A stretch of DNA of 38,018 nucleotides from Chloroflexota bacterium. Lineage in GTDB: Bacteria; Chloroflexota; Dormibacteria; Dormibacterales; Dormibacteraceae. Shown here in pieces: positions 1 to 38,018 of this stretch. Within the stretch, counting starts at the first letter, position 1. Every line of letters starts with the position of its first letter. The stretch spans positions 1-38,018 of the forward strand of contig VBEK01000005.1 of NCBI GenBank assembly GCA_005889135.1. Direction: 5' to 3'. The notes under the pieces were generated by a model. That model was not told where the DNA came from and searched no databases. It was given only the letters and a program-made list of their open reading frames with translations. The position numbers and the translations under genes were made by a program.

Positions 1-299
1 TGCCGGTCGACGTCGGCCGCTCCCGGCGCCTGGTCGACGGTGGCCTGCGCAAGGCCCTGGCGGTGCGCGACAAGCACTGCCAGTGGCCGGGCTGCGAGCG
101 TCCGGCCTCCTGGTGCGACGGCCATCACCTGGTGCACTGGGTCGACGGCGGGGAGACCAACCTCGAGAACACGGTCCTGCTCTGCAAGCGCCATCACCGC
201 ATGGTCCACGAGGGTGGATGGAAGCTGATCAAGGTCGAGGGCAAGATCGTCAGCATCGCGCCCACGGTGACGTTCGGCCTGCCGCGAGGGCCGGACTAG
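1..299 (+). CDS. HNH endonuclease-domain protein, DUF222/13E12 type (3' end only)
   Basis: The reading frame is open from base 3 and ends at TAG 297-299; the 5' part lies outside the window. The visible C-terminus is a classic HNH nuclease module: CQWPGCERP supplies the first cysteine pair, then CDGHHLVHW, an N-containing turn (TNLENTVLLC) and CKRHHRMVH. That order of Cys, His and Asn residues is typical of the C-terminal HNH domain of DUF222 (13E12-repeat) proteins, which are multi-copy in many actinobacteria and whose biological role is not established. The family normally has a helical DUF222 region upstream, which cannot be checked here. It converges on the SCP2 gene pair with a gap of only 9 bases. 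No terminal repeats or integrase lie nearby, so nothing marks it as mobile. Confidence 0.88.
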   Translation, partial: PVDVGRSRRLVDGGLRKALAVRDKHCQWPGCERPASWCDGHHLVHWVDGGETNLENTVLLCKRHHRMVHEGGWKLIKVEGKIVSIAPTVTFGLPRGPD

Positions 300-308
300 A
301 TCAAGGCG

Positions 309-758
309 CTACTGGACCGAGAAGATCCTCGTCACGGTGTTCAGCGTCGCCAGGTTGCCCAGCAGCCCGTCGATGCGCAGCTTGCGCTGGAACATCTTCG
401 ACGCCACCCCCCGCCCCACCTCGTCGTAGTACACGGGCATCCCGAACAGCCCGATCTTCAGGTTGCTCAGGTTCATCACCGTGTCCGCGTCGGTCCGGAT
501 CGTGATGTCGCGCTTTGGCTCCAGGCCGTTGTGCACGACCAGGTGACCGCGCCGGAAGTCGAGCGTGACGCCTTCGTCGATGTCCGTGACCCAGATTCCG
601 ACCCGGGCGGCCAGCGCGTTGAAGTCCTTCTGCTTCTCCGGGCGCGAAGCGACGTTGGCCTCGATCAGGCCCCCGAGCATGGACGCGAAGGCGCTGGGCT
701 CGGCGTCGGCGTAGGTGACCGGCTGACTGTTCTTGGCGCTCAGAATTCGTCGGGCCAC
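309..758 (-). CDS. SCP2-fold protein, second of an overlapping pair
   Basis: A frame of about 149 residues whose C-terminal two thirds look like an SCP2/sterol-carrier fold: LDFRRGHLVVHNG, then DITIRTDADTVMNLSNLKIGL, then RKLRIDGLLGNLATLN, the usual 'permitted lipid-sac' strand and helix order. The family binds lipids or acyl-CoA, or is fused to such enzymes; the ligand here is unknown. The frame is open far upstream, but that part is only the antisense-like shadow of the first SCP2 gene. I place the start at GTG 758, inside the end of that gene (overlap 740-758). No Shine-Dalgarno sequence is visible, so translation probably depends on coupling to the upstream gene. A frameshift that split one two-domain protein is an alternative. 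Confidence 0.62.
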   Translation of the reverse strand: MARRILSAKNSQPVTYADAEPSAFASMLGGLIEANVASRPEKQKDFNALAARVGIWVTDIDEGVTLDFRRGHLVVHNGLEPKRDITIRTDADTVMNLSNLKIGLFGMPVYYDEVGRGVASKMFQRKLRIDGLLGNLATLNTVTRIFSVQ

Positions 759-1162
759 TGGACCGGCACCCGCGTCGTGCACTCGGTCATCTCCTGCGAG
801 GCCTTGGTGTAGCGCACGATGGTCGGCAGGTCGCCCTTGAGCTTGAGCTTGCCCTGGAGCATGCCCTTCGTGGCGTCCAGCTCCCCGGTCGCGACCTGCT
901 TCCAGCGCGAGTAGGGGGCGGTGATCACGAAGTTGCACCCCTGCGCGTCCGCCGCCGTGCCGACCTTGATGTCACGCGCCTCGCCGTCGAACAGGTCCAT
1001 GACCACGCCCTTCGGCTCGGGGAAGTTCTTGTCCGGCTCGGCCTCGATGACGAGCCCGACCGTCCACTTCCAACCCTTGGCCGCAGCCTTGTAGACGCTC
1101 GACTTGTTGACCTCGTCCTTGAACTGATGTGCCCACTCGTCGGAGAAAGCCTTGACCGTCAT
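740..1162 (-). CDS. SCP2 sterol-binding domain protein
   Basis: A 140-residue protein made almost entirely of one SCP2 domain: an N-terminal helix (FSDEWAHQFKDEVN), beta strands around WKWTVGLVIEAEP and GVVMDLFDGEARDIKVG, then the characteristic DATKGMLQGKLKLKGDL near residues 95-115 and a final helix. SCP2 proteins carry sterols, fatty acids or acyl-CoAs in the cytoplasm. The start is fixed by AGGAGG at 1168-1173, five bases before ATG 1162; a GTG at 1168 overlaps the Shine-Dalgarno and is unlikely. It lies 29 bases after the MOSC gene on the same strand and overlaps the second SCP2-like gene, giving a probable three-gene unit. The lipid theme fits the divergent acyltransferase beyond the MOSC gene. 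Confidence 0.85.
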   Translation of the reverse strand: MTVKAFSDEWAHQFKDEVNKSSVYKAAAKGWKWTVGLVIEAEPDKNFPEPKGVVMDLFDGEARDIKVGTAADAQGCNFVITAPYSRWKQVATGELDATKGMLQGKLKLKGDLPTIVRYTKASQEMTECTTRVPVQWPDEF

Positions 1163-1167
1163 CTTCA

Positions 1168-1173
1168 CCTCCT
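1168..1173 (-). promoter_or_regulatory. Strong Shine-Dalgarno deciding the SCP2 start
   Basis: AGGAGG on the minus strand, five bases before ATG 1162. It is one of very few near-consensus ribosome binding sites in the window and excludes the in-frame GTG two codons upstream. Confidence 0.8.
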
Positions 1174-1191
1174 ACTCGCCGAGAAGACTAG

Positions 1192-1860
1192 CTACCCGAC
1201 GAAATCCCCGACGGCCACGCGTCCCGGCCTGACCACGCGGCAGTACATCCCCATCCGCTCGTCGTGACGCTCGACCAGCAGGCGAAGGAGTTCGGGGACG
1301 GCCTCTGTGGTGTCGGGGTCCATGGTGATGACCTTGCACCGCTCGCAGCGGTCGGTCACCTCGAGCTCCGCGTCGCCCGCGCGGATCACGCGGCCGAGCC
1401 AGCGCAGCTCCTCCTCCGGCTCGATCCCGTCGACGTAGAGGTTGGCGCGGAAGCGGCGCGGGTCGATCTCCATCCCCGCCTCCAGGGCGAAAGCCGCGAC
1501 CGAGGCGAGGTTGACGATCAGCACGTGCGAGTCGTCGAAGTTCGCGCCGGGAAGCTCGCGCAGCTCGAGCGGCCGTTGCGCCTCGACCTCGAACCGCTGA
1601 CGCAGCTCGCCGTTCAGGGCGACGCTCGAACCGTCTGGCGCCACCAGCTCGAGGTCGCCGCCGACCAGGCGTGCCCGATAGGTCATCAGCGGCGCGTGCT
1701 GCTTGATGTTGAACCACTTCCCGTCGCGGTGCGGGGAGCGGTCGATGAAGGCCCACCGCCGGTCGCCCTCCAGGCCGACCTCGGTGATCGCGCAGGACTG
1801 GAGGCGCTCGCCGGCCATCGACTTGACCGGATACCGCCACACCTCGCTCACTGTTGCCAT
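1192..1860 (-). CDS. MOSC domain-containing protein
   Basis: A 222-residue protein with an N-terminal MOSC beta-barrel signature (VWRYPVKSMAGERL, residues 7-20), an EGDRRWAFID strand, and a C-terminal MOSC core ending with DRCERCKVITMDPDT, whose cysteine region is typical of the mARC/YcbX/YiiM superfamily. MOSC proteins carry or use molybdenum cofactor with a cysteine-bound sulfur, often reducing N-hydroxylated compounds. No ferredoxin domain is attached, unlike YcbX. The start is ATG 1860, with a TANNNT-like box (TACGCT, 1871-1876) ten bases upstream. It heads the unit that includes the SCP2 genes and is divergent from the WS/DGAT gene. A molybdopterin oxidoreductase lies 4.6 kb away, so cofactor is evidently made in this cell. 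Confidence 0.85.
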   Translation of the reverse strand: MATVSEVWRYPVKSMAGERLQSCAITEVGLEGDRRWAFIDRSPHRDGKWFNIKQHAPLMTYRARLVGGDLELVAPDGSSVALNGELRQRFEVEAQRPLELRELPGANFDDSHVLIVNLASVAAFALEAGMEIDPRRFRANLYVDGIEPEEELRWLGRVIRAGDAELEVTDRCERCKVITMDPDTTEAVPELLRLLVERHDERMGMYCRVVRPGRVAVGDFVG

Positions 1861-1870
1861 GGCGACCGCA

Positions 1871-1892
1871 AGCGTACCGGCACCCTTACGAT
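1871..1892. promoter_or_regulatory. Candidate bidirectional promoter, MOSC gene / WS-DGAT gene
   Basis: The 41-base gap between the divergent starts holds TACGCT on the minus strand (1871-1876, ten bases before ATG 1860) and TACGAT on the plus strand (1887-1892, nine bases before ATG 1902). Both fit TANNNT -10 boxes serving short-leader or leaderless transcripts. No convincing -35 is seen. Confidence 0.4.
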
Positions 1893-1901
1893 GCCAAGGG
1901 G

Positions 1902-3296
1902 ATGGAGCAGGGGCCGTACCACGAGCCGCTCACGGCCAGAGACGCGTGGTTTCTCTACGCCGAGCGCCCGGAGGCGCCGCTCGACCTCGGCACCGTCTAC
2001 GTCTTCGAAGGCGGCTCGCGCGTGCCGGGCGGGCGGGGCGCTCTCGGCATCGAGGAGACGGTCGCGGAGCGGATCCACCTGGTCCCTCGGTACCGCCAGC
2101 GCATCCACCGCGTGCCTTTCAACCTCGCCCACCCGGTGTGGGTCGACGATCTCCACTTCGACCTCGGCGCGCACATCCGCCGCGAGGTCCTGCCGCCGCC
2201 TGGCGAGGGGGCGCAGCTCCGGCGGCTCGTCGCCCGCATCCTCGCCAGGCCCCTCGACAAGCGCCGGCCGCTTTGGGAGATGACGTTGATCAGCGGCCTT
2301 CACGGAGGGCGCGTCGTCCTGGTCAATCGTGCGCACCACGCGATGGTCGACGGAGTCTCCTCCCTCGACATCCTCACGCTGCTTCTCGACACCACGCCGG
2401 AGGGCTACCGTCCCGAACCGCCCGCGACGCCGTGGACGCCGCGTCCTGAGCCGTCGAACTGGCAGCTGATACGGCCGATGCTGTGGAACGTGCGCACGCG
2501 AGCTCGCGGCGAGCGCACGCGGGCGCCGGCGGTCTGGGGCACGCGCCGCCTGCCTTTGAGCGGGATGGTCAAGCTCGGCGGGACGATGGTCAGGCCGCGC
2601 CCGGACCTGTTCTTCAACCGCAAGCTCAGCCCCCAGAGGACCGGGCGGGGCCTGAAGGTCCCCCTCTCCGCCTTCAAGGCGCTGAAGGACCGTTACGGGT
2701 GCACGGTCAACGACGCCGTGCTGGCCGTCGTCGCCGAGGCGCTGCACCGCTGGTTCAGGCAGCGCGGTGAGGACGTCCCCGCGAAGGTGCGCGTGTTCTG
2801 TCCAGTGAGCGTGCGGGCCGAGTCCGCGCACGGCCGGCCCGGCAACCAGATCAGCGGCATGGTGTTCGAGCTGCCGACGAGCGACCTCTCGATCGAGGAG
2901 CGGCTCAAGCGCATCAATGTCACGACGGGCGACCTGAAGCGCACGCGGCAGGCCGTCGCCGCCGACCAGCTCGCGGGCCTCGCCGAGTGGGCGCCGCCCT
3001 CGCTGCTCGTGCTCGCCGGCCGCGTGATGTCTACGCCCCAGGCCGGCGCCAACATCAACGTCACCAACGTCCCAGGTCCGCAGTTCCCGCTCTACTCCGG
3101 CGGCGCGCAGCTGCTCGAGGTGTGGCCCTTCGCGCCGCTGTATCCGTCGATGGGCCTCGGGGTCGCGATCGTGTCCTACAACAGAGACGCGTACTTCGGG
3201 CTGAGCGCGGATCCGTCCGTGGTACCGGACGTGGAAGAGTTCACACTCAGGCTGCGGCAGGCCGCCGCAGACTGCACCGCGCTGGCCGCGACCTAG
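1902..3296 (+). CDS. Wax ester synthase / diacylglycerol acyltransferase family protein (WS/DGAT)
   Basis: A 464-residue protein of normal length for bacterial WS/DGAT enzymes, which move an acyl group from acyl-CoA to a long-chain alcohol or diacylglycerol to make wax esters or triacylglycerol at the inner membrane. The catalytic HHxxxDG motif is intact (HHAMVDG, residues 145-151), preceded by the family's RPLWEMTLI. The C-terminal DUF1298-like half shows GNQISGMVFELP and NVTNVPGPQ followed by the conserved MGLGVAIVSYN segment. I start at ATG 1902 rather than the longer frame from 1854 because the first 16 codons overlap the divergent MOSC start and a -10-like TACGAT lies at 1887-1892. It converges with the S9-FHA gene, with 10 bases between stops. 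Substrate choice (wax or triacylglycerol) cannot be read from sequence. Confidence 0.92.
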   Translation: MEQGPYHEPLTARDAWFLYAERPEAPLDLGTVYVFEGGSRVPGGRGALGIEETVAERIHLVPRYRQRIHRVPFNLAHPVWVDDLHFDLGAHIRREVLPPPGEGAQLRRLVARILARPLDKRRPLWEMTLISGLHGGRVVLVNRAHHAMVDGVSSLDILTLLLDTTPEGYRPEPPATPWTPRPEPSNWQLIRPMLWNVRTRARGERTRAPAVWGTRRLPLSGMVKLGGTMVRPRPDLFFNRKLSPQRTGRGLKVPLSAFKALKDRYGCTVNDAVLAVVAEALHRWFRQRGEDVPAKVRVFCPVSVRAESAHGRPGNQISGMVFELPTSDLSIEERLKRINVTTGDLKRTRQAVAADQLAGLAEWAPPSLLVLAGRVMSTPQAGANINVTNVPGPQFPLYSGGAQLLEVWPFAPLYPSMGLGVAIVSYNRDAYFGLSADPSVVPDVEEFTLRLRQAAADCTALAAT

Positions 3297-3306
3297 TTGA
3301 GCCGGG

Positions 3307-6300
3307 CTACGACTCGAGCGTGAACCGCAGCGTGTTCTGACCGATGGCGATCATGTCGCCGTCGGACAGCTGCTTCTCGATGACCGGCTCGCCATTGACC
3401 TGCGTGCCGTTGGTGCTGCCCAGGTCGCTGATCCAGAACGACCCCGCGCGCACCTCGATCCGGCCGTGATGGCCTGAGGTCGCCGGGTCGCCGACGACGA
3501 CGTCGTTGTCGGGGGCGCGGCCGAGGCTGACCATCTGGTTGGGCAGGGCCACGATGCGGCCGGCGAACGGGCCGGTCTCGAACGTCAGCAGGGCCGCAAT
3601 CCCTGAGCCGGAGGCGATCTCCTCGGGCGACACGGCCTGCAGCGATACGGTCCGCCTGGCGTCCGCGTTCGGGTCGGTCTGCTGCCACGCCGGGATCACG
3701 GAGGTGGCCTCCTCGAACGATCCGGGCTCGGACGGCGCTCCGTTCTCCGGGGAGGCGGGGGCCGCCGATGCCCCGCCCGAGGGCCAGGCCAACAGGGTTG
3801 CCTTGACGTCAGGCGCGGCGGCCGCAACCGGTTCGGGTTCGGGCTCGGCGGGCTCGACTTCAGGTATCGGTTCGGGCTCCGGCGTCCCGAACGCAGACAT
3901 CACCGGCTCGGCGATGGCCGACCCTGGCTCGGGCTCGGTCACGGCTGCAACGGGCTCAAGCTCAGGCTCTGGTTCGGCCGGCGTTTCAGCAGCGACAGGC
4001 TCGAGAACAGGTTCCAGCTCCGGCTCGGGCTGCGGCTCCGGCTCCGCCGGCAGCTCGAGCTCCGCCTCGACGACCGGCTGGGACTCCGCCACGGCCGGCG
4101 CCGGCTCCGCCTCGAGCTCCGGCGCGACCCCGGTCGGCGGCTCGCCGTCCGCGGGCAGGTCGGGCAGCGCCTCGGGATCGACGATCGGCGCCGCGGCGGT
4201 GGCGAACTCGGAAACCACCGGCTGGATCACCTCCGGCTCAAGCTCCGTCTCCTCTTCATTACGGGTGAGGGGCGCGGGCCCGGACAGCGCCGCCGCGACC
4301 GCTTCGGCTTCCACCGGGGGTCGGGCCACGTCTTCCTCTCCGACGGGCATCGACTCGATCGGCCTGGTCGTGATGGCGAGCGTTTTCGCCCACTCGCGCG
4401 CCGCCTCGGCGGGCACCTCCAGCGTCTGCGTCGCCTCCTCGACCGCCGGGCGCTCCGCGGACGCGGTGCCGAGGTGCTTCTGGTACCAGCCGGCGATCCG
4501 CCTCAAGCGCTCGACGCGCCGGTCAGGCCGGCCGCCGCGCGACAGGTCGTGCGACTCCTCGGGGAAGCGCACGAGCTCGGCCGTCTTGCCCAGCAGGCGC
4601 AGGGCGCCGAACATCTCTTCCGACTGCGACATGGCGCAGCGCAGGTCCATCTCGCCGGCGGTCAGCAGCAGCGGCGTGCGCACGTTCTTCACGTAGCGGA
4701 TGGGCGAGCGCCGCCAGAGCTCGTCGAGGTCCGGCCACGGTGGCGGCCCGAGCTGGAGCAGCCCCCAGAGCACGATGTCGTGCTGCGCGTATTCGCTGAC
4801 GAGGTTGGAGATCGACCGCATGGACACTGCGGCGGCGAAGCGGTCGGTCTGGCCGATGATCCAGTTCGTCATGTAGCCGCCGTACGACCCGCCGCCGACG
4901 CCCATCCTCTTCTCGTCGATGTAGCCGGTGCGGTCGATCACCTGGTCGAGCGAGCTCATCAGGTCGACGAAGTCCTTGCCCGCCCAGTCGCGCACCACGG
5001 CGCGGCGAAACGTCTCGCCGTAGCCGTCGGATCCGCGCGGGTTCATGAAGAAGACGACGAAGCCCATGCCCGCGAGGATCTGCAGCTCGTGGAAGAACGA
5101 CCAGCCGTACTGCGCATGCGGGCCGCCGTGGATCTCCATGACCGTGGGATAGACGCGGTTGGAGTCGAAGTCCGGCGGCTTGAGCACCCAACCCTCGAGC
5201 CGCCACCCGTCGGGGGCCGTGAAGTACTCCTGCTCCTGCTCGGCGATGTAGCGCTCGTGCAGCCACGGGTTGAGATCGGTCACGCGCGCCTCGGCGCCCT
5301 TCGTGAGCATGAACAGCTCGCCTGGAGCACGCGGGTCGGAGGCGCAGAACGCGGTCACACCCGACGCGATGTCGAAGTCGAAGATTCGCCGCCTGCCGCC
5401 GGCCTCCTCGCGCACGTCGCCGTCCAGGCCGACCGAGTGGAGGCTCGTCACCCCGGGACCGCTTGCGAGGAAGTAGATCCGGTCGCCTTCGCTGGACCAC
5501 TTGATCCGCGTGGCGTGGCCTGAGCGCATGTCGTTGATGACGCTGTCGTTGACCGCCAGGTCGAGGTCGGCGGTCAGGCAGCGAGGGCCGCCGCCGGCCA
5601 GCGGCACGACCCACATCCGCTCGAGCAGCCCGACGTCGAGCCCGTTGGGCGCGATGAACGCGATCAGGTCGCCCTTCGGCGACCAGATCGGCGAGCTCAA
5701 GTAGAAGCCACCACCGAGGCGTACGCGGTTCGCGCCGAGGTCGACCAGGTAGAGGTTGAGCTCGCGCTGAAGGTCTGCTCCCGGCTCGGCGTTGCCGGCG
5801 ACGACGAGGCGCGCGCTGTCCGGCGCCCAGTCGAAGTCGCTCACATCCCACGCGCCGTCGGTGAGCTGCTTGACCTCGCCGCCCTCGGCGGCGACGCAGA
5901 ACAGATGGTGGTAGCGCCCGTCGACGTAGCCGCGGCCGTCGTGCTTGTAGTCGAGGCGACGGACGACGCGCGCGACCGGCGCGCGGCGCAGCTGCTCGCG
6001 GCCCTCGGGCGGCCTCGGATCGTCGACGACCGCGCCCGCGTCCGCAAGAACCGCTCCGAGGAACGCGACGCGCTTGCCGTCGGGCGACCACTTGGGCATG
6101 CCGATGCCGTCGGCGACCGCGCTGAGCTGCTGGGCCGGGCCCCCACCCGAGACGTCGAGCACGAAGAGCTGGTCGGCCGCGCCGACCTTGCTGACGAACG
6201 CTATGCGGCGGCCGTCGGGCGACCATTCGGGCGAGTGATCGCGCAGCACTCCGCCGGTGGGCTCGACGTGCTCGGGGTCGAGCAAGCGGCGGACGACGAT

Positions 6301-6435
6301 GCGACACCGGTTCTGCCTCGAAGCCGCGTCGGCCCAGCCGACCTGATAGGCGACGCGCTCGCCGTCGGGGCTGAGACGGACGTGGTCGATCCAGCGGAAG
6401 CGGTAAAGATCTTCTGGGGTGAGCGGGTCGCCCAT
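3307..6435 (-). CDS. S9 family peptidase (acylaminoacyl-peptidase type) fused to a C-terminal FHA domain
   Basis: One uninterrupted 1042-codon frame. Residues 1-390 form a WD40/TolB-like propeller with repeated WSPDGxRIAF units. Residues 400-655 are a prolyl-oligopeptidase-type hydrolase with Ser517 in GGGSYGG, Asp597 in AGEMDLR and His629 in EESHDLS, so the triad is complete. Residues 660-940 are a low-complexity linker full of EPEPE runs. Residues 945-1042 are an FHA domain (LGRAPDNDVVVGDP, SGHHGRIEV, SDLGSTNGTQVNG), the phosphothreonine-binding fold. The family cleaves short peptides, often N-acylated ones. No signal peptide is seen, so it is probably cytoplasmic. FHA on an S9 peptidase is unusual and suggests recruitment by Ser/Thr phosphorylation. 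The start is ATG 6435. It is divergent from the molybdo-oxidoreductase. Confidence 0.93.
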   Translation of the reverse strand: MGDPLTPEDLYRFRWIDHVRLSPDGERVAYQVGWADAASRQNRCRIVVRRLLDPEHVEPTGGVLRDHSPEWSPDGRRIAFVSKVGAADQLFVLDVSGGGPAQQLSAVADGIGMPKWSPDGKRVAFLGAVLADAGAVVDDPRPPEGREQLRRAPVARVVRRLDYKHDGRGYVDGRYHHLFCVAAEGGEVKQLTDGAWDVSDFDWAPDSARLVVAGNAEPGADLQRELNLYLVDLGANRVRLGGGFYLSSPIWSPKGDLIAFIAPNGLDVGLLERMWVVPLAGGGPRCLTADLDLAVNDSVINDMRSGHATRIKWSSEGDRIYFLASGPGVTSLHSVGLDGDVREEAGGRRRIFDFDIASGVTAFCASDPRAPGELFMLTKGAEARVTDLNPWLHERYIAEQEQEYFTAPDGWRLEGWVLKPPDFDSNRVYPTVMEIHGGPHAQYGWSFFHELQILAGMGFVVFFMNPRGSDGYGETFRRAVVRDWAGKDFVDLMSSLDQVIDRTGYIDEKRMGVGGGSYGGYMTNWIIGQTDRFAAAVSMRSISNLVSEYAQHDIVLWGLLQLGPPPWPDLDELWRRSPIRYVKNVRTPLLLTAGEMDLRCAMSQSEEMFGALRLLGKTAELVRFPEESHDLSRGGRPDRRVERLRRIAGWYQKHLGTASAERPAVEEATQTLEVPAEAAREWAKTLAITTRPIESMPVGEEDVARPPVEAEAVAAALSGPAPLTRNEEETELEPEVIQPVVSEFATAAAPIVDPEALPDLPADGEPPTGVAPELEAEPAPAVAESQPVVEAELELPAEPEPQPEPELEPVLEPVAAETPAEPEPELEPVAAVTEPEPGSAIAEPVMSAFGTPEPEPIPEVEPAEPEPEPVAAAAPDVKATLLAWPSGGASAAPASPENGAPSEPGSFEEATSVIPAWQQTDPNADARRTVSLQAVSPEEIASGSGIAALLTFETGPFAGRIVALPNQMVSLGRAPDNDVVVGDPATSGHHGRIEVRAGSFWISDLGSTNGTQVNGEPVIEKQLSDGDMIAIGQNTLRFTLES

Positions 6436-6447
6436 GCCGACTGATGG

Positions 6448-6453
6448 ATGCTA
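6448..6453 (-). promoter_or_regulatory. Candidate -10 box for the S9-FHA gene
   Basis: TAGCAT on the minus strand, twelve bases before ATG 6435, in the 58-base gap to the divergent oxidoreductase gene. No Shine-Dalgarno sequence precedes the ATG. Confidence 0.35.
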
Positions 6454-6493
6454 CCAGCGCGGACGAATCCTTACATCAAGTCGGTAGCCTTCG

Positions 6494-8002
6494 GTGGTAC
6501 AACCACTCACGGTGACGCAAAGGCAGGCGGCGTGGAGCGGGTTCGGCTGGGGCTGCGTCGCCGGGGCGGCCCTGGTCGGGCTCATGTACTACTCGGTCTT
6601 CCTCGGTCTGCGGCCACTTCCCGCGCTCTTGAACGAGCCGCTGCTCTCGCTCATGCCGGGCTTCGTATTCGGGTTCCTCATCGACACGCTGCAGCACGCG
6701 GGCAAGGTGGTCGAGGAGGCCGGGTTGATCATCGCCATGGTCCTTGGGCTCGGCGTCCTCGGCGCCGCGGCCGCGGTGGCGAGCCTGCGGTGGACCACGC
6801 CATACCTTCCGTTCGCGTTCGCCGCCATCGGGTGGCTCGTCGTGTGCGCGGTGCTGCTGCCTCTGGGAGGCGCCGGCTTCCTTGGCCTCAACGACGGCCT
6901 GCCCACGCCGTTGATCTGGGCGGCGCTCTTTGCGATCTACGCGGTGATCCTGCAGTACGGCGACCAGCCCGCGAACGTCAACGTCGACCTCGGCCGCCGC
7001 CGGCTGCTCAGCACCCTGCCGCTGTCGATCGCGGCGGTCAGCGTGGGCGCTCTGGCCCTTCGCCTGACGCCGGACTGGTACGCGGCGATCTTCCTCCCGC
7101 CCGGCTCGGGACGCAGGGGGGTGTCGCCGGCGGTCACCCCGGTCGAAAACTTCTATGTGGTTTCCAAGAACTTCGTCGATCCGCAGGTCGACGGCGGGTC
7201 ATGGCGGCTCAAGGTGGCGGGGATGGTGGAGAACTCGCTTTCGCTCTCGCTCGACGACCTCCGGGGCCTGCCCGCCACCGAGCAGTACACGACCATGGCG
7301 TGCATCTCCAACCTGGTCGGTGGCGACCAGATCAGCACCGGCAAGTTCAAGGGCGTGCCGCTGCGGGACCTGATCGCGTCCGCGGGCCCGCAGGCCCAGG
7401 CAAGCTGGGTCGGCTTCAAGGCGCGCGACGGTTACACCGAGAGCCTTCCCCTGAGCGTCGTCCAGGGCTCGCCTGAGATCCTCGTCGTCTACGAGCTGAA
7501 CGACGGGCCGCTGCCGCGGAGCCACGGGTTTCCCGCCCGCGTCCTGATCCCCGGGCGCTACGGGATGAAGGCCCCCAAGTGGCTGGACGAGATCGACCTG
7601 GTGGGCGGCGAGGTGAAGGGCTACTGGGAGCAGCAGGGCTGGGACCACGACGCGGTGGTTCGGACCATGTCGCGCATCGACACGCCGGAGGACGGCGACA
7701 TCGTGCCGATCGGGACGATCGAGGTCGCCGGAGTCGCCTTCGCGGGCACCCGAGGCGTGAGCAAGGTCGAGTACTCGACGGATGGCGGCTCGCACTGGAG
7801 CGTGGCCCAGTTCGACGCGCCGCTCTCGCGGCTGACGTGGGTCATCTGGCGCGCGACGTGGACGCCGGGCTCACACGGCGCCTACACGCTGAAGGTGCGG
7901 ACGACCGACGGGGCGGGCGCGCTCCAGGACTCAGCGGAATCGCCGAGCTTCCCCAGCGGATCGAAGGGCTACCACACGGTCCACGTCAACGTGACCGGCT
8001 GA
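6494..8002 (+). CDS. Membrane-anchored molybdopterin-dependent oxidoreductase (sulfite oxidase family)
   Basis: A 502-residue protein. Residues 1-190 contain about five hydrophobic segments (roughly 17-38, 72-97, 105-128, 137-153, 172-190), the last preceded by GRRRLLSTLP. Residues 210-380 are an oxidoreductase molybdopterin domain: ENFYVVSKNF, SLDDLRGLP, then TTMACISNLVGG with Cys270 as the expected molybdenum ligand, and the conserved RVLIPGRYGMKAPKWL. The C-terminal 100 residues look like the Mo-co dimerisation (Ig-like) domain, with VEYSTDGGSHW and W-x-T-W motifs. The catalytic part should face outside, tethered by the membrane domain; the electron acceptor and true substrate are unknown, as no haem domain is fused. 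GTG 6494 is the first start; GTG 6512 is possible. The 3' end abuts a tandem repeat. Confidence 0.9.
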   Translation: MVQPLTVTQRQAAWSGFGWGCVAGAALVGLMYYSVFLGLRPLPALLNEPLLSLMPGFVFGFLIDTLQHAGKVVEEAGLIIAMVLGLGVLGAAAAVASLRWTTPYLPFAFAAIGWLVVCAVLLPLGGAGFLGLNDGLPTPLIWAALFAIYAVILQYGDQPANVNVDLGRRRLLSTLPLSIAAVSVGALALRLTPDWYAAIFLPPGSGRRGVSPAVTPVENFYVVSKNFVDPQVDGGSWRLKVAGMVENSLSLSLDDLRGLPATEQYTTMACISNLVGGDQISTGKFKGVPLRDLIASAGPQAQASWVGFKARDGYTESLPLSVVQGSPEILVVYELNDGPLPRSHGFPARVLIPGRYGMKAPKWLDEIDLVGGEVKGYWEQQGWDHDAVVRTMSRIDTPEDGDIVPIGTIEVAGVAFAGTRGVSKVEYSTDGGSHWSVAQFDAPLSRLTWVIWRATWTPGSHGAYTLKVRTTDGAGALQDSAESPSFPSGSKGYHTVHVNVTG

Positions 8003-8017
8003 GCAAGCGTCCCGCCT

Positions 8018-8166
8018 AACCCCTCGTTAGTCGCGACTATCGCGGGTCTTGGAGCCCGGAACCCCTCGTTAGTCGCGACTATCGCGGGTCTTGGAGTCCC
8101 GAACCCCTCGTTAGTCGCGACTATCGCGGGTCTTGGAGCCCCGCATCCGTTGGTTAGTCGCGACTA
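8018..8166. repeat. 42-bp tandem repeat, about 3.5 copies, each with the perfect palindrome TAGTCGCGACTA
   Basis: Units begin at 8018, 8060 and 8102 with a nearly invariant 42-base period; copies 1-3 differ only at one or two bases near the unit junction. A fourth, partial unit is shifted by one base and diverged on its left side, but keeps GTTAGTCGCGACTATC. The 12-bp palindrome lies at 8028-8039, 8070-8081, 8112-8123 and 8155-8166. The period equals about four helical turns, so successive palindromes face the same side of the helix. The array fills the 179-base gap between two convergent genes, so it is not a promoter for either. There is no spacer diversity, so it is not CRISPR. A protein-binding array, an intergenic repeat family or a terminator region are all possible. 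Confidence 0.92.
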
Positions 8167-8181
8167 TCAGCGAAATCGCCG

Positions 8182-9078
8182 TCAGGCCCGGCTGAGAAGC
8201 TCCGAGACGATCTCCCGGTCGTGGACGAGGGACGCGAAGTGCCCTTCGTCGTGCCAGATGCGGAAGTCGACCTTCGGCAGCTGCGCGACCACGCGCCGGG
8301 CAGCCGACAGCGGCGCGTTCTTGTCGTCGTCGCCGTGCCACCACGCGACCGAGGTCGCGATCACCGAAGGATCGAAGTCCCAATCGCCATGCATCGCGAA
8401 CGACTCGTCTGTCCAGCCCTCGGCGCCCTGCTTCAACGTCTCGGCCAGGTTCTCACGCTCGATCCGCTGCCACGCGGGATCGGCCATCAGCTTGCGGTCG
8501 GTCTCCGGCGCGTCCTTCAGCACTCCGGCCATGCCCTCTGCGCCGAGCAGCCGCTCCCGGATCTGCACGAGCAGGTCGAACAGCTCCTGCCATCCCTTCT
8601 CGGCCGCGGCGTAGCCCTGGGCGTTCACACCGACCAGCTGGTTCACCTCGTCCGGCTCCAGCGGTGTACCCCCCACCACCACCGTGGCCGCGGCGACCAG
8701 GTCGGGGTGGCGTGCGGCCAGGGCAAGGACGTGCGGCCCACCGCCGCTCGTGCCCATCGCCGGGATGCGCTCGACGCCGTGCGCCCTCACGACCGCGGCG
8801 AGATCGTCGGCGACGTCGGCGATCCCGCGGCCGGGCTTGCGCGTCGACCCGCCGTATCCGGGCCGGTCGATCATCAGGTAGCGCACCCCGAGCGCCTGCT
8901 GCACGCTCGAGTCCGGGTTGCGGTAGAGGCGCGATGCCGGTGTGCCCTGGATGCGAAGCAGCGGTGTGCCTTCCGGCTCGCCCCACCAGCGCCACGCCAT
9001 CTCCCGCCCGTCAGCCAGCGTGGTAATCCCGTCCTCGTACGCGACGCCGTCCCCGGTGTGCTGAATCGCGGTTTTCAC
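8182..9078 (-). CDS. Alpha/beta-fold hydrolase
   Basis: A 298-residue alpha/beta hydrolase. The oxyanion strand region is LLRIQGTPASR (near residue 45), the nucleophile is Ser111 in GTSGGG, the acid is probably in the WWHGDDDKNAPL segment, and the histidine is in WHDEGHFAS near the C-terminus. The long cap after the nucleophile helix (about residues 135-215) is helical. Substrate is not predictable. The open frame extends far upstream inside fixC, but the natural start is GTG 9078, which overlaps the fixC stop as GTGA, a standard translational-coupling arrangement. An internal ATG at about codon 27 would cut into the first strand. It is co-directional with fixC and converges with the oxidoreductase across the 42-bp repeat. 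Confidence 0.87.
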   Translation of the reverse strand: MKTAIQHTGDGVAYEDGITTLADGREMAWRWWGEPEGTPLLRIQGTPASRLYRNPDSSVQQALGVRYLMIDRPGYGGSTRKPGRGIADVADDLAAVVRAHGVERIPAMGTSGGGPHVLALAARHPDLVAAATVVVGGTPLEPDEVNQLVGVNAQGYAAAEKGWQELFDLLVQIRERLLGAEGMAGVLKDAPETDRKLMADPAWQRIERENLAETLKQGAEGWTDESFAMHGDWDFDPSVIATSVAWWHGDDDKNAPLSAARRVVAQLPKVDFRIWHDEGHFASLVHDREIVSELLSRA

Positions 9079-10388
9079 TTCATCGCCCACACGGACTTGA
9101 ACGTGTCCCAACCCATCTTGAGCAGACCCTCCTTGCGCAGCATCTTGAAGATCCTCGCCTGCTTGTCCCACTTCGACGTCCCGTCGACGCGGAAGAACTC
9201 GTCGAGCGCGCGGTCGGCCACCGACGGGTACCTGGTCAGCAGCTGCGGGTTGTGCTCCAGCAGCGGCACCGCCTTGTCGTACTTCTTCATGTCGGCCATG
9301 ACCCACGAGTGGTCGAGCTTGCCCCGGTACTCGGCGAGCCGGCGTTCGGAGAAGTCACCCACCTCCTTGGCGTGGACCACCGTCTCGCCCGCGAGCCGTC
9401 CTGACTCCATCGCCAGGTTCGACCCCTCCCGGTGCACGGGGTTGGAGAGCATCGCCGCGTCGCCGCACACCAGGTAGCCCGGCCCGCTCACCTTGGGGAT
9501 GCCGCGGTAGCCGCCTTCGGGGATGAGGTGCGCGAGGTACTCGACCGTCTCCGCTCCTCGCAGCAGCGGCTTGATCGCAGGGTGGCTCTTGAAGTGCTCC
9601 ATCAGGTCGTTGGGGGTGCGCAGCGTCTTGTTGAACTCGCTCAGCAGGGCTCCGCCGCCGACTGAGAGGGTGTCGCGGTTGGTGTAGATGAACATGAACC
9701 CGGACATACCCATCGTCGAGTCGCCGAAGCACTCGATGGTGCAGCCCTCGCCAGGGTCGCAGTTGAATCGCTCCTCGATCAGCCCCGGGTCGAGCTGCAT
9801 GATCTCCTTGACCGCCATCGCGACCTCGTCGGCACGCAGCTTGCGACGCAGCGGCCGGCCGGCGATGACCGTGCTCTCGAGCAGGCCCGAGCCGAGACCG
9901 ATGCCCTCGCAGACGATCGTGACCTCGGCGTAGAGGTCGTCGCCGCGACCGGTGCCGACGCCCACGACACGTCCGTCCTTGACGATCAGGCGGTCGACCA
10001 CCGTCTCGGGCACGACCATCGCCCCGGCCTTCTCGGCCTGCTCCGCAAACCACGCGTCGAACCGCGCGCGCAGCACCGAGTAGGAGTGCGGGTGCTGGCG
10101 GTTGCGCAGGTTCTTGTAGTCGATGCCGATCGCGGCCTCGGGCGTCATCAGCCAGCGGCGCTCCTCGATGATCGGCCGCTCCAGCGGGGCCTGCTTCCAG
10201 TCCTCGCCTACGATCTCCTCGAGGTAGTGGTTGTAGAGGATGCCCCCCATGACGTTCTTCGAGCCCGGCTTCGCCCCCCGCTCGAGCAGCGCCACCTGCA
10301 GGCCGGCCTTGGCCATGGTGATCGCCGCCGCCGTTCCCGCCGGACCCGCGCCGACGACGACGGCGTCGAATTTCTCCTCGTCTCCCAT
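9075..10388 (-). CDS. fixC: FixC-like electron transfer flavoprotein:quinone oxidoreductase, FAD-dependent
   Basis: About 437 residues. The N-terminal dinucleotide-binding motif is VVVGAGPAGTAAA followed by LLERGAKPGSKN, and the family marker GGILYNHYLEEI comes next. Later motifs are YSVLRARFDAWFAEQAE, CEGIGLGSG and the FAD-closing VCGDAAMLSNPVHREGSN. FixC passes electrons between the FixAB electron-transfer flavoprotein and quinone, usually with the ferredoxin-like FixX. None of fixA, fixB or fixX is adjacent; an alpha/beta hydrolase sits where fixX is often found. The start is taken as ATG 10388; a TTG at 10397 is in frame three codons earlier. The gene is back to back with coaE, leaving only nine bases between starts, and no clear Shine-Dalgarno spacing is present for either. 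Confidence 0.88.
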   Translation of the reverse strand: MGDEEKFDAVVVGAGPAGTAAAITMAKAGLQVALLERGAKPGSKNVMGGILYNHYLEEIVGEDWKQAPLERPIIEERRWLMTPEAAIGIDYKNLRNRQHPHSYSVLRARFDAWFAEQAEKAGAMVVPETVVDRLIVKDGRVVGVGTGRGDDLYAEVTIVCEGIGLGSGLLESTVIAGRPLRRKLRADEVAMAVKEIMQLDPGLIEERFNCDPGEGCTIECFGDSTMGMSGFMFIYTNRDTLSVGGGALLSEFNKTLRTPNDLMEHFKSHPAIKPLLRGAETVEYLAHLIPEGGYRGIPKVSGPGYLVCGDAAMLSNPVHREGSNLAMESGRLAGETVVHAKEVGDFSERRLAEYRGKLDHSWVMADMKKYDKAVPLLEHNPQLLTRYPSVADRALDEFFRVDGTSKWDKQARIFKMLRKEGLLKMGWDTFKSVWAMK

Positions 10389-10397
10389 CCTTTCCAA

Positions 10398-10991
10398 TTG
10401 AAGCTGATTGGGCTGACGGGCGGCGCCGGGTCAGGGAAGTCGACGGTGGCCGAGATGTTCCGCGAGCTTGGCGCCGCGGTCGTCGACGCCGACGAGGCGA
10501 CGCATGCCGTCTACGCGCCCGGCACACCCGGCTTTGAAGCCGTCGTCCGCGAGTTCGGCGAGGAGTTCGTCCGCAACGGAGAGATCGACAGGAAGAAGCT
10601 CGGCGAGGTGGTGTTCAACGACCCGGCGGAGCGGCGGCGGCTCAACGCGATCGTCCACCCACTCGTGCGCCAGTGGATGGCCGAGCGCACCGCCGAGGCG
10701 GTAGAGGGCGGCGCGGAGGTCGTGGTCCAGGACGTGCCGCTGCTGTTCGAGAACAGCCTCCAGGGACTGTTCTCCGGCACAGTCCTCGTGTACGCGCGTC
10801 CGGCGATCCAGGTCAGGCGACTGATCGAGGAGCGCGGGCTCTCCGCCGCCCGCGCCGACGCCGTCCTGGCGGCGCAGATGCCGATCGACGAGAAGCGACC
10901 GCTCGCCGACTTCGTCATCGACAACAACGGCTCTCTCGACGAGACACGCCGCCAGGTCGAGGAGGTGTGGGCTACAGTCCGACCTCGCTGA
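10398..10991 (+). CDS. coaE: Dephospho-CoA kinase
   Basis: A 197-residue protein matching the usual CoaE length. It performs the last step of coenzyme A synthesis, phosphorylating the 3'-hydroxyl of dephospho-CoA with ATP. The P-loop is GGAGSGKST (residues 8-16), the substrate-binding AAVVDADEATH follows, then the FGEEFVRNGEIDRKKLGEVVF lid region, HPLVRQWM and VVVQDVPLLFE, all standard. The only start that retains the first strand is TTG 10398. It lies in the palindrome CAATTG (10395-10400), whose other half is a TTG of fixC. A weak CANNNT box (CATCCT, 10386-10391) sits six bases upstream, in keeping with leaderless starts elsewhere here. The 3' end overlaps the convergent AMACR-like gene by 20 bases. 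Confidence 0.93.
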   Translation: MKLIGLTGGAGSGKSTVAEMFRELGAAVVDADEATHAVYAPGTPGFEAVVREFGEEFVRNGEIDRKKLGEVVFNDPAERRRLNAIVHPLVRQWMAERTAEAVEGGAEVVVQDVPLLFENSLQGLFSGTVLVYARPAIQVRRLIEERGLSAARADAVLAAQMPIDEKRPLADFVIDNNGSLDETRRQVEEVWATVRPR

Positions 10992-12036
10992 GCAGCTCGC
11001 CGGTGTGCTCCCCGAGGTCCGGCGCGCGACCCTCGCGGGCACGCTCGAACAGCCGGCGCGCCACCACCTGCGGATGCGAGGCGACCTCGTCGAGGTCGAG
11101 GACCGGCTCGCAGCACGCGTCCAGGGAGGCCAGGACCTCCTCCCACTCGTCTCGGGCCTTCGTCTTGAAGATCGTCTCGAGCGTCTTCTGCGTCTCGAGA
11201 TCCTCCGAGTACTGCTGCTCGACGAGATCGGGCCTGTCCAGCGCCCCGCAGAGGTTGCGCCAGAACTTCGGTTCCAGCGCCGCAACGCTGTAGTAGCGGC
11301 CGTCTCTGCATTCGTAGACGCGGTAGCACGCGTAGCGTCCCCCTAGCCGCTGGTCGCCGCGCGCGACACGCTCGCCGGCGGCCCTCGCCGCGAACGCCAG
11401 TGCCAGCCAACCGACAGCGGCGTCGGTCATCGCCACGTCCAGCCGGCGGCCTTCGCCGCCGCGCTGCACCGCGACCAGCGCTCCAAGGATTGCCACCGCC
11501 GCCTGCACGCCACCGCCGCCGATGTCCGCGACCTGCACCGACAGCGGCACCGGCGGCCCCTCGCGCTCGCCGTTCAACCCGAGGCCTCCTGCGATCGCCA
11601 TGTAGTTGAGGTCGTGGCCGGCCCGGAGCGCGTATGGGCCGTCCTGGCCGTAGCCGGTGAGCGAGCACACGACCAGACTTGGTTTCCGGGCGTGCAGCAC
11701 GTCCCAGCCGAGGCGCAGCCTTTCCATGACGCCGGGGCGGTTGCCCTCGACCAGCACTTGCGCCGTGTCCACGAGGCGGAGGAGCGCATCCCGGCCGCGG
11801 TCGGTCTTGAGGTCCAGGGCGACGCTGCGCTTGTTGCGGTTCAACGCGTCGAACAGCGCGCTCCGTCCGTCGACCAGCGGCGGCGTCCAGCGCATGTAGT
11901 CGCCGGTCTCCGGCTCTTCGACCTTGATGACGTCCGCGCCCATGTCGGCCAGCTGCTGGGTGCAGAAGGCGCCTGGCAGCAGCCGCGTGAGGTCCAGGAC
12001 CCTGATCCCGTCCAGCGGCTTATCGATCTCGGTCAT
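10972..12036 (-). CDS. CaiB/BaiF family protein, alpha-methylacyl-CoA racemase type
   Basis: A 354-residue class III CoA-transferase-fold protein. The N-terminal GIRVLDLTRLLPGAFCTQQLADMGADVIKVE is the family signature, and MRWTPPLVDGRSALFDALNRNKRS follows. Three positions match the racemase branch: the AGHDLNY histidine, the aspartate in VQVADIGGGG, and the glutamate in AALEPKFW. In alpha-methylacyl-CoA racemases these supply the proton-shuttling residues that invert the 2-methyl stereocentre of branched acyl-CoAs ahead of beta-oxidation; CoA transferases of this fold lack the GHDLNY arrangement. This fits the SCP2, FixC and thioesterase genes nearby as acyl-CoA metabolism. The start is ATG 12036. 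Its end overlaps coaE by 20 bases on the opposite strand. Confidence 0.85.
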   Translation of the reverse strand: MTEIDKPLDGIRVLDLTRLLPGAFCTQQLADMGADVIKVEEPETGDYMRWTPPLVDGRSALFDALNRNKRSVALDLKTDRGRDALLRLVDTAQVLVEGNRPGVMERLRLGWDVLHARKPSLVVCSLTGYGQDGPYALRAGHDLNYMAIAGGLGLNGEREGPPVPLSVQVADIGGGGVQAAVAILGALVAVQRGGEGRRLDVAMTDAAVGWLALAFAARAAGERVARGDQRLGGRYACYRVYECRDGRYYSVAALEPKFWRNLCGALDRPDLVEQQYSEDLETQKTLETIFKTKARDEWEEVLASLDACCEPVLDLDEVASHPQVVARRLFERAREGRAPDLGEHTGELLSEVGL

Positions 12037-12081
12037 ACGTTGGTAGGAGACTGACGGCGGTCACGCATGCGTTAATACGGC

Positions 12082-12624
12082 ATGGAAGAGTCCGGTTCCA
12101 GCATGCGTCCTTCCCCACATCTTGGCGAGATGTCGATCAAAGTGCCGGCGCCGTTCGCCGGCATATCCGACCTCGGCTTCACGGCCCAGTACCGCGCCCA
12201 GCAGTTCAACGAGCCGCAGCGCGACGTGCCCCTCCTATTCGAGGGCCCTCCGCCGCCGATGGAGCGGCTGGCCGGCATCCTCCAGGTCCTGAGCGGGTCG
12301 AAGTCCGCGTCGTACGCCTGGACCGACCCGGTGATGCTCGGCGATGGCGTCGTCATACTCGCGTACCGCGACCGCAGCGTCGCCGTCTCGGGGCAGACGC
12401 TCTCCGACGGCGCCCGTATCGCCGACTACGTGCTGAACCTCGTGCGGCCGGTGGTCTTCACGTTCCTCCACGACTGCGCCGCGATCGCCCACCTGCGGCT
12501 CTCCGACGTGATCGAGATGCGCGTGACCGCCGAAAGTAAGCGGGTCGCCGGGTTCACGCTTCCGCTCGCGGACATCGTCCAGCCGAACGGAAACCGCCTG
12601 CTGTGGGAGACAGCCTCCTCGTAG
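12082..12624 (+). CDS. Hypothetical protein, about 180 residues, no family recognised
   Basis: I do not recognise this protein. The product would be soluble, with mixed alpha/beta character: an N-terminal polar stretch, FEGPPPPMERLAGILQVLSG around residue 55, a hydrophobic VVILAYRDRSVAVSG, then RPVVFTFLHDCAAIAHLRLSDVIEMRV and a C-terminal LPLADIVQPNGNRLLWE. No membrane segment or signal peptide is evident. ATG 12082 is the first start; ATGs at 12103 and 12130 are also in frame and could be real, because the first 16 residues look unstructured. It stands alone, divergent from the AMACR-like gene; the 45-base gap contains the palindrome ACGCATGCGT (12063-12072). Its stop codon is embedded in a strong hairpin. 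Confidence 0.7.
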   Translation: MEESGSSMRPSPHLGEMSIKVPAPFAGISDLGFTAQYRAQQFNEPQRDVPLLFEGPPPPMERLAGILQVLSGSKSASYAWTDPVMLGDGVVILAYRDRSVAVSGQTLSDGARIADYVLNLVRPVVFTFLHDCAAIAHLRLSDVIEMRVTAESKRVAGFTLPLADIVQPNGNRLLWETASS

Positions 12625-12651
12625 GGGAAACCTTGCCAGGTTTCCCCTACG
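12620..12651 (+). terminator. Strong stem-loop spanning the stop codon of the hypothetical gene
   Basis: A perfect 14-bp inverted repeat: left arm 12620-12633, loop TGCC 12634-12637, right arm 12638-12651. The TAG stop (12622-12624) is inside the left arm. No U-tract follows, so it is an L-shaped or U-less terminator, or an mRNA-end stabiliser. Confidence 0.65.
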
Positions 12652-12681
12652 TCGCGACGCTCAACGGCGCTTCGCGAAGCG
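12650..12681. repeat. Two short perfect palindromes after the hairpin
   Basis: CGTCGCGACG (12650-12659) and CGCTTCGCGAAGCG (12668-12681) follow the 12620-12651 hairpin within 30 bases. The surrounding noncoding stretch, 12652-12795, holds nothing else I can support. Short GC palindromes are common in GC-rich DNA, so function is uncertain. Confidence 0.4.
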
Positions 12682-12795
12682 ATCCGACATGGGAGACATT
12701 CGCGCCGGATTCGCGTCGCTAACCCCTTCCGGCAAAGTTGAACGCCAAATAACCACTCGAGACGACGATTGGGGGTCATTACTGCGAAGCGTGTC

Positions 12796-12818
12796 GCGGC
12801 CGGAGTGAATCCGGCCGC
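12796..12818 (-). terminator. Hairpin downstream of the Ser/Pro-rich membrane protein gene
   Basis: A perfect 9-bp stem (12796-12804 with 12810-12818) and a 5-base loop, GC-rich, 17 bases beyond the stop of the 79-residue minus-strand gene. There is no U-run. Position and shape suit a transcription terminator. Confidence 0.55.
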
Positions 12819-12835
12819 CAGGGCGACGTAGCCCG

Positions 12836-13075
12836 CTATGTCGTCGGCGAAGCGCTCGGCGACGGAGAGGCGCTTCGCGACGGCGACGCTGAAGGGGTCG
12901 GACTGTGCACGCTGCTGGAGCGGGCGCTGCTCGAGGTGTTGAGGTTCGGCGTGGTGATCGGGCTCGGGCTGACGTTGGCGAAGTAGAGAGCCACCGGCAC
13001 GACGACCATGCCGGCGACGACGGTCAGGACGAACGTGACCGCACCCCACTCTCGCCGCAGCACCGCCCAGTTCAC
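12836..13075 (-). CDS. Small single-pass membrane protein with Ser/Pro/Thr-rich tail
   Basis: A 79-residue protein. Residues 1-10 include three arginines or acidic residues (LRREWG), residues 12-33 are one hydrophobic helix (FVLTVVAGMVVVPVALYFA), and residues 34-79 consist largely of Ser, Pro, Thr and Ala with repeated PSASPS units. A basic or mixed N-terminus followed by a helix and an extracytoplasmic Ser/Pro tail fits a signal-anchor protein whose tail may traverse or contact the cell wall. No family is recognised. Codon bias (G/C in third position) agrees with coding, and a hairpin follows the stop. It lies 69 bases downstream of another small gene on the same strand. The repeat-rich tail means the frame could be partly fortuitous, hence moderate confidence. 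Confidence 0.62.
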   Translation of the reverse strand: MNWAVLRREWGAVTFVLTVVAGMVVVPVALYFANVSPSPITTPNLNTSSSARSSSVHSPTPSASPSRSASPSPSASPTT

Positions 13076-13138
13076 GAGGGCGAAATTCTACAGACGGCTG
13101 GAGATCGTCGTCGAGCGCTCAGGTCCGGCCGCCAGACG

Positions 13139-13157
13139 CGACGACTAATAGTCGTCG
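13139..13157 (-). terminator. Inverted repeat across the stop of the 88-residue gene
   Basis: Arms CGACGACTA (13139-13147) and TAGTCGTCG (13149-13157) flank one base; as RNA it would fold as a 7-bp stem with a 5-base loop. It includes the TAG stop at 13145-13147 and the Asp codons before it, so part of the symmetry may come from coding for DDDY. There is no U-tract. Confidence 0.35.
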
Positions 13158-13411
13158 TCGTTGGAGTTGAGCCCTTCCTCTTCCTTCTTCTTGCGCTGGT
13201 TCAGGAGTCGGATGAAGTCCTGGGCCCTCGCGAGCGCTTTCCAACGCTCCGGGAAGAAGTCTTGAACCAGGATCTGGCGGTCCGGTTGCTGGTAGACGGT
13301 GACGCACCATTTGTTGAGCGTGCGCGAGACTTCGACCTCGAAGTCCTTCTCCGCGGTCTCATACCGAACCACCTTGTCGTCGTCGAATCTCTTGCGTCCT
13401 GAAACAGCCAT
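13145..13411 (-). CDS. Small hypothetical protein, charged C-terminus
   Basis: An 88-residue protein from ATG 13411. It begins MAVSGRKRFDDDKVVRYE, continues with an alternating stretch that reads like beta strands (FEVEVSRTLNKWCVTVYQQ), then a predicted helix (PERWKALARAQDFIRLLNQRKKKEEEG) and an acidic NSNDDDY tail. There is no membrane segment, and no family is recognised. It could be a small nucleic-acid- or protein-binding factor, but nothing proves this. It is on the same strand as the Ser/Pro-rich membrane protein gene 69 bases downstream and lies 71 bases after galU, which is also on the minus strand. Confidence 0.65.
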   Translation of the reverse strand: MAVSGRKRFDDDKVVRYETAEKDFEVEVSRTLNKWCVTVYQQPDRQILVQDFFPERWKALARAQDFIRLLNQRKKKEEEGLNSNDDDY

Positions 13412-13482
13412 AGGTAAATCACTCGGGCGGGGATGCGGCTCATTGAGCGACTACTGATTATAGGCGCGTAAACGAAGTTCCC

Positions 13483-14385
13483 CTAGCGGGGCTCAGGCGA
13501 GGCTTCGAGGAGCTCGCGGAGGAGGGGTATGAGGTCCTCGCGGAGGCCCTCTCGCTTCATCGCCAGCATCAGGTTGGCCCGCAGGTAGCCCGGGACCGTG
13601 CCGGTGTCGTAGTAGTCGCCCTCGAACTCCACCCCGACGACTGGCTGCCGGCCGATCGTCCGCTTGATCGCGTCCACCAGCTGGATCTCGTTGCCGGCGC
13701 CCGGCTCGCCGCGGTCGAGCTCGTCGAACACGCCGGGAAGGAGCACGTACCGCCCCAGGGCGGCAAGGTCCGAAGGCGCGTCGTCGGCAGGCGGCTTCTC
13801 GACGATGTCCGTGACCTCGTGGATCCCGCCTTTGGAGCCCCTCGTGGCGATGATGCCGTAGCGGCTCACCTCGCTCCGGGGCACTCGCCTGACCGCCAGC
13901 ACAGTCGCCCCCGTCTTGCCATGCGCGTCGATCAGCTGTTTGAGCGCGGGCCGGGCCGCGCTCAGGATCACGTCGTCCGCGAGCAAGACCGCGCACGGCT
14001 CACCTTCGACGAGGAGGCGGGCCGTCCAGACCGCGTGCCCCAGGCCGCGAGGCTCCTTCTGCTGGACATAGGTGATCAGCAGCCGGTTGCTGAGGTCATC
14101 GACCTCGCCCAGGATGTGCAGGAGGTCGCCGCGGCCGCGCTCCTCGAGGTAGTGCTCCAGCTCGAGCGAGCGGTCGAAGTGGTCGACGATCGCGCGCTTG
14201 CCCCCGCCGGTGACCATGATCACCTGCTCGATGCCGCTCGCGATGGCCTCCTCGACGCCGTACTGGATGGTCGGCTTGTCGACGAGCGGGAGCATCTCCT
14301 TCGGCTGCGCTTTGGTCACGGGCAGAAAGCGCGTGCCGAGACCGGCCGCGGGAAAGATCGCCTTGCGCACCGAGGGCAGCGTCAT
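13483..14385 (-). CDS. galU: UTP--glucose-1-phosphate uridylyltransferase
   Basis: About 300 residues, the normal bacterial GalU length. It makes UDP-glucose from UTP and glucose-1-phosphate for polysaccharide and envelope glycolipid synthesis. The nucleotidyltransferase signature GLGTRFLPVTKAQPKEMLPLVDKP lies near the N-terminus, followed by YGVEEAIASGI, QKEPRGLGHAV, LLADDVI (the metal-binding Asp pair), IVEKP and GDYYDTGTVPGYL. The start is ATG 14385. A TTG three codons upstream is in frame but sits inside the spacer of the likely promoter: TAGATT lies exactly seven bases before ATG 14385, matching a leaderless transcript. It is divergent from a thioesterase gene whose start is only 17 bases away. 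Confidence 0.93.
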   Translation of the reverse strand: MTLPSVRKAIFPAAGLGTRFLPVTKAQPKEMLPLVDKPTIQYGVEEAIASGIEQVIMVTGGGKRAIVDHFDRSLELEHYLEERGRGDLLHILGEVDDLSNRLLITYVQQKEPRGLGHAVWTARLLVEGEPCAVLLADDVILSAARPALKQLIDAHGKTGATVLAVRRVPRSEVSRYGIIATRGSKGGIHEVTDIVEKPPADDAPSDLAALGRYVLLPGVFDELDRGEPGAGNEIQLVDAIKRTIGRQPVVGVEFEGDYYDTGTVPGYLRANLMLAMKREGLREDLIPLLRELLEASPEPR

Positions 14386-14392
14386 TGGGGAC

Positions 14393-14398
14393 AATCTA
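14393..14398 (-). promoter_or_regulatory. Candidate leaderless -10 box for galU
   Basis: TAGATT on the minus strand with a seven-base spacer to ATG 14385. The overlapping plus-strand sequence CAATCT (14392-14397) is five bases before ATG 14403 and may serve the divergent thioesterase. The whole gap is 17 bases. Confidence 0.5.
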
Positions 14399-14402
14399 TC
14401 GA

Positions 14403-14768
14403 ATGGACACCATCGAGGGCATCCGTCCCGGCATCGAGGGCCGTCTCGAGCGAGTGGTCGAGGGCGAGTTGCTGACTCGCCACGTCGGGGGCAAGGGCAC
14501 GTTCTCCACGCCGGCCATGGTGGGGCTGATGGAGATCACGAGCCACCGCTCGGTCGAACGCTTACTGCCGCCAGGCCACACCACGGTCGGCTACGAGATC
14601 CACGTCCGCCACCTGGCGCCGACCGCGCCCGGGCACACCATCGTCGTCACCTCCCACCTCAGCGAGGTCAAGGGCAACAAGCTCTATTTCGAGGTCGAGT
14701 GTCGCGAGGGCGACACGCTCCTCGGCACGGGCGTGCACAAGCGCGCCGTCGTGCTGGCCAACTTCTAG
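14403..14768 (+). CDS. Hotdog-fold thioesterase, fluoroacetyl-CoA thioesterase (FlK)-like
   Basis: A 121-residue single hotdog domain. The FlK-type pattern is visible: GKGTFSTPAMVGLMEITSH, giving the Thr and Glu used in catalysis, then LPPGHTTVGYEIHVRHLAPTAPG with the conserved histidine, and TSHLSEVKGNKLYFEVEC. Most genomic members hydrolyse ordinary short or medium acyl-CoAs rather than fluoroacetyl-CoA, so the family name should not be read as a substrate. The start is ATG 14403; an upstream in-frame GTG at 14385 would lie within the galU ATG. It is followed after four bases by the membrane-protein gene, so they are likely co-transcribed. Confidence 0.83.
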   Translation: MDTIEGIRPGIEGRLERVVEGELLTRHVGGKGTFSTPAMVGLMEITSHRSVERLLPPGHTTVGYEIHVRHLAPTAPGHTIVVTSHLSEVKGNKLYFEVECREGDTLLGTGVHKRAVVLANF

Positions 14769-14772
14769 TCCC

Positions 14773-15738
14773 GTGCCGTATTGGGATATCGTGGCGCGCT
14801 CTTTCCGGATCGCCTGGAACCACAAATACCTCTGGCTGATCGGGCTGCTCTCGGGCGAAGGCGGAGGCTTCAGCTTCAACTACTCGCAGGGCACCACGCG
14901 GACGACGACGCCTGGGCGGCCTGCGCCGTCACCCGATTTCGCCGCGGTGCAGCAGCAGATCGCGACGTGGATCGCCGACCATATCGCGCTCGTGGTGCTG
15001 ATCGCCGTCGCCTGGCTCATCCTGGTCGTGGCCCTCTTCATCCTCGGCGCCATCTGCGAGGGCGCCACGGTGCGCGCCGCGGCGGAGCATGACGCGGAGC
15101 GACCGTTCGGTCTCGGCTGGGCGTGGCGCTCGGGCCGGACGACGATGTGGGCGATCGTCCGCCTGCGACTGCTCATCCTCGCGCTCAGCCTTCCGCTCAT
15201 CGTCCTCTTCGCCGGCCTTGCCATCGGCGTGTTCGCCGCGCTGGTGAGCAAGAACTATGTGGCCGTGCTCCCGCTGGTCTTGCTCGGACTCGCGCTGGTC
15301 CTGGTCGCGATCCCCTACGCGATCTACGTCTCCTTCCTCGACCGGTTCGGGGCGCGTGCGCTTGTGCTCGAGCAGCTCGCGGCCCGGCCGTCGATCGTGC
15401 GCGCTCACCGGCTGCTGCGCAAGCGCCTCGGACGCTCGCTTCTGGTCTGGCTCATCTCGATCGGCGTCAGCATCGCGCTCGGCATCGGCCTGGCCTGCGC
15501 GCTGGCGCTCGTCGCGGTTCCGTTCTTCATCCTCGGCGCGTTCATCGCCACGGGAAGCTCGGCCGCGATCGTGCCGCTGGTCATCCTCGGCGTCGTCCTC
15601 CTGGTGCCCATCGCCCTGGTCGTCCAGGGCTTCGTCGCGGCTGAGATCTCGACGTACTGGACGCTCGCGTTCAGGCGGCTCGACCTCGACTATCCACCGG
15701 CCGCGGCCGCACCGACGGCGCAGGCGCTGCCGGGATGA
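14773..15738 (+). CDS. Multi-pass membrane protein of unknown function
   Basis: A 321-residue protein starting at GTG 14773. Hydrophobic segments lie at about residues 73-98, 128-155, 162-190, 222-250 and 258-290; the N-terminal RSFRIAWNHKYLWLIGLLSG looks like an additional amphipathic or membrane-dipping helix. Between the first two segments, EGATVRAAAEHDAERPFGLGWAWRSG resembles the cytoplasmic loop of uncharacterised actinobacterial and chloroflexal DUF-type membrane proteins in which an interior helix and a Gly-rich turn recur. No catalytic motif is seen. It lies four bases after the thioesterase gene and its TGA overlaps the ATG of the next gene, so three genes probably form one unit. Confidence 0.83.
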   Translation: MPYWDIVARSFRIAWNHKYLWLIGLLSGEGGGFSFNYSQGTTRTTTPGRPAPSPDFAAVQQQIATWIADHIALVVLIAVAWLILVVALFILGAICEGATVRAAAEHDAERPFGLGWAWRSGRTTMWAIVRLRLLILALSLPLIVLFAGLAIGVFAALVSKNYVAVLPLVLLGLALVLVAIPYAIYVSFLDRFGARALVLEQLAARPSIVRAHRLLRKRLGRSLLVWLISIGVSIALGIGLACALALVAVPFFILGAFIATGSSAAIVPLVILGVVLLVPIALVVQGFVAAEISTYWTLAFRRLDLDYPPAAAAPTAQALPG

Positions 15739-15893
15739 CCGACGAGCTCGACCGGATCGCCCCCCGCGAGAGCGCTCGCAACAAGGCAAGGGATAAGAAG
15801 GTGCGCGGGCCGAAGGTCGTGTCAGTGAACCCCGGACTGAAGAAGCTGGCCCAGCACCTGGCCGAGAAACGCACCCGGAAAAAGTCGCGTTAA
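15735..15893 (+). CDS. Small basic protein, 52 residues
   Basis: ATG 15735 overlaps the previous stop as ATGA, and the frame runs to TAA 15891-15893. The product, MTDELDRIAPRESARNKA at its start, then DKKVRGPKVVSVNPGLKK and a Lys/Arg-rich end (AEKRTRKKSR), is strongly basic and has no hydrophobic segment. The stop/start overlap and codon usage like its neighbours support a real gene even though it is short. The charge suggests RNA, DNA or membrane-surface contact, but no family is recognised and the role is unknown. The stop codon lies inside the palindrome TCGCGTTAACGCGA. Confidence 0.62.
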   Translation: MTDELDRIAPRESARNKARDKKVRGPKVVSVNPGLKKLAQHLAEKRTRKKSR

Positions 15894-15904
15894 CGCGATA
15901 CCCT
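15885..15904 (+). promoter_or_regulatory. Palindrome abutting a candidate -10 box upstream of the Lrp/AsnC-domain gene
   Basis: TCGCGTTAACGCGA (15885-15898) is a perfect 14-bp palindrome and is followed directly by TACCCT (15899-15904), a TANNNT-like -10. The next gene starts at 15944, with GGGGG at about 15931-15936 as a possible Shine-Dalgarno. The geometry suits an operator, or a short hairpin ending the upstream gene. Confidence 0.4.
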
Positions 15905-15943
15905 GAGCTCATCCAGTCCGCGCACAGCAGTGGGGGTTGTTAG

Positions 15944-16171
15944 ATGAAGGCTTACGTCCTCATCAATGCGTCGCCTGGGCGTGCCCTCGAGGTGGCCAAG
16001 AAGATGGAGGGCGTGTCCGGCATCTCGGCCGCCGACGCCATCACCGGCGAGTACGACGTCATCGCGGTGTGCGAGGCTCCCGACGTCAACTCCATCGGTT
16101 CCCTGATCGTGGACAAGATCCAGAAGATCGACGGCGTGTTCAAGACCATCACCTGTCTGGCGGTGAAGTAG
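15944..16171 (+). CDS. Stand-alone Lrp/AsnC effector-binding (RAM) domain protein
   Basis: A 75-residue protein equal to the C-terminal RAM domain of Lrp/AsnC regulators with no helix-turn-helix: AYVLINASPGRALEVAKKM, then VSGISAADAITGEYDVIAVCEAPDVNSIGSLIVDKIQKIDGV. The fold forms ring-like oligomers and binds amino acids. Stand-alone versions occur in archaea and GC-rich bacteria and may modulate full-length regulators or enzymes. No Lrp DNA-binding partner is encoded in this window. The start is ATG 15944 behind GGGGGTTGTTAG. Its 3' end overlaps the convergent epimerase by 23 bases. Confidence 0.9.
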   Translation: MKAYVLINASPGRALEVAKKMEGVSGISAADAITGEYDVIAVCEAPDVNSIGSLIVDKIQKIDGVFKTITCLAVK

Positions 16172-17099
16172 CGGGGGCCGGCTCGGCCAGCGCCGCCGCC
16201 ACCTCGGGCAGCTCCGTCAGCCAGCGGGTCATCGCCGGCATCTCCTGCTCGAAGCTGCCGACCGACGGCGACCATGTCAGCTGGCGCCGCGAGTGCGAGT
16301 CGTCATAGTGGTGCGGCTTGCCGAGGACGTCGGTGGCGTAAACGCCCGGCCACGGAACCCCGCCTTGAGGTGTCAGCGTCTGCACGCCCAGCGCGCGCAT
16401 GTAGGCGAGGTCGTAAGGAATGGACGCGACGTCGGCCGCGAACCCCACCGCGCGCGCCGACGACGTGATCAGGTCGCGCCAGGTGGAGTCGAACCCGCCA
16501 ACCAGGTAGCGGTGGCCGGGCCGGCCACGATCAGACGCCGCCAGGCAGGCGCGGCCGACGTCCTCGGCCGACACAAAGGTCTGCTTGGCCCTCCCTCCGC
16601 CCGGGAGCCAGACGCGTCCGCGCACCACCTCGGCCATAAGGCGCGGCAGGATCCAGTCCTCGCCGCGGCCGAAGATGCGTGCGGGCCGGATGATCACGAC
16701 CTCGAGGTCTCCGGCCGCGTCGAGCAGCCACTCCTCTTCGAAGAGCTTTATGCGCTCGTACGCGTGCTCGGGCTTGAGCTCTGTCTTCTCGGTGACGCGG
16801 TCGAACTGGTCCGATCCGTACACGTCCGCCGTCGAGACGTGGACGAGCCGCCGGACCCTGGCCTTGACGGCCGCGTCCACCACTCGCCGCAGCACCGCTG
16901 GTGGCTGCCGGCGGTAGCGCAAACGCCGCGCCGGCGAGACGGTCTGGGCGCAGAAGATGACGACCTCGACGCCACCGATGGCGTCGCCGAGCGTCTCCTC
17001 GTCCGCGTCCGCGTTGAGCTCGATGACCGGGACCTCCGGGGCGAGCGCGCGCGTCACGTGCCCGCCCAGGAACTCCCCCGCACCGATGACCAGGTGCAA
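16149..17099 (-). CDS. NAD-dependent epimerase/dehydratase, extended SDR type
   Basis: A 316-residue extended short-chain dehydrogenase. Its N-terminal nucleotide-binding motif is GAGEFLGGHV, the central VHVSTADVYGSDQFD carries the catalytic Ser/Thr region, and the YxxxK pair is YERIK. RPARIFGRGEDWILPRL and FVSAEDVGRACLAA are typical of sugar-nucleotide or sterol-type epimerases and reductases. The substrate cannot be named; nearby galU allows a nucleotide-sugar role without proving one. The only start preserving the first strand is TTG 17099, with TAGAAT (17109-17114) nine bases upstream. It lies 35 bases after the acyltransferase gene on the same strand, so it may have both read-through and its own promoter. 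Confidence 0.87.
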   Translation of the reverse strand: MHLVIGAGEFLGGHVTRALAPEVPVIELNADADEETLGDAIGGVEVVIFCAQTVSPARRLRYRRQPPAVLRRVVDAAVKARVRRLVHVSTADVYGSDQFDRVTEKTELKPEHAYERIKLFEEEWLLDAAGDLEVVIIRPARIFGRGEDWILPRLMAEVVRGRVWLPGGGRAKQTFVSAEDVGRACLAASDRGRPGHRYLVGGFDSTWRDLITSSARAVGFAADVASIPYDLAYMRALGVQTLTPQGGVPWPGVYATDVLGKPHHYDDSHSRRQLTWSPSVGSFEQEMPAMTRWLTELPEVAAALAEPAPATSPPDR

Positions 17100-17108
17100 A
17101 ACCGCACG

Positions 17109-17114
17109 ATTCTA
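17109..17114 (-). promoter_or_regulatory. Candidate -10 box for the epimerase gene
   Basis: TAGAAT on the minus strand, nine bases before TTG 17099 and between two co-directional genes. It matches the TANNNT pattern seen at other starts here; no Shine-Dalgarno is present. Confidence 0.4.
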
Positions 17115-17134
17115 GGGTCCCTGCGCAGAGATCC

Positions 17135-17752
17135 CTAGGCGCGCCGCCTCGTCAGGGCCGTGTTGATAGCGGCCCGCACTCGCTCGACCATCCCCGCCAC
17201 CCGCCGGCTCACCTCCCACCAGGCTGGAAGGTCGGGCCGCACGGGCGGGGCGATCGATACCTCGATGCGCCTGAAGGGCCACAGCAAGTCCGTGCCGGTG
17301 ACCGCGACCGGGCACACGGACACGCCCGCCTGGAGCGCGAAGTAGCCGATGCCGTCCTTCAGCGGCCGCAGCGCGCGGCCGCGCGAGTAACGGCCCTCCG
17401 GAAACATCAGCATCACACCGTCGCGGTCGAGCACCTGGTAGACCGTGCGCAGACCTCGCTCGTCGAGCTCGCCCCTGTTGGGCGAGATGGGAAAGACGCC
17501 GATCAGCGGCAGGAGCCGCCGCTTCCACGCGCGGTTGAACACCGTCTCCCTCTTCGCCATCGTGTAGATGAGAGGACGTTCGGGGAAGAACGGGATGATG
17601 AACGCCGGGTCGAACCACGCGTGGTGGTTGGCGGCGATGATGTACGGCGGTCGCGGAATGTTCTCCAGGCCGGTCACCGTCACGCGAAACAGGTGGGTGA
17701 CGATCCACCCGACCAGCCGGCGGACGAAGAGATAGAGTCGCGGCGGCTCCAT
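17135..17752 (-). CDS. 1-acyl-sn-glycerol-3-phosphate acyltransferase-like protein (PlsC family)
   Basis: A 205-residue protein. Motif I, HxxxxD, is in AANHHAWFDP near residue 43; the motif III glutamate is in MFPEGRYSRG, where EGRYS stands in for the usual EGTRS; the final motif reads VCPVAVTGTD. PlsC-type enzymes add the second acyl chain to lysophosphatidic acid at the membrane. The N-terminal LYLFVRRLVGWIVTHLF is a plausible membrane helix. The Tyr in the third motif is a family variant and could mean a different acceptor, such as a mannoside or ornithine lipid. The start is ATG 17752, 88 bases after the hydrolase gene on the same strand. Confidence 0.88.
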   Translation of the reverse strand: MEPPRLYLFVRRLVGWIVTHLFRVTVTGLENIPRPPYIIAANHHAWFDPAFIIPFFPERPLIYTMAKRETVFNRAWKRRLLPLIGVFPISPNRGELDERGLRTVYQVLDRDGVMLMFPEGRYSRGRALRPLKDGIGYFALQAGVSVCPVAVTGTDLLWPFRRIEVSIAPPVRPDLPAWWEVSRRVAGMVERVRAAINTALTRRRA

Positions 17753-17840
17753 CGGCGCCGGGTGGACCAGCGGGTCCAGCGGCCCCTCGACGAGCCCCCT
17801 GTACTCAGGGCTCCGGTATCGCGTCCGCTCCGGCTCGCCC

Positions 17841-18710
17841 TCAGTCGAGGAAGTCGTGGAGGACGCGGTTGAACTCCTCTGGACGCTCGGCCTGGGGCGT
17901 GTGGCCGGCGCCCGCGATGACGGCCAGGGATGCCCGGTCGATCAGGCTCTGCGCCCGCTCCGCGTGGGCCAGCGGAAACAGCGGGTCGTCCGCGCCCCAG
18001 ATGAGCTGGACCGGGATCTTGAGCTCGTTCAGGCGCCGGGTCACATCGTGCTGGCCTCCGAACAGAGCGCGCGGATTGACGAGCGAGCGCACCGTCGAGA
18101 GGTAGGCGCTGCGGTAGCCGTCGGCGGCGTACATGTCGCGAAGGTCGGACAGGTACTCGTCGTCGAGGGCCTCGTCGAGGTCGACGGTGGTGCCGGAGTA
18201 GCGGGCGGCGAAGCGCCGGATCATCCGCCGTGGCGCCCAGGTCAGCGCGTCGCGCGCGAATCCCATCACGGCCTCGCCGACGCGCGGGACGGTGACGAGG
18301 CCGTACGCCATCTGCGCCATCCGCACCTGCGGCCGGCCGAGGCCGAGGGTGTTGACGAGCACGAGCTTGCGCGCGAGCGGCGGCCGCTCGAGCGCGACCT
18401 CGAGCGCCACCCTTCCCCCTAGCGACGCGCCCACCAGCGCCGCCGAGCGCAGGCCGCGGTCGTCCATGTAACGCTCGACGAAGCGGGCGAAGTAGGGAAC
18501 CGTGTAGCGGACGCGCGGTTTGTCGGTGCGGCCATAGCCGGGAAGGTCGGGCGCGTAGACGCGATGGCGGGCGGCCGCCGGCTCCAGGTTGCGCCGCCAC
18601 TCCATGTATCCCGACGAGCCAAGGCCGTGGATGAACACCACCGCCGGGCCGCGACCACCGTGCATGTGATGCACGCGCAGCGGGCCGAGGTCGAGAAAAC
18701 CCGAGTGCAC
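17841..18710 (-). CDS. Alpha/beta-fold hydrolase
   Basis: A 289-residue alpha/beta hydrolase. VVFIHGLGSSGYMEW provides the oxyanion region, Ser96 in VGASLGGR is the nucleophile, WGADDPLFP carries the acid and GAGHTPQAERP the histidine. The order and spacing are those of small esterases, lipases, haloperoxidase-like enzymes and C-C hydrolases, so substrate is open. The frame is open much further upstream, but that is inside the S51 peptidase gene. GTG 18710 with GAAGG eight bases upstream is the best start; TTG 18740 is the alternative. It lies between the S51 peptidase (36 bases upstream) and the PlsC-like gene, on the same strand as both. Confidence 0.87.
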   Translation of the reverse strand: MHSGFLDLGPLRVHHMHGGRGPAVVFIHGLGSSGYMEWRRNLEPAAARHRVYAPDLPGYGRTDKPRVRYTVPYFARFVERYMDDRGLRSAALVGASLGGRVALEVALERPPLARKLVLVNTLGLGRPQVRMAQMAYGLVTVPRVGEAVMGFARDALTWAPRRMIRRFAARYSGTTVDLDEALDDEYLSDLRDMYAADGYRSAYLSTVRSLVNPRALFGGQHDVTRRLNELKIPVQLIWGADDPLFPLAHAERAQSLIDRASLAVIAGAGHTPQAERPEEFNRVLHDFLD

Positions 18711-18745
18711 GAGCTGCGCCTTCTTCTTGGGTTCGAGCAACGCGG

Positions 18746-19465
18746 TCAGGTCGGAAGCATACGGGCGGGACTCGCCAGCCCGGCCACCTTCATTCCGCTG
18801 GTGAAACGCTCGACGTTCCTGCCCTTGATCACGACGACCGCGCCGGCCCCCGCGGCCTGCCACTCGCCGTCGTCCCACACCGCCGCGGTCCTCTCGTCGA
18901 GCCCCAGCAGCGTCTTGCCCGGCAGCTCGCGGCGTGCGGAATCGACCCAGTGGTGGCCAAAGGTGTCGTAGTGAGGAAGCACGGCCGTGTCCGCGACCAG
19001 TCCAAGCGCGTCCAGCGGCCTGCGCTGGGTGCGGTCGGGCCAGCCCGCCCGGATGAGGGTGTGGCTGCACAGGGCCATCGATCCGGCCGAGGAGCCGGCT
19101 AGCGCGGCGCCGTCGCGCCAGGCCTGGAACATCGCCGTCCAGACGCGCGTGCCCGCGAGCACCTGGACGACGAGCCCTGGGTCGCCGCCGACGAGGTAGA
19201 AGAACCCGCCCGAGCGTGCCTGGTCGGCGAGCTCTTTGGCGTTGGCGTCCGTTCGCTTCAGGACCGGAAGCTCGCGCAGCTCGAGGTCGAAGCGCTCGAA
19301 CCACGCGGTGGCGTGGGCGACCGCCTGCTGCGGCCCTTGCCGCGCCGCCGCGGTGGGGACGACAAACGCGGGGCCGCGGCCGGCGGCGTGGGCAAGCATG
19401 CGGTCCTGCTCCTCGTTGCCGGGCTTGAACTCGTCGCCGCCGTTGAGAACGAGCAATCCCGGCAC
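18746..19465 (-). CDS. Peptidase S51 family protein (cyanophycinase/dipeptidase E-like)
   Basis: A 239-residue member of the glutamine-amidotransferase-like S51 fold. The nucleophile elbow is GSSAGSM, with Ser126 as the likely nucleophile. LVGGDPGLVVQVLAG, DTFGHHWVDSARREL and GLDERTAAVW are the other conserved segments, the last being the characteristic S51 ending that carries an acidic residue. Members cleave Asp-X dipeptides or cyanophycin. No cyanophycin synthetase is present nearby, so a dipeptidase or unknown amide hydrolase is more likely. The start GTG 19465 has TACCAT (19472-19477) six bases upstream on the minus strand, mirroring the gltX promoter. It starts a unit with the hydrolase and acyltransferase genes. 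Confidence 0.85.
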   Translation of the reverse strand: MPGLLVLNGGDEFKPGNEEQDRMLAHAAGRGPAFVVPTAAARQGPQQAVAHATAWFERFDLELRELPVLKRTDANAKELADQARSGGFFYLVGGDPGLVVQVLAGTRVWTAMFQAWRDGAALAGSSAGSMALCSHTLIRAGWPDRTQRRPLDALGLVADTAVLPHYDTFGHHWVDSARRELPGKTLLGLDERTAAVWDDGEWQAAGAGAVVVIKGRNVERFTSGMKVAGLASPARMLPT

Positions 19466-19470
19466 GACCG

Positions 19471-19477
19471 TATGGTA
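19471..19477. promoter_or_regulatory. Symmetric bidirectional -10 element between gltX and the S51 gene
   Basis: On the plus strand TATGGT (19471-19476) is six bases before GTG 19483; on the minus strand TACCAT (19477 to 19472) is six bases before GTG 19465. The two -10-like boxes overlap almost completely, and the two GTG codons are only 17 bases apart, with no room for Shine-Dalgarno sequences. Confidence 0.55.
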
Positions 19478-20865
19478 TGGCCGTGCCCGAAGACCCCCCG
19501 GTTCGAGTCAGGATCGCGCCCAGCCCCACTGGCTTCGCGCACCTGGGCACCGCCAGCACCGCGCTCTACAACGTGCTGTTCGCGCGCCAGACGGCCGGCA
19601 CGTTCGTCCTCCGCATCGACGACACCGACATGGAGCGCAACCGCCCGGAGTACGAGGCGCTGATCTACGAGAGCCTGCGCTGGCTCGCGCTCGACTGGGA
19701 CGAGGGACCGGACAAGGGCGGGCCGCACGCGCCGTACCGCCAGTCGGAGCGGGTTGACATCTACAGGGAAGAGGCGGCGCGGCTGATCAAGGAAGGCCAC
19801 GCCTACCGCTGCTACTGCACGCCCGAGGAGCTCGAAGCCGAGCGCCGCCAGGCACAGGCCGAGAAGCGCGCCTACAAGTACTCGCGGCGCTGCCTGACCA
19901 ACCCGCCCGAGGGCCGCTCCGTGTTCGCGGTCCGCTTCCAGGTTCCGGGCGGAGAGATCAGGTTCACGGACATGGTGCGCGGCGAGATGCGCTTCGACGC
20001 CGACCTGATCGGCGACTTCATCATCGTCAAGTCGGACGGCTATCCGACCTACCAGTTCGCGAGTCCCGTCGATGACGCGCGGATGGAGATCACGCACGTG
20101 ATCCGCGGCGAGGAGCACCTCTCCAACACGCCCTACCAGCTGATGCTCGTCGACGCGCTGGGCTACCCACGCCCACAGGCCTACGCCCACATGCCCCTGA
20201 TCCTGGCCAGAGACGGCGCGAAGATGTCGAAGCGCAAGCATCCAGAGCTGAACCTCGCCATCTATCGCGAGCAGGGCTACCTCCCGGAAGCGCTGCTCAA
20301 CTACCTCGCGCTGCTCGGCTGGAATCCGGGCACCGAGCAGGAGATCTTTTCCTTCGACGAGCTGCTGCAGTCGTTCTCGTTCGACCGGGTGCAGCACGGC
20401 GGCGCCCGCTTCGACTGGGAGAAGCTCAACTGGATCAACGGCGAGTACATCCGCCGGCTCAGCGACGACGAGCTCGCGCGCCGCGTTCAACCATTCGTCT
20501 CGCAGCTCGACGCGGACACGATCAGGCGCGCCGTTCCCGCGCTGAAGACGCGGCTGCACAAGCTGGCGGACGCGGTCGGCTACCTCGACTACCTCTGGAC
20601 GGATCCGCCCGCACCCTCGCTGGACGAAGAGACCTCACTGCGGGTCCGAGCCGCGGCCGACGCGTTGAAGCCCGTCGCCTGGGAGCCGGAGCCGATCGAG
20701 TCCGCGCTCGAGAAGGCGGTGCTGGAGTCAGGCGTCAGCAAGGGCAGGTTCTACAACCCGCTGCGCGACGTCCTCACGGGCAAGAAGGTGGCTCTGCCGA
20801 TCCACTACGCCTTCGCGCTTCTTCCCAAGGACAAGGCGCTGTCTCGGCTCGAGCGGGCGGCGTGA
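19477..20865 (+). CDS. gltX: Glutamate--tRNA ligase
   Basis: About 460 residues. It charges tRNA-Glu (and tRNA-Gln in organisms that use transamidation). The class I signature is APSPTGFAHLGTAST, a HIGH-loop variant, and the KMSKS loop is AKMSKRKH. Other landmarks are FVLRIDDTDMERNRPEYE, RYCTP-like YRCYCTPEEL, and VIRGEEHLSNTPYQ, followed by the helical anticodon-binding region ending LERAA. Length and motifs are complete. The boundary drawn is ATG 19477, but promoter geometry favours GTG 19483, two codons later, because ATG 19477 would fall between the -10 box and the predicted transcription start. The stop overlaps the lgt start (TGATG). Confidence 0.95.
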   Translation: MAVPEDPPVRVRIAPSPTGFAHLGTASTALYNVLFARQTAGTFVLRIDDTDMERNRPEYEALIYESLRWLALDWDEGPDKGGPHAPYRQSERVDIYREEAARLIKEGHAYRCYCTPEELEAERRQAQAEKRAYKYSRRCLTNPPEGRSVFAVRFQVPGGEIRFTDMVRGEMRFDADLIGDFIIVKSDGYPTYQFASPVDDARMEITHVIRGEEHLSNTPYQLMLVDALGYPRPQAYAHMPLILARDGAKMSKRKHPELNLAIYREQGYLPEALLNYLALLGWNPGTEQEIFSFDELLQSFSFDRVQHGGARFDWEKLNWINGEYIRRLSDDELARRVQPFVSQLDADTIRRAVPALKTRLHKLADAVGYLDYLWTDPPAPSLDEETSLRVRAAADALKPVAWEPEPIESALEKAVLESGVSKGRFYNPLRDVLTGKKVALPIHYAFALLPKDKALSRLERAA

Positions 20866-21695
20866 TGCCGCTCGCGATCGTCATCGACCTCGACCCGAAC
20901 ATCGTCCGGCTGGGGCCGCTGCTCATCACCTGGCACGGCGTGTTCTCGGTCCTCGGCATCATCGCCGCGGCGCGCCTCGGCTTCTGGCTGCTGGAGCGCA
21001 ACGGCGTCGAGCTCAAGGGCGGCGGGGGCGACGGCCTGGCCTGGATGGTGATCGTCGGACTGATTGGCGCGCGTCTCCTCTACGTGTGGGAGAACTTCCG
21101 CATCTTCGCGAACGGCCAGCTCCTGCGCATGTTCGCGCTGACCGAGGGCGGCATCAGCCAGTGGGGCGGGCTGTTCGGCGCCATGCTCGGCGCGTTCATC
21201 TGGGCGCGCCGGTCGAAGTTCTCCTACTGGAAGATGATCGACGCGGGCGGTCCGGCGACCATGATCGGGCTCGCCATCGGCCGCATCGGCGACGTCATCA
21301 ACGGCGAGCACCACGGCACGCCGACGACCCTGCCGTGGGGGGTCGAGTACGTGAACCCCAACACCCTCGGCGAGCCCGGCAGGATCGTCCACCCCGAGGT
21401 CGCCTACGAGATGGTGCTCTGCCTGGTCATCCTGGCCGCGATCCTGCCCTTCCACGAGCGGCTCAAGAAGCGCCTGCCGGATGGTGCGCTCGGGCTGATC
21501 TACTTCGGCATCTACGCCGCGGGCCGCTTCTTGCTCAGCTTCATGCGCACCGACCCGAGCGTGTTCCTCGGCCTGCGCCAGGCGCAGCTCGCGTCGGCGC
21601 TGGTGGTCGTTGCCGCGCTCATACTCGTACCGGTTCTGTTCCGGCGCGCCGCAAGAGCCGGCGCGCCAGCGCCGGCGAACCCGAGTCGTGCTTGA
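20865..21695 (+). CDS. lgt: Prolipoprotein diacylglyceryl transferase
   Basis: A 276-residue integral membrane enzyme. It transfers diacylglycerol from phosphatidylglycerol to the lipobox cysteine of prolipoproteins on the outer face of the membrane. The family signature reads GRIGDVINGEHHGTPT, against the usual GRxGNxxNxExxG. TWHGVFSVLGIIAAARLGF, the SQWGGLFGAMLGAF segment and FGIYAAGRFLLSFMRTDP are the other conserved blocks, the last with the functional Arg. About seven hydrophobic segments fit the family. ATG 20865 overlaps the gltX stop by one base; GTG 20862 is one codon longer. Its last 77 bases are antisense to the end of the DUF72 gene. Confidence 0.93.
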   Translation: MPLAIVIDLDPNIVRLGPLLITWHGVFSVLGIIAAARLGFWLLERNGVELKGGGGDGLAWMVIVGLIGARLLYVWENFRIFANGQLLRMFALTEGGISQWGGLFGAMLGAFIWARRSKFSYWKMIDAGGPATMIGLAIGRIGDVINGEHHGTPTTLPWGVEYVNPNTLGEPGRIVHPEVAYEMVLCLVILAAILPFHERLKKRLPDGALGLIYFGIYAAGRFLLSFMRTDPSVFLGLRQAQLASALVVVAALILVPVLFRRAARAGAPAPANPSRA

Positions 21696-22323
21696 AGTAG
21701 ACGTGCACCTCCTCGTGCGCCGCCACCGCGGAGCGCACCTCCCCGACCCATGGCTCGAGCGACTTGTTGGTGTAACCGCGGCGTAGACGGAAGTAGGCGA
21801 ACGGCCCGACCTCGACGAGCGGCGCGCGCGGCCACTTCGCCTCGTCGGTGATCACGAGCGCGGCGCCGTGCTCACGCAGCACTCGATAGGTGTCCTCGTC
21901 GAACCACGACCCGTGGCGAAACTCAGTCGCCGCGGGCCGGGTGAGCGCGGTCAGCAGCGAGTCCAGGAGCCCAACGTTCCTCTGGCGCGTGGGTGGGAAC
22001 TGCAGCAGGACCGGGCCCAACCTCTCGCCGAGGACCGCGATGCGGGAGGTGAAGATGCGGGCGAGCCCGACCTTGTCGAATGCCTCCGCCGAGTAGGTCA
22101 GGCCGCGGTTCGCCTTCATGCAGAAGCGAAACGACGGCGGGGTTTCGTCGGCCCATTTGCGCAGCGTGGTCTCCGGCGGCGTGCGGTAGAAGGAGCCGTT
22201 GAGCTCGACGCCGTTCAGCCGTTCGGCGTAGTGGTGGAGCATCTTCGCGCCGGGGAGCGACGGGGGGTAGAACTTCCCTTTCCAGGTCGCGTAGCTGAAG
22301 CCGGACGTGCCGGCGAAAAGCAT
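21619..22323 (-). CDS. DUF72 family protein (YecE-like)
   Basis: A 234-residue TIM-barrel-type DUF72 protein. Typical family segments are present: AGTSGFSYATWKGKFYP at the N-terminus, YAERLNGVELNGSFYRTP, FCMKANRGLTY, PVLLQFPPT, TEFRHGSWFDEDTYRVLREH and the C-terminal VHVYFKHDSGSPALA. The function is not established, though the fold resembles metal-dependent barrel nucleases or isomerases. The start is ATG 22323, sharing one base with the rlmN stop (TGATG), which indicates translational coupling. An upstream in-frame GTG lies within rlmN and is ignored. The 3' end overlaps lgt by 77 bases on the opposite strand, the longest convergent overlap in the window. Confidence 0.87.
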   Translation of the reverse strand: MLFAGTSGFSYATWKGKFYPPSLPGAKMLHHYAERLNGVELNGSFYRTPPETTLRKWADETPPSFRFCMKANRGLTYSAEAFDKVGLARIFTSRIAVLGERLGPVLLQFPPTRQRNVGLLDSLLTALTRPAATEFRHGSWFDEDTYRVLREHGAALVITDEAKWPRAPLVEVGPFAYFRLRRGYTNKSLEPWVGEVRSAVAAHEEVHVYFKHDSGSPALARRLLRRAGTEPVRV

Positions 22324-23375
22324 CAGACAGCCAGCTTCGTTCGCATGACGCGCTCGTGCAGCTGGCCGCACGCCGCGTCGGCCTCACGCCCGCGCGTGTC
22401 CCGCACGGTCACGTTCAGGCCCTGCGCCTCGACCTTCTCCTTGAAGGCGCGAATCGACGCCCGGTCGGGCGCGTGGTACGGCGTGTCTTCGACCGGGTTG
22501 AAGGGGATCAGGTTGACGTGCGCGAGCCGGTTCTTCAAGAGGACGCCAAGCTCGCGCGCGTCGCGCTCGGTGTCGTTGACGCCCGCGAGCATCACCCACT
22601 CGTAGCTCACGCGCCGGCCGCTTTTCTCCGCGTACGCCTGGGCCGCGTCGACCAGGTCGCGCACGGGGTACTTGCGGTTGATGGGCACCAGCACGTCGCG
22701 CAGCTCGTCGCGCGCCGCGTGCAGAGAGATCGCAAGCGTGACCGGGATCTTCTCCTCGGCGAGCTGCTCGATGCGCGGTATGAGGCCGCTCGTCGAGACC
22801 ACGATCCGGCGCGGGCTGATCCCGAGCAGGTCCGGGTCGCTGAGCCGGCGCACCGACTCCACCACCGCGCGGTAGTTGGCCATCGGCTCGCCCATGCCCA
22901 TGAACACGACGTGGGAGAGCCGCCGCCCCTCCGCCGCCAGCACGCGCTGTGCGTCGACGGCCTGCTCGACGATCTCGTGTGCGTTCAGGTTACGGCCGAA
23001 AGGGAACCTGCCCGTGGCGCAGAAGGGACAGCCGATGGGGCAGCCCGCCTGAGAGGAGATGCACAGCGTCGAGCGCTCGGCGTAGCGCATCACCACCGCC
23101 TCGACCGAGTGCCCACCCTCGAGCTCGAACAGCGTCTTGGTGGTGAGGCCGCGATCCGCCTCCGAGACGGCGATCGGCGTGAGCGAGGTCGCACGGAAGG
23201 CGCCCGCGAGCGCGTCGCGGAGCGCCCCCGGCAGGTCCCGCATGGCCGCGAAGTCGGTCACGCCGCGCGCGAGCCAGGTCCAGATCTGTCTTCGGCGGTA
23301 GCTCGGCGCGTCGTGCTCGGCGAGCCAGCCCTCGAGCTCGGCCGCGGAGAGGGAAAGGATCGGGGTGGTGGTCAC
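22323..23375 (-). CDS. rlmN: 23S rRNA (adenine-C2)-methyltransferase (radical SAM)
   Basis: A 350-residue protein with the complete RlmN layout. It methylates C2 of A2503 in 23S rRNA and A37 in some tRNAs. The radical-SAM cluster cysteines are 112, 116 and 119 in GCPIGCPFCATG, preceded by CISSQAG; the conserved VFMGMGEPMANY, RRIVVSTSGLIPRI and ISLHAARDELR follow; Cys336 in DAACGQL is the position used for the methyl-enzyme intermediate. The start is GTG 23375. It overlaps the upstream metallo-beta-lactamase gene as GTGA. A TAGAGT box (23382-23387) six bases upstream might also allow a separate leaderless transcript. Confidence 0.95.
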   Translation of the reverse strand: MTTTPILSLSAAELEGWLAEHDAPSYRRRQIWTWLARGVTDFAAMRDLPGALRDALAGAFRATSLTPIAVSEADRGLTTKTLFELEGGHSVEAVVMRYAERSTLCISSQAGCPIGCPFCATGRFPFGRNLNAHEIVEQAVDAQRVLAAEGRRLSHVVFMGMGEPMANYRAVVESVRRLSDPDLLGISPRRIVVSTSGLIPRIEQLAEEKIPVTLAISLHAARDELRDVLVPINRKYPVRDLVDAAQAYAEKSGRRVSYEWVMLAGVNDTERDARELGVLLKNRLAHVNLIPFNPVEDTPYHAPDRASIRAFKEKVEAQGLNVTVRDTRGREADAACGQLHERVMRTKLAV

Positions 23376-24145
23376 GGACCTACTCTACCGACGGGTTCGT
23401 ACACCTCCCCCGCCTCACGCACGAGTCCATCGTCGACCAGCTTGCGCAGGTGCGCGCGCATCGTCATCTCCGCCGCGACCATCAACTTCTGCTCCAGGTC
23501 GCCGTACACGCGGCGCGTCAGCTGGGCCGCGCTGCCCGCACCGCGCCGCACCTCGGCCAGCACCTGGGCCTCGCGCTCCAGGCGATGAGCGCGGTACTCC
23601 TCGATCTTCGCCATCGCGTCGCGGACCGGGTCCCAGTGGCCGGGAAACAGCATGCGCGGTCGCAGCGCCGCGAGTCGCTCGAGCGAGCGCAGGTAGGCGG
23701 CGACGTCGCCCTCGGGATAGGTGACCATCGAGCTGCCCCGGCCGAGGATCAGATCGCCCGTGAACACCGCGCCGTCGTCCGCGAGCAGGAAGCAGAGGTG
23801 GTCGGCGCTGTGCCCCGGCGTATGCAGCGCGGTGAGGTTGAGGTTGCCGGCGCGGACGATGTCGCCGTCGCTGAGCTCGGGATACCTGCGCACCGACGCG
23901 TGGTGCGGCCCGGCGAAACGCTCCGCCAGTGGAAGGTGGTCTGGGTGCGAGTGGGTCACCAGGACAGCTCCCACGGCCTTCCCCACCAGGCGCCTGTTGA
24001 GGGCCGCCAGGTGCGCGTCGTCGTCAGGCCCCGGATCGATCACGACCACGACCGGCCCCGCGTCGACGATCCAGGTGTTCGTGCCCGGCCCCGTGTAGGG
24101 GCCAGGGTTAGGGGCGACGACCCTGGTGACGCTGGCCGGAGCCAC
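23372..24145 (-). CDS. Metallo-beta-lactamase fold hydrolase, LACTB2-like
   Basis: A 257-residue protein. The metal-binding HxHxDH motif is HSHPDH (residues 65-70), followed by HTPGHSADH near 108-116, Asp131 in FTGDLIL and His170 in FPGHWDP, so all dinuclear metal ligands are present. The C-terminal 60 residues are a helical winged-helix-like region (AQVLAEVRRGAGSAAQLTRRVYG), as in LACTB2-type proteins, which act on RNA or thioesters. The first strand begins with APNPGPYTGPGTNTW. I choose GTG 24145, with GAGG about nine bases upstream; longer frames run into noncoding sequence. It is co-transcribed with rlmN and DUF72. Confidence 0.87.
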   Translation of the reverse strand: MAPASVTRVVAPNPGPYTGPGTNTWIVDAGPVVVVIDPGPDDDAHLAALNRRLVGKAVGAVLVTHSHPDHLPLAERFAGPHHASVRRYPELSDGDIVRAGNLNLTALHTPGHSADHLCFLLADDGAVFTGDLILGRGSSMVTYPEGDVAAYLRSLERLAALRPRMLFPGHWDPVRDAMAKIEEYRAHRLEREAQVLAEVRRGAGSAAQLTRRVYGDLEQKLMVAAEMTMRAHLRKLVDDGLVREAGEVYEPVGRVGP

Positions 24146-24347
24146 GGTCAGGGGCCTCGGCGAGCGATCCGGTGACCAGGCGGTCCAGATGCTAGACGCG
24201 GCCGCGCACCGGAGCGAGCGCACACCTCCCGGGGTCCCCGCGCCGTGGTTGCGCGGGGGTAACGAGGAGCGGAGGCCGCAACAACGCAGATGGGCCGCAT
24301 GGGCGCCGCAGCGCCGTCGAGGATCCCTGACCGGGGCTCCACAATCG
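24146..24347. other. Intergenic stretch without a recognised feature
   Basis: 202 bases lie between the MBL start and the end of the kinase-like gene, both on the minus strand. It should hold the promoter for the MBL-rlmN-DUF72 unit. I see a distant 6-bp inverted pair, GTTGCG/CGCAAC, but no tRNA, strong -10 box or hairpin. Confidence 0.5.
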
Positions 24348-25097
24348 TCAGCGCGTGCTGTATGCGGGCAGGTAGATGTCGGCCCCGTCGGGCCGGCTCG
24401 CGTCGAGCCAGCCGTCGAGCTGAGTGTCGACGACCAGACGGACCAGCGGCTCGCCCAGCTCCGGCACCGGCAGCGGCTTTCGCTCGCCGGTGGCCGTGAC
24501 CTGGATCTTCCACCAGCCGCCAATGCGCTCAGCCGAAACGCTGAGGGAATCGCCCAGCAGCCAGTCGCGGACGCGGGTGAAGGCCTCGACCATCACAGGC
24601 TCGGAACCAAGGACGACGGCCTCGGCCCCGACGTTGTTCGAGGCGGTGGGCATGGCCAGGTTGAGAACCGCGCCGAGGACCACGCCCCGGGCGCTGTCCT
24701 TCGGCTCGACCGCCGCCGCCTCCAGACCGGCCGCCCGCCGCCCGACCTCCTGCGCCTGCTCGAACAGCCCCTCGAGCATCTCGGGGCGCCCGAAAGCAGC
24801 CTGACGCGCCGACTCCTGCAGGGCAAGCACCGAGGAGCGCAGCTTGTGTCCCAGCCGGCCGAGAAGGTAGTCGCGCTGCTCGTTCTCGAATCGCTGCCCC
24901 AGCTCCGCCGATTGGCGCGCGGTCCGCAACCCGCTCCGCTCCGCCCAGCCGACCAGTCGCCCGTTGAGGACGAGCGCCTCCCACGGGCCGCCGGGAGGCG
25001 GGAACTCGGCGTCGGCCGGGCCATGGCGCTGGTGATCGGGGACCGACTCCAGGCCGCCGCCGACTCGGACCCACATCGGCGCGACGGGGCCGTTCAT
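24348..25097 (-). CDS. Degenerate histidine-kinase-like protein, possible histidine phosphotransferase (Spo0B/ChpT-like in layout)
   Basis: A 249-residue soluble protein. Residues 68-125 resemble a dimerisation/histidine phosphotransfer helix pair: ENEQRDYLLGRLGHKLRSSVL, with His84 where a kinase H-box would be. Residues 165-245 follow the order of a HATPase_c fold (a helix near VMVEAFTRVRDWLL, a strand GGWWKIQVTATGE, a C-terminal LVVDTQLDGW ... GADIYLPA), but no N-box asparagine, DxGxG or GxGxG motif is visible. Such a layout, H-box kept and ATP site lost, is that of phosphotransferases such as Spo0B and ChpT. It lies 32 bases after the large kinase gene on the same strand. The start is ATG 25097, with no Shine-Dalgarno. 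An inactive kinase or regulatory subunit is an alternative. Confidence 0.72.
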   Translation of the reverse strand: MNGPVAPMWVRVGGGLESVPDHQRHGPADAEFPPPGGPWEALVLNGRLVGWAERSGLRTARQSAELGQRFENEQRDYLLGRLGHKLRSSVLALQESARQAAFGRPEMLEGLFEQAQEVGRRAAGLEAAAVEPKDSARGVVLGAVLNLAMPTASNNVGAEAVVLGSEPVMVEAFTRVRDWLLGDSLSVSAERIGGWWKIQVTATGERKPLPVPELGEPLVRLVVDTQLDGWLDASRPDGADIYLPAYSTR

Positions 25098-25129
25098 AAC
25101 GGGAGTAACGGCGTCGATGCGGGAATCCG

Positions 25130-28100
25130 TCAGGTGCGGATCCGTGCCGGGACGGTGAACCGAAACGTGGTCCCGCGACGGTCGCTCGCCGCCACCCAGA
25201 TCCGGCCGCCGAAAGAACGCTCGACCACCAGGCGGCACAGGTAGAGACCAAGACCCAGCCCGCCCTGGGAGCGGCTGCGTCCCGCGGGCCCCGTCTTCTC
25301 GAACACCGTCTCCAGCGTCGCCGCGGGCAGGCCCTGGCCGTTGTCCGCGACGGTCACCTCGAGCCAGCCGCGCTGCACCTGGCGCGCCTCGACCTGCACC
25401 GACCCGGTCGTGTACTCGAGGGCGTTGCCGATCAGGTTCGTCAGCACCTGGGCGAGGTGGGCCGGCTCGCAGAACGCGGGCGGCAGGTTGTCAGGCAGGT
25501 TGACCTGCACCGCCGAGGTGCGCTCGGCGTAGCGGTGGTTGAGCACGGCGAGGACACCGGTCAGCGCGCCCTCGAGCTCGAGCGGCTCGGGCGTCGGCTC
25601 GAAGTGGCGCGTCTCGAGCTTGGCGATGATCAGCTGGCTCTCGACCAGGCTCAGCAGCCGGTCTGACGACTCGTAGGCCTCCTGCAGCAGCGTTCGCCGG
25701 CCGGTCGAGTCGATCGTCTCGTCCCACTGCATGATGCCGGCGAGGGTGTTCTTCATCGCCGCCGCGGGGCTCCGCACCTCGTGGCCGATGGCACGCAGCA
25801 TCAGGTCCTTCGCCTCTAACGCCTGGCGCTGCACGGTCACGTCCTCGTGCAGCGTGAGGACGCCGGCGGGCTCGCCCTCGAGGCCCGGGATGACCACGCG
25901 GCGCACGTGGACAGTGCGATCGGGCTCCTTCATGCGCAGCTCGAGCGTGCCATCGACCTCTCCGTCCTCGGCGGGGACCGCGCCGGCAGCGGCGTAGATC
26001 TCGTCGGGCTTCCGCCCCGGCATGTCGGACGCCTGCAGGCTGTAGATGGCCTCGATCTCGGGGTTCGCGTAGACGATGCGTCCGGCCGCGTCCTCGAGCA
26101 TCACCCCCACCGGCGAGTGGCGAAGGATCGCGTTCATCATCCGCCGCTCGCGGTCGAGCGCGTCCACGAGCTCGAGCTGGCCCAGCAGCACGGAAGCCTG
26201 GCCGGCGAGCACCCCAGCGAGCCGGCGCGTCTCCGCCCCGCCTGCAGTGATGCGCGCGACCAGCAAGCCGGCGAGCCTGCCCTCGACCTGGATGGGGATG
26301 GCGAACGCGTCGGGCGGCGCGCCGAGCAGGTCGAGGAGCGCGCGCAGCCTGCGCCCACCCGCGGTCGCACTCAGGGCGCGCAGGAGCTGGACGCTGTCGC
26401 TGACCGGCACCTTGGGCGAGACCTCGCCGTTGTCGGAGCGGCACACGAGCTCGCCGTCCTCGAGCAGCCACAGCTCGCCCTGCGAGCCGGCGAGCGCGCG
26501 ACTCACCAGGCGCGCCATCTCGGAGCGGGCGCGGTCGGGTTCGGTCGGGGTCAGCTCGGTGAACGCGGCCACCGCCTCGAGGGTGCGAATGCGGCCGCGC
26601 GTCTCGGCGACCAGCCGCGCGTTCTCGATCGCGACCGCCGCGTGACGAGCGAAGTCCAGCGCCGCCCCGCTGGGCTCGGGGACGAGCGTCGACGCGTGGA
26701 CGGCGCCGATCGCGCCCACGAGCCGATCGCCGTACCACAGCGGGATGAGGTTCCACGCGTGGTCATGCGCCGTCCCGCTCACGATCCCCGGCGGGGCGGT
26801 CCGGTCGTCGGAGCTCAGGCCCGCCCACGCGAGCACCTCCTCCGCGAGCGGATCCCCGCTGCCGCGCGTGGCGGTGACGCGGCCTTCGGTGTCGAACGCC
26901 CAGCACACCGTCCCCGCGCACTCGAGCATCGTGCGTGCCTGGTCGGCGATGTTGGCGACCACGCTCATCAGCTCGTGGCCGGCGAGCGCGGCGAGCTCCT
27001 GGATGCGCACCGACTGCGCGAGGGCGAGCTCGTTGGCGTGGTGCAGGCGCATGGTGCGCAGCGCGATGCCGACGACCGGCATCGCCGCCTCGAGCAGCTT
27101 GAGGTGGGTGGCCTGGAAGTGGCCGCCGTCGTTGCGCATCGCGACCACGCCGGCGACGACGCGGTCGTTCTGGGTGATGGGCGCCCAGACGACGTGGCTC
27201 GGCGTGCGGGTGAAGATGTAGCTGCCGATCGGGCCGTCGAGGTCCGAGGAGTCGCTGATCACGTGGTCCACGACGCTGCTCGCGCCGCCCTCGATCATGC
27301 GCCGGAAGAACGGCGCGTTGTCGATCATGACCGGGCCGATCGGCGTGGCGGGCTGGCCGCGCTCGGCGGCGAACCCGCTGACCATCCCGGCCACGTCCAC
27401 GTAGGCCAGGACCATGTGCGTCGACTCGAGGTAGTCGCCGGCGACCTTGAACACCGCCTCCGACAGCTCGCGCTCGTCGGACGCTCCGGCCACGCCCATC
27501 TCGAACAGGTGCAGCGCTTCCAGGCGCGCTCGCTCCGTCTGGGCCTGGGCGAAGTGGTCGGCGTTCGCCAGCGCCAGGCTGACGTGCGCCGCCACGTCCT
27601 GCAGCAGCTTGACGTGCCAGTCGTCGAACGCGCCCTCGGTGTAGGACTGGAGCGAGAGCATGGCGGTGATGCGTTCGCCGCTGAGCACCGGCACCCAGAC
27701 GAAGGAGCGGGAGATCTTCCGCTGCTCGTCCGGCGGGCCGGAGACGAAAACCGCGGCGCCGCGGCCGACGGTCCACACCTCACGCTGCAGGCCCTTCTCC
27801 TCGAAGGAGCGGCGCCAGGGGTTGTTGCGCACCAGGATCGGCTTGCCCGTCTCGTACGCCTCGCGCGATGGACCGGTCACCGCCAACGCCACGGGCGGCA
27901 CGACCTCTTCCACGCCGGCGACGTACTGGTAGCCCTCCGCGATCGGACCGTCCTGGCCGTCAGTGATGGTGGCCAGGATGAAGCCGTCGAACTTGAGGTT
28001 GGCGGACAGCTCCTCGCGCAGCGTGCGCATGATCGACCAGCGGTCGAGGCTGGACGCGAGGCGCCGGCCGACCGCGTTCACGACCTCGAGTCGCCGGCGC

Positions 28101-29149
28101 TGGTCCTCGATCGCCTCGTAGCTGCGCGCGTTGCGCAGGGAGAGCGTGACCTCGTCGGCGACCAGCTCCATGAACGCTCCCGTCGAGGCCTCGTAGGCAT
28201 ACGGGCGAGAGAAGTTGATGCCGAGCGCGCCGCGCGCTCCGCCGCTCTCCTTCAGCGGCACCCACAGCGAGGAGTGCGGGTAGTGGGCGAGCACCGGCTT
28301 GTTGCCGGCGACCACGTCCCGCGCCGTGACGGTGTGCGCGGAGCGGGCCGTCAGCCAGCGCGACGTCGGGAGCGAGTCGCCAACCATCTGCATGTAGCGC
28401 GCGCGGTCCGTGCCCTCCGGCAGCGTGACCATCTCGAGGGTGTCGACCGGCAGCAGCTCGCGCAGCGTCGCGTAGAGGCCGCTCAGCACGCTGGCCTCGT
28501 CGAGGGTCGACGTCATAGCGCGGGCGATGCTGTTCAGGGCCTCGAGGCGTCGCGCCTGGTTCCTAGTCAGCTCGTTCAGGGAGGCGTTGACGAGGAGCAC
28601 GCCCAGCCGGCGATGGACGTCCTCGAGGAACTCGAGCTCGGCACGCGCGACACGCCGCTTGCGGAAGCTCTGGTAGCTGACGCTGCCTATGAGCTCGCCC
28701 TGGTGCATGACCGGCACCCAGATCGCGAGCTTGGGCGTCACGCCGGCGCCAGGACCCTTCCCGATCTGCTGCCGCGCGGTCTCGACCGGCATCACGGTCG
28801 TCTTGGGGTTGGCGAACTGGCGGGCGAACATCGACTCCCGGACGGGCCGGCGCCGCACGTCCTGGAGCACACCGGCGTCCATCGGCAGGGAGTGGTACCA
28901 ACCCTCGCGCTCGAGCACCTGGAGGTTGATCACGTCGTAGCCGAACCGGCCGTGCAGGCCGCGGTACAGGACCTGGACCAGGTCGGCCTCGGTGACGCAG
29001 CTCCCCAGCTCGTGGATGAGGGCGGTGGCCGAAGGCCCCGGCGTCCGCCCGTTGCCGCGCGCCGGCGTGCTCGTGGAGGCGCGTGCCGGTTTGGCCATCA
29101 CCACGGTGCGCGAGCGGTGCGAGCTGCCATTGCGGCGGGATTGCGCCAT
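25130..29149 (-). CDS. Soluble multi-GAF/PAS sensor histidine kinase
   Basis: 1339 residues with no membrane segment. After a basic, Ser/Thr-rich N-terminus there are about six GAF-like domains (roughly 40-193, 203-343, 353-533, 543-703, 713-848 and 853-998), each beginning with a linker helix, then a PAS domain (about 1001-1108; GVMLEDAAGRIVYANPEIEAIY), a HisKA domain with His1123 in AIGHEVRSP, and a HATPase_c domain with Asn1242 (NLIGNALEY), DNGQGLP (1269-1275) and GGLGLGLYL (1296-1304). The kinase core is intact. The GAF domains could bind small molecules or nucleotides, but no ligand is identifiable. ATG 29149 is seven bases after TATATC; GTG 29155 would add two codons. The gene is divergent from a receiver gene and followed by the kinase-like gene. 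Confidence 0.92.
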   Translation of the reverse strand: MAQSRRNGSSHRSRTVVMAKPARASTSTPARGNGRTPGPSATALIHELGSCVTEADLVQVLYRGLHGRFGYDVINLQVLEREGWYHSLPMDAGVLQDVRRRPVRESMFARQFANPKTTVMPVETARQQIGKGPGAGVTPKLAIWVPVMHQGELIGSVSYQSFRKRRVARAELEFLEDVHRRLGVLLVNASLNELTRNQARRLEALNSIARAMTSTLDEASVLSGLYATLRELLPVDTLEMVTLPEGTDRARYMQMVGDSLPTSRWLTARSAHTVTARDVVAGNKPVLAHYPHSSLWVPLKESGGARGALGINFSRPYAYEASTGAFMELVADEVTLSLRNARSYEAIEDQRRRLEVVNAVGRRLASSLDRWSIMRTLREELSANLKFDGFILATITDGQDGPIAEGYQYVAGVEEVVPPVALAVTGPSREAYETGKPILVRNNPWRRSFEEKGLQREVWTVGRGAAVFVSGPPDEQRKISRSFVWVPVLSGERITAMLSLQSYTEGAFDDWHVKLLQDVAAHVSLALANADHFAQAQTERARLEALHLFEMGVAGASDERELSEAVFKVAGDYLESTHMVLAYVDVAGMVSGFAAERGQPATPIGPVMIDNAPFFRRMIEGGASSVVDHVISDSSDLDGPIGSYIFTRTPSHVVWAPITQNDRVVAGVVAMRNDGGHFQATHLKLLEAAMPVVGIALRTMRLHHANELALAQSVRIQELAALAGHELMSVVANIADQARTMLECAGTVCWAFDTEGRVTATRGSGDPLAEEVLAWAGLSSDDRTAPPGIVSGTAHDHAWNLIPLWYGDRLVGAIGAVHASTLVPEPSGAALDFARHAAVAIENARLVAETRGRIRTLEAVAAFTELTPTEPDRARSEMARLVSRALAGSQGELWLLEDGELVCRSDNGEVSPKVPVSDSVQLLRALSATAGGRRLRALLDLLGAPPDAFAIPIQVEGRLAGLLVARITAGGAETRRLAGVLAGQASVLLGQLELVDALDRERRMMNAILRHSPVGVMLEDAAGRIVYANPEIEAIYSLQASDMPGRKPDEIYAAAGAVPAEDGEVDGTLELRMKEPDRTVHVRRVVIPGLEGEPAGVLTLHEDVTVQRQALEAKDLMLRAIGHEVRSPAAAMKNTLAGIMQWDETIDSTGRRTLLQEAYESSDRLLSLVESQLIIAKLETRHFEPTPEPLELEGALTGVLAVLNHRYAERTSAVQVNLPDNLPPAFCEPAHLAQVLTNLIGNALEYTTGSVQVEARQVQRGWLEVTVADNGQGLPAATLETVFEKTGPAGRSRSQGGLGLGLYLCRLVVERSFGGRIWVAASDRRGTTFRFTVPARIRT

Positions 29150-29156
29150 TGCCACG

Positions 29157-29164
29157 GATATACT
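29157..29164. promoter_or_regulatory. Overlapping divergent -10 boxes for the kinase and receiver genes
   Basis: Minus strand TATATC (29162 to 29157) is seven bases before the kinase ATG 29149; plus strand TATACT (29159-29164) is 14 bases before the receiver GTG 29179. The start codons are only 29 bases apart, so one AT-rich core probably serves both transcripts and would coordinate their expression. Confidence 0.55.
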
Positions 29165-29178
29165 GCGCCAGAATTCCG

Positions 29179-29613
29179 GTGCCCTTCACCCCTCCGAAGC
29201 CGATTGCGCCCACTCCTGAGGAGCTGAGGGGCTCGACCGTGCTCGTCGTCGACGACGAAAGGGCGTGGAGGGTGATCCTGGAGACGGACCTGAAGATGCT
29301 CGGTTACAGGGTCTCCATCGCCGAGGACGCGGACCAGGCGCTGGTCCGGGCGGTGGCGGACAAACCGGAGGTGGCCATCATCGACCTGATGCTGCCCGAG
29401 CCGATGGACGGCTGGGGGCTGCTGAACGAGCTGAGGTCGCGCGGACAGAAGGTGCCCGTGATCTTCTACACCGCCTACCCGGTCTTCCCGTCGGGAACCG
29501 ACGACCCGGACGTCGTCGGCTACATGAGCAAAGCCGTCGACCGGGCAGACCTCTACGCCCTGCTCCCGGTCGCCATACGACGCTCGCGAGAGCGCCGCAA
29601 CTCAGGCAGTTAG
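29179..29613 (+). CDS. Single-domain response regulator (receiver only)
   Basis: A 144-residue protein with one REC domain after a Pro-rich lead of about 20 residues. VLVVDDERAW gives the acidic pair, IIDLMLPEPMDGWG the phospho-accepting Asp, IFYTAYP the switch Thr, and YMSKAVDRADL the conserved Lys, so all receiver residues are present. There is no output domain, only an Arg-rich tail (RRSRERRNSGS). Such proteins act as phosphate shuttles, sinks or interaction switches, like Spo0F or CheY. I start at GTG 29179 because the longer frame runs into the kinase gene and its promoter. It is divergent from the kinase, which makes it a likely partner. Confidence 0.87.
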   Translation: MPFTPPKPIAPTPEELRGSTVLVVDDERAWRVILETDLKMLGYRVSIAEDADQALVRAVADKPEVAIIDLMLPEPMDGWGLLNELRSRGQKVPVIFYTAYPVFPSGTDDPDVVGYMSKAVDRADLYALLPVAIRRSRERRNSGS

Positions 29614-29617
29614 GTGC

Positions 29618-29761
29618 TTACCAGCCGAAGTCGGAAAAGAAGCTGCCAGCGTCGCCGGTCGCGCTCGACTGCTCGACCCAGTTCGCTCCCACCGCGAGGG
29701 CAACAGCGAACAGAACGAGCAGAACCACAATCACTGTCGGGACCCTCAATCGCCACGTCAT
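29618..29761 (-). CDS. Small single-pass membrane protein, 47 residues
   Basis: ATG 29761 to TAA 29618-29620. The product begins MTWRLRVPTVI, continues with a hydrophobic helix VVLLVLFAVALAVGAN (about residues 9-27), and ends in WVEQSSATGDAGSFFSDFGW. Arginines before the helix and an acidic, aromatic tail after it predict N-in, tail-out topology. AAAGGGG lies about ten bases before the ATG and TAAATT four bases before. It faces the receiver gene, with only four bases between stops, and is divergent from the second regulator. No family is recognised; the clean helix, start context and tidy fit in the gap argue that it is real. It might be a sensor-associated or stress-type microprotein, which is inference. 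Confidence 0.62.
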   Translation of the reverse strand: MTWRLRVPTVIVVLLVLFAVALAVGANWVEQSSATGDAGSFFSDFGW

Positions 29762-29842
29762 CCCCAATTTACCCCTTTGTTTTTCGAACTACGCCAGGTC
29801 CGGACACAAAGTATGCCTGAATCCCGTCGTATTTGGGCGCTC

Positions 29843-29873
29843 TAGAATCATCAATCTTCGTAAATAATAGTGT
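29843..29873 (+). promoter_or_regulatory. AT-rich promoter region of the receiver/winged-helix regulator gene
   Basis: A notably AT-rich stretch in otherwise GC-rich DNA. TAGAAT (29843-29848) and TAGTGT (29868-29873) are candidate -10 boxes, and TAAATAATAG lies between them. AGGGGG precedes TTG 29884 by a few bases. The minus-strand gene at 29761 is divergent, so regulation of both could occur here. Confidence 0.42.
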
Positions 29874-29883
29874 AGGGGGCAGC

Positions 29884-30684
29884 TTGGAAAATCACAGTGA
29901 TAACCACGGGCGAGCTCATCCCCGCCAGCGCGAGGTCAAGCTGCCTCCCCTGCCCCCCGGCCTGGAGGTCTACCGGCCGGCGGACGTGCTCGGATCCTCT
30001 GTCCTGGTGGTCGAGGACGAGGCGGCGATGCTGCAGCAGCTGCGCATCGACCTCCAGGACCTCGGTTACCGACCTTCTGTTGCCGCCACGGTGGCGGAAG
30101 CCCAGGATGTGCTCGAGCACGAGCGGGTGGCCGCGGTCCTCCTCGACCTCGTCCTGGACGAACGCGAGGACTCGGGTTTCGAGCTCCTGACCTGGATCCG
30201 CCAGCATCATCCCGGCCTCCCGGTGATCGTCCTCTCCGCGGCGCAGGTCAACTCGGCCTCCATCCGCCGGGCCTACGAGCTCGGGGCCAGCTCCTACTTC
30301 GTCAAGGGCAACGTGCCGATGGCGCATATCTACTCCGACCTGGCGGCGAGGCTGGTGGAGCGCGGCACGGGGCGGCCGGGCAACTACCGTTTCGGCCGGC
30401 TCGAGTTCGACCCCACGCACCGCATCATCCGGCTCGGCGACAGCGAGGCGCGGCTGACCCAGCAGCAGACGGCGCTGGTCCTGTTCCTCGCCCAGGGCTC
30501 CAAGCCGGCGACCGCCCGCGACCTGATCCAGGCCGGGCTCTTCCGCAACAACGCCGCCCACTCGACCGTGCACTCGGCGCTCCTGACCCTGCGTCGCCGC
30601 CTGGACGACCTCCAACCGGGTCTGGGGGCGACGTTCGTGCACGCGTCCGCGCGCGGCTACTCGCTCGTCGCCGTACATGAGTGA
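29884..30684 (+). CDS. Response regulator, receiver plus OmpR/PhoB-type winged helix
   Basis: About 266 residues. The receiver (about 38-160) has SVLVVEDEAAML (acidic pair), AVLLDLVLDERED (phospho-acceptor Asp), VIVLSAAQ (switch Ser) and YFVKGNVP (Lys). After a short linker, residues 170-265 form an OmpR/PhoB-type winged helix: YRFGRLEFDPTHRIIRLGDSEARLT, a recognition-helix region HSTVHSALLTLRRRLDD, and the C-terminal wing ATFVHASARGYSLV. It is a DNA-binding response regulator whose target genes are unknown. TTG 29884 is preferred, with AGGGGG just before it; the frame is open to 29833, but those codons cross the AT-rich promoter. Its last 8 bases overlap the M20 amidohydrolase start (ATGAGTGA). 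Confidence 0.88.
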   Translation: MENHSDNHGRAHPRQREVKLPPLPPGLEVYRPADVLGSSVLVVEDEAAMLQQLRIDLQDLGYRPSVAATVAEAQDVLEHERVAAVLLDLVLDEREDSGFELLTWIRQHHPGLPVIVLSAAQVNSASIRRAYELGASSYFVKGNVPMAHIYSDLAARLVERGTGRPGNYRFGRLEFDPTHRIIRLGDSEARLTQQQTALVLFLAQGSKPATARDLIQAGLFRNNAAHSTVHSALLTLRRRLDDLQPGLGATFVHASARGYSLVAVHE

Positions 30685-31861
30685 CGACCACGCCACCACG
30701 CCGCTGCCGAGCAAGTCGGTGCTCGACGACGTCGTCGACCTGCGCCGCCACTTCCACAAGCACCCCGAGGTCAGCTTCAGCGAGCAGGAGACGTCGCGCT
30801 ACCTGAAGGACAGGCTGCGCGAGCTGGGGCTCGACCTCCTGCAGTGCCCGACCGAGACCGGGGCGGTGGCGCTGCTCGACACCGGCCGGCCCGGCAAGAC
30901 CGTGATGCTGCGCGCCGACATCGACGCGCTGCCTATCCACGAGGAGTCGGGCGTCGACTTTCACTCCCGCATCGACGGCCGCATGCACGCGTGCGGGCAC
31001 GACGCGCACATGGCGATCATGATCGGCGTCGCGCGCACCCTGATCGACCGGATCTGGGACGTTAACGGCAAGTACCTCTTCGTCTTCCAGCCCGCGGAGG
31101 AGATCGTCGAGGGCGCCAAGGCGATGATCGCGCGCGGCCTGCTCGACGACCACCGGCCCGACTCCGTCATCGGGCTGCACATCGCCAGCTTCATGCCGTC
31201 GGGCACGGTGATCACGCGACCGGGGCTCCTGTGGGCGGGGTCAGACGCCTTCGACGTCAAGTTCTCGGGTCCCGGCGGCCACGGAGGAATGATGGGCAGG
31301 CGCGGCAACGTCCTCGCCGCCCAGGCGTTCTTCGTCGAGCGCTTGCACACCGTGGTCGAAGGCCTGGAGCACGAGGGCGTCCAGTGCCACACGACCGTCG
31401 GCAACATCGCGAGCGACGGCGCATGGAACATCGTCCCCCGCGGCGTGCTCGTGCAGGGCAGCCTGCGCACGTTCAACGACACGCTCCGCGAGCAGGCGCT
31501 GGACCGCCTGCACGACCTGCTGCGCGAGACCGAAAGCGAGTTCGAGGTCAAGTCCAACGTCGACCTCGTCCACGGCACGGTGCCGCTGATGAACGAGCCG
31601 AACGTGACGCGTAAGGTGCTCGAGGTCGGAGAGGAGCTGATCGGTGAGCGCGCGAGCGTGCTCGGCCGGCCGCTCACCGTCAGCGACGACTTCGCCGAGT
31701 TCCTGACCCGCATCCCCGGGTGCTACTTCATGCTCGGGGCGCGCCCCGAGGGCGACACGCCGCCGGCGCACCACTCGCCGGGGTTCCGGATCGACGAGGG
31801 GGCGCTGCCGGTGGGGGTGAAAGTCCTGGCGGGGGCGGCCTCACGACTCGCCGCCGAGTAG
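30677..31861 (+). CDS. M20 family amidohydrolase (hippurate/IAA-amino acid hydrolase type)
   Basis: A 394-residue M20D-type metallopeptidase. Metal-binding residues match the family: Cys106 and His108 in MHACGHDAHMA, Glu141-142 in FQPAEEIVEGA, His168 in IGLHIASF and the C-terminal PAHHSPGF histidine. The dimerisation (lid) domain lies between about residues 185 and 300, including SGPGGHGGMM. These enzymes hydrolyse N-acyl or N-aromatic amino acids, hippurate, or conjugated auxins; the substrate is open. ATG 30677 overlaps the regulator gene by eight bases, so the amidohydrolase is translationally coupled to a DNA-binding response regulator, an uncommon pairing. Confidence 0.93.
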   Translation: MSDDHATTPLPSKSVLDDVVDLRRHFHKHPEVSFSEQETSRYLKDRLRELGLDLLQCPTETGAVALLDTGRPGKTVMLRADIDALPIHEESGVDFHSRIDGRMHACGHDAHMAIMIGVARTLIDRIWDVNGKYLFVFQPAEEIVEGAKAMIARGLLDDHRPDSVIGLHIASFMPSGTVITRPGLLWAGSDAFDVKFSGPGGHGGMMGRRGNVLAAQAFFVERLHTVVEGLEHEGVQCHTTVGNIASDGAWNIVPRGVLVQGSLRTFNDTLREQALDRLHDLLRETESEFEVKSNVDLVHGTVPLMNEPNVTRKVLEVGEELIGERASVLGRPLTVSDDFAEFLTRIPGCYFMLGARPEGDTPPAHHSPGFRIDEGALPVGVKVLAGAASRLAAE

Positions 31862-31872
31862 CCGGGTAGAGC

Positions 31873-32388
31873 TTGCTCTTTCTCCTCGCGATCGTCGCCG
31901 GCCTGGGCGTTGGCCTGCTCATGGGCGGCCGGCTCCAGAACCTCGCCCTGCTGCGTTTCCGCTGGCCGTGGCTCATCGTCGGCGCCATCGTGGTCCGCGA
32001 GGTGATCCTGCTCACGCCCCTGAACCGGGTCGAGGGATCGCAGTACGCCTATCTCGTCGCCCTGGTGGTGATCGTGGCCTGGACCAACTGGCACTGGCGC
32101 CGCATCCCCGGGATCTGGGTGATCAGCCTCGGCGCCTCGCTGAACGTGCTCGTGATCGCCGCCAACGGTGCGCGCATGCCGGTGGCCCCGGAGCTCGCGG
32201 GCTCGTCCCTGCTGGGGCGGGGCACGATCGGCCAGTACACGGTCATGGGCCCCGGGACGAACTTGAACCTGCTCGGCGACTTCATCCGGCTCTGGCCGAG
32301 CCGGGAGGCCTACAGCCCTGGAGATGTGCTGATCGCAGTCGGCCTCGCTATCGTGGTGTTTCTCGCCGTCAGAAACCCCGGCGCGTAA
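31873..32388 (+). CDS. DUF5317 family membrane protein
   Basis: A 171-residue protein with four to five hydrophobic segments (about residues 1-17, 30-47, 58-70, 82-97 and 150-167). The conserved middle region, NGARMPVAPELA followed by MGPGTNLNLLGDFIRLWP, is the signature I associate with DUF5317 proteins, whose function is unknown. The start is TTG 31873, 11 bases after the amidohydrolase stop, suggesting the same transcript. The stop (32386-32388) lies just before the AAGGAG that serves the protease gene. Confidence 0.8.
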   Translation: MLFLLAIVAGLGVGLLMGGRLQNLALLRFRWPWLIVGAIVVREVILLTPLNRVEGSQYAYLVALVVIVAWTNWHWRRIPGIWVISLGASLNVLVIAANGARMPVAPELAGSSLLGRGTIGQYTVMGPGTNLNLLGDFIRLWPSREAYSPGDVLIAVGLAIVVFLAVRNPGA

Positions 32389-32389
32389 G

Positions 32390-32395
32390 AAGGAG
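32390..32395 (+). promoter_or_regulatory. Shine-Dalgarno for the FtsH-like protease gene
   Basis: AAGGAG, ten bases before GTG 32406. It sets the start against a reading frame that is open back to 31968 inside the DUF5317 gene. Confidence 0.65.
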
Positions 32396-32405
32396 TGAAC
32401 CCGCC

Positions 32406-34532
32406 GTGATCATCTTCTGGATCTTCACGCTTTTCGTCGGCGCGACCGCCTTTTCCTTCGCGTTCATCGCCCTGCAGCTAGGACTCTTGTGGTCGATCGT
32501 CTACGCGGTCGTCGCGATGCTTATCGCGCGCGGGATCCTCAGCATCGTCCGCCGGTGGCTGATCGTGCGCGAGCGCCTGGCGCCCGAGACCGACGTTCTC
32601 GAGCGAACGGTCGAGACCAACCGCGCGGTCTTCTGGCGGCGCATGTTCTTCATCGCGCTTGTCCCCCTCCTGTACTTCGGCGTGTCCTACGCGTTCTTCG
32701 GCCTGGCCCCGGAGGACGCCCTCGCGGCCCTCCCCGACTTCCTGGCCCTGGCGTTGACCCAGCTCGTCTACCTGCTGTTCCTGCTGGGCGCCAACTTCAT
32801 GCTCTTCTTCGGCCCGTTCTACCTCTATACGCGCATCGGCAAGACGATGATCAACCCCGACGACGCCAACTTTGGGGTCGACATGGGCGACGTCCGCGGC
32901 CAGAAGGCCGCTGTCGGAGAGATGGACCGGATCCTCAGGCTGATCGAGCACGGCCGGCTGTTCACCAAGGCCGGCGGCAAGCGCGAGCGCGGCGTGCTGA
33001 TGGTCGGTCCTCCCGGCACCGGCAAGACGATGCTCGCCAAGGCGATCGCCTCGTCGCTGCACGTGCCGATCTTCATCGCCAACGGCGGTTCGTTCGCCGG
33101 CATGTTCCTCGGCATCGACGCCCTGAGCGTCTACCTGATGGTGCGAGCGGCGCGCAAGCGCGCGAAGGTCTGGGGAGGCTGCATCGTCTTCATCGACGAG
33201 ATCGACGCGCTCGGCCAGCGGCGGTCGGGCATGCAGGGCGGCGGCGGAATGATGGGCGGGATGGGGATGTTCGGCGGCGGCATGCTCGGCCTGAACATGC
33301 TCCTGGTCCTCATGGACGGCATCGACAACCCCGGCTTTATCGTGCGTCAGCTGCGCGGCCTGGTGAACCTCACGCTCGACGGCCTCTTCTTGCCGCGGGT
33401 GATAGGCGCCAACGGCTCGAAGCTAAGCCTGCGCATCGCTCCGCTGAAGGCCCCCAACTACAACATCCTCTTCATCGGCGCTACCAACAGGGCGCAGGTG
33501 CTGGACGAGGCGCTGACCCGGCCCGGCCGCTTCGGCCGCCAGATCACTTTCCTGATCCCGAATCGCGAAGCTCGTAAGGACATCGCCGCGCTCTACTTCG
33601 ACAAGAAGATGCACGATCCCGAGCTGGACACTCCGGCGCGGCGCGACGAGTTTGCGCGCGTCACCGAGGGCTACTCGCCGGCGGACATCGAGCAGGTGCT
33701 TTCACTCGCGCTTCTCTACGCCTTCGAAGATGGCCGCGAGGCTTTCGAATGGCGCGACATTCGCGAGGCTATGGGGAATGTAGAGGCCGGACTCGCCATT
33801 CCCGTCGCCTACACCGACCGCGACAAGCTGGCCGTCGCCCGTCACGAATTGGGCCACGCGGTCGCCTCGCATTTCTTCGAGAGAGATCGCTCCCACGTTC
33901 GTCTGTCCATACGTCGACGCGCCGACCCACGCGGTGGGGAGATCGGTGGTCACCACAAGTCGCTGCCACAAGAAGAGGAGTGGCTGACGTTCCGCTCGCA
34001 GCTGGCAGGGCGGATCCGGGCGCAGCTCGGCTCGGTGGCTTGCGAGCGGGTCTTTTACGGCGAGAACACGACCGGCGTGACAGGAGACCTCATTCAGGCG
34101 ACCGGCACGGCGTGCCGCATGGTCGGCATCGTCGGAATGGGAGCCGACAATCTCGACCCCGAGATGTCGGCCAAGGCCGTTTCCATCGGACAGCAGCTGA
34201 TCTCCGTCGCTGAAGTGACGCTTGGCCTCCACGAGCAGGGCACGGGCGTCGGAGCGGTGATCAACAACCCGATCAGCCGCAAGGTCGTGGCCCAACTGCT
34301 TGGCCACGCGTACATGGACGACTGGCGGCTTATGGCGATCAACAAGGAACCGATCGATCTGGCGGCCGAGGCTCTGATCACGCAGGGCGAGCTGGTCGGC
34401 AACGAGATCAGCGGGCTTCTCGACTCGGTCGGCCTCCGCGAGCCGGACGCCGAAGACCCTTATCCGGAAGATGCGCCGGTGATACCCGACCAACGGCCGT
34501 ACATCGCGGCCAGCTCGGAGCAGACTGCCTGA
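32406..34532 (+). CDS. FtsH-like AAA ATPase/M41 zinc metalloprotease, atypical
   Basis: A 708-residue membrane protein. Four hydrophobic segments (about 3-25, 27-45, 77-100, 113-140) replace the usual two with a small periplasmic domain. The AAA domain has Walker A GPPGTGKT (201-208), a pore loop MFLG (233-236; FtsH has FVG), Walker B VFIDEID (261-267) and ATNRAQVLDEALTRPGRFGR. Between Walker B and the last motif lie a Gly/Met-rich stretch (about 275-297) and about 45 extra residues (306-352). The protease domain has HELGH (490-494) and the third zinc ligand Asp561 in TGDLIQAT, so it should be active. FtsH degrades misfolded or regulatory membrane and soluble proteins using ATP. The stop overlaps the transglycosylase gene. 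Confidence 0.9.
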   Translation: MIIFWIFTLFVGATAFSFAFIALQLGLLWSIVYAVVAMLIARGILSIVRRWLIVRERLAPETDVLERTVETNRAVFWRRMFFIALVPLLYFGVSYAFFGLAPEDALAALPDFLALALTQLVYLLFLLGANFMLFFGPFYLYTRIGKTMINPDDANFGVDMGDVRGQKAAVGEMDRILRLIEHGRLFTKAGGKRERGVLMVGPPGTGKTMLAKAIASSLHVPIFIANGGSFAGMFLGIDALSVYLMVRAARKRAKVWGGCIVFIDEIDALGQRRSGMQGGGGMMGGMGMFGGGMLGLNMLLVLMDGIDNPGFIVRQLRGLVNLTLDGLFLPRVIGANGSKLSLRIAPLKAPNYNILFIGATNRAQVLDEALTRPGRFGRQITFLIPNREARKDIAALYFDKKMHDPELDTPARRDEFARVTEGYSPADIEQVLSLALLYAFEDGREAFEWRDIREAMGNVEAGLAIPVAYTDRDKLAVARHELGHAVASHFFERDRSHVRLSIRRRADPRGGEIGGHHKSLPQEEEWLTFRSQLAGRIRAQLGSVACERVFYGENTTGVTGDLIQATGTACRMVGIVGMGADNLDPEMSAKAVSIGQQLISVAEVTLGLHEQGTGVGAVINNPISRKVVAQLLGHAYMDDWRLMAINKEPIDLAAEALITQGELVGNEISGLLDSVGLREPDAEDPYPEDAPVIPDQRPYIAASSEQTA

Positions 34533-35368
34533 TCCGATTCCAGCTGGCAGTCCTGGTCGCGGTGGTGATGGCGGCGCTGCCGCACACCGCCGCGGCCCAC
34601 GACCCCGACCTCGCGCCCAACGCGCACCACGCCGCGGCAAGGATCATCGCCGCCGAGCTGACGATGCAGGACGCATCCGCGCGGTTGCAGGCGCTGGCCG
34701 CGGAACGTCCTTCCGGTCTCGCCGAGACGATGCGTCACGAGCTGGCGGAGGCGAGCGCGACGTTCGCCTTCCGCCAGGCGGCGCGCCAGGAGCAGACGTG
34801 GATCTACGAGCTGGCCGGCTACAGCAGCGTCGAGAAGTCCGTCGTCGCCCTGCTGCCGCAGGCCATCCGGAGCCCGTTCTCGGACATGATCGCGGGCCTG
34901 CACTCGCTGTACATCCTGGGCGGCATCGACCAGTACTACCTCGTCCACGCGCACAACACGCTGCCCTACTCGAACGCGGCGCCGCTGAGCTCGCTGCGTT
35001 CCTATTACCTCGAGGCGCAGAACCGCTACGGCGTCGACGCTAGCTATCTCGCGTCGATCAACTTCATCGAGAGCAAGTTCGGACGCGTCAACGGCCCGTC
35101 TTCGGCGGGCGCGCTGGGACCGATGCAGTTCCTGCCCTCGACCTGGGCCAACTACGGTCAGGGCGGCGACGTCATGGACCCGCACGCGTCGATCCTCGCC
35201 GCGGCGCGCTACCTCGTCCACTACGGCGCGCCTTACGACATGCGCACCGCGATCTGGCACTACAACCTCGACTACGACTACGTCGACGCGGTCGAGCTCT
35301 TCGCCCGCGCGTACCGCGCCGACCCGGCTTGGCTCGAGCGCATGTACTACTGGGATACATTCGGCTAG
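34529..35368 (+). CDS. Secreted lytic murein transglycosylase (SLT/MltB-like)
   Basis: About 279 residues. A Sec-type signal peptide is readable from an in-frame CTG at 34529 (L/M-IRFQLAVLVAVVMAALPHTAAA-HD, cleavage near AAA), overlapping the protease stop as CTGA. No ATG, GTG or TTG lies upstream in frame; the first conventional start, GTG 34562, would leave a hydrophobic stretch too short to export the protein. The C-terminal domain is lytic-transglycosylase-like: ASYLASINFIESKFG with the catalytic Glu, SSAGALGPMQFLPSTW and ILAAARYLVHYGAP, then a tyrosine-rich end. It would cut peptidoglycan between MurNAc and GlcNAc outside the membrane. Tight linkage to the protease gene suggests a shared envelope role. 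Confidence 0.85.
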   Translation: MIRFQLAVLVAVVMAALPHTAAAHDPDLAPNAHHAAARIIAAELTMQDASARLQALAAERPSGLAETMRHELAEASATFAFRQAARQEQTWIYELAGYSSVEKSVVALLPQAIRSPFSDMIAGLHSLYILGGIDQYYLVHAHNTLPYSNAAPLSSLRSYYLEAQNRYGVDASYLASINFIESKFGRVNGPSSAGALGPMQFLPSTWANYGQGGDVMDPHASILAAARYLVHYGAPYDMRTAIWHYNLDYDYVDAVELFARAYRADPAWLERMYYWDTFG

Positions 35369-35374
35369 TCGGCG

Positions 35375-35929
35375 TTGGCGAAGCTGATCTACTCGGCCAT
35401 CATGTCGCTCGACGGCTTCATCGCCGACGAGAGCGGCAACTTCGGTTGGGCGGCGCCAGACGAGGAGGTGCACCGCTTCGTCAACGACCTCGAGCGCCCG
35501 GTGGGGACGTATCTCTACGGCCGGCGCATGTACGAGACCATGGTCTACTGGGAGACCGGCGGCGACGAGTCCGACATCGAGCGCGACTTCGCGAAGATCT
35601 GGCGCTCAGCCGACAAGGTCGTTTATTCGCGGACGCTGGAGAAGGTCTCCAGCGCGCGGACGAGGGTCGAGCGCGACTTCGACCCGGAAGCGGTGCGGCG
35701 CCTGAAGGCCTCCGCCATCACGGACATCGGCCTCGGCGGCGCAGAGCTGGCCGGCCACGCCTTGAAGGCGGGCCTGGTCGACGAGCTGCACCTGTTCGTC
35801 GTCCCGGTGCTGGTCGGCGGCGGCACGAAAGCCCTGCCTGCCGGCTTTGCGGCCCAGTTGAGGCTCGAGGAGGAGCGCAGGTTCAGCCGCGGGACGGTGT
35901 TCCTGCGCTACGAGACCGTCCACTCTTAG
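35375..35929 (+). CDS. Dihydrofolate reductase-fold reductase (RibD C-terminal type)
   Basis: A 184-residue protein starting at TTG 35375, six bases after the transglycosylase stop. MAKLIYSAIMSLDGFIAD, GTYLYGRRMYETM and the central KVVYSRTLE are characteristic of the RibD_C/DHFR-like family; IGLGGAELAGHALKAGLVDELHLFVVPVLVGGGTKALP is the NADPH-binding half. The family includes riboflavin-pathway reductases and many uncharacterised reductases that give a low-level trimethoprim- or arsenate-related phenotype; the substrate is unknown. The gene follows the transglycosylase closely, and its stop codon is the first half of the TAGAGT box of the MerR-type regulator gene. Confidence 0.88.
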   Translation: MAKLIYSAIMSLDGFIADESGNFGWAAPDEEVHRFVNDLERPVGTYLYGRRMYETMVYWETGGDESDIERDFAKIWRSADKVVYSRTLEKVSSARTRVERDFDPEAVRRLKASAITDIGLGGAELAGHALKAGLVDELHLFVVPVLVGGGTKALPAGFAAQLRLEEERRFSRGTVFLRYETVHS

Positions 35930-35940
35930 AGTAGTTACTC
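35927..35940 (+). promoter_or_regulatory. -10 box and dyad upstream of the MerR-type gene
   Basis: TAGAGT (35927-35932), eight bases before GTG 35941, matches TANNNT. The dyad GAGTA-GT-TACTC (35929-35940) overlaps it and ends next to the start codon, a plausible autoregulatory operator. The DHFR-like gene stop codon (35927-35929) forms part of the box. Confidence 0.45.
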
Positions 35941-36636
35941 GTGGAATACCGGATCGAGCAGCTGGCCCGTGCGGCCGGAGTCGCCGTGGACACGATCCGC
36001 TTCTACCAAGGCAAAGGCCTCCTGGAAGCACCCCGGCGTGAGGGTCGCGTCACGTTCTACGGCGACGCGCACGTCGAGCGTCTGAAGCGGATCAGGGAGC
36101 TCCAGCAGCAGGGCTTCACCCTGACCGTGATCCAGCGCTTCCTGTCCGGTGAGCTCGAGCCGTCGGACGAGGCCCTGGTCGCGGCCGTCACCCACCCGTC
36201 GGCGCCCCAGACGCTGACGCTTGCCGAGCTGGCCGAGCGCAGCGGGGTTGCCGAGCCCTTGCTCCTCAGCCTCGAGCAGGCCGGCCTGCTCGTCCCGACT
36301 GATGACGGCGACGAGCCGCGCTACCCAGCCGACGACCTCGTCGCCATCGCCTCGGGGATGAAGCTGATCGCGGCCGGCGTGCCCATCGGGTCGCTGATGG
36401 AGCTCGGCAAGGACTACGCGGCGGCCGTCGACCGCACCGCGCGCCAGGCCGTCGACCTATTCGACCGCCACGTCCGCGAGCGCATCCAGGCCGAGGGCGG
36501 CGAGACGGAGGCGGCGGAGCGCCGCCTGCTGCAGACGTTCAACGAGCTGCTCGAGGCGAGCGGCATCCTTGTCCGCCACCACTTCCAGCGCACGCTGCTG
36601 CGCGCCGCCCGCGAGCACATCGAGAAACGGGAGTGA
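35941..36636 (+). CDS. Transcriptional regulator with two MerR-type DNA-binding domains
   Basis: A 231-residue protein. Residues 1-68 are a standard MerR N-terminus: YRIEQLARAAGVAVDTIRFYQGKGLLEAPRR, then RVTFYGDAHVERLKRIRELQQQGFTLTVIQ. Residues 91-156 repeat the pattern: LTLAELAERSGVAEPLLLSLEQAGLLVP, PRYPADDLVAIASGMKLIAAGVPIGSLMEL, with the same helix-turn-helix, wing and L..G..I spacing. Residues 158-231 are a helical effector or dimerisation region. The second domain lacks the canonical IRYYE segment, so it may be degenerate. The start is GTG 35941. The stop overlaps the isochorismate synthase start (GTGA), so the regulator and enzyme are coupled. Confidence 0.88.
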   Translation: MEYRIEQLARAAGVAVDTIRFYQGKGLLEAPRREGRVTFYGDAHVERLKRIRELQQQGFTLTVIQRFLSGELEPSDEALVAAVTHPSAPQTLTLAELAERSGVAEPLLLSLEQAGLLVPTDDGDEPRYPADDLVAIASGMKLIAAGVPIGSLMELGKDYAAAVDRTARQAVDLFDRHVRERIQAEGGETEAAERRLLQTFNELLEASGILVRHHFQRTLLRAAREHIEKRE

Positions 36637-37937
36637 TTGCCTCGACTGCGGTTGTGGTGCGCGAGCTCGACCGCACCCCCGACCTGGTCGACCTTGTCAG
36701 CGCGGCACGCGACGCCGGCCACGAGGTGATGCTCGTCGAGCGGCCCATGCCCGACGCCGTCAGCGTCGCCGCCATCGGCAAGGCGCTCGACATCGTCGCC
36801 GCGCCCGACGGAGTCATCGCCGAAGACGCGGCTGGCAAGATGCACGATTCCGAGGCCGGCGCCGACCGCATCCTCGCCGCCTCGCGACTGTGGTCGCGCA
36901 TCGCGTCCGCCGACTCGCTCGCCGTCGGTGGCTTCGCCTACCACCCCGACCGCGACCCGCAAGGCGCCTGGTCCGGGTTCCCCGCCCTGCTGTTTCGCGT
37001 GCCGGCGCTCGCGGTCATGCGCCGGCGCGGCCGGACGTTTGTCGTCGCCGCGACACCGGAGGCCGAGGACCTCCTCGACCTGGCCGCGTCCCCGGTCCGC
37101 GCCCCCGCCGCGCGCAGGCTCGACGTGACCCCGGTGCGCAACCCGCTCGCCTGGACCGCGGCCGTCCAGACCGCGGTGGCGCGCCTGCGCGCCGGCGAGG
37201 CGCAGAAGGCCGTGCTCGCGCGCGAAGTCATGGCGCGCGGCGACGGGGTCGTCTCCGCGGGCATGGTCGTCCGTGGCCTGCGGGCCGCATACCCGTCCTG
37301 CTTCACCTACCTCGTCACGGGCGCCGACGGCACGGCCTTCGCCGGCGCCTCGCCCGAGCTGCTCATCCGCCGTGCGGGCCGCCACGCGTTCTCGCAGCCG
37401 ATGGCGGGCTCGGTCGCGCGCGGCGGCAACGACGCGGAGGACGAACGCCTCGCGTCGGAGCTCAGCGCGAGCGAGAAGGACGTCGCCGAGCATCGCCTCG
37501 TCTCCCGGTTCGTGGTCGAAGCGCTCCGTCCTTTCGCCGCGACGATCGCCGCCGGCGAGCCCGAGGTGGCGCGCTTCACCAACATCCAGCACCTGGCGAC
37601 GAGCGTCAGCGCCGAGCTGAGCGACCCGCCCCCGGACGTGCTGACGCTTGCGAGGGCGCTCCATCCCACACCCGCAGTCGGCGGCTGGCCACGTCCGCAG
37701 GCGGATGCGCTGATCGACGACCTCGAGGCGATGGAGCGCGGATGGTACGCGGGGGCGGTCGGTTGGATGGACGGACGGGGCGACGGCGAGCTTGCGGTCG
37801 CCCTGCGGTGCGGGCTCCTGTGGGAGGACGGCGCGCGGCTCTACGCCGGCGTGGGCGTGATGCCCGACTCGGACCCCGCGCGAGAGCTCGAAGAGACCGA
37901 GCTGAAGTTCAAGGCCCTGCTCACGGCCCTTACGTGA
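36633..37937 (+). CDS. menF: Isochorismate synthase
   Basis: A 434-residue chorismate-utilising enzyme. It converts chorismate to isochorismate, the first committed step of menaquinone (or a catecholate siderophore). Lys192 in AQKAVLARE and Glu242 in ASPELLIRR are the expected general base and acid; QPMAGSVARGG, ASEKDVAEHRLV, HPTPAVGG, WYAGAVGW and ELEETELKFKA complete the active site. This set is that of isochorismate synthases, not anthranilate or aminodeoxychorismate synthases. GTG 36633 overlaps the MerR gene stop. The following gene is a hydrolase that would fit MenH, favouring menaquinone. I use menF by pathway context; the siderophore type EntC is not excluded. Confidence 0.88.
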   Translation: MIASTAVVVRELDRTPDLVDLVSAARDAGHEVMLVERPMPDAVSVAAIGKALDIVAAPDGVIAEDAAGKMHDSEAGADRILAASRLWSRIASADSLAVGGFAYHPDRDPQGAWSGFPALLFRVPALAVMRRRGRTFVVAATPEAEDLLDLAASPVRAPAARRLDVTPVRNPLAWTAAVQTAVARLRAGEAQKAVLAREVMARGDGVVSAGMVVRGLRAAYPSCFTYLVTGADGTAFAGASPELLIRRAGRHAFSQPMAGSVARGGNDAEDERLASELSASEKDVAEHRLVSRFVVEALRPFAATIAAGEPEVARFTNIQHLATSVSAELSDPPPDVLTLARALHPTPAVGGWPRPQADALIDDLEAMERGWYAGAVGWMDGRGDGELAVALRCGLLWEDGARLYAGVGVMPDSDPARELEETELKFKALLTALT

Positions 37938-38018
37938 TGCAGGCGGTCATCAACGGCGCGCGCCTCCACTACGAGCGCGCGGGGGCGGGCATGCCCGTTG
38001 TCTTCCTGCACGCAGGCG
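37937..38018 (+). CDS. Alpha/beta-fold hydrolase, 5' end only (possibly MenH-like)
   Basis: ATG 37937 overlaps the isochorismate synthase stop (TGATG), and 27 codons are visible before the window ends. MQAVINGARLHYERAGAGM followed by PVVFLHAG is a typical alpha/beta-hydrolase N-terminus with the first strand and the start of the oxyanion loop. The nucleophile and the rest are beyond the window. In menaquinone clusters this position often holds the SHCHC synthase MenH, but with so little sequence a general hydrolase is equally possible. Confidence 0.72.
   Translation, partial: MQAVINGARLHYERAGAGMPVVFLHAG

Follow-up and report, generated by a model that had tools for sequence, protein, structure and literature searches.

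Several phosphorelays that pass through a kinase-like phosphotransferase have been described, and in the cited passages Spo0B, ChpT and PhyT are placed in Firmicutes and Alphaproteobacteria (PMC6136694, PMC3433190, PMC5898713). The relay KinA/Spo0F/Spo0B/Spo0A runs from an orphan kinase over a lone receiver and a kinase-like phosphotransferase to a DNA-binding receiver; its genes are dispersed, and the gene of Spo0B lies between those of ribosomal protein L27 and Obg (PMC6136694). In the CckA-ChpT-CtrA/CpdR system the receiver that acts as donor is built into the hybrid kinase CckA (PMC3433190; PMC9981736). ChpT is described there as a DHp domain with an ATPase-like fold, an altered lid and no bound ATP (PMC3433190), and its acceptor CtrA as a DNA-binding response regulator (PMC3433190; PMC9981736). 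The general stress relay of Sphingomonas melonis, Pak-SdrG-PhyT-PhyR, leads from one or more kinases via a single-domain FAT GUY receiver to a degenerate-kinase phosphotransferase and on to an output receiver (PMC5898713).

We analyzed a contig stretch of 38,018 nucleotides (the window) from a Chloroflexota bacterium of the Dormibacteraceae (GCA_005889135.1, contig VBEK01000005.1, positions 1 to 38,018 of the forward strand). An initial annotation had proposed that four genes in it could form a phosphorelay. We name their products K (the 1339-residue kinase), H (a 249-residue protein), R1 (a lone receiver) and R2 (a receiver/winged-helix regulator). In our view the locus probably encodes a four-step His-Asp-His-Asp phosphorelay from K to R1, to His84 of H and to R2. 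The best reading of the comparison is a relay whose layout resembles that of Spo0 and Pak-SdrG-PhyT-PhyR and whose phosphotransferase is apparently separate. The features are the following.

24348-30684: four-gene locus (K, H, R1, R2)
24348..25097, minus strand: H, putative histidine phosphotransferase of 249 aa (model, Foldseek, profile alignment, His84 conservation)
24846-24848, minus strand: codon of His84 of H
25130..29149, minus strand: K, sensor histidine kinase with several GAFs, PAS, HisKA and HATPase_c (Pfam, NCBIfam)
25130-29155, minus strand: open reading frame of K, opening at GTG 29155; the ATG at 29149 gives 1339 aa
about 25781-25783, minus strand: codon of the phospho-His of K
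29150..29178, no strand: gap of 29 bases between the divergent start codons of K and R1 (sequence read directly)
29179..29613, plus strand: R1, GTG start, single receiver domain (Pfam Response_reg, E 1.6e-16)
29383-29385, plus strand: codon of the acceptor Asp of R1
about 29884..30684, plus strand: R2, receiver and OmpR/PhoB-type winged helix; the TTG at 29884 is the proposed start
30145-30147, plus strand: codon of the acceptor Asp of R2

The gene layout of the initial annotation was borne out. The open reading frames place the start of H 32 bases past the stop codon of K on the same strand, and the motif RLGHKLRSS is indeed found at His84. The kinase core claimed for K is intact: Pfam recognizes GAF_2 in three stretches, PAS_4, HisKA (23.7 bits, slightly below the cut-off of 26.9) and HATPase_c (E 2.7e-25), NCBIfam kinase-core models match as well, and in the core alignment the H-box GHEVRSP and the N, G1 and G2 motifs are readable. 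The residue after the phospho-His of K is Glu in all 38 sequences. Divergently from K lie the stand-alone receiver R1 and the regulator R2, whose receiver is found by Pfam Response_reg (E 4.5e-17) and which matches PmrA/BasR and KdpE over nearly its whole length, thus pointing to an OmpR/PhoB-type output domain. An M20-type amidohydrolase gene overlaps that of R2. Since a TATACT is read at 29159-29164 within the gap between K and R1, short or leaderless transcripts are likely.

The central question is the nature of H. In the AlphaFold2 model (pLDDT 92.1) a small N-terminal beta domain (8-52) is followed by the DHp-like hairpin that the phosphotransferase reading demands (57-129; long helix 57-100 bearing His84, second helix 106-129) and by a degenerate ATPase-like alpha/beta domain (137-245). 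Foldseek against the PDB returned DHp and CA kinase cores as best matches (top E 1.1e-7), with DivL (4q20) in second place; Spo0B and ChpT, to which the initial annotation had likened H, were absent among the 50 matches listed. The profile of H can be aligned with the core of the local kinase from one end to the other, with a score of 50.4 across 177 columns and a probability of 91.6; the highest of 30 column shuffles scored 21.0 and the reversed profile 13.7. This alignment puts His84 on the phospho-histidine of K. Taken by themselves, the ATPase halves of H and K give a weak alignment (score 27.6, probability 28.3, with shuffles reaching at most 21.3); both profiles are shallow with a Neff of about 2.

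His84 is invariant in all 37 aligned sequences including that of the window and stands in a conserved H-box. The N-box stretch (positions 165-182) has no Asn in any of the 37 rows, the glycine box reads PE[LM]GEPL in every one, DxGxG is lost in the core alignment, and in the profile alignment the ATP lid lacks about 19 residues relative to the kinase core. Model, core alignment and family alignment agree with the proposed HATPase_c-like fold order without N-box, DxGxG and GxGxG. Nine Pfam families have a match at E<=1 in at least one of the 37 members, and HATPase_c is not one of them. Measured against a HisKA/HATPase_c kinase, H has the DHp hairpin with its His and lacks an acidic residue at His+1 as well as the N-box, DxGxG, GxGxG and the lid. 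The kinase fold, the conserved His and the degenerate ATP site, as judged from model and sequence, are those of a kinase-derived histidine phosphotransferase. Model and alignments thus support a descent of H from a histidine kinase with loss of the ATP-site motifs. Because His+1 is Lys (Lys85) in 37 of 37 sequences and His84 is invariant, H is probably a phosphotransferase rather than a kinase. ChpT carries an acidic residue after its His where H has Lys. Glu95 and Arg98 of H are also invariant, and both occupy positions published as partner-choosing.

No Pfam or NCBIfam family exceeds its cut-off for H. Candidates from Pfam, NCBIfam, PHROGs and the PDB were rejected as sub-threshold noise, for example SH3_9 (E 0.023) and a coat protein (E 0.4). 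The four PDB sequences at E<=10 include neither Spo0B nor ChpT nor any sequence relative. The Pfam models of these two proteins, which we take to be SPOB_a and HPTransfase, are not among the nine families either, and at these thresholds (Pfam E<=1, PDB sequences E<=10) a sequence relation to Spo0B was not found. The genomic setting differs as well: an MBL-fold gene is found on the 3′ side of H at 36 of 37 loci, and an rlmN-like gene lies there too, instead of L27 and Obg. In contrast to the dispersed Spo0 genes (PMC6136694) the genes are clustered here, and unlike the donor receiver within CckA, R1 is a separate protein (PMC3433190; PMC9981736). From PhyT, which is membrane-anchored with an HRxxN box, H differs by Lys instead of Arg at His+1 and by its small N-terminal beta domain, and while PhyR exerts its effect by binding NepR, an anti-sigma factor, R2 is a predicted OmpR/PhoB-type DNA binder (PMC5898713).

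Intermediary receivers have been described as being without alpha4 and with a FATGUY motif, although the meaning of the motif is left open in that account and it is also present in the end-point receiver CpdR (PMC9981736). R1 partly shows such marks in its model and sequence. In the AlphaFold2 model (pLDDT 90.7) no alpha4 is predicted between beta4 and beta5, where the pLDDT is about 69 over 101-110, and at beta4 the motif FYTAY, only a partial match to FATGUY, is found in 31 of 35 alignment rows. The lack of a predicted alpha4 also sets R1 apart from the Spo0 relay. The best fold matches of R1 are ordinary receivers; among the 50 listed, Spo0F of Paenisporosarcina is sixth and neither CckA nor SdrG appears.

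In 110 genomes of the class, H was found in 37, R1 and R2 in 38 each and the sensor half of K in 38. The four genes occur in the same genomes, with the exception of G038, where the contig stops directly past K, and the set is present in no other genome searched than those of one Dormibacterota family, where H occurs in 37 of 42 genomes, that of the window included (52-88% identity), which speaks against a chance find. The expectation that the gene set is conserved in relatives thus proved correct, as all 37 genomes with H also have K, R1 and R2. None of these genomes has H in the absence of the kinase and receiver genes, which would have spoken against the relay, although in two of them the genes are not adjacent; in the other 35, K and H are direct neighbours on the same strand. 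None of the three refuting outcomes named in the initial annotation was seen. In three further genomes (G002, G004, G021) a true absence of R1 and R2 near H was discarded, since the contigs break there and a second contig carries R1 and R2 together with the start of K. Two weak matches of H outside the family (G273, E 1.5e-4, 64 residues; G131, E 0.0047, 28 residues) we put down to chance or to generic kinase fragments.

The two dispersed genomes form the genus g7 (G024, G025), in which R2 and H are together while K and R1 each lie on a further contig of their own. Identity in g7 is 45% for R1, below that of R2 (65%) and H (54%), and the R1 matches contain a stop codon near their end, so that the protein is shorter. 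In an RpoB tree (RpoB recovered from 20 of 24 genomes) g7 falls into one fork with g8 and g2, which both have the full cluster (support 97/95; order inside the fork not resolved). Thus, the dispersal in g7 looks derived, and an insertion of K and R1 between the members of an older R2-H pair was dropped as an explanation. The co-occurrence looks like one vertical gain and therefore does not count as many independent events. One genome (G026) carries single copies of H and R2 beside three copies of K and two of R1. Here several kinases possibly fan in on one H; the extra copies may also stem from contamination (4% listed), but this should then have added H and R2 as well.

The interfaces of R1 and R2 were compared with each other and with those of the other receivers, using 45 of the 46 receiver matches of the genome (the partial C54:5871-5990 was left out, the partial C210:7300-7509 kept). 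One position of helix alpha1 is Asp in R1 and R2 and in none of the others. At seven published interface positions (PMC6136694, Table 1, mapped via the Spo0F sequence) they share three identities and are each other's best among the 44 others, a modest likeness as 62 of the 990 receiver pairs reach three or more. The two are mutually nearest at a set of six alpha1 positions. Over the whole alpha1 R1 is only fifth nearest to R2, and when the beta5-alpha5 loop is added R2 is sixth for R1 and R1 second for R2.

Other arrangements of the four proteins are conceivable. H could mainly be a negative regulator which holds unphosphorylated R2 or drains R2~P via His84 onto R1, with active K phosphorylating R2 directly. 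The degenerate kinase PhyT sequesters PhyR besides transferring phosphate (PMC5898713), and H remains beside R2 in g7. However, this scheme gives no clear role to R1, which is well conserved (mean column identity 81%, compared with 75% for H), and none of the four genes is missing from the 37 genomes with H; we regard it as unlikely. Less probable still is that H, like DivL, is an allosteric adaptor which docks to R1~P and tunes K through direct contact, His84 itself staying unphosphorylated. The rank of DivL among the structural matches and the neighbourhood of K and H would fit such a role. The PDB title of 4q20 names DivL a tyrosine kinase. DivL has Tyr at the phospho-His position, whereas His84 is invariant within its H-box, and where the cluster breaks H stays with R2 and not with K.

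Two neighbouring but separate pairs, of which K-R1 would serve a protein-level output and H-R2 would receive its phosphate through H from some other kinase or receiver, would agree with the separation in g7 and with the 44 other receiver matches in the genome. Yet the four genes are jointly present or absent across the class, the cut contig of G038 aside, even where they are unlinked as in g7, and we consider this arrangement very improbable.

We therefore return to the relay from K via R1 and H to R2 and suggest the following steps. K would sense a signal via its GAF/PAS modules, autophosphorylate and pass the phosphoryl group to R1. R1~P would then phosphorylate His84 of H, the kinase-descended and probably dimeric phosphotransferase which could no longer bind ATP. 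Finally H~P would hand the group to the receiver of R2, which in turn would alter transcription. Sequence or model supports the assigned domain types, the origin of H from a kinase and the loss of the ATP motifs in it, as well as the conservation of His84 and the joint inheritance. By gene content a kinase, a receiver, a phosphotransferase-like protein and an output receiver are inherited together, which is what relay membership would predict. We infer the dimerisation of H, the partner specificity, the direction of flow, the signal and the targets. On balance we also lean towards a wider proposal: a separate origin in the Dormibacterota of a kinase-derived phosphotransferase with an N-terminal beta domain and the basic Lys85, which would be the single hub of a lineage-defining relay that several GAF kinases could feed, with Arg98 of H reading the alpha1 Asp common to both receivers.

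Our literature searches found nothing on phosphorelays in this uncultured group. Next to the systems of Firmicutes and Alphaproteobacteria the locus appears to stand as a case of its own that spans the family, with all parts of the relay gathered in one small cluster and with a genus in which the genes were dispersed without loss. It may serve as a test bed for how a kinase becomes a phosphotransferase and how intermediary receivers are recognized from sequence. The host family is probably soil-dwelling, and its four-protein chain looks built like the relays that control sporulation and stress elsewhere. The locus also points to a main regulatory switch in this uncultured group.

The window comes from a draft genome of 2.95 Mb, 94.7% complete, in which it is contig C11; the four genes of the putative relay are arranged on it as follows.

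25130-29149, minus strand: K, the sensor histidine kinase, with GAF, PAS, HisKA and HATPase_c matches
24348-25097, minus strand: H, the putative histidine phosphotransferase of 249 residues, beginning 32 bases past K
29179-29613, plus strand: R1, a receiver domain alone
about 29884-30684, plus strand: R2, matching OmpR/PhoB-type regulators almost from end to end, with no output domain accepted by Pfam

The starts of K and R1 are divergent and 29 bases apart (29150-29178), with a TATACT inside; the two promoters probably overlap and give transcripts with a very short leader or none.

H is not named by any sequence library searched. Its AlphaFold2 model, built from 37 sequences (mean pLDDT 92.1), consists of a small beta domain (8-52), two helices (57-100 and 106-129) and an alpha/beta domain (137-245). 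The top PDB matches in Foldseek are DHp+CA cores of histidine kinases, with 121 matches at E <= 0.001 (4kp4, E 1.1e-7 and TM 0.52 by query length; DivL 4q20, E 2.7e-7). The initial annotation had likened H to the kinase-derived Spo0B and ChpT; the kinase fold was indeed found, but neither protein is among the best 50 Foldseek PDB matches listed. An independent line of evidence is the alignment of the H profile with that of the adjoining K core, which is collinear over 177 columns with a score of 50.4 (probability 91.6). As controls, 30 column shuffles reached at most 21.0, the reversed profile 13.7, R2 12.7 and R1 15.2. Aligned separately, the hairpin halves reach 30.9 (probability 77.6) and the ATPase halves, more weakly, 27.6 (probability 28.3; 30 shuffles at most 21.3). 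His84 of H lands exactly on the phospho-acceptor histidine of K (GHKLRSS vs GHEVRSP).

The claimed loss of the ATP-binding motifs is borne out: the alignment to the K core shows the ATP lid deleted, the N-box stretch (positions 165-182) holds no asparagine, and PE[LM]GEPL stands where the second glycine box would be in 37/37 rows. As these changes are conserved, H is a settled domain and not a decaying gene. His84, on which the proposed relay depends, is likewise unchanged in every homologue aligned, and the following residue is lysine in 37/37 H rows vs glutamate in 38/38 kinase rows. The lost motifs, this lysine and the invariant His84 point to a putative phosphate carrier that could not itself draw phosphate from ATP. 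By the features tested H is not a member of the Spo0B, ChpT or PhyT groups, so by analogy it would work like them rather than belong to them. The literature compared on these three, as far as it was covered, describes no counterpart of the N-terminal beta domain, of which 9 of 50 residues are invariant. Residues 7-44 of H (RHGPAD..FPPPGGPW; 24966-25079, minus strand) are well conserved though outside the phosphotransfer core, as are, outside genus g7, residues 1-17 of R1 (29182-29232, plus strand; tail PFTPPKPIAPTPEELRG). Both segments are possibly docking elements.

We suggest that phosphate would pass from K to R1, then to His84 of H and finally to R2. R2 keeps the usual linker and has a DNA-binding domain and is therefore the natural end point of the predicted chain. 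The model of R1 lacks a helix in the segment that joins beta4 to beta5, where pLDDT is about 69, and FYTAY closes beta4 in 31/35 rows. A missing alpha4 and the FATGUY motif are described for intermediary receivers (CckA receiver, SdrG, Sma0114) in PMC9981736, which also calls the meaning of the motif unresolved and reports it in CpdR, an end point. R1 fits this motif in part only, and the solved structures closest to it are those of ordinary receivers, Spo0F of Paenisporosarcina being sixth by fold. Mean column identity is 81% for R1 vs 75% for H; in g7, R1 stands at 45%, below R2 (65%) and H (54%).

At the seven interface positions listed in Table 1 of PMC6136694, R1 and R2 agree in three, above the agreement of either with any of 44 other receivers; since 62/990 receiver pairs of the genome agree at three or more, this likeness is weak taken alone. 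At six alpha1 positions the two are mutually nearest of 44. When all of alpha1 is compared, R2 shares first place among the receivers nearest to R1, and R1 comes 5th for R2; adding the beta5-alpha5 loop gives ranks of 6th and 2nd, and the control stretch beta2-beta3 gives 33rd and 6th. An aspartate in alpha1 is common to R1 and R2, occurs in no other of the genome's 45 receivers and is kept in 35/35 rows of each. In H, Glu95 (His+11) and Arg98 (His+14) are both invariant, and it is a testable guess that Arg98 would contact this aspartate in both receivers.

Genome G026 holds three K-type kinases sharing one H-box sequence and two R1-type receivers sharing their alpha1 residues, together with one H and one R2, as expected if H and R2 form a shared end of the chain. 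In its extra copies (listed contamination of this genome, 4%) the H-box and alpha1 residues are identical to those of the clustered ones. The extra kinases lie at L210 5360-9571 and L211 4380-7448 (open frames of 1404 and 1023 residues), the extra receiver at L212 6394-7293.

Of the 37 genomes that have H, 32 show the order R2-R1-K-H with identical divergent directions on one stretch, among them G003, G013 and G015, where R2 runs into a contig end. In G002, G004 and G021 a contig end interrupts the cluster. In g7 (G024 and G025) the cluster is truly broken: R2 and H remain adjacent and divergent at the old site, still followed by the genes that we take to be MBL-fold, rlmN-like and DUF72-like, while K, its sensor region shorter by about 460 residues, lies on a second contig (in G024 at base 132,674 of 202,159). 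A third contig carries R1 (45-46% identity). In the RpoB tree, midpoint-rooted between four other-family genomes and the family, g7 shares a fork (97/95) with the cluster-bearing g8 and g2, and G040, without the system, stands outside; the dispersal therefore looks derived. None of the four genes was lost in g7.

In the window the MBL-fold, rlmN-like and DUF72-like genes occupy 21619-24100 (minus strand), 3' of H. In 36/37 loci, g7 included, the MBL gene shares the strand of H and is no more than 726 bases away from it, which argues for an old and vertically inherited neighbourhood. Downstream of R2, and overlapping its stop by 8 bases, is a gene presumably coding for an M20-type amidohydrolase (30677-31861, plus strand), a possible co-regulated target. 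Of the 35 stretches holding R2, 29 have this gene after R2 and in the same direction; four others stop in or at R2 at a contig end, and the remaining two are those of g7, where it is absent from the 20 kb covered.

H is present in 37 of the 42 genomes of the family. Across the class, matches at E <= 0.01 occur in 38/110 genomes, these 37 and G131 (a fragment of 28 residues), and in the phylum sample in 21/400, 20 family members and G273 (a fragment of 64 residues). R1 and R2 (both E <= 1e-18) and the sensor half of K (513 aa, E <= 1e-15) are each found in 38/110 class genomes, the same 38 throughout: the 37 with H plus G038, whose contig of 5119 bases terminates just past K. The other family genomes without H (G019, G039, G040 and G041; completeness 84, 59, 94 and 94%) have generic kinase and receiver matches only; completeness across the drafts of the family spans 59-99%. 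The evidence for absence beyond the family comes from the 110 class and 400 phylum genomes and from scanning 84,980 species with a pattern that detects close relatives only. No description of the system was found in the listed titles and abstract openings of open-licence literature on Dormibacterota/Chloroflexi phosphorelays, Spo0B/ChpT-like phosphotransferases, degenerate kinases, Dormibacter two-component systems and FATGUY.

The system looks like a single gain followed by vertical descent, and thus the 37 co-occurrences are not independent events. The 22 loci of close relatives from the pattern scan carry the record titles 'Chloroflexi bacterium', 'Candidatus Dormiibacterota' and 'Candidatus Dormibacteraeota', and names like '30cm' and 'Pasture' among them suggest a soil habitat.
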